DNA of 64,000 nt, from positions 670 to 64,669 of the forward strand of contig NZ_NPKN01000006.1 of NCBI RefSeq assembly GCF_008329435.1, given 5' to 3'. Positions 1 to 64,000 of the stretch are shown in pieces (the stretch's first letter is position 1; every line of letters begins with the position of its first letter). The notes under the pieces are model-generated. The model was not told where the DNA came from. It searched no databases and saw nothing but the letters and a program-made list of their open reading frames with translations. The stretch is from Rhodanobacter sp. T12-5. Its GTDB lineage: Bacteria; Pseudomonadota; Gammaproteobacteria; Xanthomonadales; Rhodanobacteraceae. The position numbers were made by a program, and so were the translations under genes.

Positions 1-3
1 CCG

Positions 4-22
4 TGACGTCAATCTGACGTCA
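4..22. promoter_or_regulatory. Paired TGACGTCA palindromes, possible operator (copy 1)
   Basis: Two perfect 8-bp palindromes TGACGTCA (4-11 and 15-22) are separated by 3 bp, about 105 bp before the ribbon-helix-helix gene at 127. The 11-bp centre-to-centre spacing puts them roughly one helical turn apart, as expected for cooperative binding of a dimeric regulator. The neighbouring ribbon-helix-helix protein is the obvious candidate ligand, but that is inference. Confidence 0.4.
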
Positions 23-126
23 GCTTGCAGTCAGAAGTGGTACTTTACACCGGTCGGAGCGCACCAAAGCCCGCCGGTAGGCCCAGAAACTAACAGGGGC
101 CAAAAGACCCTTCTGGATGCCGATCT

Positions 127-435
127 ATGACCACCTCGACTACTCTCCGCCTTCCCGATGGCCTCAAAGCTGACGCTGAGGCCTACGCCGTCGCGCTGGG
201 AATTTCCCTCAATGCGCTGTGTGCCGTCGCCCTGCGCGACTACCTCGACGCGCGTTCACGGTCTGAGGCGCTGCCGGTGGTGAACCTCAGTCCGGCTGAG
301 GTCAGGCAAAAGTACGTGCAGGATCTGGCTCCGGCCGCGTTGCCCTACGTGCAACCGGCTGGCGGGGTCTATGCCCCCTGCCCGTGCGGCAGCGGTCAGA
401 AGTGGAAGTGGTGCCACGGGAAACCGGGCGCCTGA
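127..435 (+). CDS. Ribbon-helix-helix/SEC-C motif protein (copy 1)
   Basis: 102 aa. The first 45 residues read like a ribbon-helix-helix (Arc/CopG-type) DNA-binding domain: a short beta strand (TTLRLP), then two helices carrying ISLNALCAVALRDYL. The C-terminus has a zinc-binding SEC-C motif, CPCGSGQKWKWCHG, at about residues 84-97. The product could be a small DNA-binding regulator with a zinc knuckle; target and role are unknown. In the next copy the start codon overlaps the stop of the 273-aa gene (ATGA), so it is probably translated by coupling. It is identical to the copy at 1612. Confidence 0.7.
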   Translation: MTTSTTLRLPDGLKADAEAYAVALGISLNALCAVALRDYLDARSRSEALPVVNLSPAEVRQKYVQDLAPAALPYVQPAGGVYAPCPCGSGQKWKWCHGKPGA

Positions 436-441
436 CGAAGT

Positions 442-478
442 GATGCCCCCGGACGCTGGCGAGCTGCACGGGGGCATC
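442..478. other. Intergenic 9-bp hairpin (copy 1)
   Basis: A perfect inverted repeat, GATGCCCCC (442-450) and GGGGGCATC (470-478), with a 19-nt loop lies between the 102-aa and 90-aa genes. No T-run follows, so it is not a standard intrinsic terminator. A second small hairpin (GGGGC, CGAA loop, GCCCC, 495-508) stands just before the 90-aa start. They may be processing or attenuation structures, or features of single-stranded phage DNA. The same pair occurs in the next copy. Confidence 0.45.
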
Positions 479-521
479 GGGTACAACCACAACCGGGGCC
501 GAAGCCCCAAGGGATGATGCC

Positions 522-794
522 ATGAAAGGCCGTACTGCGAAGCCCTACACCAGCAAGACCTTGCTTAACGCGTGGCGGCAACTCCTGGAGGAACTTAACC
601 GGGTGAAGGCCGATCCGGCGTGCGATCTGGACCCTGCCGCCGTCGCCGACGTGACGGACTATCTGCTTGACAGAATCGACGCTTACCGGCCTGCGGTGGC
701 GCTCGAAAATGCCGAAAAGAACGCGCCGGATAATGCACCGTTTGCCACCCCGGAAAATCCTCGGAATAATCGCCTCACGACGGGGGCGAGATAA
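522..794 (+). CDS. Small hypothetical protein of the satellite-like element (copy 1)
   Basis: 90 aa, unrecognised. It has a basic N-terminus, a central region likely to be helical (LLNAWRQLLEELNRVK) and a polar, Asn/Pro-rich tail. An AAGGGA ribosome-binding site sits about 8 nt before the ATG. Its TAA stop shares one base with the ATG of the following 273-aa gene (TAATG), which points to translational coupling within one small operon. No signal peptide or membrane segment, so it is probably not a coat protein. It recurs identically at 2007. Confidence 0.55.
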   Translation: MKGRTAKPYTSKTLLNAWRQLLEELNRVKADPACDLDPAAVADVTDYLLDRIDAYRPAVALENAEKNAPDNAPFATPENPRNNRLTTGAR

Positions 795-1615
795 TGGCGA
801 GCAAAGCCGCGAAGGCTATACATTATGCGAAATTGAAGAAGGCCCGGCGCCGCCTCTGGCTGATCTCTCCGGAAGGCTTCCGCGAGCTGCGCCACGGTTG
901 CCTGCTGAGCCGCAAAGCGTGCGCCGCGTACCTCGGCGTCTGCGTGCGCACCGTGCGCCACTGGGACGCGGGCCGGTGCCGGGTGCCGTGGTCGGCGGTG
1001 CGTCTGCTGCGGCTGCGGCGTGCCGGCGAGCTGGGCGGCCTGCTGGACGGCTGGGAAGGCTGGACGATCAGGCGGGACCGGCTCGTTTCGCCCGATGGCC
1101 GGGCCTACCGGGAGCGCGACATGCGCCACCTGTGGCTGACGCTGACGCAAGCGGCCCTGTTTCGCGAGGGCTATGACCGTGCGACGCTCGGGGGTGTGGG
1201 GGCGCCAGCCCCCGCGGTCGCCTGCGCAGCAGTGCCTTTGATCGCGATGCCAGGGCGAAGCGCGGACACCCTGCCCGCATCGGTGGCCGTCCTTGCCGCG
1301 TCCCATTCCCGCCAAACCGCTTTTGATCGCGTATCGGTTGAGCCGGTCGGCGTGGCCCTCGTTGGAGACCAGCCGAAGGCCGACAACGAGGGCCATGTGA
1401 CCGGCGATTCCGCTTGCGCTCATGCGGCTGGGCTGGCATGGTCGACGGGCATGGCGGCGTTCGCTGCCCTCGGGTGCACTCTTCCCCGTGACGTCAATCT
1501 GACGTCAGCTTGCAGTCAGAAGTGGTACTTTACACCGGTCGGAGCGCACCAAAGCCCGCCGGTAGGCCCAGAAACTAACAGGGGCCAAAAGACCCTTCTG
1601 GATGCCGATCTATGA
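794..1615 (+). CDS. Phage regulator-like protein (DUF3653-like) spanning the att site
   Basis: 273 aa as an open frame. Residues 1-140 resemble the DUF3653-type proteins of Xanthomonas and Stenotrophomonas filamentous phages: a very basic start, then an HTH-like stretch (LSRKACAAYLGVCVRTVRHWDAG, about residues 36-58, quoted here as two parts of one helix-turn-helix), then a DGRAYRERD block. Residues after about 140 are less convincing: they cross a G/C hairpin (1198-1213) and the paired palindromes, although the frame ends in an ATGA overlap with the next gene. The dif-like site lies in codons 5-14, so the gene is intact only at an element-element junction or in an excised circle. In the last copy the C-terminus is replaced by flanking DNA. 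Confidence 0.6.
   Translation: MASKAAKAIHYAKLKKARRRLWLISPEGFRELRHGCLLSRKACAAYLGVCVRTVRHWDAGRCRVPWSAVRLLRLRRAGELGGLLDGWEGWTIRRDRLVSPDGRAYRERDMRHLWLTLTQAALFREGYDRATLGGVGAPAPAVACAAVPLIAMPGRSADTLPASVAVLAASHSRQTAFDRVSVEPVGVALVGDQPKADNEGHVTGDSACAHAAGLAWSTGMAAFAALGCTLPRDVNLTSACSQKWYFTPVGAHQSPPVGPETNRGQKTLLDADL
806..833 (-). other. dif-like Xer recombination site, element-element junction
   Basis: Read on the minus strand this gives ATTTCGCATAA (XerC arm, 833-823), TGTATA (centre, 822-817) and GCCTTCGCGGC (806-816, a poor match to the XerD arm). The first 17 bases fit the gammaproteobacterial dif consensus as I remember it; the degenerate XerD arm is what phage attP sites usually show. The site lies in the 5' end of the 273-aa gene. 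Homology between the two element copies ends within one base of this arm, as XerC-mediated integration predicts. Confidence 0.7.
1198..1213. other. Strong G/C hairpin in the element
   Basis: GGGGGC, a GCCA loop and GCCCCC form a very stable 6-bp stem inside the 273-aa frame. It may mark the true end of the conserved regulator domain, or be a single-strand structure of the element. No T-run follows. Confidence 0.4.
1489..1507. promoter_or_regulatory. Paired TGACGTCA palindromes, possible operator (copy 2)
   Basis: Identical to 4-22: TGACGTCA at 1489-1496 and 1500-1507. Here it lies inside the 3' part of the 273-aa frame and about 105 bp before the 102-aa gene at 1612. Confidence 0.4.
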
Positions 1616-1920
1616 CCACCTCGACTACTCTCCGCCTTCCCGATGGCCTCAAAGCTGACGCTGAGGCCTACGCCGTCGCGCTGGGAATTTCCCTCAATGC
1701 GCTGTGTGCCGTCGCCCTGCGCGACTACCTCGACGCGCGTTCACGGTCTGAGGCGCTGCCGGTGGTGAACCTCAGTCCGGCTGAGGTCAGGCAAAAGTAC
1801 GTGCAGGATCTGGCTCCGGCCGCGTTGCCCTACGTGCAACCGGCTGGCGGGGTCTATGCCCCCTGCCCGTGCGGCAGCGGTCAGAAGTGGAAGTGGTGCC
1901 ACGGGAAACCGGGCGCCTGA
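1612..1920 (+). CDS. Ribbon-helix-helix/SEC-C motif protein (copy 2)
   Basis: An identical second copy of the gene at 127. Its ATG overlaps the TGA of the 273-aa gene (ATGA, 1612-1615), so the two are likely co-translated. Residues 1-45 look like a ribbon-helix-helix fold and residues 84-97 carry the CPCGSGQKWKWCHG zinc motif. The pairing of these two domains in one 102-aa protein is unusual to me; function is unknown. Confidence 0.7.
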   Translation: MTTSTTLRLPDGLKADAEAYAVALGISLNALCAVALRDYLDARSRSEALPVVNLSPAEVRQKYVQDLAPAALPYVQPAGGVYAPCPCGSGQKWKWCHGKPGA

Positions 1921-1926
1921 CGAAGT

Positions 1927-1963
1927 GATGCCCCCGGACGCTGGCGAGCTGCACGGGGGCATC
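1927..1963. other. Intergenic 9-bp hairpin (copy 2)
   Basis: Same GATGCCCCC/GGGGGCATC inverted repeat as at 442-478, again between the 102-aa and 90-aa genes. Confidence 0.45.
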
Positions 1964-2006
1964 GGGTACAACCACAACCGGGGCCGAAGCCCCAAGGGAT
2001 GATGCC

Positions 2007-2279
2007 ATGAAAGGCCGTACTGCGAAGCCCTACACCAGCAAGACCTTGCTTAACGCGTGGCGGCAACTCCTGGAGGAACTTAACCGGGTGAAGGCCGATC
2101 CGGCGTGCGATCTGGACCCTGCCGCCGTCGCCGACGTGACGGACTATCTGCTTGACAGAATCGACGCTTACCGGCCTGCGGTGGCGCTCGAAAATGCCGA
2201 AAAGAACGCGCCGGATAATGCACCGTTTGCCACCCCGGAAAATCCTCGGAATAATCGCCTCACGACGGGGGCGAGATAA
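2007..2279 (+). CDS. Small hypothetical protein of the satellite-like element (copy 2)
   Basis: An identical copy of the 90-aa gene at 522. Its TAA shares a base with the ATG of the truncated regulator at 2279. Unrecognised; probably helical and soluble. Confidence 0.55.
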   Translation: MKGRTAKPYTSKTLLNAWRQLLEELNRVKADPACDLDPAAVADVTDYLLDRIDAYRPAVALENAEKNAPDNAPFATPENPRNNRLTTGAR

Positions 2280-2455
2280 TGGCGAGCAAAGCCGCGAAGG
2301 CTATACATTATGCGAAATTAAAGGAGGTGCCCGACGAGGGGGCTGGAAGCGCCGAAAACGTCCTGTTCTGGTGTCTAAAAACTACGAACCACCTCCGCAG
2401 CAACCAAGAAGCCGCCTCTGAGCGAGCAACAAACTGCCCCGAACTCGTTGATTGA
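2279..2455 (+). pseudogene. Truncated phage regulator fused to flanking DNA at the att site
   Basis: The first 13 codons match the 273-aa gene, then the sequence crosses the dif-like site at 2291-2318 and continues in unrelated DNA to a TGA at 2453-2455, giving a 58-codon chimera. It lacks the helix-turn-helix region, so it should not work as the regulator. It is the expected product of Xer integration at the right edge of the array and marks the junction between element and chromosome. Confidence 0.65.
2291..2318 (-). other. dif-like Xer site, right boundary of the array (attR-like)
   Basis: Same 28-bp core as at 806-833. After T2319 the sequence departs from the element. The XerD arm here is the element's degenerate one. 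The XerC arm ATTTCGCATAA is expected to be chromosomal, so this half site probably marks the position of the native chromosomal dif and thus the terminus region. The matching attL, with a good XerD arm (TTATGTTAAAT-like), should lie left of the window. Confidence 0.7.
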
Positions 2456-3340
2456 CCAAGAAGCCGCCGCAAGTTCCCAGGTGCCGCGACGAACCTCCTC
2501 TAATTTCCTGGAACGCCACGTGGCAGGACCACGAAACTTGCACCAGGTGATCAACAAACAGTCTCCGAAATCGACCAGCAGACTGCCGCCGATTTGCAGA
2601 AGCGTTTAGACATGTGCCACGTCGGTCTTTAGCCAGCGAGCAAAGGCCCGAATATCCACAATGCCACGGGCGGCGATACGGAACTCAGCGGGCTCCGTCG
2701 ACGCCCAAAAGGTCTTCACAGTCGGCAAATCCGCTTCGGGTCGCCCGTCGTAAAGTGCCGTTGCTTTCCAGTCGTACACCGTTATCACGTTGCGCCGGAT
2801 GTCCGTAAAGGTGTAGGAACCCGACAATTTTGCCTAATCGTTCTGCCTCTTGTGTCTGTTCAGTGTGGTATCGGCCACCGAGTACACGGCATACCGACTG
2901 CCATTTCTTTTGCGCGTTCCTCAGCGAAATCAGCACGCGGTTCCCGACCAGCTTCCCGATTTCTTGCAATGCCGGGCAACGCAACGTATGTTCATGCGCT
3001 CGCAAGGCGTGCCGAACGAGCCGAACCGTATGGCTCAACATGCGATCGTCCGCGGGGGGGATGACAGCATGGCCTTTCGGGGCTGTCGTGTCGGGGATAA
3101 CAAAGTTCGCGCAGCAATCGATCGTCACGCACGGCGATCGCCGAAGCGCGGGCGACGGAACGGCCATGGCAATGGTCCATCGTTGCTTCAGGTGGCGGAG
3201 ATGCGGTACGTACACTGTTTCGAACTCGAGTTGCCGACAGCAAGCAGTCGCCAGCCGGGAAACTCCATGACCAATGGCGTGGTTTCCTCTGGAGATGATG
3301 CCAAGGCGATCGACTCATCACCGCAAGGAGCTCGTGCGCA
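2456..3340. other. Stretch without a convincing gene between the att site and the NRPS cluster
   Basis: About 885 bases with only short overlapping frames on both strands and no recognised domain. A 14-bp direct repeat (ACCAAGAAGCCGCC-type, near 2404 and 2456) is present. A minus-strand frame at 2606-2827 is the only protein-like piece. This looks like decayed or accessory DNA beside an integration hot spot; the promoter of the NRPS operon should lie in its right part. Confidence 0.5.
2606..2827 (-). pseudogene. Possible gene remnant, unrecognised
   Basis: A 73-aa frame that starts only with TTG and has an in-frame TAG just upstream. Its composition (several Trp, Tyr and acidic residues, ending ARWLKTDVAHV) looks protein-like. 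A second minus-strand frame, reading from about 3060 down to 2835 (QKKWQSVCRVLGGRYHTEQ region), ends near where this one begins, so the two could be parts of one frameshifted gene. No family is recognised. Confidence 0.25.
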
Positions 3341-4069
3341 GTGGGATTGCTGACTCTTTATTGCTTTTCTTACGCTGGCGGCAATTCATGGGCCTTCCGG
3401 CAACTCGGCCAGGAGCTCGCAGGCCGTATCGAAGTCGTTCCCGTCGAGTTACCCGGTCGTGGCAGGCGGCGCGGGGAGCGATGCATCGATCAGTGGGATG
3501 AGCTGACGGATGTCCTGGTATCCGAGCTGGCCCCCAAGCTGGACGAGCCGCACGCTTTTCTCGGCTACAGCCTTGGTGCCTTGGTGGCCCTCAAGGTCAT
3601 GCATGCCCTCAAGGATCGGCATCTCGCAAGGTCATTGCCTTCGCGCGCGCTTTTCGCTTGCGCACTGAGCGGACCGCGAGCCATCACCCACGAACGACTG
3701 TTGCACCGCATGGAGGACAGGGCCATGTTCGAGGCGTTGCGCGATCTCGGCGGCATCCCCGACGAACTGCTGGATTCGCCAGAGCTCATTGCGTTGTCGG
3801 CACCCGCCATGCGCGCCGACCTGACCCTGTTCAAAACATTCACGCCGCCAGGCAAGCCATTGGCGGGCATACCCGTCCACGCCTATTGGGGCAACGCCGA
3901 CGTCAGTGTTGGTGATGGTTACGCGGCATGGCGAAGCGAGACTGACGTCGCATTTCACACTCGCGCATTCGATGGCGGACACATGTTTCTATACGATGCC
4001 GCATCGGCACTCGCCAACGCGCTGGCAGAAGACCTGGCGCTTTTTGGAAAACAGCTGAAGACGGCATAG
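3341..4069 (+). CDS. Type II (external) thioesterase
   Basis: 242 aa, GrsT/SrfD-like alpha/beta hydrolase. It hydrolyses misprimed or wrongly loaded acyl and aminoacyl groups from carrier-protein phosphopantetheine arms and so keeps the synthetases in this operon active. Visible signs: N-terminal LYCFSYAGGNSWAFR, the nucleophile elbow GYSLGA with Ser77, the acid in GNADVSV and the His in GGHMFL near the end. The GTG start is chosen because AAGGAG (3325-3330) lies 10 nt upstream; there is no better in-frame ATG. It is the first gene of the plus-strand operon, and an A-T synthetase follows after a 101-nt gap. Confidence 0.9.
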   Translation: MGLLTLYCFSYAGGNSWAFRQLGQELAGRIEVVPVELPGRGRRRGERCIDQWDELTDVLVSELAPKLDEPHAFLGYSLGALVALKVMHALKDRHLARSLPSRALFACALSGPRAITHERLLHRMEDRAMFEALRDLGGIPDELLDSPELIALSAPAMRADLTLFKTFTPPGKPLAGIPVHAYWGNADVSVGDGYAAWRSETDVAFHTRAFDGGHMFLYDAASALANALAEDLALFGKQLKTA

Positions 4070-4170
4070 CGAGCCCGCGCCTGGCAATCGGTAGCGGATA
4101 GTGACCCAGGTCGACGGTGACGGTAGCCGCATCCGGCCGGGCGCAGTAGCGACAACACCATGGAGGAGTC

Positions 4171-6033
4171 ATGAACGACAGTGACCAGCAGCATGTCGAA
4201 TTGGCCAGGAGTATTGCTCGAAATGGTATTTCCCCCTCTCCCGCCGCCTCCCTGCCGCAGGCGTTTGCCAATATCGTCGGCATTCTGCCGGGGAAGATCG
4301 CGCTGATTGTTGGCGAGCAAGCATGGAGTTACGCCGAACTCGACAGGCTTTCAGATGCGGCCGCCACGCAACTCGTGACGCATGGCGTGGCGCGTGGGCA
4401 CTGCGTGGGCATCCATATGGATCGCTCTGCCGAAGCCATCATCGCGATGCTGGCGATCCTGAAGCTTGGCGCCACCTATGTGCCGTTCGACCCGGCGGCG
4501 CCTGGCCAGCGTCTCGCAGCCCAGGCCGATGCTGCGACGATCAAGGTGCTGACGGTAGCGCAAGGCCAGCCCGCGCCGGGCTGGTTCCGCGGTGCTGTCC
4601 AGGCCATTGCGACCAGATCGGATGACACTGTCGCGTCTCGCCCCCTGCTCGATATCCATCCACTTGAACTGGCTTACGTGATCTATACCTCGGGCTCGAC
4701 CAACGAGGCCAAGGGTGTGTGCATACCGCATCGCGCCATACTCGACCTGGTCACGGGGGCCGCCTATTGCGGGTTCGTGCCCGATGACGTGGTGTATCAC
4801 GGGATGTCGATCGCCTTCGACGGATCGACCTTCGAGATCTGGGGAGCGTTGTTGAGCGGCGCCCGACTGGTGGTTGCGCCGCCCAGGGTGGCCATTCACG
4901 AAATTTGCGATCTGGTCGAAGAGCATCGGATCAGCGTGCTGCTGCTGAGCACGGGGGTATTCAATTCCCTGGGACGCGACGCGCTGCAGAGGCTAAGCGG
5001 GGTGAGGGTGTTGCTGGCCGGCGGTGACGTGATGTCGCCATCCGTGGCGAACCAGTTCTTCGGCGCCGGTGGCCGTATCGTGGTGAATGGCTACGGCCCC
5101 ACGGAAGTCACCACGTTTTCGCATTGTCATGTGATGACGGATGCCGGTTCTGCCGACACGTCCATTCCCATCGGCACACCCATCCGCGGTACGGCTGCCT
5201 ATCTGCTGGACGAACGCCTTGAGGCCAGATCGCTGGGCGCCGAGGGCGAGCTGTTCATTGGCGGAACGGGACTTGCGCAGGGTTATCTCGGCAATCCCTC
5301 GTTGACCGCCGAACGATTCCTGCCCGACCCCTTCGCGCTGGACGGTTCACGCATGTACCGAACGGGCGATCTCGCGGTGCAGGCAGCCGATGGATGCCTG
5401 GACTACCACGGGCGCATCGACACCCAAGTCAAGATCCGTGGATTCCGTGTCGAACTGGGCGAAATCGAGAGCTGCCTGCGTTCCTGCGGATCGCTGCTTG
5501 CCGCGTGCGTCATTCATGTAAAGAACGATGCCGGTACGTCCCTGCTTCACGCCTATTGCGTTCGCGACAGGCATGGTCCGGATATCACTGAAGATGAGCT
5601 CACCGTGCAGTTGCAGGCCACCCTGCCCGACTACATGGTTCCCCGGCGCATTGCCTTTCTGGACGTGCTGCCGTTGACCATCAATGGCAAGGTCGATCGC
5701 AAGCAGCTCGAAGCACATGCCCGTTCTTCGACGCCCGGCGATGCTCCCGCTCCGGAGACGAGCGGCACGTCAGACGATGCACTGGGCAATTCACTCCTGG
5801 ACACGCTGAAACACCTTCTGGACGACAAGAGGGTCAGTCTCGCCGATCACTTCTTCGATGTCGGTGGCGATTCGCTGACTGCGATGCGCTTCTGCGCCGC
5901 AGTGAGTGAAGAGCACAACGTGGATTTGTCGCTCGCCGCTTTGTTCGAAGCCGACTCCCTGCAGGAAATCGTCGAGCGCGTCAGGGGCCTGAAGCAGGAA
6001 CGGCTTGATTCTCCGCAAACGGCAGTAGCCTGA
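4171..6033 (+). CDS. NRPS adenylation-thiolation didomain protein
   Basis: 620 aa: A domain (about 25-520) and T domain (about 540-605). It activates one acid as the adenylate and loads it on its own carrier domain. Motifs: YTSGSTNEAKG (A3, unusual N and A), YGPTE, YRTGDLA, GRIDTQVKIRGFRVELGEIE and NGKVDRK. The carrier Ser568 is in DVGGDSL; a GGDS form is often seen in carriers that meet epimerases or tailoring enzymes, yet no such domain is visible here. A hand-read code (GrsA positions 235-331) is D-G-F-L-L-G-G-T-F; its G-G-T-F tail resembles Val-type codes, so a hydrophobic residue is likely but unproven. With no C domain it may load the first building block or supply a modified residue in trans. 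GGAGGAG precedes the ATG. Confidence 0.88.
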   Translation: MNDSDQQHVELARSIARNGISPSPAASLPQAFANIVGILPGKIALIVGEQAWSYAELDRLSDAAATQLVTHGVARGHCVGIHMDRSAEAIIAMLAILKLGATYVPFDPAAPGQRLAAQADAATIKVLTVAQGQPAPGWFRGAVQAIATRSDDTVASRPLLDIHPLELAYVIYTSGSTNEAKGVCIPHRAILDLVTGAAYCGFVPDDVVYHGMSIAFDGSTFEIWGALLSGARLVVAPPRVAIHEICDLVEEHRISVLLLSTGVFNSLGRDALQRLSGVRVLLAGGDVMSPSVANQFFGAGGRIVVNGYGPTEVTTFSHCHVMTDAGSADTSIPIGTPIRGTAAYLLDERLEARSLGAEGELFIGGTGLAQGYLGNPSLTAERFLPDPFALDGSRMYRTGDLAVQAADGCLDYHGRIDTQVKIRGFRVELGEIESCLRSCGSLLAACVIHVKNDAGTSLLHAYCVRDRHGPDITEDELTVQLQATLPDYMVPRRIAFLDVLPLTINGKVDRKQLEAHARSSTPGDAPAPETSGTSDDALGNSLLDTLKHLLDDKRVSLADHFFDVGGDSLTAMRFCAAVSEEHNVDLSLAALFEADSLQEIVERVRGLKQERLDSPQTAVA

Positions 6034-6054
6034 ATCCGGTAACGAGGATGATTC

Positions 6055-6261
6055 ATGCAGATGGAAAATGAAGAACGTTACATCGTTGTGGTGAACCACG
6101 AGGAACAGTATTCGATATGGCCCGCGGGCCGCGATATTCCGTCGGGCTGGCGAGCGGATGCGTTCGAAGGAACGCGCGCCGAGTGCCTTGCCCACATTGC
6201 GCGCGTATGGACGGATATGCGCCCGCTCAGCGTGCGTCACCATCTGGGAGAACAATCTTGA
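6055..6261 (+). CDS. MbtH-like protein
   Basis: 68 aa. A small chaperone-like partner that binds NRPS adenylation domains and often is needed for their solubility or activity. The family signature is complete: NHEEQYSIWPAG, then PSGW, then ARVWTDMRPLSVR. It begins 21 nt after the A-T protein and its TGA lies 2 nt before the next gene's ATG, so it belongs to the operon core. It could serve any of the five A domains in the cluster. Confidence 0.95.
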   Translation: MQMENEERYIVVVNHEEQYSIWPAGRDIPSGWRADAFEGTRAECLAHIARVWTDMRPLSVRHHLGEQS

Positions 6262-6263
6262 CG

Positions 6264-6620
6264 ATGCAACAGCTGCGGTTCCCGTGGTTCGAGGATCTGT
6301 TCCATGCCATCGACACGGCATCGTGGAACGATCTTCCGAATTTCTTCCATCCGGATATCGTCTACGAAAGGCCGGGATATGCACCGATCAGCGGCCTGGA
6401 TGCCTTGCGTGATTTCTACAGCAGTACGCGAATCATCGCCGAGGGCAAGCATTCGCTTGACGGCGGCCTGCGCGATGCCGACAAGGCGATCTGCTGGGGG
6501 CATTTCCGCGGTCGTTCGAAGAGCGGCGACCCGCTGGAAGAACGCTTCGCCGATGCCTACGAGCTCGAAGACGGTTTGATCAGGAAGCGCACGACTTTCT
6601 TCTTCCGCGCTGCCATCTGA
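6264..6620 (+). CDS. SnoaL-like / NTF2-fold protein
   Basis: 118 aa. The start WFEDLFHAIDTASWNDL, then FFHPDIVYERPGYAPISGLDAL and a conserved hydrophobic beta-sheet tail fit the SnoaL-like NTF2 fold (cyclases, isomerases, ketosteroid-isomerase relatives). The ATG at 6264 is preferred because it follows the mbtH stop directly; a TTG at 6258 overlaps that stop and is an alternative. The frame stays open upstream, but that part shadows mbtH. In an NRPS operon such a protein probably modifies a precursor or a carrier-bound intermediate; reaction unknown. Confidence 0.75.
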   Translation: MQQLRFPWFEDLFHAIDTASWNDLPNFFHPDIVYERPGYAPISGLDALRDFYSSTRIIAEGKHSLDGGLRDADKAICWGHFRGRSKSGDPLEERFADAYELEDGLIRKRTTFFFRAAI

Positions 6621-6756
6621 TCGCCACTTCAATCGCCGTCGCGTGGCAACGCAAGATGGATGAATACGACGCAGCCTGTTGCAAAGATGCATTGGCCGAC
6701 TTTCCTTTTTCGTCGGGCAAAACGCCGGACGCCAGGTGGAACCGAGGGGGACATTC

Positions 6757-7614
6757 ATGGAATCGATGTACTGGCACGATGGTGATTGGACGTCCGAGCG
6801 GCGTCCGATCCTGGGGTTGAGCGACAACAGCTTCTGGATGGGCAACAGCGTTTTCGACGGCGCGCGCGCTTACGACAACATCATTCCCGACCTGGACTTG
6901 CACTGCGAACGCCTGCTCCGCTCCGCCGTCCACATGCTGATGAAGCCGACCATGGACGCCGCCACGCTCGCGTCGATCTGCAGGGCTGGCGTGGCGCATT
7001 TCGAGCCGGGTGCAGAACTCTACATAAGACCGATGTTTTACGCCCGCGGCGGCTTCATCGTCCCCGATCCCGATACGACCGAGTGTGGCATCGTGATCCA
7101 TCGCGCACCGCTGCCTTCTCGTGACGGCTTCAGTGCCTGCTCCGCACCCTTCCGCCGGCCCCGCCCGGACATGGCACCGACGCTTGCGAAGGCCAGCTGC
7201 CTTTATCCAATGACCCAGCAGGCGCTGAATTATGCGCGGCAGCGTGGATTCGACAACGCGCTGTTGTGCAACGCCGACGACGATGTTGCGGAGTTCTCCA
7301 CGTGCAACGTGATGATCGTGCGTGACTCGATCGTCCATACCCCGGCACCGGATGGCAGCTTCCTGGCTGGCATCACGCGCGCCCGCGTGATCGGCCTGCT
7401 CCGCGATGCCGGGATCGAGGTGGTCGAGTGTCGTCTGCGCTGGCAGGACGTACTCGATGCCGACGAAGTATTCAGCACAGGCAATTTCGGCAAGGTCCTG
7501 CCGGTACACCGCATTGACGACCGCCACTATCCACGCGGCCCGATCGCCGAACAGGCGCACGTGCTGTACCAGGCGTTCGCCCACGACACCGCACGCGCCA
7601 CTGTGGCCGCGTGA
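6757..7614 (+). CDS. Class IV PLP aminotransferase (BCAT-like)
   Basis: 285 aa, fold-type IV family (branched-chain aminotransferase, D-amino acid aminotransferase and aminodeoxychorismate lyase relatives). It begins GDWTSERRPILGL and has the small-domain FDGARAY segment. The PLP lysine is probably Lys145 in TLAKASCLYP, followed by NALLCNADDDVAEFSTCNVMIV, where E-x-S-T-x-N matches the family's cofactor-phosphate region. The ATG at 6757 has a GAGGGGG site just before it; the frame extends to 6679 without a good start. Beside a 4-hydroxymandelate synthase-like gene it may interconvert an aromatic or branched amino acid and its keto acid to supply an NRPS precursor. Substrate is inferred only. 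Confidence 0.85.
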   Translation: MESMYWHDGDWTSERRPILGLSDNSFWMGNSVFDGARAYDNIIPDLDLHCERLLRSAVHMLMKPTMDAATLASICRAGVAHFEPGAELYIRPMFYARGGFIVPDPDTTECGIVIHRAPLPSRDGFSACSAPFRRPRPDMAPTLAKASCLYPMTQQALNYARQRGFDNALLCNADDDVAEFSTCNVMIVRDSIVHTPAPDGSFLAGITRARVIGLLRDAGIEVVECRLRWQDVLDADEVFSTGNFGKVLPVHRIDDRHYPRGPIAEQAHVLYQAFAHDTARATVAA

Positions 7615-7686
7615 AGTCGCGCGAGTGCGTCGCCTGCCAGGCGATCGAGCCGCATCGCCAGAGCAATCATTCTCCGGAGCATATCG

Positions 7687-10600
7687 ATGGTTGAATCCGA
7701 AGCCGCGCACGTAGCTGGTCCTGCGCCCGGTCATCGTGCAGATGCGGCGCGTCGAATCTCGTTCGCGCAGGAACGCCTGTGGATCGTCGACCAGCTTGTC
7801 GATGACAAGGCCCTCTATAACGCATCCATGCGATTCGCGCTGACCGGCGAGATGGATGTGACGGTGTTCGAACGCGCGTTGCGCGAGGTCGCGCGCCGGC
7901 ACGATGTGCTGCGCATGGGCTTCGCCGCCGATGATGGTCATCCCGAGATTGCTGCGCAGCCATCATTCGACCTGACGTTCCAGGACATGCGGGCGCATTC
8001 GGATCCGGTCCAGGCCATGCGCCGCGATCAATGGTCGGTAGCCTCGCGTCCGTTCGACCTGCGGCGTCCACCCCTGCTGCGCGTCGCCTTGTACCGGCTC
8101 GGCGAAGATCACCACGAACTCCTGCTGACCGTGCACCACATCATCTTCGATGGCGCGTCCATCGACATCCTCATGCAGGAACTGGAGGCTCTCTACCCGG
8201 CTTTCCGCGAGGGGCGACCGTCGCCGCTGCCCGAGTTGCCGCTGCAGAGCGGGGATGCTGCGGTTGCCGAGCGCCAGCGGATATCCGGTGCGCTCAAGGA
8301 TGGGATGGTTGCGTATTGGCAATCCCGGCTCGGCGATGAGCTGCCCGTTCTCACCCTGCCCTCGGATCGACCACGGCCGCCAAGGCAGGGTTTTCGCGGA
8401 GACACTTTTCAGAGAGTGGTTGGCGCCGACCTTGCCGCCGCACTCGAAGGGGCCTGCCGACGCGAGCGCGTGACACCCTTCATGTTGATGTTGACGGCTT
8501 ATTCGATCTGGCTGTGCCGTTACGCGGGCCAGCAGGAGGTGGTGGTAGGCAGCCCGTTCGCATTGCGTAGCGACAAGGACACGCGGGGGCTGATCGGCTT
8601 TTTCGTGAACACGGTCGCGCTGCGCATGAAGGTGGACGGCCAGGCATCGTTCCGCCAATTGCTGCGGCAAGCGCGGCATCTCTGTCTCGACGCCTACCCC
8701 CATGGAGAGCTGCCTTTCGGCGAGCTGGTCGGCACGCTGGGTGCCGGTCACGAATCGTCGCATCCACCGATATTCCAGGCGATGCTTGCGGTGCAGAACC
8801 GTCGCCGCCCTGCCGTGCTGTCACCGACGTCGAGCATGACCTACCTGGGCGAGATGGCGATCGACAAGGCGCGTTTCGATGTGTCGATGGTGCTCGATTT
8901 CCTGCAGGACGAGATGATTCTCTCGCTGGAGTACAACCTCGACCTGTTCGATCCGGCCACCGCGAACCGGATGTTCGACCACTTCCTGGTGATGCTCGCT
9001 GCGGCGCTCGACAAGCCCGACCTTGCCGCCGACCAGCTGCCCCTGATGAACGAAGCCGAACACGCTCAATGGCTGGAGTGGTCGACTTTGCCGGTGGCGA
9101 ACGTTCCGGATATCGGCATTCACGACCTCTTCGCGCAAACGGCTGCCAACCGACCGGATGCGGTGGCCGTGCGTTACGGCGAACAGTGCTTTTCGTTCCG
9201 GGAGCTGGACGAGCGTGCGGATCGTCTCGCGGGTTTTCTGTCGGCCGATGGATTGGGTCATGGCGAGCTGGTCGGGCTTTGCCTGCCGCGATCGCCTGAC
9301 TTCCTGGTCGCAGTGCTCGCCCTGTGGAAGGCCGGCGCCGCCTATGTGCCGCTCGATCCGGAGCAGCCGGCCGATCGGCATGCCTATATCATCGGCAACG
9401 CGGGCATCTGCCGCGTCCTGACGATGGTATCGCTCGCAGCACGTTTTACCGGCGAAGGCCGCTTGCTGCTGTGCCTCGATGACCCGGCCACGCAACAACG
9501 GATCGCCGCGTCGGTCGCGCTGCCAACAATCGCCCGCGATCCCCATGACCTTGCTTACGTCATCTACACCTCGGGCTCAACCGGTGAACCGAAAGGCGTG
9601 CTGGTGGAACACCGTGCCGTAAGTCGCCTGCTCGGTGCGCCTGAAGCACTGGGCTATGACCGCGAGACCGTGATGCTGCAGAGCATCAACGTGGCGTTCG
9701 ATGCCTCGGTGCTGGAGACGTGGGCCCCGCTATGTTGTGGCGGCCAATTGGTGCTCTACCCCGGCCAGGGCCTCGATGTCTCGACCTTGCATGCCCTCAT
9801 CGCGGACTACGGCATCAATACGCTGACCCTGCCCGCATCCCTGCTCGATTTGTGGAGCGACCAGTGGCAAGGAAGCACAGGCCTCAAGCGCATCGTGGCC
9901 GGCGGCGAGGCCCTCTCCGCCAGCACGGTCGCGCGCCTGTATGCACTCGACGACCAGGTCACCGTGATCAATCACTATGGCCCGACCGAAAACGGCGTGC
10001 TGAGCAGCTACTACCCGATTCCCCGCGAAATCACCGCGCCGGTGCCGATAGGCCTGCCAGCGCCCGGAACCCAGTTGCTCGTACTCAACGGTGCCGGCCA
10101 AGCGCAGCCAGCTGGCGTCATCGGCGAGCTCTACGTGGCGGGTCAGGGACTCGCCCGCGGCTACCTCGGGCATGCCGAACTCACGGCGGAAAAATTCCTC
10201 CCGGCCGATCCGGCCATGGCCGTTTCGGCTTGCTGGTACCGCACCGGTGATCTCGTGCGCTGGCAAATCCCTGGCGGGAGCGGACGAGCCATCCTGCAAT
10301 TCGTCGGTCGCAGCGACCAGCAGGTGAAGATTCGCGGCTTTCGTATCGAGCTGAGCGAGATCGAGGCCCAACTCCGCGCCTGTCCCGGAGTGCAGGATGC
10401 CAAGGTCGTGGTCCATCGCGCGAATAGCGGAGACAAGCAGATACTCGCCTATATCGTCGCGGCGGAAGACGCACGCGAACGATGGCGCACCTGTCTGCAA
10501 CAGAAATTGCCGGCCTATATGGTGCCGGCTGCCCTTGTCATGGTGCCTGCATGGCCGCTGACGCAGAACGGCAAGCTGGACCTGAAGGCATTGCCTGCAC

Positions 10601-13600
10601 CTGATCGAAGCGCTTACACCATCGATGCCTTTGCGACCCCGACGTCCACGCGCGAGGAAGCGCTGCTGGCCGTATGGCAAGACCTGCTCAAGATGGATCG
10701 CATCAGCATCGATGACAATTTCTTCGAGATCGGTGGCCACTCGCTGCTGGCGACGCGCCTGCAAAATCGCATCCGTGCCGAGCTGGAGGCCGAGTTGCCG
10801 TTGCGCACGATATTCGAGGCTCCCACCGTGCGCCAGCTGGCCGCATGCGTGGACGCCCTGCATGCGCCGGTTGGCGCGGCACTCCACTCCCGCCCTCGTT
10901 CGTTGCCGCCCATCGCGGCGATGGGCGGCTGCAATGACGCGCCGTTGTCTCATGCGCAGCAACGGCTGTGGTTCATCCACCGCCTCGACAGCGCCAGTGC
11001 GCAATACCATATCCCTTATCGGTTGAGCATGGATGGTGCGCTCGACATCGATGCGCTGCGCAAGGCGTTGCGCGATCTGGTCGAGCGTCACGCCATCCTG
11101 CGCACGGTATTCCGCGAAGTGGACGGCGAACCACGGCAGGTCGTTCTGCCGCCCGCCGACTTCAATCTGCCGGTGCTCGACCTTTGCGAGGTCGAAGAAT
11201 CCGAGCGGCAGCTCGAAGCCGAACGCTGCCTGCATGCCGAGGCGCTGCGTCCATTTGACCTGGCCCGAGAGGGATCGCTGCGCGCGCAACTCCTGCGACT
11301 GGCGGCGAACCGGCACTGGCTCGCCTTGACGGTTCATCACATTGCGGCCGATGGCTGGGCCATGGGTATCGTGCAAAGGGAGCTCGCTGCGCTGTACGCG
11401 ATGCATCGAAACGACGAACCGGCATCGCTGCCTCCGTTGCCGCTGCAGTACACCGACTACGCGCGCTGGCAGCGCCAATGGCTGGATGAAGCGGCGCTGG
11501 AATCGCAACTAACGTTCTGGCAGGACCGCTTGCGCGGCCTGCCCTTGCTGCATGGCTTGCCGCTGGACCGCCCGCGTCCCGGCATTCAGAGCTATCGCGG
11601 AGCAGTTCATCGGCAAGTGTTGCCGAGCAGTCTCGTCGAGCGTCTTCAGACCCTGGTGCAACATCACGACGCCACTTTGTTCATGGGCTTGCACAGCGTC
11701 TTTGCCCTGCTGCTTTCGCGTTACAGCGGCGAGAACGACATCGTGGTCGGCACGCCCGTGGCAAACCGCCGCGATGAAGCGCTGATGCCGATGGTGGGGT
11801 TGTTCATCAACACCCTGGTTTTCCGCAGCGACATGTCGGGCAACCCCACTTTCATCGACCTGCTCGCCCAGGCCAGGACGTATGCGCTGGATGCGTACGA
11901 ACATCAGGACCTGCCGTTCGAATTGCTGGTGGAGCGGATCAATCCCGCCCGCAATGCGTCCTATAGCCCCTTGTTCCAGATTCTGTTCGCACTGCAGAAC
12001 ACGGATGCTGCGGACATGGTGCTGCCGGATCTCGTCGCGAAACCGATTCCGTTCGCCGAACGATTCGCGAAGTTCGACCTTGCCCTCAACCTTCAACCCG
12101 TCGACGGCGAGATCCTCGCCGAATGGGAATACGACGCCGACCTGTTCGACGTCGCCACCATCGAGCAGATGGCCTCGTCCTACCGGGTGATGCTGGAAGC
12201 CGTCCTCGATGCCCCCGACGCACGCGTGCGGCAGTTGCCGCTGCTCGACGCGGCCGGTCAGGCGCGCGTGCTTGCACTGGGCAACGACACGGATCGCCCA
12301 TACCCCGCACAGGATTGCCTGCACACGCTGATCGAGCGCCATGCCGAGCTTGCACCCGACGCTGTCGCGGTGATCCACGGGAGTACGACGCTCAGCTATG
12401 CACAGCTCAATCGGGAAGCCAATCGCCTGGCGCACCATCTGCGCGGGCTGGGCGTGGCCGGCGACGTACCTGTAGCCATTGCCATGGAGCGCGGACCATC
12501 GCTGGTCGTCGGCCTGCTCGCCATATTGAAGGCCGGCGGTGCCTATGTGCCCCTCGATGCCGGATATCCGCAAGCGCGACTCGCGATCATGCTGGCCGAC
12601 AGCGCCCCCGCGGTGATCCTGGTCGATGAAAACACCCGCCCGAGGATCGAGGCAGCGCTCTGCGAGAGCGGAGCTTCGACGCGCCCACATGTGCTGGACG
12701 TCCAGGGCGACGCCGAACAATGGCATCGCAACAGCGAGTCGAACCCGTCCCTGGAAGACATCGGCCTCACCTCGGCCCACGTGGCCTACATCATCTACAC
12801 CTCCGGCTCCACCGGTCGGCCAAAGGGGGTGATGAACGAGCATCGCGCCATCGTCAATCGCTTGCGCTGGTTGCAGGAGGCTCACCCGCTGAACGACCGG
12901 GACAAGTTCCTGCAGACGGCGGCGATCGGCTTCGGTGCCTCGGTATTCGAGATCTTCTGGCCGCTGCTTGCCGGTGCGCAGTTGGTGTTGAGCGAGGGTC
13001 AGGGCCACAAGGACCCGACGTACCTGTGCGAACTGATCGTGCGCGAGGGCGTCACCGTCCTGTTCTTCGTGCCATCCATGCTGCAGGCGTTCCTCGATCA
13101 GCCGCACGCGGGCGATTGCAAGATCCTCAGGCACATCCTGTGCGGCGGCGAGCCGCTATCGGGCATGCTTGCCCGCCGTTGTCGCGAGCAGCTTCCGCAG
13201 GCCGGCCTGACGCATTTGTATGGCTCCAGCGAAACGGCGGTGCTCTCCGCCAGTTGGGACTGCTCGGCCGGCGTGGTGCCGGACAAGGTTCCCATCGGCA
13301 AGGCGGGTGCCAACACACGCATCTACATTTTGGACGAGCTGGGAAGGCCGGTGCCGCGCGGTGTGCGTGGCGAGATCCACGTTGGTGGCTGCCAGGTTGC
13401 ACGCGGCTATTTCCGCCGTCCCGAGCTGGATGCCGAACGCTTCGTGGCAGACCCGTATCATCCCGCAGCCGGCGCACGGATGTGCCGCACTGGCGACCTC
13501 GGTCGACAACTTCCGGACGGCAACATCGAGCACCTGGGCCGTAACGATTTCCAGATCAAGATCCGTGGCCAACGCGTGGAACTTGGCGACATCGAGGCAC

Positions 13601-14169
13601 AAATGCTCGCCTTTGCCGGCATCCGGCAGGCCGTGCTTCTGGCGCGGGATGATGGTGCCGAGCTGCGACTTGTCGCCTATCTGGTACCGACGGACCCGGA
13701 TGTGTCGGAGGATGCCTTGCTGCCGGCCTTGCGCGAGCACCTGGCGTCGCAGTTGCCTTCGCACATGCTTCCGGCCGCCTATGTCGTGCTTGCGCGTCTG
13801 CCCCTCAACGCCAACGGCAAGCTCGACCGCGCAGCCTTGCCTGCGCCAGGGGGGCGCGGTGCCGAAGGCACATTGCAGCCACCTGAAAATGATCTGCAGC
13901 GGCAACTGCTGGAGATCTGGCAGACCTTGCTGAAGCAGCCGCACATCGGCATCACCTGCGATTTCTTCGCAGCCGGCGGGCACTCGTTGTTGGCATTGCG
14001 CCTCGCCAATTGCGTGCGAGAGAAGTTCGATTACGAACTCGAGCTCAAGGCGTTCTTCGCCGCTCCCACGGTCCGCGCACTCGCCGAGGCAATCCACCGC
14101 CACCGTCAGGCGCGGCTCGCCGCGAAGCGTTTCAACGAGTGCGACCTCTCCGACATCGTCGAATTCTAG
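7687..14169 (+). CDS. NRPS, two modules (C-A-T-C-A-T)
   Basis: 2160 aa. Order: C (about 18-450, HHIIFDG near 150), A (475-970), T (Ser1019), C (1085-1520, HHIAADG near 1218), A (1543-2040), T (Ser2100). Both C domains have intact HHxxxDG and look like LCL or related types; no epimerase domain is present. The first A domain reads D-A-L-T-V-G-H-V-L (no close match I know; V-G-H recalls Asp-type codes but the Lys is missing). The second reads G-A-F-F-L-G-L-V-L and has FGAS (Gly1750) where FDxS is normal, and YGSSE instead of YGPTE. It therefore lacks the Asp that binds the alpha-amino group, which suggests a non-amino acid or altered substrate. The C-terminus ends in a short acidic tail (NECDLSDIVEF), a possible docking motif for the next synthetase. 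Confidence 0.95.
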   Translation: MVESEAAHVAGPAPGHRADAARRISFAQERLWIVDQLVDDKALYNASMRFALTGEMDVTVFERALREVARRHDVLRMGFAADDGHPEIAAQPSFDLTFQDMRAHSDPVQAMRRDQWSVASRPFDLRRPPLLRVALYRLGEDHHELLLTVHHIIFDGASIDILMQELEALYPAFREGRPSPLPELPLQSGDAAVAERQRISGALKDGMVAYWQSRLGDELPVLTLPSDRPRPPRQGFRGDTFQRVVGADLAAALEGACRRERVTPFMLMLTAYSIWLCRYAGQQEVVVGSPFALRSDKDTRGLIGFFVNTVALRMKVDGQASFRQLLRQARHLCLDAYPHGELPFGELVGTLGAGHESSHPPIFQAMLAVQNRRRPAVLSPTSSMTYLGEMAIDKARFDVSMVLDFLQDEMILSLEYNLDLFDPATANRMFDHFLVMLAAALDKPDLAADQLPLMNEAEHAQWLEWSTLPVANVPDIGIHDLFAQTAANRPDAVAVRYGEQCFSFRELDERADRLAGFLSADGLGHGELVGLCLPRSPDFLVAVLALWKAGAAYVPLDPEQPADRHAYIIGNAGICRVLTMVSLAARFTGEGRLLLCLDDPATQQRIAASVALPTIARDPHDLAYVIYTSGSTGEPKGVLVEHRAVSRLLGAPEALGYDRETVMLQSINVAFDASVLETWAPLCCGGQLVLYPGQGLDVSTLHALIADYGINTLTLPASLLDLWSDQWQGSTGLKRIVAGGEALSASTVARLYALDDQVTVINHYGPTENGVLSSYYPIPREITAPVPIGLPAPGTQLLVLNGAGQAQPAGVIGELYVAGQGLARGYLGHAELTAEKFLPADPAMAVSACWYRTGDLVRWQIPGGSGRAILQFVGRSDQQVKIRGFRIELSEIEAQLRACPGVQDAKVVVHRANSGDKQILAYIVAAEDARERWRTCLQQKLPAYMVPAALVMVPAWPLTQNGKLDLKALPAPDRSAYTIDAFATPTSTREEALLAVWQDLLKMDRISIDDNFFEIGGHSLLATRLQNRIRAELEAELPLRTIFEAPTVRQLAACVDALHAPVGAALHSRPRSLPPIAAMGGCNDAPLSHAQQRLWFIHRLDSASAQYHIPYRLSMDGALDIDALRKALRDLVERHAILRTVFREVDGEPRQVVLPPADFNLPVLDLCEVEESERQLEAERCLHAEALRPFDLAREGSLRAQLLRLAANRHWLALTVHHIAADGWAMGIVQRELAALYAMHRNDEPASLPPLPLQYTDYARWQRQWLDEAALESQLTFWQDRLRGLPLLHGLPLDRPRPGIQSYRGAVHRQVLPSSLVERLQTLVQHHDATLFMGLHSVFALLLSRYSGENDIVVGTPVANRRDEALMPMVGLFINTLVFRSDMSGNPTFIDLLAQARTYALDAYEHQDLPFELLVERINPARNASYSPLFQILFALQNTDAADMVLPDLVAKPIPFAERFAKFDLALNLQPVDGEILAEWEYDADLFDVATIEQMASSYRVMLEAVLDAPDARVRQLPLLDAAGQARVLALGNDTDRPYPAQDCLHTLIERHAELAPDAVAVIHGSTTLSYAQLNREANRLAHHLRGLGVAGDVPVAIAMERGPSLVVGLLAILKAGGAYVPLDAGYPQARLAIMLADSAPAVILVDENTRPRIEAALCESGASTRPHVLDVQGDAEQWHRNSESNPSLEDIGLTSAHVAYIIYTSGSTGRPKGVMNEHRAIVNRLRWLQEAHPLNDRDKFLQTAAIGFGASVFEIFWPLLAGAQLVLSEGQGHKDPTYLCELIVREGVTVLFFVPSMLQAFLDQPHAGDCKILRHILCGGEPLSGMLARRCREQLPQAGLTHLYGSSETAVLSASWDCSAGVVPDKVPIGKAGANTRIYILDELGRPVPRGVRGEIHVGGCQVARGYFRRPELDAERFVADPYHPAAGARMCRTGDLGRQLPDGNIEHLGRNDFQIKIRGQRVELGDIEAQMLAFAGIRQAVLLARDDGAELRLVAYLVPTDPDVSEDALLPALREHLASQLPSHMLPAAYVVLARLPLNANGKLDRAALPAPGGRGAEGTLQPPENDLQRQLLEIWQTLLKQPHIGITCDFFAAGGHSLLALRLANCVREKFDYELELKAFFAAPTVRALAEAIHRHRQARLAAKRFNECDLSDIVEF

Positions 14170-14188
14170 AACCCGGCAAGGACTCACC

Positions 14189-15349
14189 ATGGGCTACGAA
14201 CTCTCCGGCAATACGCTTGAACGCGACATACCCGCCTTGTTGCCGCTTGAAGCGCCCGCAGTGGACGGCGACCGGCATCCCGCGCTGGGCGTCATCGCAG
14301 ACTGGGCAAGAAATTACCTCTGCTGTCCGCATGCCGAGCTCGGACGCAACGGGCCGGTCTGCCCTTTCGTACCCGGCGCATTGCAGAAGCAGCTGCTGTT
14401 CGCGACCGTGTATGAAGATCCCGGTATCGACGTCGACGATATCAAGACGATCCTGCTGCGCGAGATGGAGCGCTTCATCAAGCTCGATCCGGTCTCGGGC
14501 AACGAGGCTCAGTTCAAATCGCTGATGGTGATGTTCCCCCAATTGTCCGTCGACGACCTGGACATGATCGAGGTCGCCCAGGCCGAATTGCAGAAGCACT
14601 TCGTGCCGAACGGCCTGATGGTGGGTGAATTCCATTCCGGCCCGCCCCAGAAAGGCGGGCTGTGGAACAGCGCGTTCCGGCCGCTCTACAGCCCGGTGCC
14701 CATGCTGGTGATCCGGCACATGGTACCCACCGACCTGCTGTTCCTGAAAGACAGTGCACAGCTGTTTCGCGAGTATGTGCAGATTTACGGCAACGCGGTG
14801 CCGGAACGTTTCCGCGCCCAATTCGAGGAAGCTGCGGAGCGCTTTGGCATGACGACGAATCCGGATGAAAATGCCCCGCAAGCCGCGCCGCGAATCATCG
14901 ACGCGCTCGATGCGGCGGGCCTCACCTACCGTGTGCATTGCCACGACAATTACCCTCTTCCCATCCGCGTGCCGAAGGATTTCGCCGACGCGCTTGGTTA
15001 TGCCGTGGGGCGCATCACCAAGACGCTGTTCCTGAAAAGCCGCGATGACGCGCGCTACTACCTTGTGATCTGCAGCATGGACAAACGGGTCGACCTGCGT
15101 GGCCTGGCCGCCAAGCTGGGTACCGGGCGACTGGAACTGGCGCCACTTGCCGACCTGCAACGTCTCGTCGGTTATCCGCCGACGTCGGTCACGCCGATCG
15201 CGGTGGCTGGTATCCCGGTGTTCATGGATGAGACCTTGTTTCAGTTCCCCACCGTGCTGACCGGCAGCGGTGTGCCCCGGGTGGAGATCGAGATCGCGCC
15301 GGCCGACCTGCGCGCTTCATGCGCTGCCCAGATCCTGGCCATGGCCTGA
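14189..15349 (+). CDS. DUF6875 / YbaK-ProX editing domain fusion
   Basis: 386 aa. Residues about 20-205 resemble the DUF6875 family found in NRPS operons, with the Cys-rich NYLCCPHAELGRNGPVCPF segment. Residues about 222-386 look like a YbaK/ProX trans-editing domain of the aminoacyl-tRNA deacylase type (GRITKTLFLK, then YPPTSVTPIAV and PVFMDETLF). YbaK relatives hydrolyse wrongly charged aminoacyl-tRNA. Here, between two synthetase genes (19 nt after one, 18 nt before the next), a role in removing wrong aminoacyl groups, or in protecting tRNA from an unusual amino acid made by the cluster, is an attractive inference. Nothing in the sequence proves either. Confidence 0.75.
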   Translation: MGYELSGNTLERDIPALLPLEAPAVDGDRHPALGVIADWARNYLCCPHAELGRNGPVCPFVPGALQKQLLFATVYEDPGIDVDDIKTILLREMERFIKLDPVSGNEAQFKSLMVMFPQLSVDDLDMIEVAQAELQKHFVPNGLMVGEFHSGPPQKGGLWNSAFRPLYSPVPMLVIRHMVPTDLLFLKDSAQLFREYVQIYGNAVPERFRAQFEEAAERFGMTTNPDENAPQAAPRIIDALDAAGLTYRVHCHDNYPLPIRVPKDFADALGYAVGRITKTLFLKSRDDARYYLVICSMDKRVDLRGLAAKLGTGRLELAPLADLQRLVGYPPTSVTPIAVAGIPVFMDETLFQFPTVLTGSGVPRVEIEIAPADLRASCAAQILAMA

Positions 15350-15367
15350 CCACGAGAACCGTCGCTC

Positions 15368-18300
15368 ATGCTGATCCACCAGGTTATCGAAGAATTCGCC
15401 GCTGCCGGCATCTATCTCACGGTGCAGGACGGCAAACTGCTGTGCAAGGCCAGCGCAGGTGCCTTGACGCCTGAGCGACGCTCCCTCATCGCGGACCGCA
15501 AGGCGGATTTCATCGCTTTTCTCCGACAGGATGTTGGCGAGCAGCGCGAGGATGAACCACCTCTGGTGCGCCGTCCTGCGGGCCCTGCATTGTTGTCGCC
15601 GACCCAGCAACGGCTGTGGTTCATCGATCAACTGACCGAATCCGATGCCAATTACACCATTCCGGTGACCTATCGCCTTGTGGGCTCGCTGGATACCCAG
15701 GCACTGGGCCGCGCCTTGCAACGGGTGGTGGAACGTCACGAGATCTTGCGTACCGTGATCGAACTGCGCAATGACGAGCCGGTCGCCGTGGTGATGAGCG
15801 AGCAGTTTGATATCAGGCTCGTAGCCGAGGATCTGACAGACCTGGATGCGGCTTCGCAGGAAGCAGCGGTCAGTGCCCGCATGCAGGAAGCCGTCGTCAG
15901 ACCATTTGATCTGGCCCACGAACCACCGCTCCGCACGCAGCTCCTGCGGCTCGCTCCGGATGCCCACGTATTGCTGCTGACCATGCATCACATTGCATCC
16001 GACGGCTGGTCAGTCGAAAACCTGCTGCGCGAGATATCCACTCTCTACACCGCATTTCGTGACGAAAAAGCGGATCCGCTGCCGCCCTTGTCGCTGCAAT
16101 ACGGGGATTACGCCGCCTGGCAGCGGCAATGGCTGCAAGGCGATCGACTGCATCGCTCGCTGGAGTACTGGCGCAAGCAGCTCGAGGGCGTACCGGTCGC
16201 ACACAGCCTCCCGCTAGATCGACCACGCCCTGCGCATGTCCTCAACGCCGGCGCGTCGTGGCGCCAGTGTCTGCCGCCGTCGCTGCACCAGGCGTTGCTC
16301 GAATTGAGCCGGCGCCAGGGCACCACCTTGTTCATGACCATGCAAACGGCGTTTGCGGTATTCGTCGCCCGCTGGAGCGGCGAAAGCGATATCGTCATCG
16401 GTACTCCGGTCGCCAATCGCCCACGCAATGAACTGGCACCGCTGATCGGCTTTTTTTCCAACACGCTCGCCTTGCGCACGACCGTACCTGGCGATGCTTC
16501 TTTTGCGGACATCCTGCAACAGGCGAAGACGGTCGCGCTCGGCGCCTACGAGTTCCAGCACCTTCCGTTCGACATGCTGGTGGAGGACATCAACCCGCCG
16601 CGCAGTCTGGGCCTGGCCCCGCTGGTCCAACTGATGTTCTCGCTGCAGGACATCGACGAAGACGCAGCGCTGACATTGCCGGGCATCAGCGCCGAAGCGC
16701 TCATACCGGACTCGGTCAATGCCAAGTTCGACCTGAATCTCAGCCTGTTCGAACGACCACATGGACTGGAGGCTTGCTGGGATTACAGCAGTGCGCTATT
16801 CGATGCCGACACCATTGCCCGCATGGCCGGCTCGTTCGAGAACCTGTTGCAGGGCATTGTCGCCGGGCCGACGCAGCACATCGAACAACTACCGCTGCTC
16901 GATGCCGCCGCGCAACGCGCGATGCTCGCCCTTGGCAGCGAAGCGGCCACGCCATGTTTCGACCGGCATTGTTTGCATACGCTCTTCGAGCGTCAGGTCG
17001 AGCGCAGCCCGAATGCCGTTGCCGCCACTTTCGATAAGGCATCGCTGACCTACGCCGAGCTCAACCACCACGCCAATCAGCTCGCCCATCACTTGCGCAA
17101 GCTGGGCGTGGGTCCGGACGTGCTCGTTGCCATCGCGGTCGAGCGTGGCCTTGCCATGGTGACGGGCCTGCTCGCCATCATCAAGGCCGGCGGCGCCTAT
17201 GTGCCGCTGGATCCGGCCTATCCCGTGGACAGGCTGGCGTACATGCTGGAGGACAGTGCACCGGCTGCGCTGATGACGCAGCAGTCCCTGCTCGACCGGC
17301 TTCCCCCGGTGAATCTTCCGATCCTGTTCCTCGAAGACAACGCGGCATGGGCGGATGAGCCCAGCCACAATCCCGACGTCGCCGGCCTCACTCCTGCACA
17401 TCTGGCCTATGTGATCTATACCTCCGGTTCAACCGGAAAGCCCAAGGGGGTGATGGTCGAACACGGCAGCGTGTCGCGGCTGCTGGCTTCTACAGAAATG
17501 CATTTCCACTTCGATGCCAGCGACGTATGGACTCTGTTCCACTCCTTCGCCTTCGATTTCTCGGTCTGGGAGCTGTGGGGCGCGCTGGCCTATGGCGGAC
17601 GCCTGGTCGTGGTGCCGTTGTCGTGCGCCCGCTCGCCGGACGACTTCTACGCGCTGTTGTGCCGCGAACAGGTCACCGTGCTCAACCAGACGCCAAGTGC
17701 GTTTCGTGCCCTCATTGGTGCGCAGGACAGCACTTCGCACCAGTTGCGCTGCATCATCTTCGGTGGCGAAGCACTCGAGTTGCACACGCTTGCACCCTGG
17801 GTGGAGCGCAACGATCCGCAGCGTACGCGGCTGATCAACATGTATGGCATCACGGAGATCACCGTTCATGCCACTTTCAAAGAGCTCACACAGGCGGACA
17901 TCGAGGCAGATCGAGGCAGTTTGATCGGTCATGCGTTGTCGGATCTGCGTATCTACCTGCTGGATTCACAACGCCGACCGGTGCCCATCGGCATGCCTGG
18001 CGAGATGTACGTCGGTGGCCCGGGCGTTGCGCGCGGCTACCTGAATCGCGCTGACCTCACGGCCGAACGCTTCCTGACCGATCCGTTCCAGGCAGATCCC
18101 GCAGCGCGGATGTACAAGAGCGGCGACCTGGGCAAATGGTCGAACGATGGCCAGCTGGAATACCTCGGCCGCAACGACTTCCAGGTGAAGATCCGTGGCT
18201 TCCGCATCGAGCTTGGCGAGATCGAAGCAAGGTTGACCGCTTGCGCCGGGGTGCGCCAGGCGGTTGTGATCGCCCGCGAGGATCAGCCCGGGAATAGACG

Positions 18301-21300
18301 CCTCGTCGCGTATGTGATTGCACACGAGGGTCACGAGCCTTCCGTGGCCAAGCTACGCGACGAACTGACGAAAAGCCTGGCCGATTACATGGTGCCGAGC
18401 GCGTTCGTGGCGCTGCGGGTATTTCCATTGACGCCCAACGGCAAGCTGGATCGTGCCGCCCTGCCCGCGCCGGATCAGGCGTCTGTGGTGGTACGGCACT
18501 ACGATGCACCGACCGGAGATGTGGAACTCGCGCTTGCCGCCATCTGGCAGGAATTGCTTGGCGTGGCGCGCATTGGCCGCAACGACAATTTCTTCGAGCT
18601 GGGCGGACACTCGCTGCTGCTGACACGCCTGCACAATCAGCTCGGTGCACGTTACGGGGTGGAGGTCGCCCTGAAGCGGCTTTTCGCGGCGCAGAGCATT
18701 CGCGAACAGGCTGTGCTGATCGAGCTGCCGCCAGGTCATGCGGTCACCGAGGCCTCGCCGGCACCCCGACCACGGCCTGCCGAGGCCGATAGCGTTCTCT
18801 CGTTTGCGCAGCGGCGCCTGTGGTTCATCGACCAGATGGGTGGCGCGGGGGCTGTCTACAACATCCCCTGCGCTCTGCGACTCACCGGTTCGTTGCAGCC
18901 AGACGCGTTGCGTCACTCGCTGGAATCCATCGTGCGCCGCCACGAAGTGCTGCGCACGCCGATGATGGCGGTGGGCAGCGAGTTCCAGCTGCGCTGCATC
19001 GACAGCTTCGAGCTGGACCTGCCGTTGCATGATCTCCGTAACCTGGATGGCCAGGCGCGCCCCACGGCCGTCCAGGCACATCTCGACGCAGAGGCCTCAC
19101 GGCCATTCGATCTCGCCACCGACCTGTTCCTCCGGGCGCGGTTGCTGCGCGTGGCCGACGACGACCACATACTGCTGCTCACCCTGCACCATATCGCGGC
19201 CGACGGCTGGTCGATGGTCGTGCTGCTGCGGGAGCTGGCCGGGCTCTATGAAGCCCGTATCGAGAACCGCGACGCGGCGCTGCCCGCATTGCCGCTGCAA
19301 TACGCCGATTACGCGCATTGGCAGCAGCAGTGGTTGCAGGGCGAACGGCTGGAAACGCAGCTGCATTACTGGCAACGGCAGCTGGCAGCGTTGCCGGTGC
19401 TGCACAATCTTCCGCTGGATTACGTGCGTCCTGATGCTCAACGCTACCGTGGCGCGCTCCACCGACAGACGCTGGATGAAACGCTGCTGGTCGAGCTGAA
19501 GCGCCTGGCGCGAGCTCACGACGCCACGCTTTTCATGACCCTGCAGGCGGCCTTCGCCGTATGGCTCGCGCGCTGGAGCGGCGATACCGACATCGTGGTC
19601 GGCACACCGATCGCAAACCGCCGCCACGAAGAGCTGGCGCCGCTGATCGGCTTTTTCGTCAATACCCTTGTATTGCGAAACGATCTCGCGGGGAACCCGC
19701 GTTTTACCGACGCGCTGGTCGCTGCCCGGGAAGTGGCCCTCGACGCGTTCCAGCATCAGGATGTGCCCTTCGAGATGCTGGTGGACCGCCTTCGGCCGCA
19801 GCGCTCGCTGAGCCACAGCCCGCTCTTCCAGGTCATGTTCTCGCTGGATACCAACGATGCCGCCGTGATTCCTTTCGGCGGGCTCGACGTCGTCGACGTC
19901 GCCGGCGAATCGCACCATGCGAAGTTCGATCTGACGTTGAGCATGCAGGAGACGCCCGATGGCCTGGAGGCTTGCTGGGATTACAACCGCGATCTCTTCC
20001 GCGCCGACACCGTCGCTCGCATGGGTGCCTCGTTCGAAACGCTCTTGCAAGGCATTGTCGCCACACCGACACAACGTATCGAGCGACTTCCACTCCTGGA
20101 TGAAGCCATGCAGCGAGAGGTGACCGCCTTTGCCAGTCAGGCGGCGATGCCGGGTTTCGATCGATGCTGTGTGCATGCACTCATCGAACGCCAGGTCGAG
20201 CGCAGTCCGAACGCCATTGCCGTCACCTTCGAAAAAGAAGCGCTGACCTACGCCCAACTCAATCGTCATGCCAATCAGCTTGCCCATCACTTGCGCAAAC
20301 TCGGTGTGGGGCCGGATGTACCGGTAGCGATTGCCGTGGAACGTGGTCTTGCCATGGTGACGGGCCTGCTCGCCATTCTCAAAGCCGGTGGCGCCTATGT
20401 GCCGCTGGACCCGGCCTACCCTGAAGATCGGCTGGCATACATGCTGGAAGACAGTGCGCCGGCAGCCTTGCTGACGCAGCGGTCCGTGCTCGATCGGCTG
20501 CCTGTGGTGAATATCCCGACGTTGCTCCTCGACGACACCGTGCCGTGGATGCATGAGCCCAGCCATAACCCCGATATCGCCGACCTCCATCCCGCGCATC
20601 TTGCCTACGTGATCTACACATCCGGCTCGACCGGCCGCCCCAAGGGGGTGATGAACGAACACGGCGGCGTCGTCAATCGCCTGCTTTGGGCGCAATCGCA
20701 GTTTCAGCTGTCATCGGCCGATCGCGTCCTGCAGAAGACGCCGTTCGGCTTCGACGTGTCGGTATGGGAGTTTTTCTTGCCGTTGCTGGCGGGCGCGCAA
20801 CTGGTCATGGCGAAACCTGGCGGTCATCAGGACCCTGGTTACCTGGCCGAACTGATCGAGCGCGCGGATATCACCATGCTGCATTTCGTGCCTTCGATGC
20901 TGCAGGTGTTCCTGGATGGTGCCCAAGCAGCTCGATGCAGCGGCTTGCGACATGTGCTGTGCAGCGGCGAAGCCTTGCCCTATCCATTGCAGGTGCGCTT
21001 CCAGAAAGTATTGCCGGAGGTCGCGCTGCATAATCTTTACGGTCCGACGGAGGCGGCCGTCGACGTCACCTACTGGCGCTGCGACGCTTCGTTGCATCCG
21101 GGCATCGTGCCTATCGGTCGGCCTGTCGCCAATACCCGGATGTACGTGCTCGATGGTCATCGCGCCGCGATGCCCCGTGGCGTGGCAGGCGAGTTGTATA
21201 TCGGCGGTATCCAGGTCGCGCGGGGTTACCTGAACCGGCCTGAGCTGACCGCCGAACGCTTCCTGGCGGACCCTTTTGTCGACGATCCGGACGCACGGAT

Positions 21301-22777
21301 GTACAGGACGGGCGACCTGGGACGCTGGTTGCCGGACGGTTCCATCGAGTATCTCGGTCGCAACGACTTCCAGGTAAAGATCCGCGGCTTCCGTATCGAG
21401 CTTGGGGAAGTCGAGGGAGCACTGACAGCCTGCGAGGGCGTGCGCGAAGCGGTGGTGATCGCACGCGAGGACATGGCGGGCGACAAACGGCTGGTGGCGT
21501 ACCTGGTGGCCCAGGAAGGACACACACTCGAAAATGCGGACCTGCGCCAGGCATTGGGAGAAAGCCTGCCCGAGTACATGGTCCCGAATGCCTTCGTCCA
21601 GTTGGAGAACTTGCCACTGACACCCAATGGCAAGCTGGATCGCCACGCGCTGCCGGTACCGGAGACGAGCGCTTACACATCGGCTACCTATATCCCGCCG
21701 GAAACGCCTGCGGAACGACAACTGGTGTCCCTATGGCAGGATCTTCTGCAGCACGAGCGGATCAGCGTAACCGCCAATTTCTTCGATCTGGGCGGCCATT
21801 CGCTGAATGCCGTGCGATTGATGTCCGCCATCCACCAGGCGACCGGTAGAGTTTTGCCGATATCGATCCTTTTCAGGGCACCGACCATACGGGCGCTTGC
21901 CGTTCAGATGGAAACATATCTCGCGGTCGCGGACGAATCCTTTGTCACGTTGCGCGAAAAAGGCGAAGGCGCTCCGTTGTTTGTGTTTCATGCAGCGGGC
22001 GGCGACGTGCTCTGCTACCAGCCATTGCTGAAGTACTTGCCGCCGGATATGCCGGTGCATGGCTTTCATCGCAGTGAATTGCCAAACCAGCGCGTGCCGA
22101 TGTTCAAATCGGTCGAGCAACTGGCAGGCGAATACATCGAGCAGATACTCGAGCGGCAGCCACGAGGCCCCTATTACCTCGCCGGATGGTCGAGCGGCGG
22201 TCTTATCGCGATGGAGGTCGCATCGCACCTGGAAGACAAGGGCGAGACCGTGGCCATGCTGGCGGTGATCGACAGCATGCTTTCCACCGGAACCGACGTG
22301 GCGGCTGAATATCATGAGAAAGGTTTGTCCAGCTTGCAGCAATTGTCGTCGGAGGAAGCTTGTGAATTCATGCGCGAATATGACCCTGAATTACCGCCAG
22401 TGGCACCGGTGAACGGAGTTCTCGAGATTTCCGCAACCGATTATTTCAACTACCTGGTGGCCGCCAACCAGATCGGGCTCGACTTCCACCAGCCATGTTT
22501 TCGATTGGCCGCGCGCGTGCACTACTTCGGTTGCACCCTCAATCGAAATGTCAGGACCGAGGAGCAGCGCATCGCCGAGATCCAGGCCCTGGTCGAACAA
22601 CCGATCAGCCATGAATCATTCGAGGCGACACATTTTTCGATCATGGAGGAACCCAGCGTGGCCGAACTCGGTTGTGCCATGGCAGCAGCGATCGAGCGCT
22701 CGCGCAAGGAAGAAGCCGCACATTCGCCCGCCCCCTCCCCACAGGCCACGGATTTCTTGCAGGAGACTGTCGCATGA
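15368..22777 (+). CDS. NRPS, two modules with docking and thioesterase domains (docking-C-A-T-C-A-T-TE)
   Basis: 2469 aa. Residues 1-55 resemble the TubC N-terminal docking domain. Then C (76-510, HHIASDG), A (535-1030), T (Ser1082), C (1145-1580, HHIAADG), A (1600-2095), T (Ser2145), TE (about 2195-2450; G-W-S-S-G with Ser2275, the acid in VIDSM, and a late His in THFSIMEEP). Hand-read codes are D-F-W-N-I-G-M-V-H, the standard Thr code, and D-V-W-H-L-S-L-V-D, the standard Ser code. The chain should therefore end ...Thr-Ser and be released by hydrolysis or cyclisation. No epimerase or methyltransferase domain is seen. The stop overlaps the exporter start (ATGA), so translation is coupled. Confidence 0.96.
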   Translation: MLIHQVIEEFAAAGIYLTVQDGKLLCKASAGALTPERRSLIADRKADFIAFLRQDVGEQREDEPPLVRRPAGPALLSPTQQRLWFIDQLTESDANYTIPVTYRLVGSLDTQALGRALQRVVERHEILRTVIELRNDEPVAVVMSEQFDIRLVAEDLTDLDAASQEAAVSARMQEAVVRPFDLAHEPPLRTQLLRLAPDAHVLLLTMHHIASDGWSVENLLREISTLYTAFRDEKADPLPPLSLQYGDYAAWQRQWLQGDRLHRSLEYWRKQLEGVPVAHSLPLDRPRPAHVLNAGASWRQCLPPSLHQALLELSRRQGTTLFMTMQTAFAVFVARWSGESDIVIGTPVANRPRNELAPLIGFFSNTLALRTTVPGDASFADILQQAKTVALGAYEFQHLPFDMLVEDINPPRSLGLAPLVQLMFSLQDIDEDAALTLPGISAEALIPDSVNAKFDLNLSLFERPHGLEACWDYSSALFDADTIARMAGSFENLLQGIVAGPTQHIEQLPLLDAAAQRAMLALGSEAATPCFDRHCLHTLFERQVERSPNAVAATFDKASLTYAELNHHANQLAHHLRKLGVGPDVLVAIAVERGLAMVTGLLAIIKAGGAYVPLDPAYPVDRLAYMLEDSAPAALMTQQSLLDRLPPVNLPILFLEDNAAWADEPSHNPDVAGLTPAHLAYVIYTSGSTGKPKGVMVEHGSVSRLLASTEMHFHFDASDVWTLFHSFAFDFSVWELWGALAYGGRLVVVPLSCARSPDDFYALLCREQVTVLNQTPSAFRALIGAQDSTSHQLRCIIFGGEALELHTLAPWVERNDPQRTRLINMYGITEITVHATFKELTQADIEADRGSLIGHALSDLRIYLLDSQRRPVPIGMPGEMYVGGPGVARGYLNRADLTAERFLTDPFQADPAARMYKSGDLGKWSNDGQLEYLGRNDFQVKIRGFRIELGEIEARLTACAGVRQAVVIAREDQPGNRRLVAYVIAHEGHEPSVAKLRDELTKSLADYMVPSAFVALRVFPLTPNGKLDRAALPAPDQASVVVRHYDAPTGDVELALAAIWQELLGVARIGRNDNFFELGGHSLLLTRLHNQLGARYGVEVALKRLFAAQSIREQAVLIELPPGHAVTEASPAPRPRPAEADSVLSFAQRRLWFIDQMGGAGAVYNIPCALRLTGSLQPDALRHSLESIVRRHEVLRTPMMAVGSEFQLRCIDSFELDLPLHDLRNLDGQARPTAVQAHLDAEASRPFDLATDLFLRARLLRVADDDHILLLTLHHIAADGWSMVVLLRELAGLYEARIENRDAALPALPLQYADYAHWQQQWLQGERLETQLHYWQRQLAALPVLHNLPLDYVRPDAQRYRGALHRQTLDETLLVELKRLARAHDATLFMTLQAAFAVWLARWSGDTDIVVGTPIANRRHEELAPLIGFFVNTLVLRNDLAGNPRFTDALVAAREVALDAFQHQDVPFEMLVDRLRPQRSLSHSPLFQVMFSLDTNDAAVIPFGGLDVVDVAGESHHAKFDLTLSMQETPDGLEACWDYNRDLFRADTVARMGASFETLLQGIVATPTQRIERLPLLDEAMQREVTAFASQAAMPGFDRCCVHALIERQVERSPNAIAVTFEKEALTYAQLNRHANQLAHHLRKLGVGPDVPVAIAVERGLAMVTGLLAILKAGGAYVPLDPAYPEDRLAYMLEDSAPAALLTQRSVLDRLPVVNIPTLLLDDTVPWMHEPSHNPDIADLHPAHLAYVIYTSGSTGRPKGVMNEHGGVVNRLLWAQSQFQLSSADRVLQKTPFGFDVSVWEFFLPLLAGAQLVMAKPGGHQDPGYLAELIERADITMLHFVPSMLQVFLDGAQAARCSGLRHVLCSGEALPYPLQVRFQKVLPEVALHNLYGPTEAAVDVTYWRCDASLHPGIVPIGRPVANTRMYVLDGHRAAMPRGVAGELYIGGIQVARGYLNRPELTAERFLADPFVDDPDARMYRTGDLGRWLPDGSIEYLGRNDFQVKIRGFRIELGEVEGALTACEGVREAVVIAREDMAGDKRLVAYLVAQEGHTLENADLRQALGESLPEYMVPNAFVQLENLPLTPNGKLDRHALPVPETSAYTSATYIPPETPAERQLVSLWQDLLQHERISVTANFFDLGGHSLNAVRLMSAIHQATGRVLPISILFRAPTIRALAVQMETYLAVADESFVTLREKGEGAPLFVFHAAGGDVLCYQPLLKYLPPDMPVHGFHRSELPNQRVPMFKSVEQLAGEYIEQILERQPRGPYYLAGWSSGGLIAMEVASHLEDKGETVAMLAVIDSMLSTGTDVAAEYHEKGLSSLQQLSSEEACEFMREYDPELPPVAPVNGVLEISATDYFNYLVAANQIGLDFHQPCFRLAARVHYFGCTLNRNVRTEEQRIAEIQALVEQPISHESFEATHFSIMEEPSVAELGCAMAAAIERSRKEEAAHSPAPSPQATDFLQETVA

Positions 22778-24102
22778 CCACGTCCATCCAGGCCCAGGTT
22801 GACCCCATCGCCGGGGACGAGCTTCCTCGCTCCTTGTTCCGCAACAGCAATTATCTGTGGCTGTGGGCCAGCTCGGGCATCTCGTGCCTGGGCGACTATT
22901 TCACCTTGATCGCCATGCCTTGGCTGGTGCTGACCTTGACCAGGGATCCGGCCACACTGGGCGCGGTCATGGCTCTGGAAAGCCTGCCTCGTGCAGCGTT
23001 CATGCTGGTGAGTGGCGGTTTCGCCGATCGCTACAGCGCGCGCATGGTGCTGCTCGTCAGCCGGACGATCTTCATGCTGGCACTCGTCGCACTGGCGCTG
23101 GATCTCTGGTATGGCTACCTGCAACTGAGCCATCTCTACGGATTCGCCTTCGTCTTCGGTCTGCTGACGGCGTTTGCATTGCCGGCGAGCCAGGCATTGC
23201 TGCCCCAGGTGGTGGACAAGACGCAGATCCAGCAAAGCAACAGCGCCCTGATGGGGTCGCAGCAGTTGATCCAGTTGTTCGCGCCTGTGCTGGCAGGGTT
23301 GTTGATCTGGGGCATGCCATCGGGTGCGGCGCCGGCCGGTACGACCGACGTTCCAAGTATCGCTCTCGCCTTCGCCTTCAACGCGGCCGCGATCTTCGTC
23401 GCCCTCCTGTTGTTGTTGAGGATCAAGTTGCAGCCTCTGCAGCACACCGAGGATGCGAACGGGGTGGGCGTCCGGCTCACCGATGGATTCAGATACCTCT
23501 GGCGTGATCGCGGCCTGCGCATCGCCACTTCGTACATGAGCTGCATCGGCTTCTTCGCGATCGGCCCGCTGCTGATCGTCATCCCTCAAATTGCCGAGCA
23601 ACGCCTGCACGATGGCGCCTTGTCGTACGGCATGCTGTACGCCGTCAATGGCCTGGGCTCACTGCTCGGTTTTGCCTGTGGCGGGTTGTTGCCCAAGCCC
23701 GGGAAACGACGCCTTGGCCTGGTGATGTTCTCCACCGACCTGCTTGCCGGCATTTGCGTGTTCTGGCTCGGTCACAGCACCAGCTTTGCCACGGCGGCTC
23801 CGGCGCTGGCACTGATCGGTCTCAGTGCTGCGTACGGCGGCGTACTCGCCTTGAGCTGGATACAGGAACGCGTTCCTGCCACGCTCGCCGGTCGCGTCCT
23901 CGGCATTGTCATGTTCGCGGTGCTCGGCCTCACGCCGGTGTCCATGTCCCTGGGCGGCGTGATCATTTCGCACTACTCGCTGGAGGCGTTGCTGACACTG
24001 TCCGGGTGTGCGATCGGCAGTTTTGCCTTGCTGGGGCTGCTGTCACCAGGGATCAATCGTTTCGGCACCTATGCCAAGCCTGCCCTGCCGGAGGCGGCAT
24101 GA
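22774..24102 (+). CDS. MFS exporter (EntS-like)
   Basis: 442 aa, major facilitator family with about 12 hydrophobic segments. The closest familiar type is the enterobactin exporter EntS and related peptide or siderophore exporters: NYLWLWASSGISCLGDYFTLIAMPWLVL at the start and GGFADRYSARMVLLVSR as the loop 2-3 signature. It probably pumps the finished peptide out across the inner membrane and may give self-resistance. The ATG at 22774 overlaps the synthetase TGA, and its own TGA overlaps the next ATG, so three genes form a coupled block. An upstream in-frame extension to 22672 lies inside the synthetase and is rejected. Confidence 0.88.
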   Translation: MTTSIQAQVDPIAGDELPRSLFRNSNYLWLWASSGISCLGDYFTLIAMPWLVLTLTRDPATLGAVMALESLPRAAFMLVSGGFADRYSARMVLLVSRTIFMLALVALALDLWYGYLQLSHLYGFAFVFGLLTAFALPASQALLPQVVDKTQIQQSNSALMGSQQLIQLFAPVLAGLLIWGMPSGAAPAGTTDVPSIALAFAFNAAAIFVALLLLLRIKLQPLQHTEDANGVGVRLTDGFRYLWRDRGLRIATSYMSCIGFFAIGPLLIVIPQIAEQRLHDGALSYGMLYAVNGLGSLLGFACGGLLPKPGKRRLGLVMFSTDLLAGICVFWLGHSTSFATAAPALALIGLSAAYGGVLALSWIQERVPATLAGRVLGIVMFAVLGLTPVSMSLGGVIISHYSLEALLTLSGCAIGSFALLGLLSPGINRFGTYAKPALPEAA

Positions 24103-24881
24103 CTTGCCACATGACCGAATGTCGAACGGTCGCGCCTGAGCGAACCGTTCATCACGCCCATGAAGCCCTGCTCGAGGACGGCACAAGTGTTTCGCAGCTG
24201 GGTTATGAATACTCCGGCGCCATGCTCGATCAACTGCGTGAGCAGGTACCCTTTCCGGCCAGGCTGAAGACGGCGGTCCTCCGTCGCCAGGTGGATTTCC
24301 TGGCCGGACGATTGTGCGCACAACGCGCCTTGCGTACTGCAGGCTTCGAAGGCGATGTCGAGATCGCCACCGGTGAGCACGGGGCACCGGTATGGCCCGC
24401 AAACTTCCTTGGGTCGATCAGCCACTGCGACGGTTTCGCCATCGCTTCGGTCGCATGCGCCCAACGGATTGCCGCCCTCGGCATTGACGTCGAACGGCAG
24501 ATGTCCGTCGAGGTGGCCAGCGACGTCCGGCGGCAACTGGCTACCGACCAGGAGCTGGCTCTTGGACGCCATGGCAGCATGTCGCCGGAAGCCTGGCTGA
24601 CGGTGCTCTTCTCGGGCAAGGAAAGTCTGTACAAGGCACTTTATCCGGGCGTCGGGCGGTACTTCGATTTCCTCGACGTCACGGCAGTACATCTGGATGC
24701 TGACGCGGGAACGTTCATGCTCGAACTGCTAACCGCACTGTCGCCAGATCATCCGCAAGGTTCGACTTATCCGATCCGCTTCCACTGGAACGCAGACCGT
24801 GTGTTCACTCGTTGCGTAGTGCCAGGCTATGCGCGCCCCAATGCGCAGCGCTTCAAACCACGGACTGATGGCAGCCATTAG
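24099..24881 (+). CDS. 4'-phosphopantetheinyl transferase (EntD/Sfp-type)
   Basis: 260 aa. It transfers the phosphopantetheine arm from CoA to the Ser of the five carrier domains, converting the synthetases to their active form. Motifs in order: HGAPVWP, LGSISHCDGF, ALGIDVER and FSGKESLYKALYP, which together are diagnostic of the EntD/PcpS branch and carry the Mg-binding acids. Start at 24099 by ATGA overlap with the exporter. A dedicated transferase in the operon suggests the cluster is self-contained and possibly acquired as a unit. Confidence 0.93.
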   Translation: MTCHMTECRTVAPERTVHHAHEALLEDGTSVSQLGYEYSGAMLDQLREQVPFPARLKTAVLRRQVDFLAGRLCAQRALRTAGFEGDVEIATGEHGAPVWPANFLGSISHCDGFAIASVACAQRIAALGIDVERQMSVEVASDVRRQLATDQELALGRHGSMSPEAWLTVLFSGKESLYKALYPGVGRYFDFLDVTAVHLDADAGTFMLELLTALSPDHPQGSTYPIRFHWNADRVFTRCVVPGYARPNAQRFKPRTDGSH

Positions 24882-25041
24882 CCACCGCACTGGAATGAAA
24901 TGTTTCTTCACCTGCAACACTCGACTTTCGAAAAATGGCAGACAGGCATGAACCGATTGGCATCGTATTGGGTTCGCACTACCGCGAGACGGGGGGCTCA
25001 CTACGAGTCGATGACACCAACAAATCGCAAGGAGAAATGCA

Positions 25042-26115
25042 ATGATCGGTTTGCGTGATATTGAATCCATCGAGCTCTGGGTCGAAGATGCCGATTCAGT
25101 TGCAACCCTGTATCAGCAAACATTCGGTTTTGAGCGAATTGCGCAGGCCAGTCCGGAGACCGGGCTTTCGGGGCGAAATTCGGTCGTTCTGGCTCAGGGA
25201 ACTGCACACGTCATCGTCACTTCGTCGACCGGCTCCGGGGATATGGTTGCCGATTTCGTCGCCCGACACGGAGACGGCGTCCGCGATATCGCATTCAGGG
25301 TAGACGATGCTGCACGGGTGTTCGACCATGCCGTCTCCCGTGGTGCGCCAGCCATTCTGGAGCCGTCGCCTTCGAACTCGGCAGCCGTGGTTCGCGCCAT
25401 CATCGGCGGATTCGACGACGTGGTGCATTCATTGATCCAGCACGATCTGTCTTTTCTGGACTCACTTCCGGATTGCTATCGCCCCCTCAAGACGACCGAC
25501 AAGTCCAAGCCGTTCCTGCTCGACGCGATCGACCACGTCGCCATATGCCTGCGCACCGGAACGCTGGACAAGGTCGCGGAATACTACAAGCGCGTACTCG
25601 ATTTCGAAGACGGACACCGCGAGGTCGTATACACGGATCGTAGCGGGATGAATGCCCGGGTGGTCCAGTCCGGGTCGATCAAGTTTCCCCTTCACGAACC
25701 ACTCGCGACGAATCCGACAGGGCCGATTGCCGAATTCCTCGATCTCAACCAGGGGGCCGGGGTCTACCACGTGGCGTTCCTCACCAACGACATCGTCAAC
25801 ACCTTGCGTGAGCTCGAACAGAATCACGTCGAAGTGCTTCCTACGCCGGGGCGGTATTACGACATGCTGCCCGACCGGGTCGGTCCGGTTGATGAGCGCG
25901 TGGATGACCTGCGCGATCTGAACGTGCTGGTGGATCGCGACGAATGGGGATATCTGCTGCAGGTGTTTACGCGCTCCCTGCACAAGCGCCAGACGTTCTT
26001 CTTTGAAGTCATCCAGCGGAAAGATGCCCGCGGCTTCGGCAGCGGCAACATCCGCGCCTTGTTCGATGCGGTGGAGAGCGACCGTCTGGCGTTGATGGAG
26101 ATGAATTCCAACTGA
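25042..26115 (+). CDS. 4-hydroxymandelate synthase / HPPD-like dioxygenase
   Basis: 357 aa, Fe(II) alpha-keto-acid dioxygenase of the HPPD family. Metal ligands visible: His165 (AIDHVAICL), His243 (GVYHVAFLTND) and Glu322 (FFFEVIQRK). Both 4-hydroxyphenylpyruvate dioxygenase (homogentisate, tyrosine catabolism) and 4-hydroxymandelate synthase (HmaS, antibiotic precursors) have this frame. HmaS-like marks are GFDDVVHSLIQHD, MNARVVQSGS and GNIRALFDAVE. An HPPD-like mark is the Pro in KFPLHEP, where the usual Asn two residues on is His. Location behind an NRPS operon favours a precursor role, giving (4-hydroxy)mandelate; no hydroxymandelate oxidase is seen. AAGGAG lies 7 nt before the ATG. The 160-nt gap before it may hold its own promoter. 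Confidence 0.8.
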   Translation: MIGLRDIESIELWVEDADSVATLYQQTFGFERIAQASPETGLSGRNSVVLAQGTAHVIVTSSTGSGDMVADFVARHGDGVRDIAFRVDDAARVFDHAVSRGAPAILEPSPSNSAAVVRAIIGGFDDVVHSLIQHDLSFLDSLPDCYRPLKTTDKSKPFLLDAIDHVAICLRTGTLDKVAEYYKRVLDFEDGHREVVYTDRSGMNARVVQSGSIKFPLHEPLATNPTGPIAEFLDLNQGAGVYHVAFLTNDIVNTLRELEQNHVEVLPTPGRYYDMLPDRVGPVDERVDDLRDLNVLVDRDEWGYLLQVFTRSLHKRQTFFFEVIQRKDARGFGSGNIRALFDAVESDRLALMEMNSN

Positions 26116-26294
26116 GTGCGAGTGCCTCGCGGGCTTCCGGCGCGCCAGCGCATACCGGGTCCAGGCGACGGGGCTGCGGGCTGTACGGCAACCTCGTTTC
26201 GATGCAGGGATCCGGTCGGTGGTTGCCGCCCGGATCCCATGTGTCACGCAGTTGAGCCGTTGCGGCTCATTGCGAAAAACCGAAAGTTTGCGAC

Positions 26295-26313
26295 CCGCAG
26301 CCTCAGGCTGCGG
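26295..26313 (-). terminator. Possible terminator of the HU-like gene
   Basis: CCGCAGCC/GGCTGCGG with a 3-nt loop; the loop is the TGA stop of the HU-like gene. A T-run on the minus strand lies about 15 nt further (near 26281-26275), so it is not a classical intrinsic terminator. It sits between two convergent genes. Confidence 0.4.
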
Positions 26314-26686
26314 CGTCCTTCAGCTTCTTCAGCGGGCGGATCTTGACTTTGACCGAGGCGGGCTTGGCGGCGAACCACTGCTCTTCCTTGGTGAACGGGT
26401 TGATGCCCTTGCGCTTCGGCTTGGCCGGCACGCTGACCGAGGAGATCTTCAACAGGCCCGGCAGCATGAACGAACCTGCGCCTTTCTTGTGGATGGATCC
26501 GGCCACGGCACCTTCAAGTGCGGCGAGCACGGCCCGCACGTCTTTCGCTGCCACGCCGCTCGATTCGACAATGTGTGCCACCAGGCCGGACTTGGTCAGG
26601 GCTTCCTTGATCGGCTTGTGAGTTGCTGAAGCGGGTGCTGCCTTGGCAGCCGTCTTGCCTTTTGCTGCTTTCTGCGTCGTTGCCAT
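26303..26686 (-). CDS. HU-family histone-like DNA-binding protein
   Basis: 127 aa. Residues from about 22 on fit the HU/IHF fold: IKEALTKSGLVAHIVESSGV, then a glycine turn HKKGAGSFMLPGLLKI and a basic arm KPKRKGINPFTKEEQWF. The DNA-binding arm motif RKGINPFT replaces the usual RxGRNP, which is typical of the divergent HU-like proteins of Xanthomonadales. The N-terminus is a low-complexity Ala/Lys tail. It is a nucleoid protein that bends or coats DNA. ATG chosen at 26686 because AAGGGA precedes it; the frame extends further but without a site. Confidence 0.88.
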   Translation of the reverse strand: MATTQKAAKGKTAAKAAPASATHKPIKEALTKSGLVAHIVESSGVAAKDVRAVLAALEGAVAGSIHKKGAGSFMLPGLLKISSVSVPAKPKRKGINPFTKEEQWFAAKPASVKVKIRPLKKLKDAAA

Positions 26687-27122
26687 GGATCGGATTCCCT
26701 TGGTCGAATGGATACGGATGGATAAAGTGCCTCGCGGCACGCCGAATGTAGGGGAATTCTTCGGTGTCGCCAACTGGTTTGTCCATCAATTTTCGGCTCT
26801 TCCTCCCGATCGGCGCGTGCTGACCCCCGGGCCGGACTCCCGGCATTCGTCCAGGACGAACGCCCTTCGCCACGTCGCGGCCCTCCCCGGCTGCATGCTG
26901 CTGCCGCCTCGACCATGCTCCGCCACCGCTGCGCGCCTGCAGCCCGCGTCGTCTTCACACCGTTCCGCGTATGTTGTGGCGGGAATTCCGGCGCGTGCCG
27001 GACCCAAACTTCATGAGCGTTGCCCGCCAGGCCATCGTGTGATGGACCACCCTGCCGGAGGATCGCCACAGACAGGCAAAGGTGTCTCATTGACCATCGG
27101 CAGCACACTGGATTTTCTCAAG
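26687..27122. other. Divergent intergenic region between HU-like gene and glucan synthase
   Basis: 436 bases that should hold the promoters of both genes. The glucan synthase frame is open through all of it, but the reading there is unlike the family (Pro/Arg/Cys rich). A better start for the synthase is near 27090-27162. I recognise no regulatory site. Confidence 0.4.
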
Positions 27123-30100
27123 ATGCGTCGCCTGCGTGCGTTCCGTCGACGCCGCACGGCCATGCGAACAAAGCCGGAGCAGGAGCCAGCACTGCGCTCG
27201 GAGCTGTTCAGTGCCGAGCAGATGGAACGCCACGGCCAGACGCTGGCCAACCAGCACCGCTTGAGCCCGCGCTCGCGCAGCAACCTGCTGCTGGCCAGGC
27301 TGGACGACAACGAGGCGGTCCTGATCCACACCTGCGAGCGGCTGACCGACGCCACCCGGCGCAAGCGACGGATCACTCCCGCCGGTGAGTGGCTGCTGGA
27401 CAATTTCTACCTGGTCGAGGAGCAGATCCGGATCGCCCGCCGGCATCTGCCGAAAGGTTACAGCCGCGAGTTGCCACGGCTCGAAAGCGGTCCGTCGGCC
27501 GGCTTGCCGCGGGCCTACGACATCGCGCTGGAGATCATTTCCCACGGCGATGGGCGTGTCGACACGCTCAGTCTGCACCGCTTCATCCAGGCCTATCAGA
27601 GTGTTACCGGGCTCACGCTGGGTGAATTGTGGGCGATACCGATCATGCTGCGCCTGGCGCTGATCGAGAACCTGCGCCGGGTCGCCGCGAGGGTGATGGC
27701 GGACTGGCGCTACCGTGGCAAGGCCGCGCGCTGGGCCGATGCAATGGCGGCAACCGCGGAGGGCGACCCGAAGAGCGTCGTGCTGGTGGTCGCCGACATG
27801 GCGCGTTCGAATCCGCCGATGACCGGCCCGTTCGTCGCCGAGATGGCGCGCCGCCTGCAGGGCCAGAGCCCGGCGCTGGCCCTGCCACTGAGCTGGATCG
27901 AGCAGCGCCTGTCCGAATCCGGCCAGAGCATCGAGCACCTGATCCAGCTGGAGGCGCAGCAGCAGGCGGCCAACCAGGTTTCCATCAGCAACAGCATCGG
28001 CAGCCTGCGCGCGCTGTCGTCGATCGACTGGCGCGATTTCGTCGAACATTGCAGCCTGGTCGAACAGTGCCTGCGCGAAGATCCGGCCGAGGTCTATGCG
28101 GCGATGGATTTCGCGACCCGCGATCGCTACCGCCACGTCGTGGAGACGCTGGCGCGCCGTCACCGGCTGACCGAACTGCAGGTCGCCGAAGCAACGATCG
28201 AACTGTCACAGGGTGCACCGCCTGACGACATCAATTCGACGCTGTCGCACCACGTCGGGTTTTACCTGGTCGACCGCGGTCGACGCCGCCTGGAGCAGCG
28301 CCTCGGGGTCCGTCCGAACCTGAGCGAAAAGCTGCGACGCGGATTCGATCGCACGCCCTTGCCGATCTACCTGACACTGCTGGCCTTGCTGACATTTGCA
28401 TTTGCGGAGCCGCTGGTCATGGCGGCGACGCACGACCGGATACCGTCGTGGGGACTGATCGCGATCGCGATTCCGGCCATCGTGCTGGCCAGCCAGTTGG
28501 GACTGAGCCTGCTCAACTGGATGGCTACGCTGACCATCGCTCCGCAGTTGCTGCCAAGGATGGATTACTCGGCGGGCATCCCGCATGCCGCGCGCACGAT
28601 GGTGGTCATTCCCAGCCTGATCGCCAGCGCACAGGATGTGGAAGAACTGGTCGAATCGCTGGAGGTGCGCTTCCTTGGCAACCGCGACGAGTGTCTGCAC
28701 TTCGCGCTGCTCACCGATTTCGCCGATGCGCAAAGCGAAACCTTGCCCGGTGATGAGGCTCTTTTGCAGCTGGCCCAGCGCCGTGTCGAAGCGCTCAACG
28801 AGCGTTACAACGGCACCGGGGCCGATCACTTTTTTCTGTTCCATCGGCCCCGCCGATGGAACGTCTCCGAGCGCTGCTGGATGGGCCACGAGCGCAAGCG
28901 CGGCAAGCTGGCCGATCTGAACGGCTTGCTGCGCGGCAATGCCGATGGTCGCTTCATGCGGATCGTCGGCGACATCGAAAACCTGCCGACAGTTCGGTAC
29001 GTGATCACCCTGGATACCGATACCGGTTTGCCGCGCGACTCGGCGCAGGCCTTCGTCGGCACCATCGACCACCCGCTCAACCGCGCCGTCTACGATCCGG
29101 CGCGCCGACTGGTGGCGCAGGGTTACGCCATTCTTCAGCCGCGCGTAGGGATCAGCCTGCCCAGCACCGCCCGCTCGCGCTACGCGCAACTCTACGGCAG
29201 CGATGCAGGCATCGACCCTTATACGCAGATGGTTTCAGACGTCTATCAGGATGTATTCCACGAAGGCTCCTTCATCGGCAAGGGCATTTACGCCATCGAT
29301 GCCTTCGAACGCAGCCTGGATGGCCGCTTCCCGGAAAACCGCATCCTCAGTCACGATCTGGTCGAGGGTTGTCATGCACGCTCGGGGTTGCTCAGCGACG
29401 TGCAATTGTTCGAGGAATATCCGGCCCGCTACAGCGCCGACGTCAAGCGACGGCACCGCTGGATCCGCGGCGACTGGCAGTTGCTGCCATGGCTGTTGCC
29501 ATGGGCACCAACGGCGCACGACGGCTGGCGCCGCAATGCGCTGACCGCGTTGTCGCGCTGGAAGATCCTGGACAACCTGCGCCGCAGCCTGGTGCCCATC
29601 GCGTTGCTTGCACTGCTGTTGATCGGCTGGCTGCTGCTGTCGCCGGTGGTGTCGTGGACGCTCGCGGTATTGTCGATGGTGCTGGTGCCGCCGCTGCTGT
29701 CGGCGTTGCTGGATCTGGTACAGAAGCCGCGCGACGTGCAACTGGACCAGCACCTGCGCGCCGGCTTCAAGGCCGGCATGCAGCATTTCGCACGGATGGC
29801 GCTGGGGCTGGCCTGGCTGCCGCACGAAGCGCACTACCACCTCGACGCCATCGTGCGCACGCTGTGGCGCGTGCTGGTCAGTCGCCGTCACCTGCTGCTG
29901 TGGCAAACCTCCAGCGAAGTCGAGCGAAGCAGCAGCAATGCTCCCGCGGCCTCATGGCGACTCATGTGGTTCGGTCCGGTACTTGCCCTGACGCTGACGG
30001 CAATCCTGCTGATCCAGCGTCCGCTGGTACTGCTGCTGGCCGCACCACTGCTGTTGCTGTGGTTCTTCTCGCCATCGATCGCGTGGTGGGTCAGCCAGCC

Positions 30101-33100
30101 GCGTGCGCCAAGCGCGTTCAGTCCCACGATGGCGCAACTGCGTTTCCTGCGCGTGCTGGCCCGCAAGACCTGGGCTTTCTTCGACAGCCATGTCGGGCCC
30201 ATCGACCACTGGCTGCCGCCGGACAACCTGCAGGAGCAACCCGGGCCGGTGATCGCCCATCGCACCTCGCCGACCAATATCGGCATGGCGCTGCTGGCCA
30301 ACCTGGCCGCGCTCGATTTCGGCTTCCTCAGCGCCGGGCGCCTGCTCGATCGCACGCGGCAGACCTTTGCCACGCTGCAGCAGTTGCCGCGTCATCGCGG
30401 GCATTTCTACAACTGGTACGACACCTTGAGCCTGCGACCGTTGACACCGCTTTACGTCTCGGCGGTGGACAGCGGCAACCTCGCCGGGCACCTGCTGACG
30501 TTGCGTCCCGGCTTGCTTGCGCTGCTCGACGAACCGGTGTTTCAGCCGCGCGTGCTGCAGGGGCTGCTCGATTGCCTGAATGCGTTGCATGACACGCTGG
30601 AAGACAACGCGGCCAGTACGCTGGAACCGCTGCAACGTGAGTTGCAGGGCGCGCTGAAGACCCCGCCGGCCACCTCCGGTGCCGCCACCGAACTGCTGCA
30701 GCGGCAACTGGACCGTGCCCACGCGCTGGCCCAGGCACTCGTGATCGAACCCGGCAGCGATGCGGAATTCTGGATCGATGCGCTGCTCGACCAGTGCAGC
30801 GATCTATGCGACGAAGCCGGCATGTTCAACCTCGACCCCCCGCCAGAAGACGATGGCGGTTTCAGCGGCATCCCGACCCTGCGCCAGCTGGCCAGGATCG
30901 AGCCGTTGTGCTGGCCGGCGACGGCGCAGGCCGAGACGATCCGCGAGCGGGCGCGCGAACGCATCATCGCGATCGAGCAGCTCGTGCAGCAGGCCGGAGA
31001 CTTCGCCGCGATGGATTACGGCTTCCTCTATGACAACACGCGTGACCTGCTGGCGATCGGCTACAACGTCGACGAGCGTCGTCTCGATGCAGGCTATTAC
31101 GACCTGCTCGCATCGGAAGCGCGACTGGCCAGCTTCGTGGGGATCGCCCAGGGCCAGTTGCCACAGGAGAACTGGTTCGCGCTCGGCCGCCTGCTGACCA
31201 CCAGTGGCGGGGAACCCGTGCTGCTGTCCTGGACCGGGTCGATGTTCGAATACCTGATGCCTACCCTGGTGATGCCCAGTTATGAAGGCACCCTGCTCGA
31301 CCAGACCTGCCGCGCCGCGGTGGCGCGACAGATCGAGTACGGCAAGCAGTTGAACGTGCCGTGGGGCGTTTCGGAATCCGGCTACAACACGGTGGACGCG
31401 CACTTCACTTATCAATACCGAGCGTTCGGCGTGCCAGGCCTCGGCCTCATGCGTGGCCTCGGCGACGACGTGGTGATCGCGCCCTACGCGAGCGCTCTGG
31501 CAATGATGGTGGCGCCGGCGGCAGCGACGAAGAATCTGCAACGACTGGCCGAAGATGCCGGGCACGCGCGCTTCGGCCTCTACGAGGCGATTGATTACAC
31601 CCAGGCGCGGCTACCGCTGGGACAGAGCTCGGCACTGGTCCGGTCGTTCATGGCACATCACCAGGGCATGAGCCTGCTGGCGCTGGACTACGCACTGCTG
31701 GATCGACCGATGCAGCGGCGCTTCGAATCCGATCCGCCATTCCAGGCGACCAGCCTGTTGCTGCAGGAACGCGTGCCCAAGACGGCGGCCGAGTACATGC
31801 ACGCCTCCGGCTTCCCCGAGGTCGATGGCACGTTGCGCATGGCCGAGGCGCGGCTGCGGGTGTTCACCGATCCGGACCGGCCGCGCCCTGCCGTGCAATT
31901 GCTGTCCAACGGCCGCTACCACGTCATGCTCAGCAGCGCTGGCGGCGGCTACAGCCGCCGCGGCGATCTGGCGCTGACACGCTGGCGCGAGGACATCACG
32001 CGCGACAACTGGGGCATGTTCTGCTACCTGCGCGACGTCGCCAGCGGCGAGTACTGGTCCACTGCGTATCAGCCCACGCGGAAGAAAACCGAACTGTTCG
32101 AGGCAATCTTTTCCGACGCACGCGCCGAGTTCCGCGTGCGCGAACGCGAGTTCGACACGCACACCGAAATCGTGGTGTCACCCGAGGACGACATCGAACT
32201 GCGCCGCACCCGCATCACCAACCGCGGCCGCACGCCCCGCGTGATCGAGCTGACCAGCTACGCCGAGGTGGTGCTGGCGCCGCCGCTCGCCGATGCCCTG
32301 CACCCGGCCTTCAGCAAGCTGTTCGTGCAGACCGAACTGGTACCCGAGCTGCAGGCCATCGTGTGCACGCGGCGGCCGCGGTCGGCCGACGAACACGTGC
32401 CGTGGATGTGCCACCTGCTGGCCGTGCACAATGCGGACATTGACGCGATCTCCTACGAAACCGACCGCGCGCGTTTCATCGGTCGGGGCCGCAGTACGGC
32501 CGATCCGCAGGTGCTGGATCGCGAGCAGGCGCAGCTGTCCGGCAGCGCCGGTTCGGTACTCGATCCGATCGTGGCGATCCGTTGCCGCATCACGCTCCAG
32601 CCGGAACAGTCGGCCACGGTGGACCTGGTCACCGGCATGGCCGATAGCCGCGAGTATTGCCTGCAGCTGATCGGCAAGTATCGCGACTGGCACCTCGCCG
32701 ATCGCGTGTTCGACCTGGCCTGGACGCACAGCCAGGTATTGCTGCGGCAACTCAACGCCAGCCTCGCCGATGCGCAGCTGTATGAGCACATGGCCACTGC
32801 GATCATCTTTCCGAACGACAGTCTGCGCGCCGAGCCCAGCGTCCTGCGCGGCAACCGGCGCGGCCAGTCGGGGTTGTGGGGCCAGTCGATCTCCGGCGAC
32901 CTGCCGATCGTGCTGCTGCAGATCGCCAGCCCGGCCCGGATCGAACTGGTCCGCCAACTGGTGCAGGCGCATGCGTACTGGCGGCTGAAGGGCCTGGCCG
33001 TCGACCTGGTGATCTGGAACGAGGATCGCGCGGGCTACCGGCAAGAGCTGCACGACCAGATCATGGGATTGATCGCATCGGGCAGCGAGGCCAGCCTGCT

Positions 33101-35768
33101 CGATCGTCCCGGCGGCATCTTCGTGCGCCCTGCGCAGCAATTGTCCAGCGAGGACCGCATGGTAGTGCAGGCCAGCGCGCGGATCATCTTGGCCGACAAT
33201 CGCGGCAGCCTCGCCGAGCAGATCGGCCGGCGCCGGGTGGAGACGCACGCACCGCCCTTTGAGCCAAGCCGCTCGCGGCGCCCGACCCCAATGGCTACTG
33301 CACCGGAGCCGAACAGGCTGCTGCAACTGGCCAATCCGCTTGGCGGCTTCAGCGCCGACGGCCGCGAATACGTGATCGTGCTGGCAGCGGGCGACACCAC
33401 GCCGGCGCCGTGGTCGAACGTGCTGGCCAACCCGCACTTCGGCACGGTGATCTCCGAAAGCGGCAGCGCCTATAGCTGGGGCGAGAATGCGCACGAGTTC
33501 CGGCTCACCCCCTGGCACAACGATCCGGTTGGCGACGCTGGCGGCGAGACGTTGTACGTGCGCGACGAGGAGACCGGAGAGTTCTGGTCGCCTACCCCGC
33601 TGCCCTGCCGCGGCAGTGGCCAGTACATCACCCGGCACGGTTTCGGTTACAGCGTGTTCGAGCACGAGGAAGACGGCATCCACTGCGAACTGTGGATCTA
33701 CGTGGCGCTCGACGCGTCAGTGAAATTCTCGCGACTGAAACTGCGCAACAGCTCCGGCCGGCCGCGCCGGCTCAGCGTCACCGGCTACGTCGAATGGCTG
33801 CTGGGAGACTTGCGCGAGAAGACTGCCATGCACGTGGTCACCGAATCGGATCCGGTCAGCGGCGCGCTGTTCGCCCGCAATGCGTACAACACCGAGTTTC
33901 CCAACCGCGTTGCGTTCTTCGATGTCGACGACCCCAACCGCAGCATCGGTGGCGATCGCAGCGAGTTCCTCGGTCGCAACGGCAGCACCCGCGCACCGGC
34001 CGCGCTGGGCCGGATGCATCTGTCCGGACGCATCGGCGCGGGATTCGATCCCTGCGCGGCGCTGCAAGTCAACGTGGCGTTGGAGGACGGCGCGCAACAC
34101 GAACTGGTATTCCGCCTCGGTCTCGGACGCGATGCAGCGGACGCAAGCGCGTTGGTGCAAAGATTCCGCGGCCGCGGTGCGGCGACGCAAGCGCTGGACC
34201 AGGTGCGCGCACACTGGTCGAACCTGCTCGGTGCCGTGCAGGTCAGCACCCCCGATCCCGCGCTCGACGTACTGGCAAATGGCTGGCTGCTGTACCAAAC
34301 CATCGCTTGCCGGATGTGGGCACGCAGCGGCTACTACCAGTCCGGCGGTGCGTTCGGCTTCCGCGACCAGTTGCAGGATTCGATGGCCTTGCTGCACGCC
34401 GCCCCCGAGCTGTCGCGCGCGCAGTTGCTGCTATGTGCCGCGCATCAGTTTCCCGAAGGCGACGTGCAGCATTGGTGGCATCCGCCGCTGGATCGTGGCG
34501 TGCGAACGGCATGTTCCGACGACTACCTGTGGCTGCCGCTCGCCACCAGCCGCTACGTGCTGGCCACCGCGGACACGACCGTGCTGGACGAGCGGATCGG
34601 CTACATCGAAGGCCGCCCGCTGCACCAGGGCGAGGAGTCCTATTACGACCTGCCGCAACCGTCGGGACTGTACGAAAGCCTGTACCGGCACTGCGTGCGC
34701 GCGATCGAACACAGCCTTGTACGCGGCGTGCACGGCCTGCCGCTGATCGGCAGCGGCGACTGGAACGATGGCATGAACCGCGTCGGCGAACACGGCCGCG
34801 GCGAAAGCGTCTGGCTGGGCTTCTTCTCCTGCGAGGTGCTGCGCAGCTTTGCCGAGGTGGCGCGCCTGCATGACGACGAAGCGTTCGCACAACGCTGCGA
34901 CGGCGAGCTCGCCAGGCTGCGCTCCGCACTTGAACTGCATGGCTGGGACGGCGAGTGGTATCGCCGCGCCTACTTCGACGACGGCACCCCGCTCGGTTCC
35001 AGCGGCAACAGCGAATGTCGCATCGACTCGATTGCGCAGAGCTGGTCGGTGCTCTCCGGCGTGGCATCACCAGCGCGCCGGCAGCAGGCCATGAACTCGC
35101 TCGACCAACACCTGGTACGCCGCGATGCCGGCCTGGTGCAATTGCTCGACCCGCCGTTCGACCGCTCGCCGATGGACCCGGGCTACATCAAGGGCTACGT
35201 GCCAGGCGTGCGGGAAAACGGCGGCCAGTACACCCATGCCGCGATCTGGGCCACGATGGCATTCGCCGAGCTCGGTGACAGTGCGCGCGCCTGGGAACTG
35301 CTGCGCATGATCAACCCGGTCAACCACGGCATCGATCCCGTGCAAATGGGCGTCTACAAGGTCGAACCCTACGTGGTCAGCGCCGACGTCTACGCCGTCG
35401 AGCCCCACGTCGGCCGCGGCGGCTGGAGCTGGTACACCGGCTCCGCCGGCTGGATGTACCGGTTGATCATCGAGTCGCTGCTGGGCTTGCGGCTGGACGC
35501 CGGCCGCCTGCGCTTCGCGCCGGTGCTGCCGCCGGAGTGGGAGGGCTTTTCCATGGACTACCGCCACCTTGCCACGTGGTACCGGATCAACCTGCGGCAA
35601 AGCGGCCCGGGCACCACCAGCACCTTGTGGCTGGATGGCGTCGCACAGCCGGATGGCTGCATCGTCCTGATCGACGACGGCGTGGATCACAGCGTGAATT
35701 TCAACTGGCCGCGTGCGGCGTCGGCGTCGCTGCCTCATGAAAAATCCGGCCATGTGCCAGCCGATTGA
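27123..35768 (+). CDS. ndvB: Cyclic beta-1,2-glucan synthase (NdvB/Cgs type)
   Basis: About 2881 aa, matching the family size. It polymerises UDP-glucose to beta-1,2-glucan and cyclises it at the inner membrane for periplasmic osmoadaptation or host interaction. Order: N-terminal region with membrane segments (about 415-470), GT84 transferase core (ALLTDFAD near 530, DTDTG near 630, RHRWIRGDWQ near 780), more membrane segments (820-860, 945-985), a glycoamylase-like domain (about 1370-1520: PSYEGTLLDQ, GVSESGYN, MAHHQGMSLLALDY), then two beta-sandwich units and a GH94 phosphorylase-like domain with GSGDWNDGMN near 2549. The ATG at 27123 is one choice; a TTG at 27090 has a better site (AAAGGTG, 5 nt upstream) and an ATG at 27162 is possible. 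Confidence 0.92.
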   Translation: MRRLRAFRRRRTAMRTKPEQEPALRSELFSAEQMERHGQTLANQHRLSPRSRSNLLLARLDDNEAVLIHTCERLTDATRRKRRITPAGEWLLDNFYLVEEQIRIARRHLPKGYSRELPRLESGPSAGLPRAYDIALEIISHGDGRVDTLSLHRFIQAYQSVTGLTLGELWAIPIMLRLALIENLRRVAARVMADWRYRGKAARWADAMAATAEGDPKSVVLVVADMARSNPPMTGPFVAEMARRLQGQSPALALPLSWIEQRLSESGQSIEHLIQLEAQQQAANQVSISNSIGSLRALSSIDWRDFVEHCSLVEQCLREDPAEVYAAMDFATRDRYRHVVETLARRHRLTELQVAEATIELSQGAPPDDINSTLSHHVGFYLVDRGRRRLEQRLGVRPNLSEKLRRGFDRTPLPIYLTLLALLTFAFAEPLVMAATHDRIPSWGLIAIAIPAIVLASQLGLSLLNWMATLTIAPQLLPRMDYSAGIPHAARTMVVIPSLIASAQDVEELVESLEVRFLGNRDECLHFALLTDFADAQSETLPGDEALLQLAQRRVEALNERYNGTGADHFFLFHRPRRWNVSERCWMGHERKRGKLADLNGLLRGNADGRFMRIVGDIENLPTVRYVITLDTDTGLPRDSAQAFVGTIDHPLNRAVYDPARRLVAQGYAILQPRVGISLPSTARSRYAQLYGSDAGIDPYTQMVSDVYQDVFHEGSFIGKGIYAIDAFERSLDGRFPENRILSHDLVEGCHARSGLLSDVQLFEEYPARYSADVKRRHRWIRGDWQLLPWLLPWAPTAHDGWRRNALTALSRWKILDNLRRSLVPIALLALLLIGWLLLSPVVSWTLAVLSMVLVPPLLSALLDLVQKPRDVQLDQHLRAGFKAGMQHFARMALGLAWLPHEAHYHLDAIVRTLWRVLVSRRHLLLWQTSSEVERSSSNAPAASWRLMWFGPVLALTLTAILLIQRPLVLLLAAPLLLLWFFSPSIAWWVSQPRAPSAFSPTMAQLRFLRVLARKTWAFFDSHVGPIDHWLPPDNLQEQPGPVIAHRTSPTNIGMALLANLAALDFGFLSAGRLLDRTRQTFATLQQLPRHRGHFYNWYDTLSLRPLTPLYVSAVDSGNLAGHLLTLRPGLLALLDEPVFQPRVLQGLLDCLNALHDTLEDNAASTLEPLQRELQGALKTPPATSGAATELLQRQLDRAHALAQALVIEPGSDAEFWIDALLDQCSDLCDEAGMFNLDPPPEDDGGFSGIPTLRQLARIEPLCWPATAQAETIRERARERIIAIEQLVQQAGDFAAMDYGFLYDNTRDLLAIGYNVDERRLDAGYYDLLASEARLASFVGIAQGQLPQENWFALGRLLTTSGGEPVLLSWTGSMFEYLMPTLVMPSYEGTLLDQTCRAAVARQIEYGKQLNVPWGVSESGYNTVDAHFTYQYRAFGVPGLGLMRGLGDDVVIAPYASALAMMVAPAAATKNLQRLAEDAGHARFGLYEAIDYTQARLPLGQSSALVRSFMAHHQGMSLLALDYALLDRPMQRRFESDPPFQATSLLLQERVPKTAAEYMHASGFPEVDGTLRMAEARLRVFTDPDRPRPAVQLLSNGRYHVMLSSAGGGYSRRGDLALTRWREDITRDNWGMFCYLRDVASGEYWSTAYQPTRKKTELFEAIFSDARAEFRVREREFDTHTEIVVSPEDDIELRRTRITNRGRTPRVIELTSYAEVVLAPPLADALHPAFSKLFVQTELVPELQAIVCTRRPRSADEHVPWMCHLLAVHNADIDAISYETDRARFIGRGRSTADPQVLDREQAQLSGSAGSVLDPIVAIRCRITLQPEQSATVDLVTGMADSREYCLQLIGKYRDWHLADRVFDLAWTHSQVLLRQLNASLADAQLYEHMATAIIFPNDSLRAEPSVLRGNRRGQSGLWGQSISGDLPIVLLQIASPARIELVRQLVQAHAYWRLKGLAVDLVIWNEDRAGYRQELHDQIMGLIASGSEASLLDRPGGIFVRPAQQLSSEDRMVVQASARIILADNRGSLAEQIGRRRVETHAPPFEPSRSRRPTPMATAPEPNRLLQLANPLGGFSADGREYVIVLAAGDTTPAPWSNVLANPHFGTVISESGSAYSWGENAHEFRLTPWHNDPVGDAGGETLYVRDEETGEFWSPTPLPCRGSGQYITRHGFGYSVFEHEEDGIHCELWIYVALDASVKFSRLKLRNSSGRPRRLSVTGYVEWLLGDLREKTAMHVVTESDPVSGALFARNAYNTEFPNRVAFFDVDDPNRSIGGDRSEFLGRNGSTRAPAALGRMHLSGRIGAGFDPCAALQVNVALEDGAQHELVFRLGLGRDAADASALVQRFRGRGAATQALDQVRAHWSNLLGAVQVSTPDPALDVLANGWLLYQTIACRMWARSGYYQSGGAFGFRDQLQDSMALLHAAPELSRAQLLLCAAHQFPEGDVQHWWHPPLDRGVRTACSDDYLWLPLATSRYVLATADTTVLDERIGYIEGRPLHQGEESYYDLPQPSGLYESLYRHCVRAIEHSLVRGVHGLPLIGSGDWNDGMNRVGEHGRGESVWLGFFSCEVLRSFAEVARLHDDEAFAQRCDGELARLRSALELHGWDGEWYRRAYFDDGTPLGSSGNSECRIDSIAQSWSVLSGVASPARRQQAMNSLDQHLVRRDAGLVQLLDPPFDRSPMDPGYIKGYVPGVRENGGQYTHAAIWATMAFAELGDSARAWELLRMINPVNHGIDPVQMGVYKVEPYVVSADVYAVEPHVGRGGWSWYTGSAGWMYRLIIESLLGLRLDAGRLRFAPVLPPEWEGFSMDYRHLATWYRINLRQSGPGTTSTLWLDGVAQPDGCIVLIDDGVDHSVNFNWPRAASASLPHEKSGHVPAD

Positions 35769-35807
35769 ACATCGGTCATGCGGCTGGTTTCTTCGACCTT
35801 CGCCGAA

Positions 35808-35827
35808 CCGGTTCACACTCGAACCGG
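35808..35827. terminator. Hairpin between convergent glucan genes
   Basis: CCGGTTC and GAACCGG with a 6-nt loop lie in the 88-nt gap between the synthase and glucanase stops. No clear T-run follows in either direction, so a termination role is only suggested by its position. Confidence 0.35.
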
Positions 35828-35856
35828 ACACGTTGCCGTCAACGTGCCATACGGCT

Positions 35857-37224
35857 TCACGGCCGCTGCTGGTCCAGCCAACCGCCCTGGAAGCCGGCGC
35901 GGCGTAGCCCGTCCACCATCCAGCGGCAGCCTCGCATCAATTCCCACAGCATGCCGCTGCGATGGTTTTCCACCATCAGCACGATCGGGCCCAGGTTGAG
36001 CCCGAAGAAATACGGCGACACCCAGCCGTCGAGCGGCAGGCCGGGCTTGTCGACGTAGGTCTGGTTGAAGCTTGCCTTGAAGCCGTAGGGATGCTGCTCG
36101 TGCAACTGCAGGGTGTGGATGAAATGGTGCGCCGTTGGCAGCACGATTTCCGGTGCAAACGGCAGCGATGCCACCACCACCCACGGCGCCAGCGTGCCGT
36201 CGTCGATGCCATATGGCGCGCCGCGGCCGACGTAATCGTAGAACTGGCGTTCGATGCCGTCGATCTTCACGCTCATCGGTCCCGGGCCATCGCTGGCGGT
36301 GATGCCCCAGCAGTGATCGCAGTAGTTCTTGAAGCCGAGCGGGTTGTCGATCGCGTAACGCTGCTGCACCATCGTCGCGCGGCGGCTGTTTTCGAAATAG
36401 TCGATGCCCTTGTCGCGCATGAAGGCATCCCGGATACCGCGGGCATCGATCCATACCTGCGACAATTGATGGGTGAACATCGGCCCGCAATACAGGTAAT
36501 CGATGCCGTAGCAATGCTTCCATTCGTAGGTCGACGACCATGCCGCATAAGCGTCCGGTGTCAGCGGATGCGTCGGCGATCCAAGTGCGAGCACGTACAG
36601 CATCAGGCCCTCGTCGTAGCCCTGCCAGCGGTGCGGAATGAAGCCGCTTTCGGGGTGCCAGCCGTGGCCGATGGTGCCGTCCGCGGCCTGGGTCCAGGGC
36701 CATTCGGCACGCTGGTACAGCATATTCGCGAGCTCGCGGATTTCCTTCTGTTCAGCGGTGTCGTCCTCGAAATAGGCGGCCGCCGTCAACATGCCCGCAA
36801 ACAGCAGTGCGCTGTCCACCGTCGACAGTTCGCACTTCCACGCTCGACGACCGGTCTGCATGTCGAGAAAGTGGTAGTAGAAGCCACAGTAGCCGGAGGC
36901 GTCCGGCTCCGGGCCCTGCGGGCTGTCGCGGAAGAACCGCAGCGTGGCAAGCGTGCGCGCGATCGCGGTGGCCCGGCTCATCAAGCCTCGCTCGACCGCC
37001 ACCGGATAGCTGCTCAAGGCCAGCCCGGTGGCGGCAATGCTGGCCGGCCAGTTCGGCGCTGTCTTGTCCCTGACCAGTCCGTTGACCGGGTTGGTTTCGT
37101 ACTGGAAATAGGCGAACGCCTTGCTCTGCAAGTGCTGCAGCATCGGGGCGGATTCCATCGGATGACTGAGCGGATCGGAACTCATGGTTTTCGTCATGGT
37201 CTGTTGCGGCAATGAGTGACGCAT
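35857..37224 (-). CDS. GH144-like endo-beta-1,2-glucanase (glycoamylase family)
   Basis: 455 aa as the full frame; the conserved part begins near residue 28 (MLQHLQSKAFAYFQYETNPVNGLVRDKT). The fold is an alpha/alpha barrel of the glycoamylase-like family (PF10091), which includes GH144 endo-beta-1,2-glucanases. Typical pieces: ASIAATGLALSSYPVA, GFYYHFLDMQTG, CELSTVDSALLFAG, GYDEGLMLYVLALGS, CDHCWGITASDGP, GLPLDGWVSPYFFGLNLGPIVLM. The same barrel type is part of the adjacent synthase. It is divergent from the GH94 gene on one side and convergent with the synthase on the other, so its substrate is probably the glucan made next door. Several in-frame Met residues make the start uncertain. No clear signal peptide. 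Confidence 0.8.
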   Translation of the reverse strand: MRHSLPQQTMTKTMSSDPLSHPMESAPMLQHLQSKAFAYFQYETNPVNGLVRDKTAPNWPASIAATGLALSSYPVAVERGLMSRATAIARTLATLRFFRDSPQGPEPDASGYCGFYYHFLDMQTGRRAWKCELSTVDSALLFAGMLTAAAYFEDDTAEQKEIRELANMLYQRAEWPWTQAADGTIGHGWHPESGFIPHRWQGYDEGLMLYVLALGSPTHPLTPDAYAAWSSTYEWKHCYGIDYLYCGPMFTHQLSQVWIDARGIRDAFMRDKGIDYFENSRRATMVQQRYAIDNPLGFKNYCDHCWGITASDGPGPMSVKIDGIERQFYDYVGRGAPYGIDDGTLAPWVVVASLPFAPEIVLPTAHHFIHTLQLHEQHPYGFKASFNQTYVDKPGLPLDGWVSPYFFGLNLGPIVLMVENHRSGMLWELMRGCRWMVDGLRRAGFQGGWLDQQRP

Positions 37225-37377
37225 CGAAGTGAATTCCGGGCTCGTCGATGCCTGTGGCCCGTCGATATCGCCGCCATCCTATCTTCGCCATCGTGAAACG
37301 CGGGTTCATGCCTTGACGGCATGTATGCCGCACAAGGTGCACGATGCGGGAATTGCCCGCCTTCGACAGGACCCACC
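37225..37377. promoter_or_regulatory. Divergent promoter region for glucanase and glucan phosphorylase
   Basis: 153 bases between two divergent start codons; both promoters should lie here. I cannot identify boxes with confidence. Confidence 0.4.
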
Positions 37378-40300
37378 ATGCCCGCATCCTCGCGCACCAT
37401 CAACACCCGCCAACGCTGCCTGCTGTCGAACGGCAGCTACAGCGTCATGCTGAGTGCGACTGGCTCAGGTTACAGCCGGTGGCGGGAGCTGGCAGTGAAT
37501 CGGTGGCGCGAGGACCCCACCGTCGAGAGCTGGGGCAGCTATCTGCTGCTGCGCGATGAAGACAACGCGGAGTCCTGGTCGGCCACGCAGCAGCCCTACG
37601 GCACCCGCACGCCGGATGATGCGGTTGCGTTCAGCACGGGCCGCGCCACCTTCAGCCGCCGCCACCACAGCGTGCACAGCGTGCTGGACATTGCGGTGGC
37701 CTGCGACGCCGACATCGAGTTGCGCCGGTTGACTCTGAGCAATCACGGTGACCGCACGCGCAGGCTGTCGCTGACCTCCTACGCCGAAATGGTGCTCGGC
37801 CCGATCGCCGCCGACAACGCACACCCGGCGTTCTCCAAGATGTTCGTGCAGACCGAATGGGACGCCGCGGCCGGCTTGCTGCTCGCCACGCGCCGCCGGC
37901 GCGACAGCAAGGAGGCCGAGATGTGGGTGGCGCAGGCGCTGCAGATCGAGGGTCAGGACAACGCCGCCGCGGCCGGGTACGAGAGCGATCGTGCGCGCTT
38001 CCTCGGACGCACGCGCACCTTGCGCGACGCCGTGGCGATGCAGGCCGATACGCCGCTCTCGAACACGGTCGGCTGCGTGCTCGATCCGGTCTTCAGTCTG
38101 CGTCAGCATTTCATCCTCGCACCGGGTGCCAGCGTGACCCTGCTGCTGTGGACGCAAGTGGCCGACACGCGCGCAGGCGCCAGGGCGCTCGCCGCCCGGC
38201 TGCGCGACACGAGCGCCGCCGCCCGGCTTTTCGACGCCGCCACGAACCACGCCGAAGCGGAACAACAGCGACTCGCTGTCGATATCGCGCAAGCCACCCG
38301 CTTCGCGCACTGGATGAGCGCCCTGCTGTGCAACGATCCGGAGCAGCGCGCGGCGCCGGCGGCGCTGATGCAGGGTCGCGGCGGGCCGCCGACCTTGTGG
38401 GCCGCAGGTATTTCCGGCGATCGCCCGATTACCTTGCTGCGCGTGGACGATCTGCAGGCGTTGCCGCGGGTCGAGGATGTGCTGCTGGCCCAGATCGACT
38501 GGCGAAGCCGGCAGCTCGCCGTCGACGTGGTACTGCTCAACGTCGCCGGCGGCGCAGCGGCTGACGCGTTGCAAGCTGAGCTCGAACCGTTGGCGAATGC
38601 ACAACAGGCGCGCCTGAAGGCCGACGAGCATGCGCCGAAGGCTGAGCTGTTCCTGCTGCGCGACGACGGGATCAGCGCCGAACTGCGCGACGGCCTGCTG
38701 ACGGCAGCACGGCTGCTGCCGGACGAGGCTCCACCCGCCCCGGCTGCAACCAATGCAGGCGACAGCGTCGCCACGCCGCCCGCCATCCGCGCAACCCGCC
38801 GCATGGACGAGGTGGTCGCGACAACCGACGCGGACTTCGAATTCGCCAACGGCATCGGCGCGTTCACGCAGTCCGGTCGCGCCTACCGGATCGACCTCGG
38901 GGACGGCCGCAGTACTCCGGCACCGTGGATAAACGTGATCGCAAACCCGACGTTCGGCTTCCTCGTCTCGGCCGACGGCGGCGGCTACGCGTGGTCGCTG
39001 AACAGCCAGCAAAACCCGCTGACGCCATGGCCCAACGATCCGGTCAGCGATACGCCGCATGACGTGCTGTACCTGCGTGACGAGGAAACCGGCGTGTTGT
39101 GGAGTGCCACGGCGCTGCCGATCCGCGTGGCCAATGCCGCTTATTCGGCGACCCACGGCAAAGGCTGGTCGCGTTTCAACAACGATGCCCATGGCATCGA
39201 ACTGGAATTGACCCAGTGCGTGCCGACCGACGCCTCGGTCAAACTGTCGCGACTGCGCCTGTGCAATCGCTCGTCGCGCACGCGGACGCTGTCGATCACC
39301 GGCTATGTGGAGTGGGCCTTGGGTGCGAACGGCACCACACCGGGGCCGTACGTGGTCACCTCTCGTGACGAAACCACCGGCGCGCTGTTTGCGCGCAACC
39401 GCTGGCGGCCCGACTTCGGTGAGCGGGTGGCGTTCTTCGACCTGTCCGGGCAGCAACATTCGATGAGCGGCGATCGCGCTGCGTTTCTCGGCCCACTCGG
39501 CACGGTCGTGCAACCGGCTGCGCTGCGCGACGACGGTCCGCTGGACGGCCGGCTTGGCGCCGGAATGGATCCGTGCGGGGCGTTGCAGACGCGCATCGAA
39601 TTGCCGCCACAGACACAGATCGAGCTGACCTTCCTGCTTGGCGATGCCGACTCGGAAGCCGTTGCCAGGCAACTGGTCGAAACCTTCCGCGCGACCACGA
39701 TGGAGAGCGTGCTGGCGGACCTGGCCGCACAGTGGAACGGACTGCTCGACACCGTGCAGGTGCGCACGCCGGACCGCGCGATGGACCTCCTGCTCAACGA
39801 CTGGCTGCTGTACCAGGTGCTGGGCTGCCGGCTGTGGGCGCGCACCGCGTACTACCAGTCCAGCGGCGCCTACGGCTTCCGCGATCAGTTGCAGGACGTG
39901 ATGGCGCTGTGCGTGAGCCGCCCAGACCTCGCCCGCGAGCACCTGCTGCGTGCCGCCGGCCGCCAGTTTGCCGAGGGCGACGTGCAGCACTGGTGGCTGC
40001 CGCCGAAGGGCCAGGGCATCCGCACGAAGATCAGCGACGACCGCATCTGGCTGGCCTATGTCGCCACGCACTACGTCGACGTGAGCGGCGACGCGGCCGT
40101 GCTGGACGAGGTGTTGCCATTCCTCACCGGCCAGCCGATTCCCGACGGAGCCTCTGATGCGTTTTTCCAACCCGGCGTGGCGCAGCAACACGTCAGCGTC
40201 TACGAACATTGCGCGCTGGCGATCGACACCGCGCTTACCCGCGGCGCACACGGTCTGCCACTGATCGAAACCGGCGACTGGAATGACGGCATGAACGCCG

Positions 40301-41247
40301 TCGGTGCCGAGGGTCGCGGCGAAAGCAGCTGGCTCGGCTGGTTCCTGCTCGCCACGATCGCGACACTCGCGCCGCACGCCGAACACCGCGGAGAAAAGGC
40401 GCGTGCCAGGCACTGGCGCGATTACGCCGATGAACTGCGCGCCGCTCTGGAGCAGGCCTGGGACGGCCAGTGGTACCGCCGCGGCTATTACGATGACGGC
40501 GCACCGCTGGGCTCGCGCGAAAACGACGAATGCAGGATCGACACCATCGCGCAGTCATGGAGTGTCATGGCCGGCAACACCGATCCGGCGCGTTCGACAC
40601 AAGCGATGGATTCGGTCGACCGCCTGCTGATCGACCACCCCAACCAGGTTGCCCGCCTTTTCACCCCGCCGTTCGATCACGGCAAGGAAAACCCCGGCTA
40701 CATCAAGGGCTATCCGCCCGGTGTGCGGGAAAACGGGGGCCAGTACACACACGGCGCGATCTGGTCGATTTTTGCGTGGGCCGGACTCGGCGACGGCGAC
40801 CGTGCCGAAGGCCTGTTCCACTTGCTCAACCCGATCCATCACGCCGGCAGTGCCGAGGCCGTCGAACGCTACAAGGTCGAACCCTACGTGGTCTGCGCCG
40901 ACGTCTATTCGGTCGCGCCATACATCGGCCGTGGGGGCTGGACCTGGTACACCGGCTCCGCCGCATGGCTGTATCGCGCCGGGCTGGAAGCGGTGCTGGG
41001 GTTCCATCTGCACGGAGAACAACTACGCATCGATCCGTGTATCCCACGGGCGTGGCCAGGCTTCGAGCTGCGCTATCAACATCGTCGGCGGCATGTGAGC
41101 GCATACACGATCACGGTCGAGAATCCGAACCACGCCGGTCATGGCGTCACGGCCGTCGAGCTTGATGGTGCGGCGTGCCCGGCTGCGGACCCGATCACCC
41201 TGGTCGACGACGGCCAGGCGCATGCGCTGCGCATCGTGCTCGGCTGA
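37378..41247 (+). CDS. GH94-type beta-1,2-glucan phosphorylase-like protein
   Basis: 1289 aa. It matches the C-terminal half of the cyclic glucan synthase in layout: a first beta-sandwich unit (LLSNGSYSVMLSATGSGYS), a second one (FANGIGAFTQSGRAYRIDL), then the alpha/alpha barrel with METGDWNDGMN-like ETGDWNDGMN (Asp967/Asp970), PGYIKGYPPGVRENGG and RGGWTWYTGSA. It lacks the GT84 and glycoamylase parts. Stand-alone GH94 enzymes of this kind include 1,2-beta-oligoglucan phosphorylase, which releases glucose 1-phosphate, so recycling of beta-1,2-glucan is likely; other beta-linkages are possible. No signal peptide, so cytoplasmic. ATG 37378 is preceded by AGG at 7 nt. Confidence 0.85.
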   Translation: MPASSRTINTRQRCLLSNGSYSVMLSATGSGYSRWRELAVNRWREDPTVESWGSYLLLRDEDNAESWSATQQPYGTRTPDDAVAFSTGRATFSRRHHSVHSVLDIAVACDADIELRRLTLSNHGDRTRRLSLTSYAEMVLGPIAADNAHPAFSKMFVQTEWDAAAGLLLATRRRRDSKEAEMWVAQALQIEGQDNAAAAGYESDRARFLGRTRTLRDAVAMQADTPLSNTVGCVLDPVFSLRQHFILAPGASVTLLLWTQVADTRAGARALAARLRDTSAAARLFDAATNHAEAEQQRLAVDIAQATRFAHWMSALLCNDPEQRAAPAALMQGRGGPPTLWAAGISGDRPITLLRVDDLQALPRVEDVLLAQIDWRSRQLAVDVVLLNVAGGAAADALQAELEPLANAQQARLKADEHAPKAELFLLRDDGISAELRDGLLTAARLLPDEAPPAPAATNAGDSVATPPAIRATRRMDEVVATTDADFEFANGIGAFTQSGRAYRIDLGDGRSTPAPWINVIANPTFGFLVSADGGGYAWSLNSQQNPLTPWPNDPVSDTPHDVLYLRDEETGVLWSATALPIRVANAAYSATHGKGWSRFNNDAHGIELELTQCVPTDASVKLSRLRLCNRSSRTRTLSITGYVEWALGANGTTPGPYVVTSRDETTGALFARNRWRPDFGERVAFFDLSGQQHSMSGDRAAFLGPLGTVVQPAALRDDGPLDGRLGAGMDPCGALQTRIELPPQTQIELTFLLGDADSEAVARQLVETFRATTMESVLADLAAQWNGLLDTVQVRTPDRAMDLLLNDWLLYQVLGCRLWARTAYYQSSGAYGFRDQLQDVMALCVSRPDLAREHLLRAAGRQFAEGDVQHWWLPPKGQGIRTKISDDRIWLAYVATHYVDVSGDAAVLDEVLPFLTGQPIPDGASDAFFQPGVAQQHVSVYEHCALAIDTALTRGAHGLPLIETGDWNDGMNAVGAEGRGESSWLGWFLLATIATLAPHAEHRGEKARARHWRDYADELRAALEQAWDGQWYRRGYYDDGAPLGSRENDECRIDTIAQSWSVMAGNTDPARSTQAMDSVDRLLIDHPNQVARLFTPPFDHGKENPGYIKGYPPGVRENGGQYTHGAIWSIFAWAGLGDGDRAEGLFHLLNPIHHAGSAEAVERYKVEPYVVCADVYSVAPYIGRGGWTWYTGSAAWLYRAGLEAVLGFHLHGEQLRIDPCIPRAWPGFELRYQHRRRHVSAYTITVENPNHAGHGVTAVELDGAACPAADPITLVDDGQAHALRIVLG

Positions 41248-41273
41248 CGGACGCTACTGCAGGCCCGTCAGCC
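41242..41273. terminator. Possible bidirectional terminator hairpin
   Basis: GGCTGACGG (41242-41250) and CCGTCAGCC (41265-41273) form a 9-bp stem with a 14-nt loop, in the 39-nt gap between the convergent GH94 and zipA genes; it includes the GH94 stop. No T-run on either side. Confidence 0.4.
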
Positions 41274-41286
41274 CGGCGAGGCAGGC

Positions 41287-42273
41287 CTAGCGACCGAAGA
41301 TGATTTCCTTGCCTTCATGGTCGCGGTCCCAGCCGCGCAGCTGGTCGCGGATATGGGCGATGCGCTGGCGGCCGAGGGCGTTGCGTTCTTCGTCGAGTAC
41401 CTGGCCATCCAGCAATTCGGCCAGGCGTTGCGCGGTGGGCAGCATGGCGTCCCAGGCATCGAGGGCCGGCAACGGTGCCGGCAGGGTCATGAAGAAGCTC
41501 ACCCCGGGCGTGTGCAGCGCGTCCAGCCGGGCGAGATCGAAATTGCCCGGCTTGAGCATGTTGGCGACGCTGAAGATCGGCCCGAGTTCGCGTTTGCCGT
41601 CGACCAGGCGGTGATAGATGCCCATGTCGCCGAATTCGAGACCGGCCTTTTCGGCAGCTACGACCAAGTCCGGGCCGTTGAAGAAGCTGCCTTCGCGCGC
41701 CACCACGAACAAGGTGACGATCCGTTCCACCGGCAACTGCGCGGGACGCCGACCCAGGTCCGAACGTGGCGGCGTGTTGGTCGCCTTCGCTGCAGCAGGC
41801 GCAGGTGCCTGTGGCATTTCGATGGCCGGTGCCGGCTGGCTGGCGCTGGGTGCGCGCAAGGCGTCGATGATCGACGCGACATGGTCGGCCAACTTGGCCG
41901 GTGGCTTGGGTTTCGCCGGCGCTGCCGGCGACTGGGAGCGCTCGCCGGAAAGCGTGGCCCCGAGACGCTCGAGCTCTTCGCGCAAACCTACTTCCAATTC
42001 GCCTTGCCGGGGGTTTTCCGTGCCGGCCGTAGAGCTGGCGGCCACCGTGCCGAACCCGTCGAACGAAGCTTCTTCGCCTGCACCGGCCTCGCCCAGCGTG
42101 GGCTCGCGACGTTCGCCGCCATGCGGCGTGGGCACGACCCGGCGCTTGCCCTGCTCCTTCTTTGGCTGGCCGAACAGCCACATCAGCGCCAGCACGATCA
42201 GACCCACGATCAGCATCGGGATGCCGACGGCAGGGTTCCAGGCGAATGCGAGCACGGGTTGCAACGTCATCAT
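41287..42273 (-). CDS. zipA: Cell division protein ZipA
   Basis: 328 aa. Inner-membrane anchor that tethers FtsZ at the division ring. A single N-terminal membrane segment (PAVGIPMLIVGLIVLALMWLFG), a long Pro/Ala/Glu-rich linker (about 40-180) and the C-terminal FtsZ-binding domain (about 190-328: ERIVTLFVVAREGSFFNGPDLV, GIYHR, SVANMLKPGNFDL, PGVSFFMTLP). It starts 7 nt after the smc stop, as in the smc-zipA pair of other gammaproteobacteria. In Pseudomonas, and as I recall in Xanthomonas, the DNA ligase gene ligA comes next; here it is absent and a convergent glucan phosphorylase takes its place. Confidence 0.93.
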   Translation of the reverse strand: MMTLQPVLAFAWNPAVGIPMLIVGLIVLALMWLFGQPKKEQGKRRVVPTPHGGERREPTLGEAGAGEEASFDGFGTVAASSTAGTENPRQGELEVGLREELERLGATLSGERSQSPAAPAKPKPPAKLADHVASIIDALRAPSASQPAPAIEMPQAPAPAAAKATNTPPRSDLGRRPAQLPVERIVTLFVVAREGSFFNGPDLVVAAEKAGLEFGDMGIYHRLVDGKRELGPIFSVANMLKPGNFDLARLDALHTPGVSFFMTLPAPLPALDAWDAMLPTAQRLAELLDGQVLDEERNALGRQRIAHIRDQLRGWDRDHEGKEIIFGR

Positions 42274-42280
42274 GGGTTCC

Positions 42281-45200
42281 TCAGGCAGCGCCTGCCAGTT
42301 TAGCCGCTTCGGCCAGATCCACCTGCACCAGTCGCGACACGCCCGGCTCGCGCATGGTCACACCGCACAACTGGGTGGCGGCCTCCATGGTGGCCTTGTT
42401 GTGGCTGATGAAGATGAACTGCACCTTTTCGCTCATCTCGCGAACCAGGCTCGAAAAACGTCCCACGTTGGCCTCGTCCAGCGGTGCATCCACCTCGTCG
42501 AGCAGGCAGAACGGCGCGGGGTTGAGGCCGAAGATCGCAAACACCAGGGCCACGGCGGTCAACGCCTTTTCGCCGCCGGAGAGCAATGTAATGTTGGACG
42601 GGCGCTTGCCGGGCGGGCGCGCCATGATCGATACGCCGGTACTGAGCAGGTCGTCGCCGGTCAGTTCGAGGTAGGCATGGCCGCCGCCGAACAGGCGCGG
42701 GAACAAGGCCTGCACGCCGGCGTTGACCTTGTCGAAAGTTTCCTTGAAGCGCTGGCGTGTTTCGCGGTCGATCTTCTTGATCGCGCCTTCCAGGGTTTCC
42801 ATCGCGCTGACCAGGTCGGCCAGCTGGTTGTCCAGGTAGGTCTTGCGCTCGCTCTGTTCGGCGTGCTCCTGGATCGCGGCCAGGTTCACCGGCTCGACCC
42901 GCGCGATTTTCTGGCCGATGTCGGCGAGCTGTGACCGCCACTGGCTGGCGTCGATGTCGTCGGCCAGTTCGGCCAGCAGGGTTTCCAGTTCGAGGCCGGA
43001 GGCGGCGATCGCTTCGGCCAGTTGTTCGGCGCGCAGTTGCAGAGCCTGGGCGGCGAGGCGTTTCTCGGACAGGCCCTCGCGCAATGCGGACAGGCCCTGC
43101 TCGGCCAGGTGGCGCTGCTGTTCGAGCTTGCGGAATTCGAGGTCGCAATCTTCCAGTGCGCGGCGCGCTTCCACCAATTGCTTGTCGACCAGCAGGCGCT
43201 GGTCCAGATACGCCTGGCGCTCGGCTTCGAGTTCGGCGATCGGGTCGGAGCCGGCGGCGAGCTGTTCGGCGATCTCGTTGCGGCGCGCCTCGATCTGGCG
43301 CAGCTGGGCGTCCATGCGACCGAGCGCCTGTTCCAGCGAGCTCAGCGACGAGCGCTTGGACTCCAGCGAGAGCGCCAGCGAATGCGATTGATCGGCCGCC
43401 TCGCGCGCATTCATGCGGGCTTCCTCGCGGGCCTCGAGCAGGCTGCGGCGTTCGTTTTCCAGTTCGCGGCGCTGGTCTTCCAGGTCGCCCATCAGGCCGA
43501 CCGATTCGTCCAGCCGTGCGCGTGCTTCGCGAGTCTGGTTCTGCAACTCGTCGATCTGCGTGGACAGGTCGGCCAGCTCGCCGTTGACCTTTTCGGCACG
43601 GGCGCGGGCGGTTTCCAGCTTGCCGCGGTGGCTTTGCAACTGGCCGGCCAGTTCGGACTGGCGACGGTGCGCGTTGTACAGCTCGCGCTGGGCGTCGTCG
43701 CGCGCGCGTTCGGTTTCGAATTTGCTGGTGCGCAGGTTGTCGAGCCGTTCGCTGGCTTCTTCCAGTTGCGCTTCCAGCATGGCGATCTGTTCGGCCAGCG
43801 TGCGCAGCTCGCGTTCGCGCGCCAGCACGCCAACCTGGCTGCCTTGCGCCCGGCGCACGCGCGCCCAGCCCGGGCCGAGCCATTCGCCGCCGCGCGTCAT
43901 CACGGATTGATACGGTGCCAGTGCGGACAGCGAGGCCACCTGCCGGTGGGCGTCGGCCAGCGATTCGGCAGTAAGTACATGGCCGAGGATGGCCATCGCC
44001 GCCGCCGGACCGCGCACGTGGGCGGCCAGCGTGCCAGCGGTGCCGACGCCGCCCTCGGCGCTGTCGAGCAAGGCGATGTCGGCGTTGTCGAGCGCATCGA
44101 ACTCCGTCGCCAACGCATGCGAGCCATCCACCAGCACCGCGTCCAGAAAACCGCTCAGCGCCGTTTCCACCGCGGTTTCCCAGCCGTTCTCGACCTGCAG
44201 CGACTCACCGAGGCGGCGTGACTTGTTCAACCCGAGACGAGCCAGCCAGCCGCTGGCGGCGTTTTCTTCCTGACCGAGCGCGGCATGCTGCAGCGCTTCG
44301 AGCGAGGCGTGCCGGCCACGGGCGGTCTGCAGTTGCTGGCGGGCCTCGTTCAGCGCCGACTGCACCTGGCGCTCTTCTTCCTGCACTTTTTCGTGGCTGG
44401 ACTTGTGCTGGTCGAGCAGGCTGCCGAGGGTTTCGACGCGCTCGCGTTGGGTGTCGTGCTCGCTGTGCAGTTGCTCGCCGGCGGCGTCCAGCGCGGCCAC
44501 GTCGGTGGCCTTCTGTTCGGTTTCCAGCGCTTCGCGGCGGCGCGCCAGGTCGATGCCCTGGCGGTCCAGATAGTTGAGCTTGGTGCGTTCCACTTCGGCA
44601 GCGCGGTTGGATTCGCCGGCGTTTCGGGTGTGGCTGTCCCAGCGCTGCTGCCAGTCGGCGAGTTTTGCTTCGGTGCTGCGTTGCGCTTCGGCGGTGTCGT
44701 CCTGCATCTGCTGCAGGGCTTCGAGCTTCGGTTCGCCCTCGGCCAGCGCCATGCGCAGTGTTTCGATCTGCTCGCGGTCGGTGGCGATGTGGGCAGCCAG
44801 TTCGGCATGCTCGCGTTCGCTGTCGCCGTGGGCGCGCTGCAGGCGCTCGGCGGTCTGGCGGTTGTGCTGCACCTGCTGCTCGACCCGGGCAATCTCGGCG
44901 CCGACCTTGTACACCTCGGCCTGCACCGCATTCAGGTGCTCGCTGGCGTCGGTGTGGCGTTCGCGCACGCTTTCCAGCTGCGCCTCGATCTGGCGCTGGC
45001 CGGCCAGCTGCTTCTCGATCTCGATCTCGGCGGCGGACAGGCCTTCGCCCTCGCCGTCGTGCTGGCTCTTCAGACCGCGGTATTCCAGCGCGCGCAGCTC
45101 GGCTTCCTTGCGCGTCTGCTCTTCCTTCAGCGCTTTCCAGCGTTCGGCCGCGCGGGCCTGGCGGTTCAGGTGTTCGAGCTGTTTGTCGACCTCGTCGCGC

Positions 45201-45790
45201 ACGTCGCGCACGCGGTCGAGGTTTTCGCGGGTGGCCTTGATGCGGCTTTCGGTTTCCTTGCGGCGCTCCTTGTACTTGGAGATGCCGGCGGCTTCTTCCA
45301 GATGCGTGCGCAGTTCCTCCGGGTGCGCCTCGATGATCTGGCTGATCATCCCCTGCTCGATGATCGAGTAGCTGCGCGGGCCGAGGCCGGTGCCGAGGAA
45401 CAGGTCGGTGATGTCGCGCCGGCGGCAGCGCGCGCCGTTGAGGAAATAGGCGGATTGGCCGTCGCGGGTGACCTGGCGCTTCACCGAGATCTCGGCGTAC
45501 TGGCCGTACTCGCCCTGGATGGAACCGTCGGCGTTGTCGAAGATCAGCTCGACCGTGGCCTGCCCTACCGGCTTGCGCGTGTTGGAGCCGGAGAAGATCA
45601 CGTCGGTCAGCGAATCGCCGCGCAGGCGGCTGGCCGCGCTCTCGCCCATCACCCAGCGGATCGCGTCGATGATGTTGGATTTGCCGCAGCCGTTCGGGCC
45701 GACGACGCCGATCATGTTGCTCGGCAGGTGCAGGGTGGTCGGGTCCACGAAGGACTTGAAACCAGCGAGTTTTATGGTGCTCAGGCGCAT
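42281..45790 (-). CDS. smc: Chromosome segregation ATPase SMC
   Basis: 1169 aa, full length. It organises and separates the chromosome as a dimer with kleisin partners. N-terminal Walker A GPNGCGKSNIIDAIRWVMGE, two long coiled coils around a hinge (about 510-650, with LSGFLDAVLVDGSHALATEF), and C-terminal LSGGEKALTAVALVFAIF and DEVDAPLDEANV. The start codon sits behind an AT-rich intergenic stretch with the likely promoter (45791-45921). zipA is co-transcribed downstream. Confidence 0.96.
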   Translation of the reverse strand: MRLSTIKLAGFKSFVDPTTLHLPSNMIGVVGPNGCGKSNIIDAIRWVMGESAASRLRGDSLTDVIFSGSNTRKPVGQATVELIFDNADGSIQGEYGQYAEISVKRQVTRDGQSAYFLNGARCRRRDITDLFLGTGLGPRSYSIIEQGMISQIIEAHPEELRTHLEEAAGISKYKERRKETESRIKATRENLDRVRDVRDEVDKQLEHLNRQARAAERWKALKEEQTRKEAELRALEYRGLKSQHDGEGEGLSAAEIEIEKQLAGQRQIEAQLESVRERHTDASEHLNAVQAEVYKVGAEIARVEQQVQHNRQTAERLQRAHGDSEREHAELAAHIATDREQIETLRMALAEGEPKLEALQQMQDDTAEAQRSTEAKLADWQQRWDSHTRNAGESNRAAEVERTKLNYLDRQGIDLARRREALETEQKATDVAALDAAGEQLHSEHDTQRERVETLGSLLDQHKSSHEKVQEEERQVQSALNEARQQLQTARGRHASLEALQHAALGQEENAASGWLARLGLNKSRRLGESLQVENGWETAVETALSGFLDAVLVDGSHALATEFDALDNADIALLDSAEGGVGTAGTLAAHVRGPAAAMAILGHVLTAESLADAHRQVASLSALAPYQSVMTRGGEWLGPGWARVRRAQGSQVGVLARERELRTLAEQIAMLEAQLEEASERLDNLRTSKFETERARDDAQRELYNAHRRQSELAGQLQSHRGKLETARARAEKVNGELADLSTQIDELQNQTREARARLDESVGLMGDLEDQRRELENERRSLLEAREEARMNAREAADQSHSLALSLESKRSSLSSLEQALGRMDAQLRQIEARRNEIAEQLAAGSDPIAELEAERQAYLDQRLLVDKQLVEARRALEDCDLEFRKLEQQRHLAEQGLSALREGLSEKRLAAQALQLRAEQLAEAIAASGLELETLLAELADDIDASQWRSQLADIGQKIARVEPVNLAAIQEHAEQSERKTYLDNQLADLVSAMETLEGAIKKIDRETRQRFKETFDKVNAGVQALFPRLFGGGHAYLELTGDDLLSTGVSIMARPPGKRPSNITLLSGGEKALTAVALVFAIFGLNPAPFCLLDEVDAPLDEANVGRFSSLVREMSEKVQFIFISHNKATMEAATQLCGVTMREPGVSRLVQVDLAEAAKLAGAA

Positions 45791-45893
45791 GCGGTCATCA
45801 ACGGGTCATCGGGTAACGCCCATACGGCCGGGCGACAGGTCACTGTGCCAAACGCGGGGCGGAGCTGCAATGCGCGTCGACATGAGATAGTAC

Positions 45894-45930
45894 TTCAATA
45901 ATGATAACTATCTAATTGTTATTATTTGTC
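45894..45930. promoter_or_regulatory. AT-rich island upstream of smc
   Basis: A 30-bp block of nearly pure A/T in GC-rich surroundings (AATAATGATAACTATC at 45897-45912, then TAATTGTTATTATT). It lies between the bolA-like stop and the smc start. It may be the smc promoter UP/-10 region or a terminator end for the bolA-like gene; part of it resembles a Fur box (about 12 of 19 positions). Confidence 0.4.
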
Positions 45931-46185
45931 TTTTGCATCAATCGACAAGGCATGGATGCCCCGATCCATCAACCCGTCGAGCGCCGCATAGATCATCCGG
46001 TGGCGCTTGATCGGCAACTGGCCGGCGAAAGCCGTACTGACGATGCGCACATGGAAGTGGCCCTTGCCCTCCCCCGCATGGCCGGCGTGCTTGTGGCCTT
46101 CGTCCACCACGTCCAGCTCGGTCGGCGCGAATGCAGCCTGCAGGCGCTCGCGGATCTGCGCAATGACGGGAGGCGTTGCAGTCAC
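45922..46185 (-). CDS. BolA-family protein
   Basis: 87 aa. BolA fold: [26 protein letters not shown], a [21 protein letters not shown] core and [25 protein letters not shown]. The His in RHRMIYAAL and the invariant loop are those used with monothiol glutaredoxins to coordinate iron-sulfur clusters. The Cys position is occupied by His/Gly, placing it in the BolA rather than the BolA2 group. The start overlaps the yciI-like stop by 4 nt (ATGA), so the two are translated together. Confidence 0.9.
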
Positions 46186-46481
46186 GGCAGCACTTTGCGG
46201 AACGGCTTGACCGTGGTCTCGCGGTAGACGCCGGCGGCGACATACGGGTCGGCCTTGGCCCAGCTTTCCGCCTCGGCCAGCGTGGAAAATTCAGCCACGA
46301 TCAGGCTGCCGCTGAAACCGGCCGGACCTGGATCTTCCGAATCGATCGCAGGGAACGGACCGGCCAGCAGCATGCGGCCTTCGTCCTGCAGTTGTTGCAG
46401 GCGGGCCAGGTGAGCCGGACGTGCGGATTTGCGTGCTTCCAGTGATTCGGGATGGTCGGTGCCGATGATCGCGTACCACAT
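46182..46481 (-). CDS. YciI-family protein
   Basis: 99 aa, dimeric alpha/beta-barrel (YCII/muconolactone-isomerase-like) fold. It begins [20 protein letters not shown] and shows [24 protein letters not shown] with the His-Asp type pair of the family, ending VKPFRKVLP. The biochemical role of YciI is not settled. It lies 3 nt after lysS and overlaps the bolA-like gene, so it is part of that operon. Confidence 0.9.
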
Positions 46482-46484
46482 GGT

Positions 46485-48017
<1,533 letters not shown>

Positions 48018-48126
48018 GGGGATTCCATTGCTGCCTGCGCTCGCGCCGGTCGGCGGACGCCTCTTTGTCTATCGTCTGGTTGCCAAACCAATGCGTACCG
48101 GCATGTCTCCGCGACGGCATTGCGCG

Positions 48127-48453
48127 TCAATCGTCCTTGCTGAACACGTGCTTGACCGCATGCTTCGTCGCGTCCCAGCCTTCGCGCGCACCATGGCCGA
48201 TGGCGACACCGGCCTTCTTCGCGCCATGGCCGATGCCGGTGCCGGCTTCCTTCGCACCGTGGCCGACCTTCCTGGCGACGTGCCTGGTCGCGTGGCCGAC
48301 ATCGCGGGCGCCGTCGGCGACGCCGTGGCCGACGGTCTTGGCATCCTGCTTGATGCTCTGGCCGGCGCTGCCCTGCTGCGACTGCGCCCCCGCGCCGAAC
48401 GCGGCCAGCGCGGCAAATGCGATCAGGATTGCGCAGATCTTCTTGCTGTTCAT
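48127..48453 (-). CDS. Small secreted protein with GHGA-type repeats
   Basis: 108 aa. A signal peptide (KKICAILIAFAALAAFGAGAQS) is followed by a mature part made of short imperfect repeats around VGHG, IGHGAKKAG and VGHATRHVARK, rich in His, Lys, Gly and Ala, ending DATKHAVKHVFSKDD. The heptad-like spacing suggests an amphipathic helix. Function unknown; metal or polyanion binding is a guess from composition. It is alone between lysS and prfB. Confidence 0.6.
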   Translation of the reverse strand: MNSKKICAILIAFAALAAFGAGAQSQQGSAGQSIKQDAKTVGHGVADGARDVGHATRHVARKVGHGAKEAGTGIGHGAKKAGVAIGHGAREGWDATKHAVKHVFSKDD

Positions 48454-48494
48454 GCGGCCACCTCGTCAGTGAGCGGAACGGAAGGAATCGGGCG

Positions 48495-49620
<1,126 letters not shown>

Positions 49621-49725
49621 GTGTTGGCGGTCCGGGATGCAAGCCCGCAAGAATACCAGAGGACACGCCGCCTTCGTTGCACGCCACACTACACTGGCCG
49701 TGCCTATTTCCGAACGGGGCCCGCC

Positions 49726-51207
49726 ATGCCGATCGACCGCCGAGAGTTCCTGAAACTGGGTGGGCTGACCCTGGCTGGCGCCATGCCGGGGCTGCTCCAG
49801 GCCGGCGATGTGCCGGCGATGCGGCCAGCCGAATCGCATCGCCCTGCCGACCACACGCTGCGCATCGGCCGCAGCCTGGTGGAGCTGGCGCCCGACCACA
49901 TCGTTTCCACCCGCACGTACAACGGCCAGTTTCCCGGGCCGCTGCTGCGGCTGAAGCAAGGCCGGCCGGTGGTGGTGGACATCCACAACGACACCGACAC
50001 GCCGGAGCAACTGCACTGGCACGGGCAATTCCTGCCCGCCGCGGTGGATGGCGCTGCCGAAGAAGGCACCCCGTACATTCCGGCCCACGGCATGCGCCGG
50101 ATCGCCTTCGTGCCCGGACCGGCAGGGCTGCGTTTCTACCACACGCATCTGCGCGCCGGGGCCGATCTCGACCTCGGCCAGTACAGCGGCCTGGTCGGGC
50201 CCGTGTACATCGAGCCGCAGCACGAGTCCGGCGCCTGGGACCGCGAGGTGTTCCTGACCCTGAAGGAGTTCGATCCGTTCTTCAGCAAGGGCGGCGACAT
50301 GGCGATGGACTTCCTGCGGCCGGACGAACGCGACGCGGCCCTGCTGCGGCGTGGCGAAAAGGCGATGAAGGCCTCGCTGGCCGGCGGCGCACAGCACGGC
50401 TATGAAGTCGGCTACCAGACATTCTCGATCAACGGCCGCATGCTCGGCCACGGCGAACCGATCCGCGTGCGCGCCGGCGAACGCGTGCTGTTGCACATCG
50501 TCAACGGCAGCGCCACCGAGATACGCAGCCTCGCCCTGCCCGGCCACACGTTCACGGTACTGGCGCTTGACGGCAACCCGGTACCGCATCCGGCGGCGGT
50601 GCCGGTGTTGTGGCTGGGCACCGCCGAGCGCATTTCGGCCATCGTCGAGATGACGCATCCGGGCGCGTGGATACTCGGCGACCTGGCCGATGATGATCGC
50701 ACCCGCGGCATGGGCATCGTGGTTGAGTACGCCGGCCACGGCGGCAAGCCGCAATGGATCAAGCCGCCGCCGTTCCAGTGGGACTATCGTCGCTTCGCCT
50801 CGCCGGATGCGCCGCCGCCGGCCACACCGGACGAGACCATCGAGCTGACGTTCGCCAAACGCAACGCGGCCCTCCACGGCTTCAACCAGTGGACGATCAA
50901 CGGCCAGCCGTTCGACATGCAGGCGATGCGGCCGACTTTCCGGCTGCAATACGGCAAGCGCTACCGGCTGCGCATGCACAACGCCAGCGACGACATCCAC
51001 CCGATGCACCTGCACCGGCACAGCTTCGAGATCACCCGCATCGCCGGCCAGCCCGTCGCCGGCGTGATCAAGGACGTGGCGATGCTGGGTGGCTACCAAA
51101 GCATGGATGTCGATTTCACGGCCGACCAGCGCGGACTGTCGCTGCTCCACTGTCACATGCAACTGCACATGGACTTCGGCTTCATGGCGCTGTTCGATTG
51201 CGCATGA
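49726..51207 (+). CDS. Tat-exported multicopper oxidase
   Basis: 493 aa. A twin-arginine signal (DRREFLKLGG) sends the folded enzyme to the periplasm. The four copper motifs are present: HWHGQF (residues about 95-100), FYHTHLRAG, then HPMHLHRHSFEI and HCHMQLHMDFGFM near the C-terminus, which hold the type 1 and trinuclear sites. Closest in general to CopA/laccase-type oxidases that detoxify Cu(I) or oxidise phenols and metals. The ATG at 49726 starts the Tat signal; a TACACT -10-like box is at 49690-49695. Its TGA overlaps the chrA start, so it may act together with metal-oxyanion transport. Confidence 0.88.
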   Translation: MPIDRREFLKLGGLTLAGAMPGLLQAGDVPAMRPAESHRPADHTLRIGRSLVELAPDHIVSTRTYNGQFPGPLLRLKQGRPVVVDIHNDTDTPEQLHWHGQFLPAAVDGAAEEGTPYIPAHGMRRIAFVPGPAGLRFYHTHLRAGADLDLGQYSGLVGPVYIEPQHESGAWDREVFLTLKEFDPFFSKGGDMAMDFLRPDERDAALLRRGEKAMKASLAGGAQHGYEVGYQTFSINGRMLGHGEPIRVRAGERVLLHIVNGSATEIRSLALPGHTFTVLALDGNPVPHPAAVPVLWLGTAERISAIVEMTHPGAWILGDLADDDRTRGMGIVVEYAGHGGKPQWIKPPPFQWDYRRFASPDAPPPATPDETIELTFAKRNAALHGFNQWTINGQPFDMQAMRPTFRLQYGKRYRLRMHNASDDIHPMHLHRHSFEITRIAGQPVAGVIKDVAMLGGYQSMDVDFTADQRGLSLLHCHMQLHMDFGFMALFDCA

Positions 51208-52403
51208 GCAACGCGACCATGCCGCGTGGCTCCGCCTGGGAGGTGCTGGCTGCATTTCTCCGGCTGGGCGTGTCCTCGTTCGGCGGGCCGATCGCGCACC
51301 TGGGCTATTTCCATCGCGAGTTTGTCGAACGGCGACGCTGGCTGGACGACGAGCGTTTCGGCCAGCTGCTGGCGTTGTGCCAGTTCCTGCCAGGGCCGGC
51401 GAGCAGCCAGCTGGGGTTTTCCATCGGCCTGTTGCGGGCGGGCGGATGGGGCGGCGTGGCCGCCTTCGTCGGCTTCACGCTGCCCTCGGCCTTGCTGATG
51501 TTTGCCTTCGCCGTGCTGAGTGCGCATTTGTCCGGCGCGCTGGGCCTGGCGGCGATCCACGGGTTGAAACTGGTCGCCGTGGCGGTAGTCGCCCAGGGCC
51601 TGCTCGGCATGGCGCGCCGGCTCACGCCGGACCTGCCGCGCCTGCTGCTCGCCGCGCTCGCCGCCTTGCTGATCGCGATCGGCGGCAACGCATGGATGCA
51701 ATTGCTGGTGGTCGCCCTCGGTGCGGTGCTGGGTCCGTGGCTGTGCCGCACGGTCATGGCGCGTCCGGGCGATCGTCTGTCTCTGCGGCACGGACGTCGC
51801 GGCGGCACCGCGCTGCTGGCTGTGTTTGCCGTCCTGCTGCTGCTCGCCCTGGTGCCGTGGCCCGGTGCGCCACCGTGGGCCCAGGTGGCCGCGGGGTTCT
51901 ACCGGGCTGGCGCGCTGGTCTTCGGCGGCGGTCACGTGGTGCTGCCCCTGCTGAAACAGACCGTGGTCGATCCGGGCTGGCTCGATGGCAACACCTTTCT
52001 TGCCGGCTACGGTGCGGCCCAGGCGGTGCCCGGCCCGATGTTCAGCCTTGCGGCATTTCTTGGCGAACGTATCGGTATCGGACACAGTGGCGCACTCGGC
52101 GCCACGGTCTGTCTGCTGGCGATCTTTCTGCCGGGGCTGCTGCTGGTTTCCGCGGCGTTGCCGTTCTGGCAGGCGCTGGCCGCGCGGAATGATGCCGCAC
52201 GCGTGCTTGCCGGCGTCAACGCTGCCGTGGTCGGCCTGCTTGCCGCCGCGCTGTACGACCCGGTGTGGCTCAGTGCCGTGCATCGCCCGCGCGATGCCGT
52301 CATTGCGCTGAGCGCCTTCGTTCTGCTCGGCTGGGCACGCTGGCCGGCGCTCGCCATCGTCGTATGGTGCGTGGCGGCTTCGCTGCTCACGGTATTGTTT
52401 TGA
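51204..52403 (+). CDS. chrA: Chromate transporter, ChrA family
   Basis: 399 aa, long (two-domain) CHR family with about 10-12 membrane segments. Marks of the first half: RLGVSSFGGPIAHLGYF, QFLPGPASSQLGFSIG. Marks of the second half: YRAGALVFGGGHVVLPLLK and GYGAAQAVPGPMFSLAAFLG. It exports chromate from the cytoplasm in characterised relatives. The ATGA overlap with the multicopper oxidase shows coupled expression, a metal-stress pairing. Its stop is 4 nt from the convergent asnB stop. Confidence 0.9.
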   Translation: MSNATMPRGSAWEVLAAFLRLGVSSFGGPIAHLGYFHREFVERRRWLDDERFGQLLALCQFLPGPASSQLGFSIGLLRAGGWGGVAAFVGFTLPSALLMFAFAVLSAHLSGALGLAAIHGLKLVAVAVVAQGLLGMARRLTPDLPRLLLAALAALLIAIGGNAWMQLLVVALGAVLGPWLCRTVMARPGDRLSLRHGRRGGTALLAVFAVLLLLALVPWPGAPPWAQVAAGFYRAGALVFGGGHVVLPLLKQTVVDPGWLDGNTFLAGYGAAQAVPGPMFSLAAFLGERIGIGHSGALGATVCLLAIFLPGLLLVSAALPFWQALAARNDAARVLAGVNAAVVGLLAAALYDPVWLSAVHRPRDAVIALSAFVLLGWARWPALAIVVWCVAASLLTVLF

Positions 52404-52407
52404 TGGA

Positions 52408-54075
52408 TCAGGTCAGCGCGTGGTCGTGCACCCCCTTGACCGCCCGGCCCGACGGATCGGCCGCGTTCGCGAACGCCGGATCCCACGCCAGCGCCGCCGG
52501 CGAGGAACAGGCGATCGACTTGCCGCCGGGCACGGTTGCGGCGCAGGCCTCGCCGGGAAAGTGCTGCTCGAAGATGCGTCGGTAGAAATACGCCTCCTTG
52601 GTCGCTGGCGTGTTGAACGGGTAGCGCGCCGCCGCCGCGGCGAACTCCCGGTCGCTGACCGCCTGCTCCGCGTGCGCCTTCAGCCCGTCGATCCAGCCGT
52701 AGCCGACGCCATCGCTGAACTGCTCCTTTTGCCGCCACAGGATCGCATCCGGCAGCGCGCCGTCGAACGCCTCGCGCAGCACCGCCTTCTCGATGCGTCC
52801 CTGCCCCGCCATCTTGTGCTTCGCATCCAGGCCCATCGCCACGTCGATGAACTCCAGGTCGAGGAACGGCACGCGCGCCTCCACGCCCCACGCCATCATC
52901 GCCTTGTTCGCGCGCAGGCAGTCGTAGCTGTGCAGCGCGTCCAGCTTGCGCACCGTCTCCTCGTGGAACGCCTCGGCCGAAGGTGCCTTGTGAAAATACA
53001 GGTAGCCGCCGAACAACTCGTCCGAACCCTCCCCGGACAGCACCATCTTCACGCCCATCGCCTTGATCCGCCGCGCCAGCAGGTACATCGGCGTGGCGGC
53101 ACGGATGGTGGTGACGTCGTAGGTCTCGATGTGGCGGATCACTTCAGGCAATGCGTCCAGGCCTTCCCAGAACGTGTAGACGAAGCCGTGGTGCACGGTG
53201 CCCAGCGCGTCGGCGGCGACCTGCGCCGCGGCCAGGTCGGGCGAGCCGTCCAGTCCGATCGCGAACGAATGCAGGCGCGGCCACCAGGCCTCGCTGCGGT
53301 CGTCGTCCTCGACCCGCTCGCGCGCGAACTGCGCGGCGCAGGCGGCGACCAGCGACGAGTCCAGACCACCGGAAAGCAGTACGCCATACGGCACATCGGT
53401 CATCAGCTGGCGATGTACCGCCTGCTCGAACGCCTTGCGCAAGGCCGGTGCGGCCACGTCATGGCCGCGCGTGGCGGCATAGTCGCGCCATGGCCTGGCG
53501 TAGTAGCTGCGCAGCTCGCGGCTGGCGCTGTCGTAGACGTGGCCGGGCGGGAACGGCGCCACGTCGGCGCACACGCCGACCAGCGCCTTCATCTCCGAGG
53601 CCACGCACAGGCGGCCTTGCGCGTCGTGGCCCCAGTACAGCGGGCAGACGCCGATCGGGTCGCGCGCGATCAGGTACCGCTGCGCCTCGCCGTCCCACAG
53701 TGCGAACGCGAAGATGCCGTTGAGCCTACCCACGAAGTCACTGCCCTGCTCGCGATACAGCGCGTTGATCACCTCGCAATCCGAGCCGGTGGTGAAATCG
53801 TAGTCGCTGGCCGCACGCAGCTCACGGTGGTTGTAGATCTCGCCGTTCACCGCCAGCGCCAGCGCGCCGTCGCGCGAACGCAGCGGCTGCGCGCCGCTGG
53901 CTGGGTCGACGATGGCCAGCCGCTCGTGCACCAGGATCACCCCGGCGTCGACGAACACCCCGCTCCAGTCCGGCCCGCGATGACGCTGGCGCTGCGACAG
54001 TTCCAGCACCTGCCGGCGCAACGCGGCGAGGTCGTCGCCCGGCTGCAGGTCGAACATTCCGAAAATCGAACACAT
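52408..54075 (-). CDS. asnB: Asparagine synthase (glutamine-hydrolysing), AsnB
   Basis: 555 aa. Converts Asp, Gln and ATP to Asn, Glu and AMP. The N-terminal glutaminase has Cys2 (MCSIFGM), RHRGPD, RLAIVD and NGEIYNH. The synthase domain has the PP-loop VLLSGGLDSSLVA and SGEGSDELFGGY. Full length, like E. coli AsnB. Its 5' region (54076-54366) holds an Asn-rich leader ORF, an intrinsic terminator and an antiterminator, so transcription is probably controlled by Asn-tRNA supply. This is biosynthetic, not an NRPS tailoring gene. Confidence 0.95.
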   Translation of the reverse strand: MCSIFGMFDLQPGDDLAALRRQVLELSQRQRHRGPDWSGVFVDAGVILVHERLAIVDPASGAQPLRSRDGALALAVNGEIYNHRELRAASDYDFTTGSDCEVINALYREQGSDFVGRLNGIFAFALWDGEAQRYLIARDPIGVCPLYWGHDAQGRLCVASEMKALVGVCADVAPFPPGHVYDSASRELRSYYARPWRDYAATRGHDVAAPALRKAFEQAVHRQLMTDVPYGVLLSGGLDSSLVAACAAQFARERVEDDDRSEAWWPRLHSFAIGLDGSPDLAAAQVAADALGTVHHGFVYTFWEGLDALPEVIRHIETYDVTTIRAATPMYLLARRIKAMGVKMVLSGEGSDELFGGYLYFHKAPSAEAFHEETVRKLDALHSYDCLRANKAMMAWGVEARVPFLDLEFIDVAMGLDAKHKMAGQGRIEKAVLREAFDGALPDAILWRQKEQFSDGVGYGWIDGLKAHAEQAVSDREFAAAAARYPFNTPATKEAYFYRRIFEQHFPGEACAATVPGGKSIACSSPAALAWDPAFANAADPSGRAVKGVHDHALT

Positions 54076-54179
54076 GCTGAAAGTTCCTCGATCGCTGGTT
54101 GTGGATGCCGCTCTTTTTGAAAGTCGGCCATGGATGGCCGGTTTTGCTTTGCGCGGATGGAGCCGCGCACAAACCTAAA

Positions 54180-54215
54180 GACCCAAAACGAAAGAGGCCC
54201 GCACTGGGCGGGCCT
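54180..54215 (-). terminator. Attenuator terminator in the asnB leader
   Basis: On the minus strand AGGCCCGC (54215-54208), loop CCAGT, GCGGGCCT (54202-54195), then TCTTTCGTTTT. It begins 29 nt after the leader-peptide stop and lies 120 nt before the asnB start. The 5' arm and loop can pair instead with 54263-54254 inside the leader ORF. Confidence 0.75.
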
Positions 54216-54263
54216 TCTTCGCGTGTTTCGTGGAGACTTGAAGCTACGCGCGAGCCCGCCAGT
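54203..54263 (-). promoter_or_regulatory. Predicted antiterminator pairing of the asnB attenuator
   Basis: ACTGGCGGGC (54263-54254, leader codons just after the last Asn codon) can pair with GCCCGCCCAGT (54213-54203), 10 pairs with one bulged C. This uses the terminator's 5' arm and loop, so the two structures exclude each other. A ribosome waiting at the Asn codons would leave this segment free. Confidence 0.7.
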
Positions 54264-54366
54264 GGTTGGCGTTATTGTTCGCACGGTTATTGTTGTTGTC
54301 GGCCAGCACGACGCGTTGCGCGGAATGCGCAGTGAGCTTCAGACAGTGGATGGCGACGGGATGCAT
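54244..54366 (-). CDS. asnB leader peptide with clustered Asn codons
   Basis: A 40-codon ORF from ATG (54366-54364) to TAG (54246-54244). Codons 24-34 give DNNNNRANNNAN in context, with eight Asn codons (AAC or AAT) in a run of eleven, then HWRARA and the stop. This is the pattern of amino-acid biosynthetic leader peptides. The ATG has only a weak ribosome-binding site; a GTG at codon 20 is an alternative start that keeps all Asn codons. Asparagine shortage would stall the ribosome and favour the antiterminator. Confidence 0.75.
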   Translation of the reverse strand: MHPVAIHCLKLTAHSAQRVVLADNNNNRANNNANHWRARA

Positions 54367-54429
54367 GGCGTCGACTTCAGCAGATTGACCGCGCCCTTGC
54401 AAGTGCACGGTCCGACCGACACGTTCCGG

Positions 54430-54795
54430 TCAGCTGGCGGTGATCCACTGTCTGGCTTCGTCGATTTCCGCGCCATGAAACAGGCGGAACTGCGCCGGGA
54501 TGGCGAAGCTGAACGCGCTAGCGGTGCCGCGCAACCAGGCCACGTCGGTGACCAGCGCAACACGGTCCCAGCCGCTGAAATGCCGCGCGCCCAGCTTGGC
54601 ATCGTTCCACATGGCACCCGGGTCGAAGCCGGTGAAGTCGTCGGCGGTGACGTAAAGCAGGCGCAGCTTGCGATTGAGCGCGAACGCCGCCTCGACATCC
54701 GGCACGATGATGTTCTCGTAATCGGCCGCGGTCACCTGGCCGTGGGCGCGAAAACCCAGCGTGCCGGCGGGCAATCCTTCGATCTGTGCGATCAC
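54430..54795 (-). CDS. SpoIIAA/STAS-like protein
   Basis: 121 aa from a GTG start with AGGGAG 7 nt upstream. It reads VIAQIEGLPAGTLGFRAHGQVTAADYENII, then a beta strand and RLLYVTADDFTGFDPGAMWNDAKLG, typical of the SpoIIAA-like family (PF11964), a STAS-like fold. Members of this family are thought to bind small ligands or membranes; no specific role can be given. The frame continues upstream but without a better start. Confidence 0.75.
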   Translation of the reverse strand: MIAQIEGLPAGTLGFRAHGQVTAADYENIIVPDVEAAFALNRKLRLLYVTADDFTGFDPGAMWNDAKLGARHFSGWDRVALVTDVAWLRGTASAFSFAIPAQFRLFHGAEIDEARQWITAS

Positions 54796-54863
54796 GTGTG
54801 TGCTCCCTGGTTGGCTGGCTGGCAGCTTGACGCAGGCAGCGTGAAAAAGGTGCAAGACGCTTC

Positions 54864-56576
54864 TCAAGCCGGTTCGATGTGCCGCAACAGCAACCGAGGC
54901 GTTTCGCGACCCTGCCAATCATTGATGGTCAGCTCGTAGGCCGCACGAAAGCGTGGCGGCGGTGGCTGGCCCTGGTAGGCGTTGAACATCACCGCATCGT
55001 GCAACGCGCCGTCGCGCGCATCGCGCAGTTGCAGGCGCAAATGGCGTTCACCCATCACCTTCCAGCCTGCGCACTCGAACAGGTTGTCGAACAGCGGTTC
55101 GGGAAACGCCTGTCCCCACGGGCCGGCCTGGCGCAGTTGCCTGGCCAGATCCAGCGAGGCCGCGCCGGGCGGCAGTTCGCCGTCGGTATAGAGCACCGCC
55201 TGCAGGCGTTCGGCATCGATCAATTCGCGTGCGATGGCGTCGAACGCCGCCGCGAAGCGCGGGTAATCACAAGCCTTCAGGCTCAGCCCGGCGGCCATCG
55301 CGTGGCCACCGAAGCGTTCGATCAAGCCAGGCTGGCGCGCGTCGACCGCGGCCAGGGCATCGCGGATGTGAAAGCCGGCGATCGAGCGTGCGGAACCGCG
55401 CAGGTGGTCGGTATCGTCCTCGCTGGCGGGCGCGAATGCGATCACCGGGCGATGCAGGCGGTCCTTCAATTTGGAGGCGACCAGGCCGACCACGCCGGCA
55501 TGCCATGACGGCTCGTACAGTGCCACGCCGATCGCGTCGATGTCGGTCATGCCAGCCACCATCTGTTCGGCCTCGGCCACCATCGACGCTTGCAGATCAC
55601 GACGCTCGCGGTTGATCGCGTCGAGCTGGCCGGCATGCCGCTGCGCCTGCGCCACGTCGTCGGTGAGCAGGCACTCCACGCCCAGGCGCATGTCCTCCAA
55701 CCGCCCGGCCGCGTTCAGGCGCGGACCGACGATGAAACCCAGGTCGCTGGAGCACAGCGTCGCCATGCTGCGCTTGCCGACTTCGACCAGCGCAGTGATA
55801 CCGGCACAGGCGCGACCGCTGCGCATGCGTTGCAGGCCGGCCTCGACCAGCACGCGATTGTTGAAATCCAGCGGCACCAGGTCGGCCACCGTGCCCAGCG
55901 CGACCAGGTCGAGCAAGCTCGACAGATCCGGCTTCGCGTCGGCAAAAGCCCCCTGCTCGTGCAACTTTGCGCGTAGCGCCAGCAGCAGGTAGAACATCAC
56001 GCCGACACCGGCGAGCATCTTGCTCGGGAACGGGTCGCCGAGCAGGTTCGGATTGACCATCGCATCGCATGCGGGCAGCTGCGCGCCGGGCAGGTGATGG
56101 TCGGTGACGATGACCTTGATGCCGCGCGCCTTCGCCGCCGCCACCCCGGCCACGCTGGCCACGCCGTTGTCGACGGTGACGATCAATTGCGGCGTCGGTT
56201 GCAACGAGGCGACGAATGCGGGGCTCAGGCCGTAGCCATGCGCGAAGCGGTTCGGGATCGCGTAGTTGACCCGTTTCGCGCCGAGCAGGCGCAGTCCGCG
56301 CACGGCCACCGCGGTACCGGTCGCGCCGTCGCAGTCGTAGTCGCCGGCGATCAGGATCGACCAGTCGTCGCGGATCGCCCGGGCCAGCAGCTCGACCGCC
56401 TGCGGCATGCCACCCAGTGTTTGCGGCGACAGCATCCGCGCCAGCCGATGTTCGACCTGTACCGGCGTCAACGCCCCGCGGGCGGCATAGATTTGCTGCA
56501 GCACCGGATGCACCGAGGCAGGCCAGCCTTCGGGGTCGCCCTTGCGTTCGCGTCGACGCAATTGCAATGTGCTCAA
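54864..56576 (-). CDS. recJ: Single-stranded-DNA exonuclease RecJ
   Basis: 570 aa. A 5'-3' exonuclease for recombination and mismatch repair. DHH-family motifs: GDYDCDGATGTA, VTVDNGVAS, VTDHHLPG, LDLVALGTVADLVPL and GFIVGPRLNAAGR, with GFGGHAMAAGL-type RFGGHAMAAGL and the C-terminal OB domain. I choose the TTG at 56576, because it overlaps the rpfE stop (TTGA) and the protein then begins STLQLRRRE, lining up with E. coli MKQQIQLRRRE. An ATG at 56696 would add 40 residues overlapping rpfE. Confidence 0.93.
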   Translation of the reverse strand: MSTLQLRRRERKGDPEGWPASVHPVLQQIYAARGALTPVQVEHRLARMLSPQTLGGMPQAVELLARAIRDDWSILIAGDYDCDGATGTAVAVRGLRLLGAKRVNYAIPNRFAHGYGLSPAFVASLQPTPQLIVTVDNGVASVAGVAAAKARGIKVIVTDHHLPGAQLPACDAMVNPNLLGDPFPSKMLAGVGVMFYLLLALRAKLHEQGAFADAKPDLSSLLDLVALGTVADLVPLDFNNRVLVEAGLQRMRSGRACAGITALVEVGKRSMATLCSSDLGFIVGPRLNAAGRLEDMRLGVECLLTDDVAQAQRHAGQLDAINRERRDLQASMVAEAEQMVAGMTDIDAIGVALYEPSWHAGVVGLVASKLKDRLHRPVIAFAPASEDDTDHLRGSARSIAGFHIRDALAAVDARQPGLIERFGGHAMAAGLSLKACDYPRFAAAFDAIARELIDAERLQAVLYTDGELPPGAASLDLARQLRQAGPWGQAFPEPLFDNLFECAGWKVMGERHLRLQLRDARDGALHDAVMFNAYQGQPPPPRFRAAYELTINDWQGRETPRLLLRHIEPA

Positions 56577-57493
56577 CGCCCCGCCCCGCGCCAGAGGCGC
56601 CAGCGATGCGAGGGCTTGCGCTGCCAGCGTTCGCCACTGGCGAAATGCAGGACGACCGGCTGCCGTTCGAGCAACGGTCTCAGGATCGACCACCATGACG
56701 ATGCGATGTCCGCGGGCGGCAGATCCTGCAGATCGATCAGCCATGCCGAAGCGGCAGCAGCCACGGTTTCCGGCGTGCGCAGTTGTTGCGCGATGGTGGC
56801 GCGACCGGCCAGCGAACGCAGCAGCAGGTCGTCGCTGATCACGCCATGCAGCTGGCTGTGCGGTGAGGGCGGCAACCTGCCGCCGCCCCACAGCCACAGG
56901 CTGTTGACCGGCGGCAACCCGCGCGTGCGCCGTTCGACGTTCAGCGGATGCTGGTGCAGGAGGACCTGGATATCGTTGAGCAGCACGCGCCAGCGGCGCC
57001 CTTCCGCGCCTTGCGGCAGGTGCTGCGACAGATCCTCGCCCAGCGCCTGCTCGGGCGCGGCGAAATTCGGTAACGAGGTGTCGGCAGGCAGCCGCAGATG
57101 CCAGCGATCCGGTGCGGAAACCTCCAGGTGCATGCCGGCCTCGTCGAACGCCGGTCGCAGCATCGTGGCGAACGCCTGCGCTTCGCCCATGCTCAACCGC
57201 AGTTGACCGCACGCCAGCAGGCGCACGCCGTTCATGTCCGGCTCCACCCAGGCGGGATCGGCCGACAACCACAGCGCGTCGCCGGCATCGCCGGCGAGAA
57301 ACTCGCGGGTGATCGCCGCGGCAGGCACGCTGGCATCGACATCGCTGAAGTAATCGCCGAGCCCGCCCAGGTATCCGCTGCCGCCCGCGCTCAATCGATC
57401 GGCGCGAGGCAACCACTCGCGCAGCGGATGACCCGGCTCGAAATGCGCCAGCGCGGGTAGCCACAGTTGCAATGACAGCACCGGTGTCGACAT
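56573..57493 (-). CDS. rpfE: Regulatory protein RpfE (phosphoglycerate-mutase-related)
   Basis: 306 aa. Begins LSLQLWLPALAHFEPGHPLREWLPRAD. It matches the RpfE-type proteins that lie beside recJ in the rpf region of Xanthomonas; they are described as related to phosphoglycerate mutase. Other segments: LRLSMGEAQAFATMLRPAFDEAGM, VNSLWLWGGG, WLIDLQDLPP. Its stop overlaps the recJ start. The rpfF/rpfC/rpfG quorum-sensing genes are not in the window. Confidence 0.75.
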   Translation of the reverse strand: MSTPVLSLQLWLPALAHFEPGHPLREWLPRADRLSAGGSGYLGGLGDYFSDVDASVPAAAITREFLAGDAGDALWLSADPAWVEPDMNGVRLLACGQLRLSMGEAQAFATMLRPAFDEAGMHLEVSAPDRWHLRLPADTSLPNFAAPEQALGEDLSQHLPQGAEGRRWRVLLNDIQVLLHQHPLNVERRTRGLPPVNSLWLWGGGRLPPSPHSQLHGVISDDLLLRSLAGRATIAQQLRTPETVAAAASAWLIDLQDLPPADIASSWWSILRPLLERQPVVLHFASGERWQRKPSHRWRLWRGAGR

Positions 57494-57495
57494 GT

Positions 57496-59430
57496 CTAGG
57501 CTTCCAGTTGGCCGACCAGTTCCAGCCACTCCGTTTCCAGCACTTCCTTTTCGCTGCGCAATTCGGCCTGGCACTGACCCAGCCGCATCAGCTCCTGGGT
57601 GGGGCCGTTGTAGGTGGCCGGGTCGGCCAGCCGGGTCTCCAGCGCCGTCAGTTCGGCATCGATCGCGGCCGTGCGGGTTTCGATCTTCTTCACGCGCTGA
57701 CGTGCGGCTTTTTCGTTGTCGCGCTGGGTCGCTGCGTTGCGACGACGTTCCTCGGGCGATTCTTCCACGACTTCCATCACCACCGGCTTGACCGCAGCCG
57801 CCCCGGCTTTGGCCGCCTTCTTGTTGGCCGCGCCGCGGGTCTTCAACCAGCGCGCGTAGTCGTCCAGGTCGCCGTCGAAGCTTTCGACCACGCCATCGGC
57901 GACGCGCCAGAAACTGTCGCAAACCATGCCGAGCAGGTGGCGGTCGTGCGAGACCAGCACCAGCGCACCGTCGAAGTCGGCCAGTGCGTCGGCCAACGCC
58001 TCGCGCATGTCGAGGTCGAGATGATTGGTCGGCTCGTCGAGCAGCAAGAGGTTCGGCTTGTCCCACGCGATCAACGCCAGCGCCAGACGCGCGCGCTCGC
58101 CACCGGAAAAGCCATCGACCGATTCGAAGGCACGGTCGCCGGCGAAATTCCAGGTGCCCAGGAAATCGCGCATGACCTGCGTGGCCACGCCCGGCGCCTT
58201 GTCCATCAGGTGGTCGAGCGGGCTGGCGCCTTCGCGCAGGCTTTCCACCGTGTGCTGGGCGAAGTAGCCGATCTTCAGGTCCTTGTGCGCCTTGCGCTCG
58301 CCGCCGAACGGTTCCAGCTCGCCGACGAGGGTTTTCACCAGCGTGGATTTGCCGGCGCCGTTCGGACCGAGCAGGCCGATCCGTTCGCCCGCCTCGATGC
58401 TGAAGCGCACGTCGGCGAGGACGATGTTGGCCACCTCTTCGCCGTGCATGGACGGATCGGCCAGGTAGCCGGCGGTAATGTCTTCCAGTTGCAGCATCGA
58501 GTCGGGCAGCCGCCCCGGTACCGGAAACTGGAAACTGAAGGGACGCTCGGCGCGTACCGCCTCGGTGCCGGCCAGCTTTTCCAGCCGCTTCATGCGCGAC
58601 TGCGCCTGCTTGGCCTTGCTGGCCTTGGCCTTGAAGCGGTCGACGAAGGATTGCAGGTGCGCCCGCTCGGCCTGCTCGCGCTCGTGCGAGATCTGCTGCT
58701 GGCGCAACTGCTCGGCGCGCAGTCGCTCGAATGCGCTGTAGTTGCCGCTGTACAGCTTGGCCTTGCCGTCGTTGAGGTGCAGCGTGTGGGTGATCACGCC
58801 GTCGAGGAATTCGCGATCATGCGAGATGATCAGCAAGGTGCCCTGGTAGCGGCGCAGCCATTCCTCCAGCCACAGCACGGCGTCGAGGTCGAGATGGTTG
58901 GTCGGTTCGTCCAGCAGCAGCAGGTCGGACGGACACATCAGCGCACGCGCCAGGTTCAGCCGTCCGCGCCAGCCGCCGGAAAACTCCTGCACCGCGCGCT
59001 CGTGGGTCTCCGGCGGGAAACCCAGGCCATGCAGCAGACGGCCGGCGCGGGCGCGGCCGTCGTAGCCGTTCAGCTCCTCGATGCGGTGGTGCGCTCTCGC
59101 CATGGCCTCCATGTCGCCGCGCTCGCCCGCGTCTGCTTCATCATTGATGGCGGCGGCCAACTCCTCGTCGCCACCCAGCACGTAGTCGATCGCCGCATCC
59201 GGCAATGCCGGGGTTTCCTGCGCCACCGAGGCCAGCCGCAGCTTGCCGGACATCTCCAGTTCGCCGGCATCGCCCTCCAGCTTGCCCTGCAATGCCGCGA
59301 ACAGGCTGGACTTGCCGCAGCCATTGCGGCCGATCACGCCGAGGCGCCAACCACCCTGGATCACCAGGTCGATATCGGAAAGTAGCAGGCGGGTGCCGCG
59401 GCGCAAGGCAAAATGTCGAAAGGAAATCAT
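57496..59430 (-). CDS. ABC-F ATPase (YheS-like)
   Basis: 644 aa with two ATPase domains and no membrane segments. First Walker A GRNGCGKSSL (about residue 34), signature FSGGWRGRLNLARAL and LLLLDEPTNHLDL; second GPNGAGKSTL, FSGGERARLALALI and LLLLDEPTNHLDLDM. The inter-domain linker (about 230-290) is the charged coiled type that reaches into the ribosome. A C-terminal coiled coil (about 545-644) follows. ABC-F proteins relieve stalled or misfolded ribosome states; length and order fit E. coli YheS. Confidence 0.9.
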   Translation of the reverse strand: MISFRHFALRRGTRLLLSDIDLVIQGGWRLGVIGRNGCGKSSLFAALQGKLEGDAGELEMSGKLRLASVAQETPALPDAAIDYVLGGDEELAAAINDEADAGERGDMEAMARAHHRIEELNGYDGRARAGRLLHGLGFPPETHERAVQEFSGGWRGRLNLARALMCPSDLLLLDEPTNHLDLDAVLWLEEWLRRYQGTLLIISHDREFLDGVITHTLHLNDGKAKLYSGNYSAFERLRAEQLRQQQISHEREQAERAHLQSFVDRFKAKASKAKQAQSRMKRLEKLAGTEAVRAERPFSFQFPVPGRLPDSMLQLEDITAGYLADPSMHGEEVANIVLADVRFSIEAGERIGLLGPNGAGKSTLVKTLVGELEPFGGERKAHKDLKIGYFAQHTVESLREGASPLDHLMDKAPGVATQVMRDFLGTWNFAGDRAFESVDGFSGGERARLALALIAWDKPNLLLLDEPTNHLDLDMREALADALADFDGALVLVSHDRHLLGMVCDSFWRVADGVVESFDGDLDDYARWLKTRGAANKKAAKAGAAAVKPVVMEVVEESPEERRRNAATQRDNEKAARQRVKKIETRTAAIDAELTALETRLADPATYNGPTQELMRLGQCQAELRSEKEVLETEWLELVGQLEA

Positions 59431-59635
59431 GGAAAAACAAGGTCCGGAACAGGCATGCAGTCATCTGCAGCCGCCCATGATAGCGGTGATGGCGCTATTC
59501 TCCGCGAACCGGCCGCCGTGCCTGTGCGATGACTGAATGCGCAACCGATCGCAATCGGCGTCAGCGGCCATGGCGTAGCATGGGCAGGTCTGCTACAACG
59601 ACGCCGCACAACAGCCTTGCAGGGAGAGGGGAGCC

Positions 59636-59992
59636 ATGGTCAAGTTCACGAGCAGTTTGCCGATCATCGTCGTGCTGGCGATAGCCGCCGGTTTTGCCGC
59701 GCCGCAGGTCGCCCAGGCAAGGCAGCATGGGGACAGCCTGCTGATCCATCGCGTACAGCAGGAAAAGGGCATGAACCTGCCCAGCCGCGGCATGAGCATG
59801 GGCCAGGTCGAGAAGACCTGGGGCGCGCCACAGCGCAAACTGTCGCCGCGCGGCGGCGATACCAGCAAGCATCCGCAGATCAACCGCTGGGAATACGCGA
59901 ATTTCATCGTGTATTTCGAGCACAGCCACGTGATTCATTCGGTGCTCAACACGCCAGCCGGCAACAACACCAATCCCGCTGCCGTCAACTGA
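59636..59992 (+). CDS. Small secreted protein, SmpA/OmlA-like
   Basis: 118 aa. Signal peptide (PIIVVLAIAAGFAAPQVAQA) followed by GMNLPSRGMSMGQVEKTWGAPQ and YANFIVYFEHSHVIHSVL. The pattern of a short helix with SMGQVEKxWGxP and a C-terminal beta strand resembles the SmpA/OmlA (BamE) fold. There is no lipobox Cys, so it is a soluble periplasmic or secreted protein. A strong terminator follows. Role unknown. Confidence 0.7.
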   Translation: MVKFTSSLPIIVVLAIAAGFAAPQVAQARQHGDSLLIHRVQQEKGMNLPSRGMSMGQVEKTWGAPQRKLSPRGGDTSKHPQINRWEYANFIVYFEHSHVIHSVLNTPAGNNTNPAAVN

Positions 59993-60006
59993 ACCGGCTG
60001 TCAACG

Positions 60007-60038
60007 AACGCGGCCCGTGGCGACGCGGGCCGCGTTTT
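60007..60038 (+). terminator. Intrinsic terminator after the small secreted gene
   Basis: AACGCGGCCCG (60007-60017) and CGGGCCGCGTT (60026-60036), 8-nt loop, then TTTTCG: a clear 11-bp stem with T-run. Confidence 0.85.
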
Positions 60039-60060
60039 CGTGTGTGCCGCAGCTGCGTCT

Positions 60061-60066
60061 TATAAT
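60061..60066 (+). promoter_or_regulatory. -10 box of aguA
   Basis: A perfect TATAAT 31 bp before the aguA ATG, just after the terminator at 60007. No clear -35 box at the usual distance. Confidence 0.55.
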
Positions 60067-60097
60067 GCGCGGTCCTGCCCCGATCGAGATCCCCAGC

Positions 60098-61132
60098 ATG
60101 ACCGACCACTCCTTGCGCCTGCCGGCGGAATGGGAACCGCAGGCCGCGGTGCTGATCGCCTGGCCGCATGCCGGCACCGACTGGGCCGATCGGCTGGCAT
60201 CGGTGGAAACCACGTACGTGGCGCTGGCCGCCGCGGTGACGCGGTTCCAACGGCTGATCATCGTGGTTGCCGATGCCGAGTTGAACGCCCACGTTCAATC
60301 GTTGCTGGGTGACGCCGGCGTGGACCTGTCGAAAGTCCGTTTCGTCGAATTGCCATACGACGACACCTGGCTGCGCGACTCCGGTCCGATCACGCTTGCC
60401 GGTGGCGCGGAAGGCTTCCAGCTCACCGACTTCCGCTTCACCGGCTGGGGCGGCAAGTTTGGCGCAGCGCAGGACGATGCCCTGGTCGCCGGGTTGGTCG
60501 AGGCTGGCGTGTTCGGCCACGCGGCGCACGAGCGCATCGACTGGGCGCTGGAAGGTGGTGGCATCGAGAGCGACGGCAAGGGCAGCGTACTCACCACCTG
60601 GCGCTGCCTGGTGCAGCGTCACCCCGAGCAATCACGCGAGGAAATGAGCGCGATCCTGCGCGACGGGCTGCACGCGAAACGCGTGCTGTGGCTGGACTAC
60701 GGCTACCTCGAAGGCGACGACACCGACGCGCACATCGACACCCTCGCCCGCTTCGCGCCGGACGACCACATCGTGTTCCAGGCCTGCGACGATGCCGGCG
60801 ATCCGCATCACGACGAGCTGCAACGGATGGCCGCCGAACTGGCCGCGTTGCGTACCGCCGATGGACGTCCATACCAGTTGCATCCGCTGCCATGGCCCCA
60901 GCCCATTCTCGACGACGGTCGCCGGCTCGCGGCCTCTTACGCAAACTACCTGATCGTCAATGGCGCCGTGCTGGTGCCGGCCTATGGCGACCCGGCCGAT
61001 GACGAGGCTGCACGCGTCGTCGGCAGCGCGCATCCGGGCCGCGAAGTGGTGCAAGTGCCCTGCCGTCCCCTGATCTGGCAGAACGGCAGCCTGCATTGCA
61101 TCACCATGCAGTTGCCGGCGGGGATTGTCTGA
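60098..61132 (+). CDS. aguA: Agmatine deiminase
   Basis: 344 aa, guanidino-modifying fold. It converts agmatine to N-carbamoylputrescine and ammonia. Marks: LPAEWEPQAAVLIAWPHAGTDW at the start, DDTWLRDSGPITL (catalytic Asp/Arg), EGGGIESDGKGSVLTT (His/Glu region) and the nucleophile Cys near the end in GSLHCITMQLP. With aguB at 63320 it forms the plant-type agmatine route to putrescine, though a ClC gene on the other strand lies between. Confidence 0.95.
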   Translation: MTDHSLRLPAEWEPQAAVLIAWPHAGTDWADRLASVETTYVALAAAVTRFQRLIIVVADAELNAHVQSLLGDAGVDLSKVRFVELPYDDTWLRDSGPITLAGGAEGFQLTDFRFTGWGGKFGAAQDDALVAGLVEAGVFGHAAHERIDWALEGGGIESDGKGSVLTTWRCLVQRHPEQSREEMSAILRDGLHAKRVLWLDYGYLEGDDTDAHIDTLARFAPDDHIVFQACDDAGDPHHDELQRMAAELAALRTADGRPYQLHPLPWPQPILDDGRRLAASYANYLIVNGAVLVPAYGDPADDEAARVVGSAHPGREVVQVPCRPLIWQNGSLHCITMQLPAGIV

Positions 61133-61135
61133 GTC

Positions 61136-61210
61136 GGGGAACGGGGAACGGCGAACTGCGAATTGCGAATTGCCACGCTCTTGTTCCCTGTTCCCTGTTC
61201 CCTGTTCCCC
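61136..61210. repeat. Heptanucleotide repeats forming an intergenic hairpin
   Basis: Left arm (61136-61173) GGGGAAC x2, GGCGAAC, TGCGAAT x2; right arm (61182-61210) TGTTCCC x4. The arms can pair over GGGAACnGGGAAC/GTTCCCTGTTCCC. It separates the convergent aguA and ClC genes. Similar heptamer blocks are common in xanthomonad intergenic DNA. Confidence 0.7.
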
Positions 61211-61228
61211 GCCCCCCAATCCAACCCC

Positions 61229-63031
61229 TCACACCACCGGCTTGTTCCGGAAAAACCGTTCGCGCACCTTTTCCTCGTGGTGATAGTGCGTATACGGCTT
61301 CAGCAGGTCGTAACGCGTCACCATGCCCAGCAGCGTGCGCCGATCAGCGGCAACGACCGGCACGCGATCGAGTTTTTCGACCGCAGCGCGCACCGCCACG
61401 CTCTGGCAGCTTTCGCCCGGCAGCGCGATCACCGGTTCCTTGTCGACCAGGTCGGCCAACCGGCAAGCGCCGGTCGGGTCATCCTTCAGCCATTGCGCGA
61501 CGTCCTGCCGGTTGACCACGTTGAGCAGGCCGCCGCTGTCGTCGACCACCGGGAATGCGCGGTATTTCTGATCCGCGCCGAAGTATCGATCGGCCAGCTC
61601 GCGCACCGTGAGGTTGCCGGATACGGTCAGCATGTCGGTGGTCATGACGTCCTTGACCGGGATGTGTTCCAGCCGGTCCACCGAGTATTCGCGGAAGATG
61701 TCGAAGCCGCGACGCGCGATCTTCTCGGTCAGGATAGAGCGCTTCATCAGGAACACGCTGACCCCGTATGCGGTGGTGCAGGCGACCAGCAAGGCCGGCA
61801 ACGCGCTGGCGTTGTGGGTGAGTTCCAGCGCAAACAGTATCGACGTGAACGGCAGCCGCATCACTCCGGCCAGTATCGCGCCCATGCCGAGCAGCGGCCA
61901 CAGCAGCGAGCCGTGGCCCGGGAACACCATCGACTCCAGCCCGCCCAGGCCGGCCCCCAGCGCCAGCAACGGCGCGAGCACGCCACCGGAAGTGCCCGAG
62001 CCGAGATAGATGATCCACATCAGCGACTTCACCAGCATGAACACCAGGATCGCCACCCCGACGATCTGCCCGGTCAGCAGCTTGCCGATCACGTCATAGC
62101 CCACGCCCAGTGCCTGCGGCTCGATGCAGCCGCCGATGCTCACTGCGACCGCACCGATCAGCGGCCACCACATCCAGTGCACCGGCAGCTTGTGGAACAT
62201 GTCCTCGGCGCGATACACCAGCGCGGTCAACAAAGTCGCCAGCAGGCCGGCGAGGAAGCCACAGACGACGGCCATGCCGAACACCGGCAAGGTCAGGTCG
62301 AACTGCACATCGACCGGGAACAGCGCACCGGGCCCCAGCAGCGACGCGCGCAGTGCATCGGCCACGAAACAGGCGATCGCCACCGGTATCGTGCTGCGCG
62401 GACGCAGCTCGAACAGCAGCAGCTCCACCGCCAGCAAGGTCGCCGCGATCGGCGTGCCGAAGGTGGCTGCCATGCCGGCGCAGGCGCCGGCGACCAGCAA
62501 GGTGCGTCGTTCCATCGAGGTCAGGTAGAACATCTGGCCGAACAGCGAACCGACCGCGCCGCCGGTCACGATGATCGGCCCCTCGGCACCGAACGGCCCA
62601 CCGGTGCCGATCGCGATCGCCGCCGACAGCGGCTTCAGAATCGCCACCTTCAGCATCATCTTGCTCTTGCGGAAAAGGATCGCCTCCAGCGCCTCGGGGA
62701 TGCCGTGGCCACGGATGCGCTCGGTCCCGTAGCGCGCCATCAATCCCACCAGCAAACCGCCGACCAACGGTGCCAGCAGGATCGCCCACGTCGAGGTGTG
62801 CAGCGCCGGCACCACGAACGCAAACGAGATTTGCTGGCGGAACGCGAGATTGGTGACGAAACTGATCATGCCGTACAGCAGCAACGCGACCAGTGCCGCG
62901 GCGACGCCGATGAACACCGCCATCAGCGAAAGTTTCAGGATGCTGAAGCTGGGCCGGAAATCGCTCTGGCTCAGCGTGTCCTGTTTCCAGCGTTGGTAGG
63001 TGCGCCGGAGAAAGTGCCCGATCCTGCTCAT
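61229..63031 (-). CDS. ClC-family chloride channel/transporter with CBS domains
   Basis: 600 aa. Membrane part residues about 35-440 with GTGGPFGAEGP (contains the gating Glu of the G-x-E-G-P motif), GSGTSGGVLAP and GAILAGVMRLPFTSILFALELT. The C-terminus has two CBS domains (about 460-600: IPVKDVMTTDMLTVSGNLTVREL and VDKEPVIALPGESCQSVAVRAAVEKLDRVPVV). It moves chloride, perhaps in exchange for protons, with nucleotide control. The ATG at 63031 is chosen for AAGGGG upstream; an ATG at 63073 is also in frame. Confidence 0.9.
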   Translation of the reverse strand: MSRIGHFLRRTYQRWKQDTLSQSDFRPSFSILKLSLMAVFIGVAAALVALLLYGMISFVTNLAFRQQISFAFVVPALHTSTWAILLAPLVGGLLVGLMARYGTERIRGHGIPEALEAILFRKSKMMLKVAILKPLSAAIAIGTGGPFGAEGPIIVTGGAVGSLFGQMFYLTSMERRTLLVAGACAGMAATFGTPIAATLLAVELLLFELRPRSTIPVAIACFVADALRASLLGPGALFPVDVQFDLTLPVFGMAVVCGFLAGLLATLLTALVYRAEDMFHKLPVHWMWWPLIGAVAVSIGGCIEPQALGVGYDVIGKLLTGQIVGVAILVFMLVKSLMWIIYLGSGTSGGVLAPLLALGAGLGGLESMVFPGHGSLLWPLLGMGAILAGVMRLPFTSILFALELTHNASALPALLVACTTAYGVSVFLMKRSILTEKIARRGFDIFREYSVDRLEHIPVKDVMTTDMLTVSGNLTVRELADRYFGADQKYRAFPVVDDSGGLLNVVNRQDVAQWLKDDPTGACRLADLVDKEPVIALPGESCQSVAVRAAVEKLDRVPVVAADRRTLLGMVTRYDLLKPYTHYHHEEKVRERFFRNKPVV

Positions 63032-63319
63032 GCTGAATTGATCCCCTTCTTTGGCAAACCGATATCGGCGCATTCAGGCGACGATGACATGACCATCGCC
63101 AGGCGGGAATCGTCCCCGCCGGAGGACCGATGCCGCCGAGGTTAGCTGAATGGCTGCGGGTTATCAGGTGGTTCGTTGCATGCCCGGATCCGGCTGTCGA
63201 AGCCGACCGCCGCCATGTGCCGCACACGCCAGGTCCTGCCCACGGCCCTTCGGTTTCGAACAGCCCGGCGTCGCTTCGCTACACTACGAGGCTACGTCAC
63301 CGCCGGCAGGAAAACCGCC

Positions 63320-64000
63320 ATGACCCGCAAGACCCTCAAGGTCGCGCTGCTGCAGGAAACCGACCGCGGCAGCCACGACGCCAACCTCGACGCGATCGAA
63401 GCCGGCCTGCGCGAAGCCGCCGCTGCCGGCGTCGAACTGGTGCTGCTGCAGGAACTGCACAACGGCCCGTACTTCTGCCAGCACGAATCGGTGGAGCTGT
63501 TCGACCAGGCCGAAAGCATTCCCGGTCCCGCCACCGCGCGCCTGGGCAAACTGGCCGACGAGTTGCAATTGGTACTGGTCGCCTCGCTGTTCGAGCGGCG
63601 TGCCGCCGGGCTGTACCACAACACCGCCGTGGTGTTCGATCGCTCGGCCGCGATCGCCGGCATCTACCGCAAGATGCACATCCCGGACGATCCCGCCTTT
63701 TACGAAAAGTTCTATTTCACCCCGGGCGACCTCGGCTTCGAGCCGATCGACACTTCGGTCGGCCGCCTCGGCGTGCTGGTGTGCTGGGACCAATGGTATC
63801 CGGAGGCAGCGCGCCTGATGGCGCTGGCCGGTGCCGAGCTGCTGCTCTACCCCACCGCGATCGGCTGGGACCCGAACGACGAACAGGCCGAAAAGGATCG
63901 CCAGCGCGATGCGTGGATCACCGTGCAGCGCGGCCACGCGGTGGCCAACGGGCTGCCGTTGCTGGCATGCAATCGCACCGGTTACGAGCCCGATCCATCG
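63320..64000 (+). CDS. aguB: N-carbamoylputrescine amidase, 5' part (cut by window end)
   Basis: Nitrilase-fold enzyme; 227 codons are in the window and the frame is still open. It hydrolyses N-carbamoylputrescine to putrescine. The catalytic triad is visible: Glu in LLQELHNGPYF, Lys in YRKMHIPDDP, Cys in GVLVCWDQWYPEAARL. The start follows a weak AGG site; a TACACT -10-like box at 63280-63285 is about 35 nt upstream. Partner of aguA at 60098. Confidence 0.93.
   Translation, partial: MTRKTLKVALLQETDRGSHDANLDAIEAGLREAAAAGVELVLLQELHNGPYFCQHESVELFDQAESIPGPATARLGKLADELQLVLVASLFERRAAGLYHNTAVVFDRSAAIAGIYRKMHIPDDPAFYEKFYFTPGDLGFEPIDTSVGRLGVLVCWDQWYPEAARLMALAGAELLLYPTAIGWDPNDEQAEKDRQRDAWITVQRGHAVANGLPLLACNRTGYEPDPS

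What the first reader, a model, noticed from the sequence alone, without database searches (positions are those of the whole stretch)
54076..54366. Transcription attenuator for asnB with an asparagine leader peptide
A 40-codon leader has eight Asn codons within eleven. It is followed by an 8-bp terminator with T-rich tail, and the codons just after the Asn run (ACTGGCGGGC) can pair with the terminator's 5' arm and loop (GCCCGCCCAGT). Every part of a classical ribosome-mediated attenuator is in place, tuned to Asn. I know such leaders for Trp, His, Leu, Ile/Val, Thr and Phe operons but not as an established type for asnB.
Basis: partly seen in the sequence, partly recalled or inferred. Interest (0 to 1): 0.85.

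Follow-up and report, generated by a model that had tools for sequence, protein, structure and literature searches.

The report
Asparagine-sensing switch before asnB gene
A short stretch of RNA in front of a bacterium's asparagine-making gene appears to sense asparagine shortage through a stalling ribosome, a classic kind of gene switch that I did not find described for asparagine in the papers I could search, and it recurs in the Rhodanobacter and Xanthomonas families.

Summary
On the minus strand, a 40-codon ORF (54366-54244) with 8 Asn codons in 11 ends 168 nt before asnB (asparagine synthase B) and is followed by an intrinsic terminator whose 5' arm can pair with the codons after the Asn run. 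An Asn-dense leader plus terminator precedes asnB in 113 of 131 order genomes examined: 67 of 71 in the window's family, 43 of 47 and 3 of 3 in two others, 0 of 10 in three more. Terminator-arm bases co-vary with both alternative partner strands. Added here: a promoter motif with its -10 ending mostly 6-7 nt before the leader AUG (113 of 128; shuffles mean 1.6), so the leader mRNA is predicted to be leaderless; leader stops are UAG in 115 of 130, against 20 of 154 background ORFs. Against: equilibrium folding switches in only 28 of 130, so the switch must be kinetic; Lysobacter-type antiterminators are weak. Ten literature searches, eight naming asparagine or asnB, showed no such attenuator; two key surveys could not be read.

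The parts
54397..54402 (-). predicted -35 box TTGCAA
   Evidence: TTG-N3-N16..18-TN4T-N4..9-ATG pattern in 113 of 128 leaders with an ATG start, shuffles mean 1.6, max 4 in 20 runs; window letters checked
54374..54379 (-). predicted -10 box TGAAGT, 17-nt spacer, 7 nt before the leader ATG
   Evidence: the simple sigma-70 scan, which demands A at position 2 of the -10, did not report it
54244..54366 (-). leader peptide ORF, 40 codons and stop UAG; predicted to start at or within 1-2 nt of the transcript 5' end
   Evidence: the base before the ATG is C in 95% of 112 aligned promoters
54286..54297 (-). Asn codons 24-27 (AAC AAC AAT AAC), regulatory codons
   Evidence: codon columns in 32 relatives
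54271..54279 (-). Asn codons 30-32 (AAC AAT AAC)
54265..54267 (-). Asn codon 34 (AAC)
54244..54263 (-). segment 2: ACTGGCGGGCTCGCGCGTAG, pairs with the terminator 5' arm (antiterminator)
   Evidence: duplex -27.9 kcal/mol, computed with a few more bases on each side; co-variation
54203..54222 (-). segment 3: terminator 5' arm and loop, shared by antiterminator and terminator
54188..54222 (-). intrinsic terminator hairpin (core 54215-54195) followed by TTTGGGTCTT
   Evidence: 8 bp, 7 G-C; 3 such sites on both strands of 901 bases against 1.1 in shuffles; -22.7 kcal/mol
52408..54075 (-). asnB, asparagine synthase B (glutamine-hydrolysing), 555 aa, the regulated gene
   Evidence: NF006949 863.8 bits, cut-off 499; PF00733 and PF13537
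54086..54089 (-). probable Shine-Dalgarno GAGG of asnB
   Evidence: read from sequence

Best explanation
It is a ribosome-mediated transcription attenuator that tunes asnB to the supply of charged tRNA-Asn. Transcription starts at or next to the leader AUG (predicted), so a ribosome loads on a leaderless mRNA and follows RNA polymerase. When Asn-tRNA is short, it stalls in the first Asn run; segment 2 (the codons after the Asn run) pairs with segment 3 before the terminator's 3' arm emerges, and polymerase reads on into asnB. When Asn-tRNA is ample, the ribosome reaches the UAG stop, covers segment 2, and segments 3 and 4 form the terminator. Supported by comparison: the parts, their order, Asn codon selection, alternative pairing and the promoter motif. 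Inferred: translation, stalling, kinetics and the response to Asn.
For: Asn-dense leader plus terminator in 113 of 131 genomes; 130 of 180 unique upstream regions, two further mechanical passes having been dropped by eye. Asn codon runs change length by whole codons and use both AAC and AAT. Segment 2:segment 3 duplex mean -26.6 against -17.1 kcal/mol for shuffled segment 2; 95 of 130 have at most 2 of 50 shuffles as good. Three-strand co-variation over 129 sequences: at the base after the CCCGC core, A pairs with U in both hairpins in 36 and G with C in both in 7, where 66 others have C paired with G in segment 2; at the base before the core, G|C|C in 82 and A|U|U in 16. Stop-to-terminator distance 22-39 nt in 130 of 130, within a search range of about 160 nt. 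Promoter motif upstream of the leader. Own genome has AsnRS (627.8 bits, cut-off 342.6) and no GatB match, so charged tRNA-Asn should depend on free Asn. The downstream gene makes the sensed amino acid. Before the 3' arm emerges, mean expected segment 2:3 pairs are 12.3 with the ribosome at the first Asn (129 of 130 at 6 or more).
Against: No expression, start-site or Asn-response data. At equilibrium the completed terminator wins in most sequences wherever the ribosome sits; only 28 of 130 switch. In one search shuffled segment 2 already gives 6.9 pairs on average (80 of 130 have a shuffled mean of 6 or more), the zero at the stop is built into the mask, and the untranslated leader also forms the antiterminator (9.8). 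Lysobacter-type segment 2 pairs with its own arm no better than with foreign arms (own -18.1, with Rhodanobacter-type arms -21.9), and own arms beat 95% of other-type arms in only 76 of 130. In one search, 14 of 129 lack the segment 2 pair after the core and 21 of 129 before it. The T tract in the window is interrupted (CTTTCGTTTT). The 1:2 hairpin is short.
Confidence: 0.92

Rival explanations
1. The Asn-rich peptide is itself functional (a small protein or nascent-chain stalling peptide), and the hairpin is an ordinary terminator for its gene.
For: The peptide's C-terminal part is conserved within clades (WRA-A, RARPMR-CD), and in 20 same-genus 40-residue leaders even residues 2-20 share 44% mean identity. 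S. meliloti peTrpL shows that a leader peptide can act in trans (PMC7298713, passages).
Against: Residues 2-20 are less kept than 24-40 (44% against 76%) and differ in sequence and length between genera. The conserved C-terminal codons are those that pair with the terminator arm, and they differ between clades together with that arm. I looked only upstream of asnB, so occurrence elsewhere was tested only by one covariance-model search of the own genome (asnB site 83.4 bits, next hit 32.0).
Confidence: 0.05
2. A protein- or metabolite-binding RNA (an AAY-rich protein site or an uncatalogued riboswitch) controls the same terminator without translation.
For: An AAYAAYAAY run is also a possible RNA-protein target, and each Asn column strongly prefers one of the two codons, one being AAC in 32 of 32; antiterminator and terminator would work the same way.
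Against: No Rfam family matches at gathering threshold in the window. The densest AAY window of the three sense frames is in the leader frame in 130 of 130 (the ORF had been picked for Asn density, so this tests agreement only). Interruptions and length changes of the run are whole codons, and AUG, frame and stop are kept beside a conserved promoter motif.
Confidence: 0.03
3. The arrangement is a chance or decayed leader: the terminator ends an upstream transcript and asnB has its own promoter after it.
For: Up to 222 nt lie between terminator and asnB in relatives, enough for a promoter; the upstream SpoIIAA-like gene (54918-54430) is on the same strand.
Against: Conservation and co-variation as above; in the tightest cases 22-40 nt separate terminator and asnB; the conserved promoter motif precedes the leader.
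Confidence: 0.03

Closest known systems
Classical ribosome-mediated attenuators of amino-acid operons (trp, his, leu, thr, ilvGMEDA, ilvBN, pheA; list as given in PMC1183508, passages)
   Same: Leader ORF rich in codons for the pathway's product, overlapping antiterminator, intrinsic terminator, biosynthetic gene downstream.
   Different: Asn as the sensed residue and asnB as the target; predicted start at the AUG; strong UAG preference; spread over three families of one order.
Sinorhizobium meliloti trpL attenuator and its product rnTrpL (PMC7298713, passages)
   Same: The attenuated RNA starts with the ATG of the leader ORF, so the leader may be translated from a leaderless mRNA.
   Different: Trp, alphaproteobacterial, 14-aa leader; no sequence relation tested or claimed.
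T-box control of Asn genes in Firmicutes (recalled)
   Same: Would also read tRNA-Asn charging to control transcription of asparagine genes.
   Different: T-boxes bind tRNA directly without translation; no Rfam match here.

Membership tests
Ribosome-mediated transcription attenuator | Short leader ORF with clustered codons for the amino acid made by the operon | tested here: met
   8 Asn in 11 codons; 113 of 131 order genomes; asnB identity
Ribosome-mediated transcription attenuator | Intrinsic terminator between leader and structural gene | tested here: met
   22-39 nt after the stop in 130 of 130
Ribosome-mediated transcription attenuator | Antiterminator that uses the terminator 5' arm and the RNA covered by a ribosome at the leader stop | tested here: met
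   weaker in Lysobacter-type sequences; equilibrium switching in 28 of 130 only
Ribosome-mediated transcription attenuator | 1:2 (pause / anti-antiterminator) hairpin | tested here: inconclusive
   Window has CGCCA-ACCAC-TGGCG (5 bp); predicted in some states; not tested across relatives
Ribosome-mediated transcription attenuator | Promoter upstream of the leader, so that leader and gene share a transcript | tested here: met
   Conserved motif in 113 of 128; the start site itself is not mapped
Ribosome-mediated transcription attenuator | Read-through responds to charging of the cognate tRNA | not testable with these tools
   Needs expression experiments
T-box riboswitch | T-box sequence and specifier stem (Rfam model) | tested here: not met
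   No Rfam match at gathering score in the window
Leaderless leader mRNA (as in S. meliloti rnTrpL) | Transcript 5' end at the leader AUG | tested here: inconclusive
   -10 box ends 6-7 nt before the ATG in 106 of 114 motif matches, base before the ATG is C in 95% of 112; no 5'-end data

The most novel reading that the evidence does not exclude
An amino-acid class of attenuator not described before (Asn, asnB), built on a leaderless mRNA with a near-fixed UAG stop that holds the ribosome over segment 2, serving as a principal control of asparagine synthesis in the Rhodanobacter and Xanthomonas families; the terminated RNA may also act in trans as a small leaderless mRNA, as proposed for rnTrpL.
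Probability: 0.2. Interest if true: 0.75.

Novelty: new variant of a known kind. Interest (0 to 1): 0.62.

Why it matters
It would add asparagine to the amino acids sensed by translation-coupled attenuation and name a control for asnB in a large order that includes soil bacteria and plant-associated Xanthomonas. The clade-by-clade replacement of the pairing sequence while the three-way pairing is kept makes it a natural experiment on attenuator evolution. The predicted start at the AUG and the UAG bias raise directly testable questions: does ribosome loading on a leaderless mRNA set the timing, and does release at UAG set the basal level?

Tried and rejected
T-box or known riboswitch: no Rfam match at gathering score in the window. 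Covariance model of the region (R1) as a way to find further copies: it hits G+C-rich terminators widely (89 of 274 class genomes at E <= 0.001), so it cannot trace the element; in the own genome the asnB site scores 83.4 bits and the next of 29 other hits 32.0. Of those 29 only 4 were fetched; none of the four, nor nine loci from other genomes, has more than 5 AAY in 12 triplets. His and Thr leader families in the own genome: none over cut-off; the two weak Thr hits look like plain terminators by eye. A palindrome between terminator and asnB (CCGGCCATCCATGGCCG) is single in the window. Equilibrium ribosome-masked folding as a test of switching: mostly negative, kept as evidence against. An Asn leader outside the order: L072 (Rubrivirga MAG, 4 Asn in 12 codons plus terminator) is suggestive only; it is counted among the 130, and could not be followed up (one search failed). 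The one other AsnB of this type in the class sample (G453) has at most 3 AAY in 12 triplets in its 550 upstream bases. A first extraction of upstream regions mis-stranded several loci and was replaced.

Full report
Observation. Everything described is on the minus strand upstream of asnB. The leader ORF runs from ATG 54366 to TAG 54244, 40 codons, with Asn at codons 24-27, 30-32 and 34. A terminator hairpin follows (core 54215-54195; extended 54222-54188). ACTGGCGGGC (54263-54254), just after the last Asn codon, is complementary to GCCCGCCCAGT in the terminator's 5' arm and loop with one bulge. Asn is 2.2% of residues in 24 ORFs picked by length and third-position G+C; the binomial chance of 8 or more in 11 is about 8e-12, and the best unrelated 11-codon window listed in six frames of the 64 kb holds 4. 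The downstream gene is asparagine synthase B (NF006949, 863.8 bits against a cut-off of 499; PF00733 and PF13537). The gene upstream on the same strand is SpoIIAA-like (PF11964).

Relatives. Searching 41 genomes with AsnB gave matches at E <= 0.001 in 39, many of them other amidotransferases; the 30 loci delivered already showed the pattern in most of the close ones. A scan of genome contigs gave 80 named loci; the nearest are Rhodanobacter, then Fulvimonas, Dyella, Frateuria, Pseudoxanthomonas, Stenotrophomonas, Xanthomonas, Lysobacter, Luteimonas, Thermomonas and Arenimonas. The order sample of 299 genomes gave AsnB at E <= 1e-150 in 215; I used the loci it delivered and 80 more upstream stretches picked by hand for genus spread, not all 215. 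Over all held loci an asnB start was located by pattern in 197, of which 180 upstream regions are unique; 21 loci had no start by that pattern, 20 of them named ones. Of those 20, L039 and L042 show the leader and the other 18 show at most 4 Asn in 12 codons there, without a terminator test.

Distribution. Per genome, 131 unnamed order genomes were classed: f1 (the window's family) 67 of 71, f2 43 of 47, f3 3 of 3, f10 0 of 7, f8 0 of 2, f6 0 of 1. The misses in f1: one has only 123 nt of contig upstream; one lacked a start by my pattern but shows the leader by eye (L206); two have only three Asn in twelve codons. In f2, two are identical upstream to named loci with three Asn in twelve (L048, L058), and two (same genus, g79) show none. 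In a class sample 4 of 274 genomes have this AsnB at E <= 1e-150, three of them in the order, the own genome included. Among the other named loci tested (Alteromonadales, Vibrionales, Bacteroidota and others), only the two dropped passes and L072 met the criterion.

Codon selection. In 32 leaders of the closest kind that could be lined up by their C-terminal motif, Asn columns hold AAC and AAT in different mixtures (AAT 28 and AAC 4; AAC 25 and AAT 7; AAT 26 and AAC 4), one is AAC in 32 of 32, and few other codons occur in the inner columns. Each column prefers one codon, so this is not free exchange. Run length changes by whole codons between relatives. In 130 of 130 the densest AAY window of the three sense frames is in the leader frame, but the ORF was itself picked for Asn density. 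Leader Asn codons are AAT in 408 of 888, against 265 of 1169 in 154 background ORFs; the background comes from the same loci, so it holds many copies of asnB and its neighbours.

Alternative pairing. The duplex of post-Asn codons with the terminator arm averages -26.6 kcal/mol against -17.1 for shuffled segment 2; in 95 of 130 at most 2 of 50 shuffles do as well. Clades use different sequences: GGCGGGC/GCCCGCC in the Rhodanobacter type (73), GATGCGGG/CCCGCATC in the Xanthomonas type (36), others in the remaining 21 (alignments of 59 of 73 and of 34 sequences). In register on the CCCGC core (129 of 130; L072 has none), the base after it is C paired with G in segment 2 in 66 (in 58 of these it lies in the terminator loop, in 8 it is also paired with G in segment 4), A with U in both in 36, G with C in both in 7, U with G in segment 2 in 6; 14 lack the segment 2 pair, ten of them with A. 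The base before the core is G|C|C in 82 and A|U|U in 16; 19 with A and 2 with G lack the segment 2 pair. Change of one base together with both alternative partners is what mutually exclusive hairpins predict. These are predicted pairs counted per sequence, not per event, and much of the change is between a few clades.

What does not fit. Swapping arms between types: own pairing is clearly best for the two large types (-27.0 and -27.7), not for the Lysobacter types (-18.1 and -20.4, against -21.9 and -23.2 with Rhodanobacter-type arms), and 76 of 130 beat 95% of foreign arms. With a ribosome mask at equilibrium the completed terminator wins in most states; 28 of 130 switch between first Asn and stop. 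Before the 3' arm is out, mean expected segment 2:3 pairs are 12.3 (first Asn), 12.8 (middle), 8.3 (last Asn), 0 (stop, by construction) and 9.8 (untranslated); shuffled segment 2 gives 6.9. So the switch has to be kinetic, as is generally held for attenuators (recalled), and stalling at the last Asn codon would partly cover segment 2.

Promoter and start. Upstream of the leader ATG the pattern TTG-N3-N16..18-TN4T-N4..9-ATG is present in 113 of 128 leaders with an ATG start, each in-frame ATG of 19 or more codons being tried, against a mean of 1.6 and a maximum of 4 in 20 shuffled sets. The gap to the ATG is 6 or 7 nt in 106 of 114 matches, and the base before the A is C in 95% of 112. In the window: TTGCAA, 17 nt, TGAAGT, 7 nt, ATG. 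The expected start is therefore the A of the AUG or 1-2 nt before: a leaderless leader mRNA. That is an inference; S. meliloti rnTrpL, whose 5' end is the ATG of trpL, is a precedent (PMC7298713, passages).

Stop codon. Leader stops are TAG in 115 of 130, TAA 9, TGA 6, in all types (66 of 73, 29 of 36, 20 of 21), against 20 TAG of 154 background ORFs and 6 of 24 in the window. In the Rhodanobacter type the UA of the stop can join the pairing in some sequences. A role in holding the ribosome over segment 2 is a guess.

Sensor logic. The own genome has AsnRS (627.8 bits) and no GatB match, so tRNA-Asn should be charged from free Asn, which is what asnB makes.

Literature. Ten full-text searches: eight name asparagine, Asn or asnB with attenuation or leader terms, one names Xanthomonas, one asks for leaderless leader peptides. 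None of the listings shows an Asn leader or asnB attenuator; two listings were partial (20 of 25, 15 of 396), and most listed papers were not opened. In the main text of PMC2965389 (passages), PMC1183508 (passages) and PMC4833913 (passages) the word asparagine does not occur; their figures and supplements were not seen. [quoted passage not shown] Vitreschak 2004 is not held; Lopatovskaya 2010 I saw only in a reference list. Either could already list this element, so novelty is provisional.

Verdict. A ribosome-mediated, Asn-specific transcription attenuator of asnB, found in three families of the order, very probably on a leaderless leader mRNA. The kind is known; the amino acid, target and layout appear new.

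Noticed in passing
54100-54175 (-), between terminator and asnB: Palindromic stretch with CCGGCCATCCATGGCCG; its core recurs at the same place in related loci (twice in L005 and L007, once with one change in L009), suggesting an interspersed or tandem repeat. Single in the window.
   Followed up: partly
L072 (Rubrivirga sp. MAG), about 2013-2174: asnB of a contig labelled Rubrivirga is preceded by a short ORF with 4 Asn codons in 12, a strong GC terminator with eight T, and partial antiterminator pairing; transfer, convergence or chance.
   Followed up: partly
54244-54246 and relatives: Leader stop codon is UAG in 115 of 130, although UAG ends only 20 of 154 background ORFs.
   Followed up: partly
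L041 (labelled Rhodococcus sp. RD6.2): An AsnB 81% identical to the window's in a record labelled as an actinobacterium, without the leader; probable contamination or transfer.
   Followed up: no
54430-54918 (-): SpoIIAA-like (PF11964) gene directly upstream of the leader on the same strand; a similar gene end is visible by eye upstream in L206.
   Followed up: no
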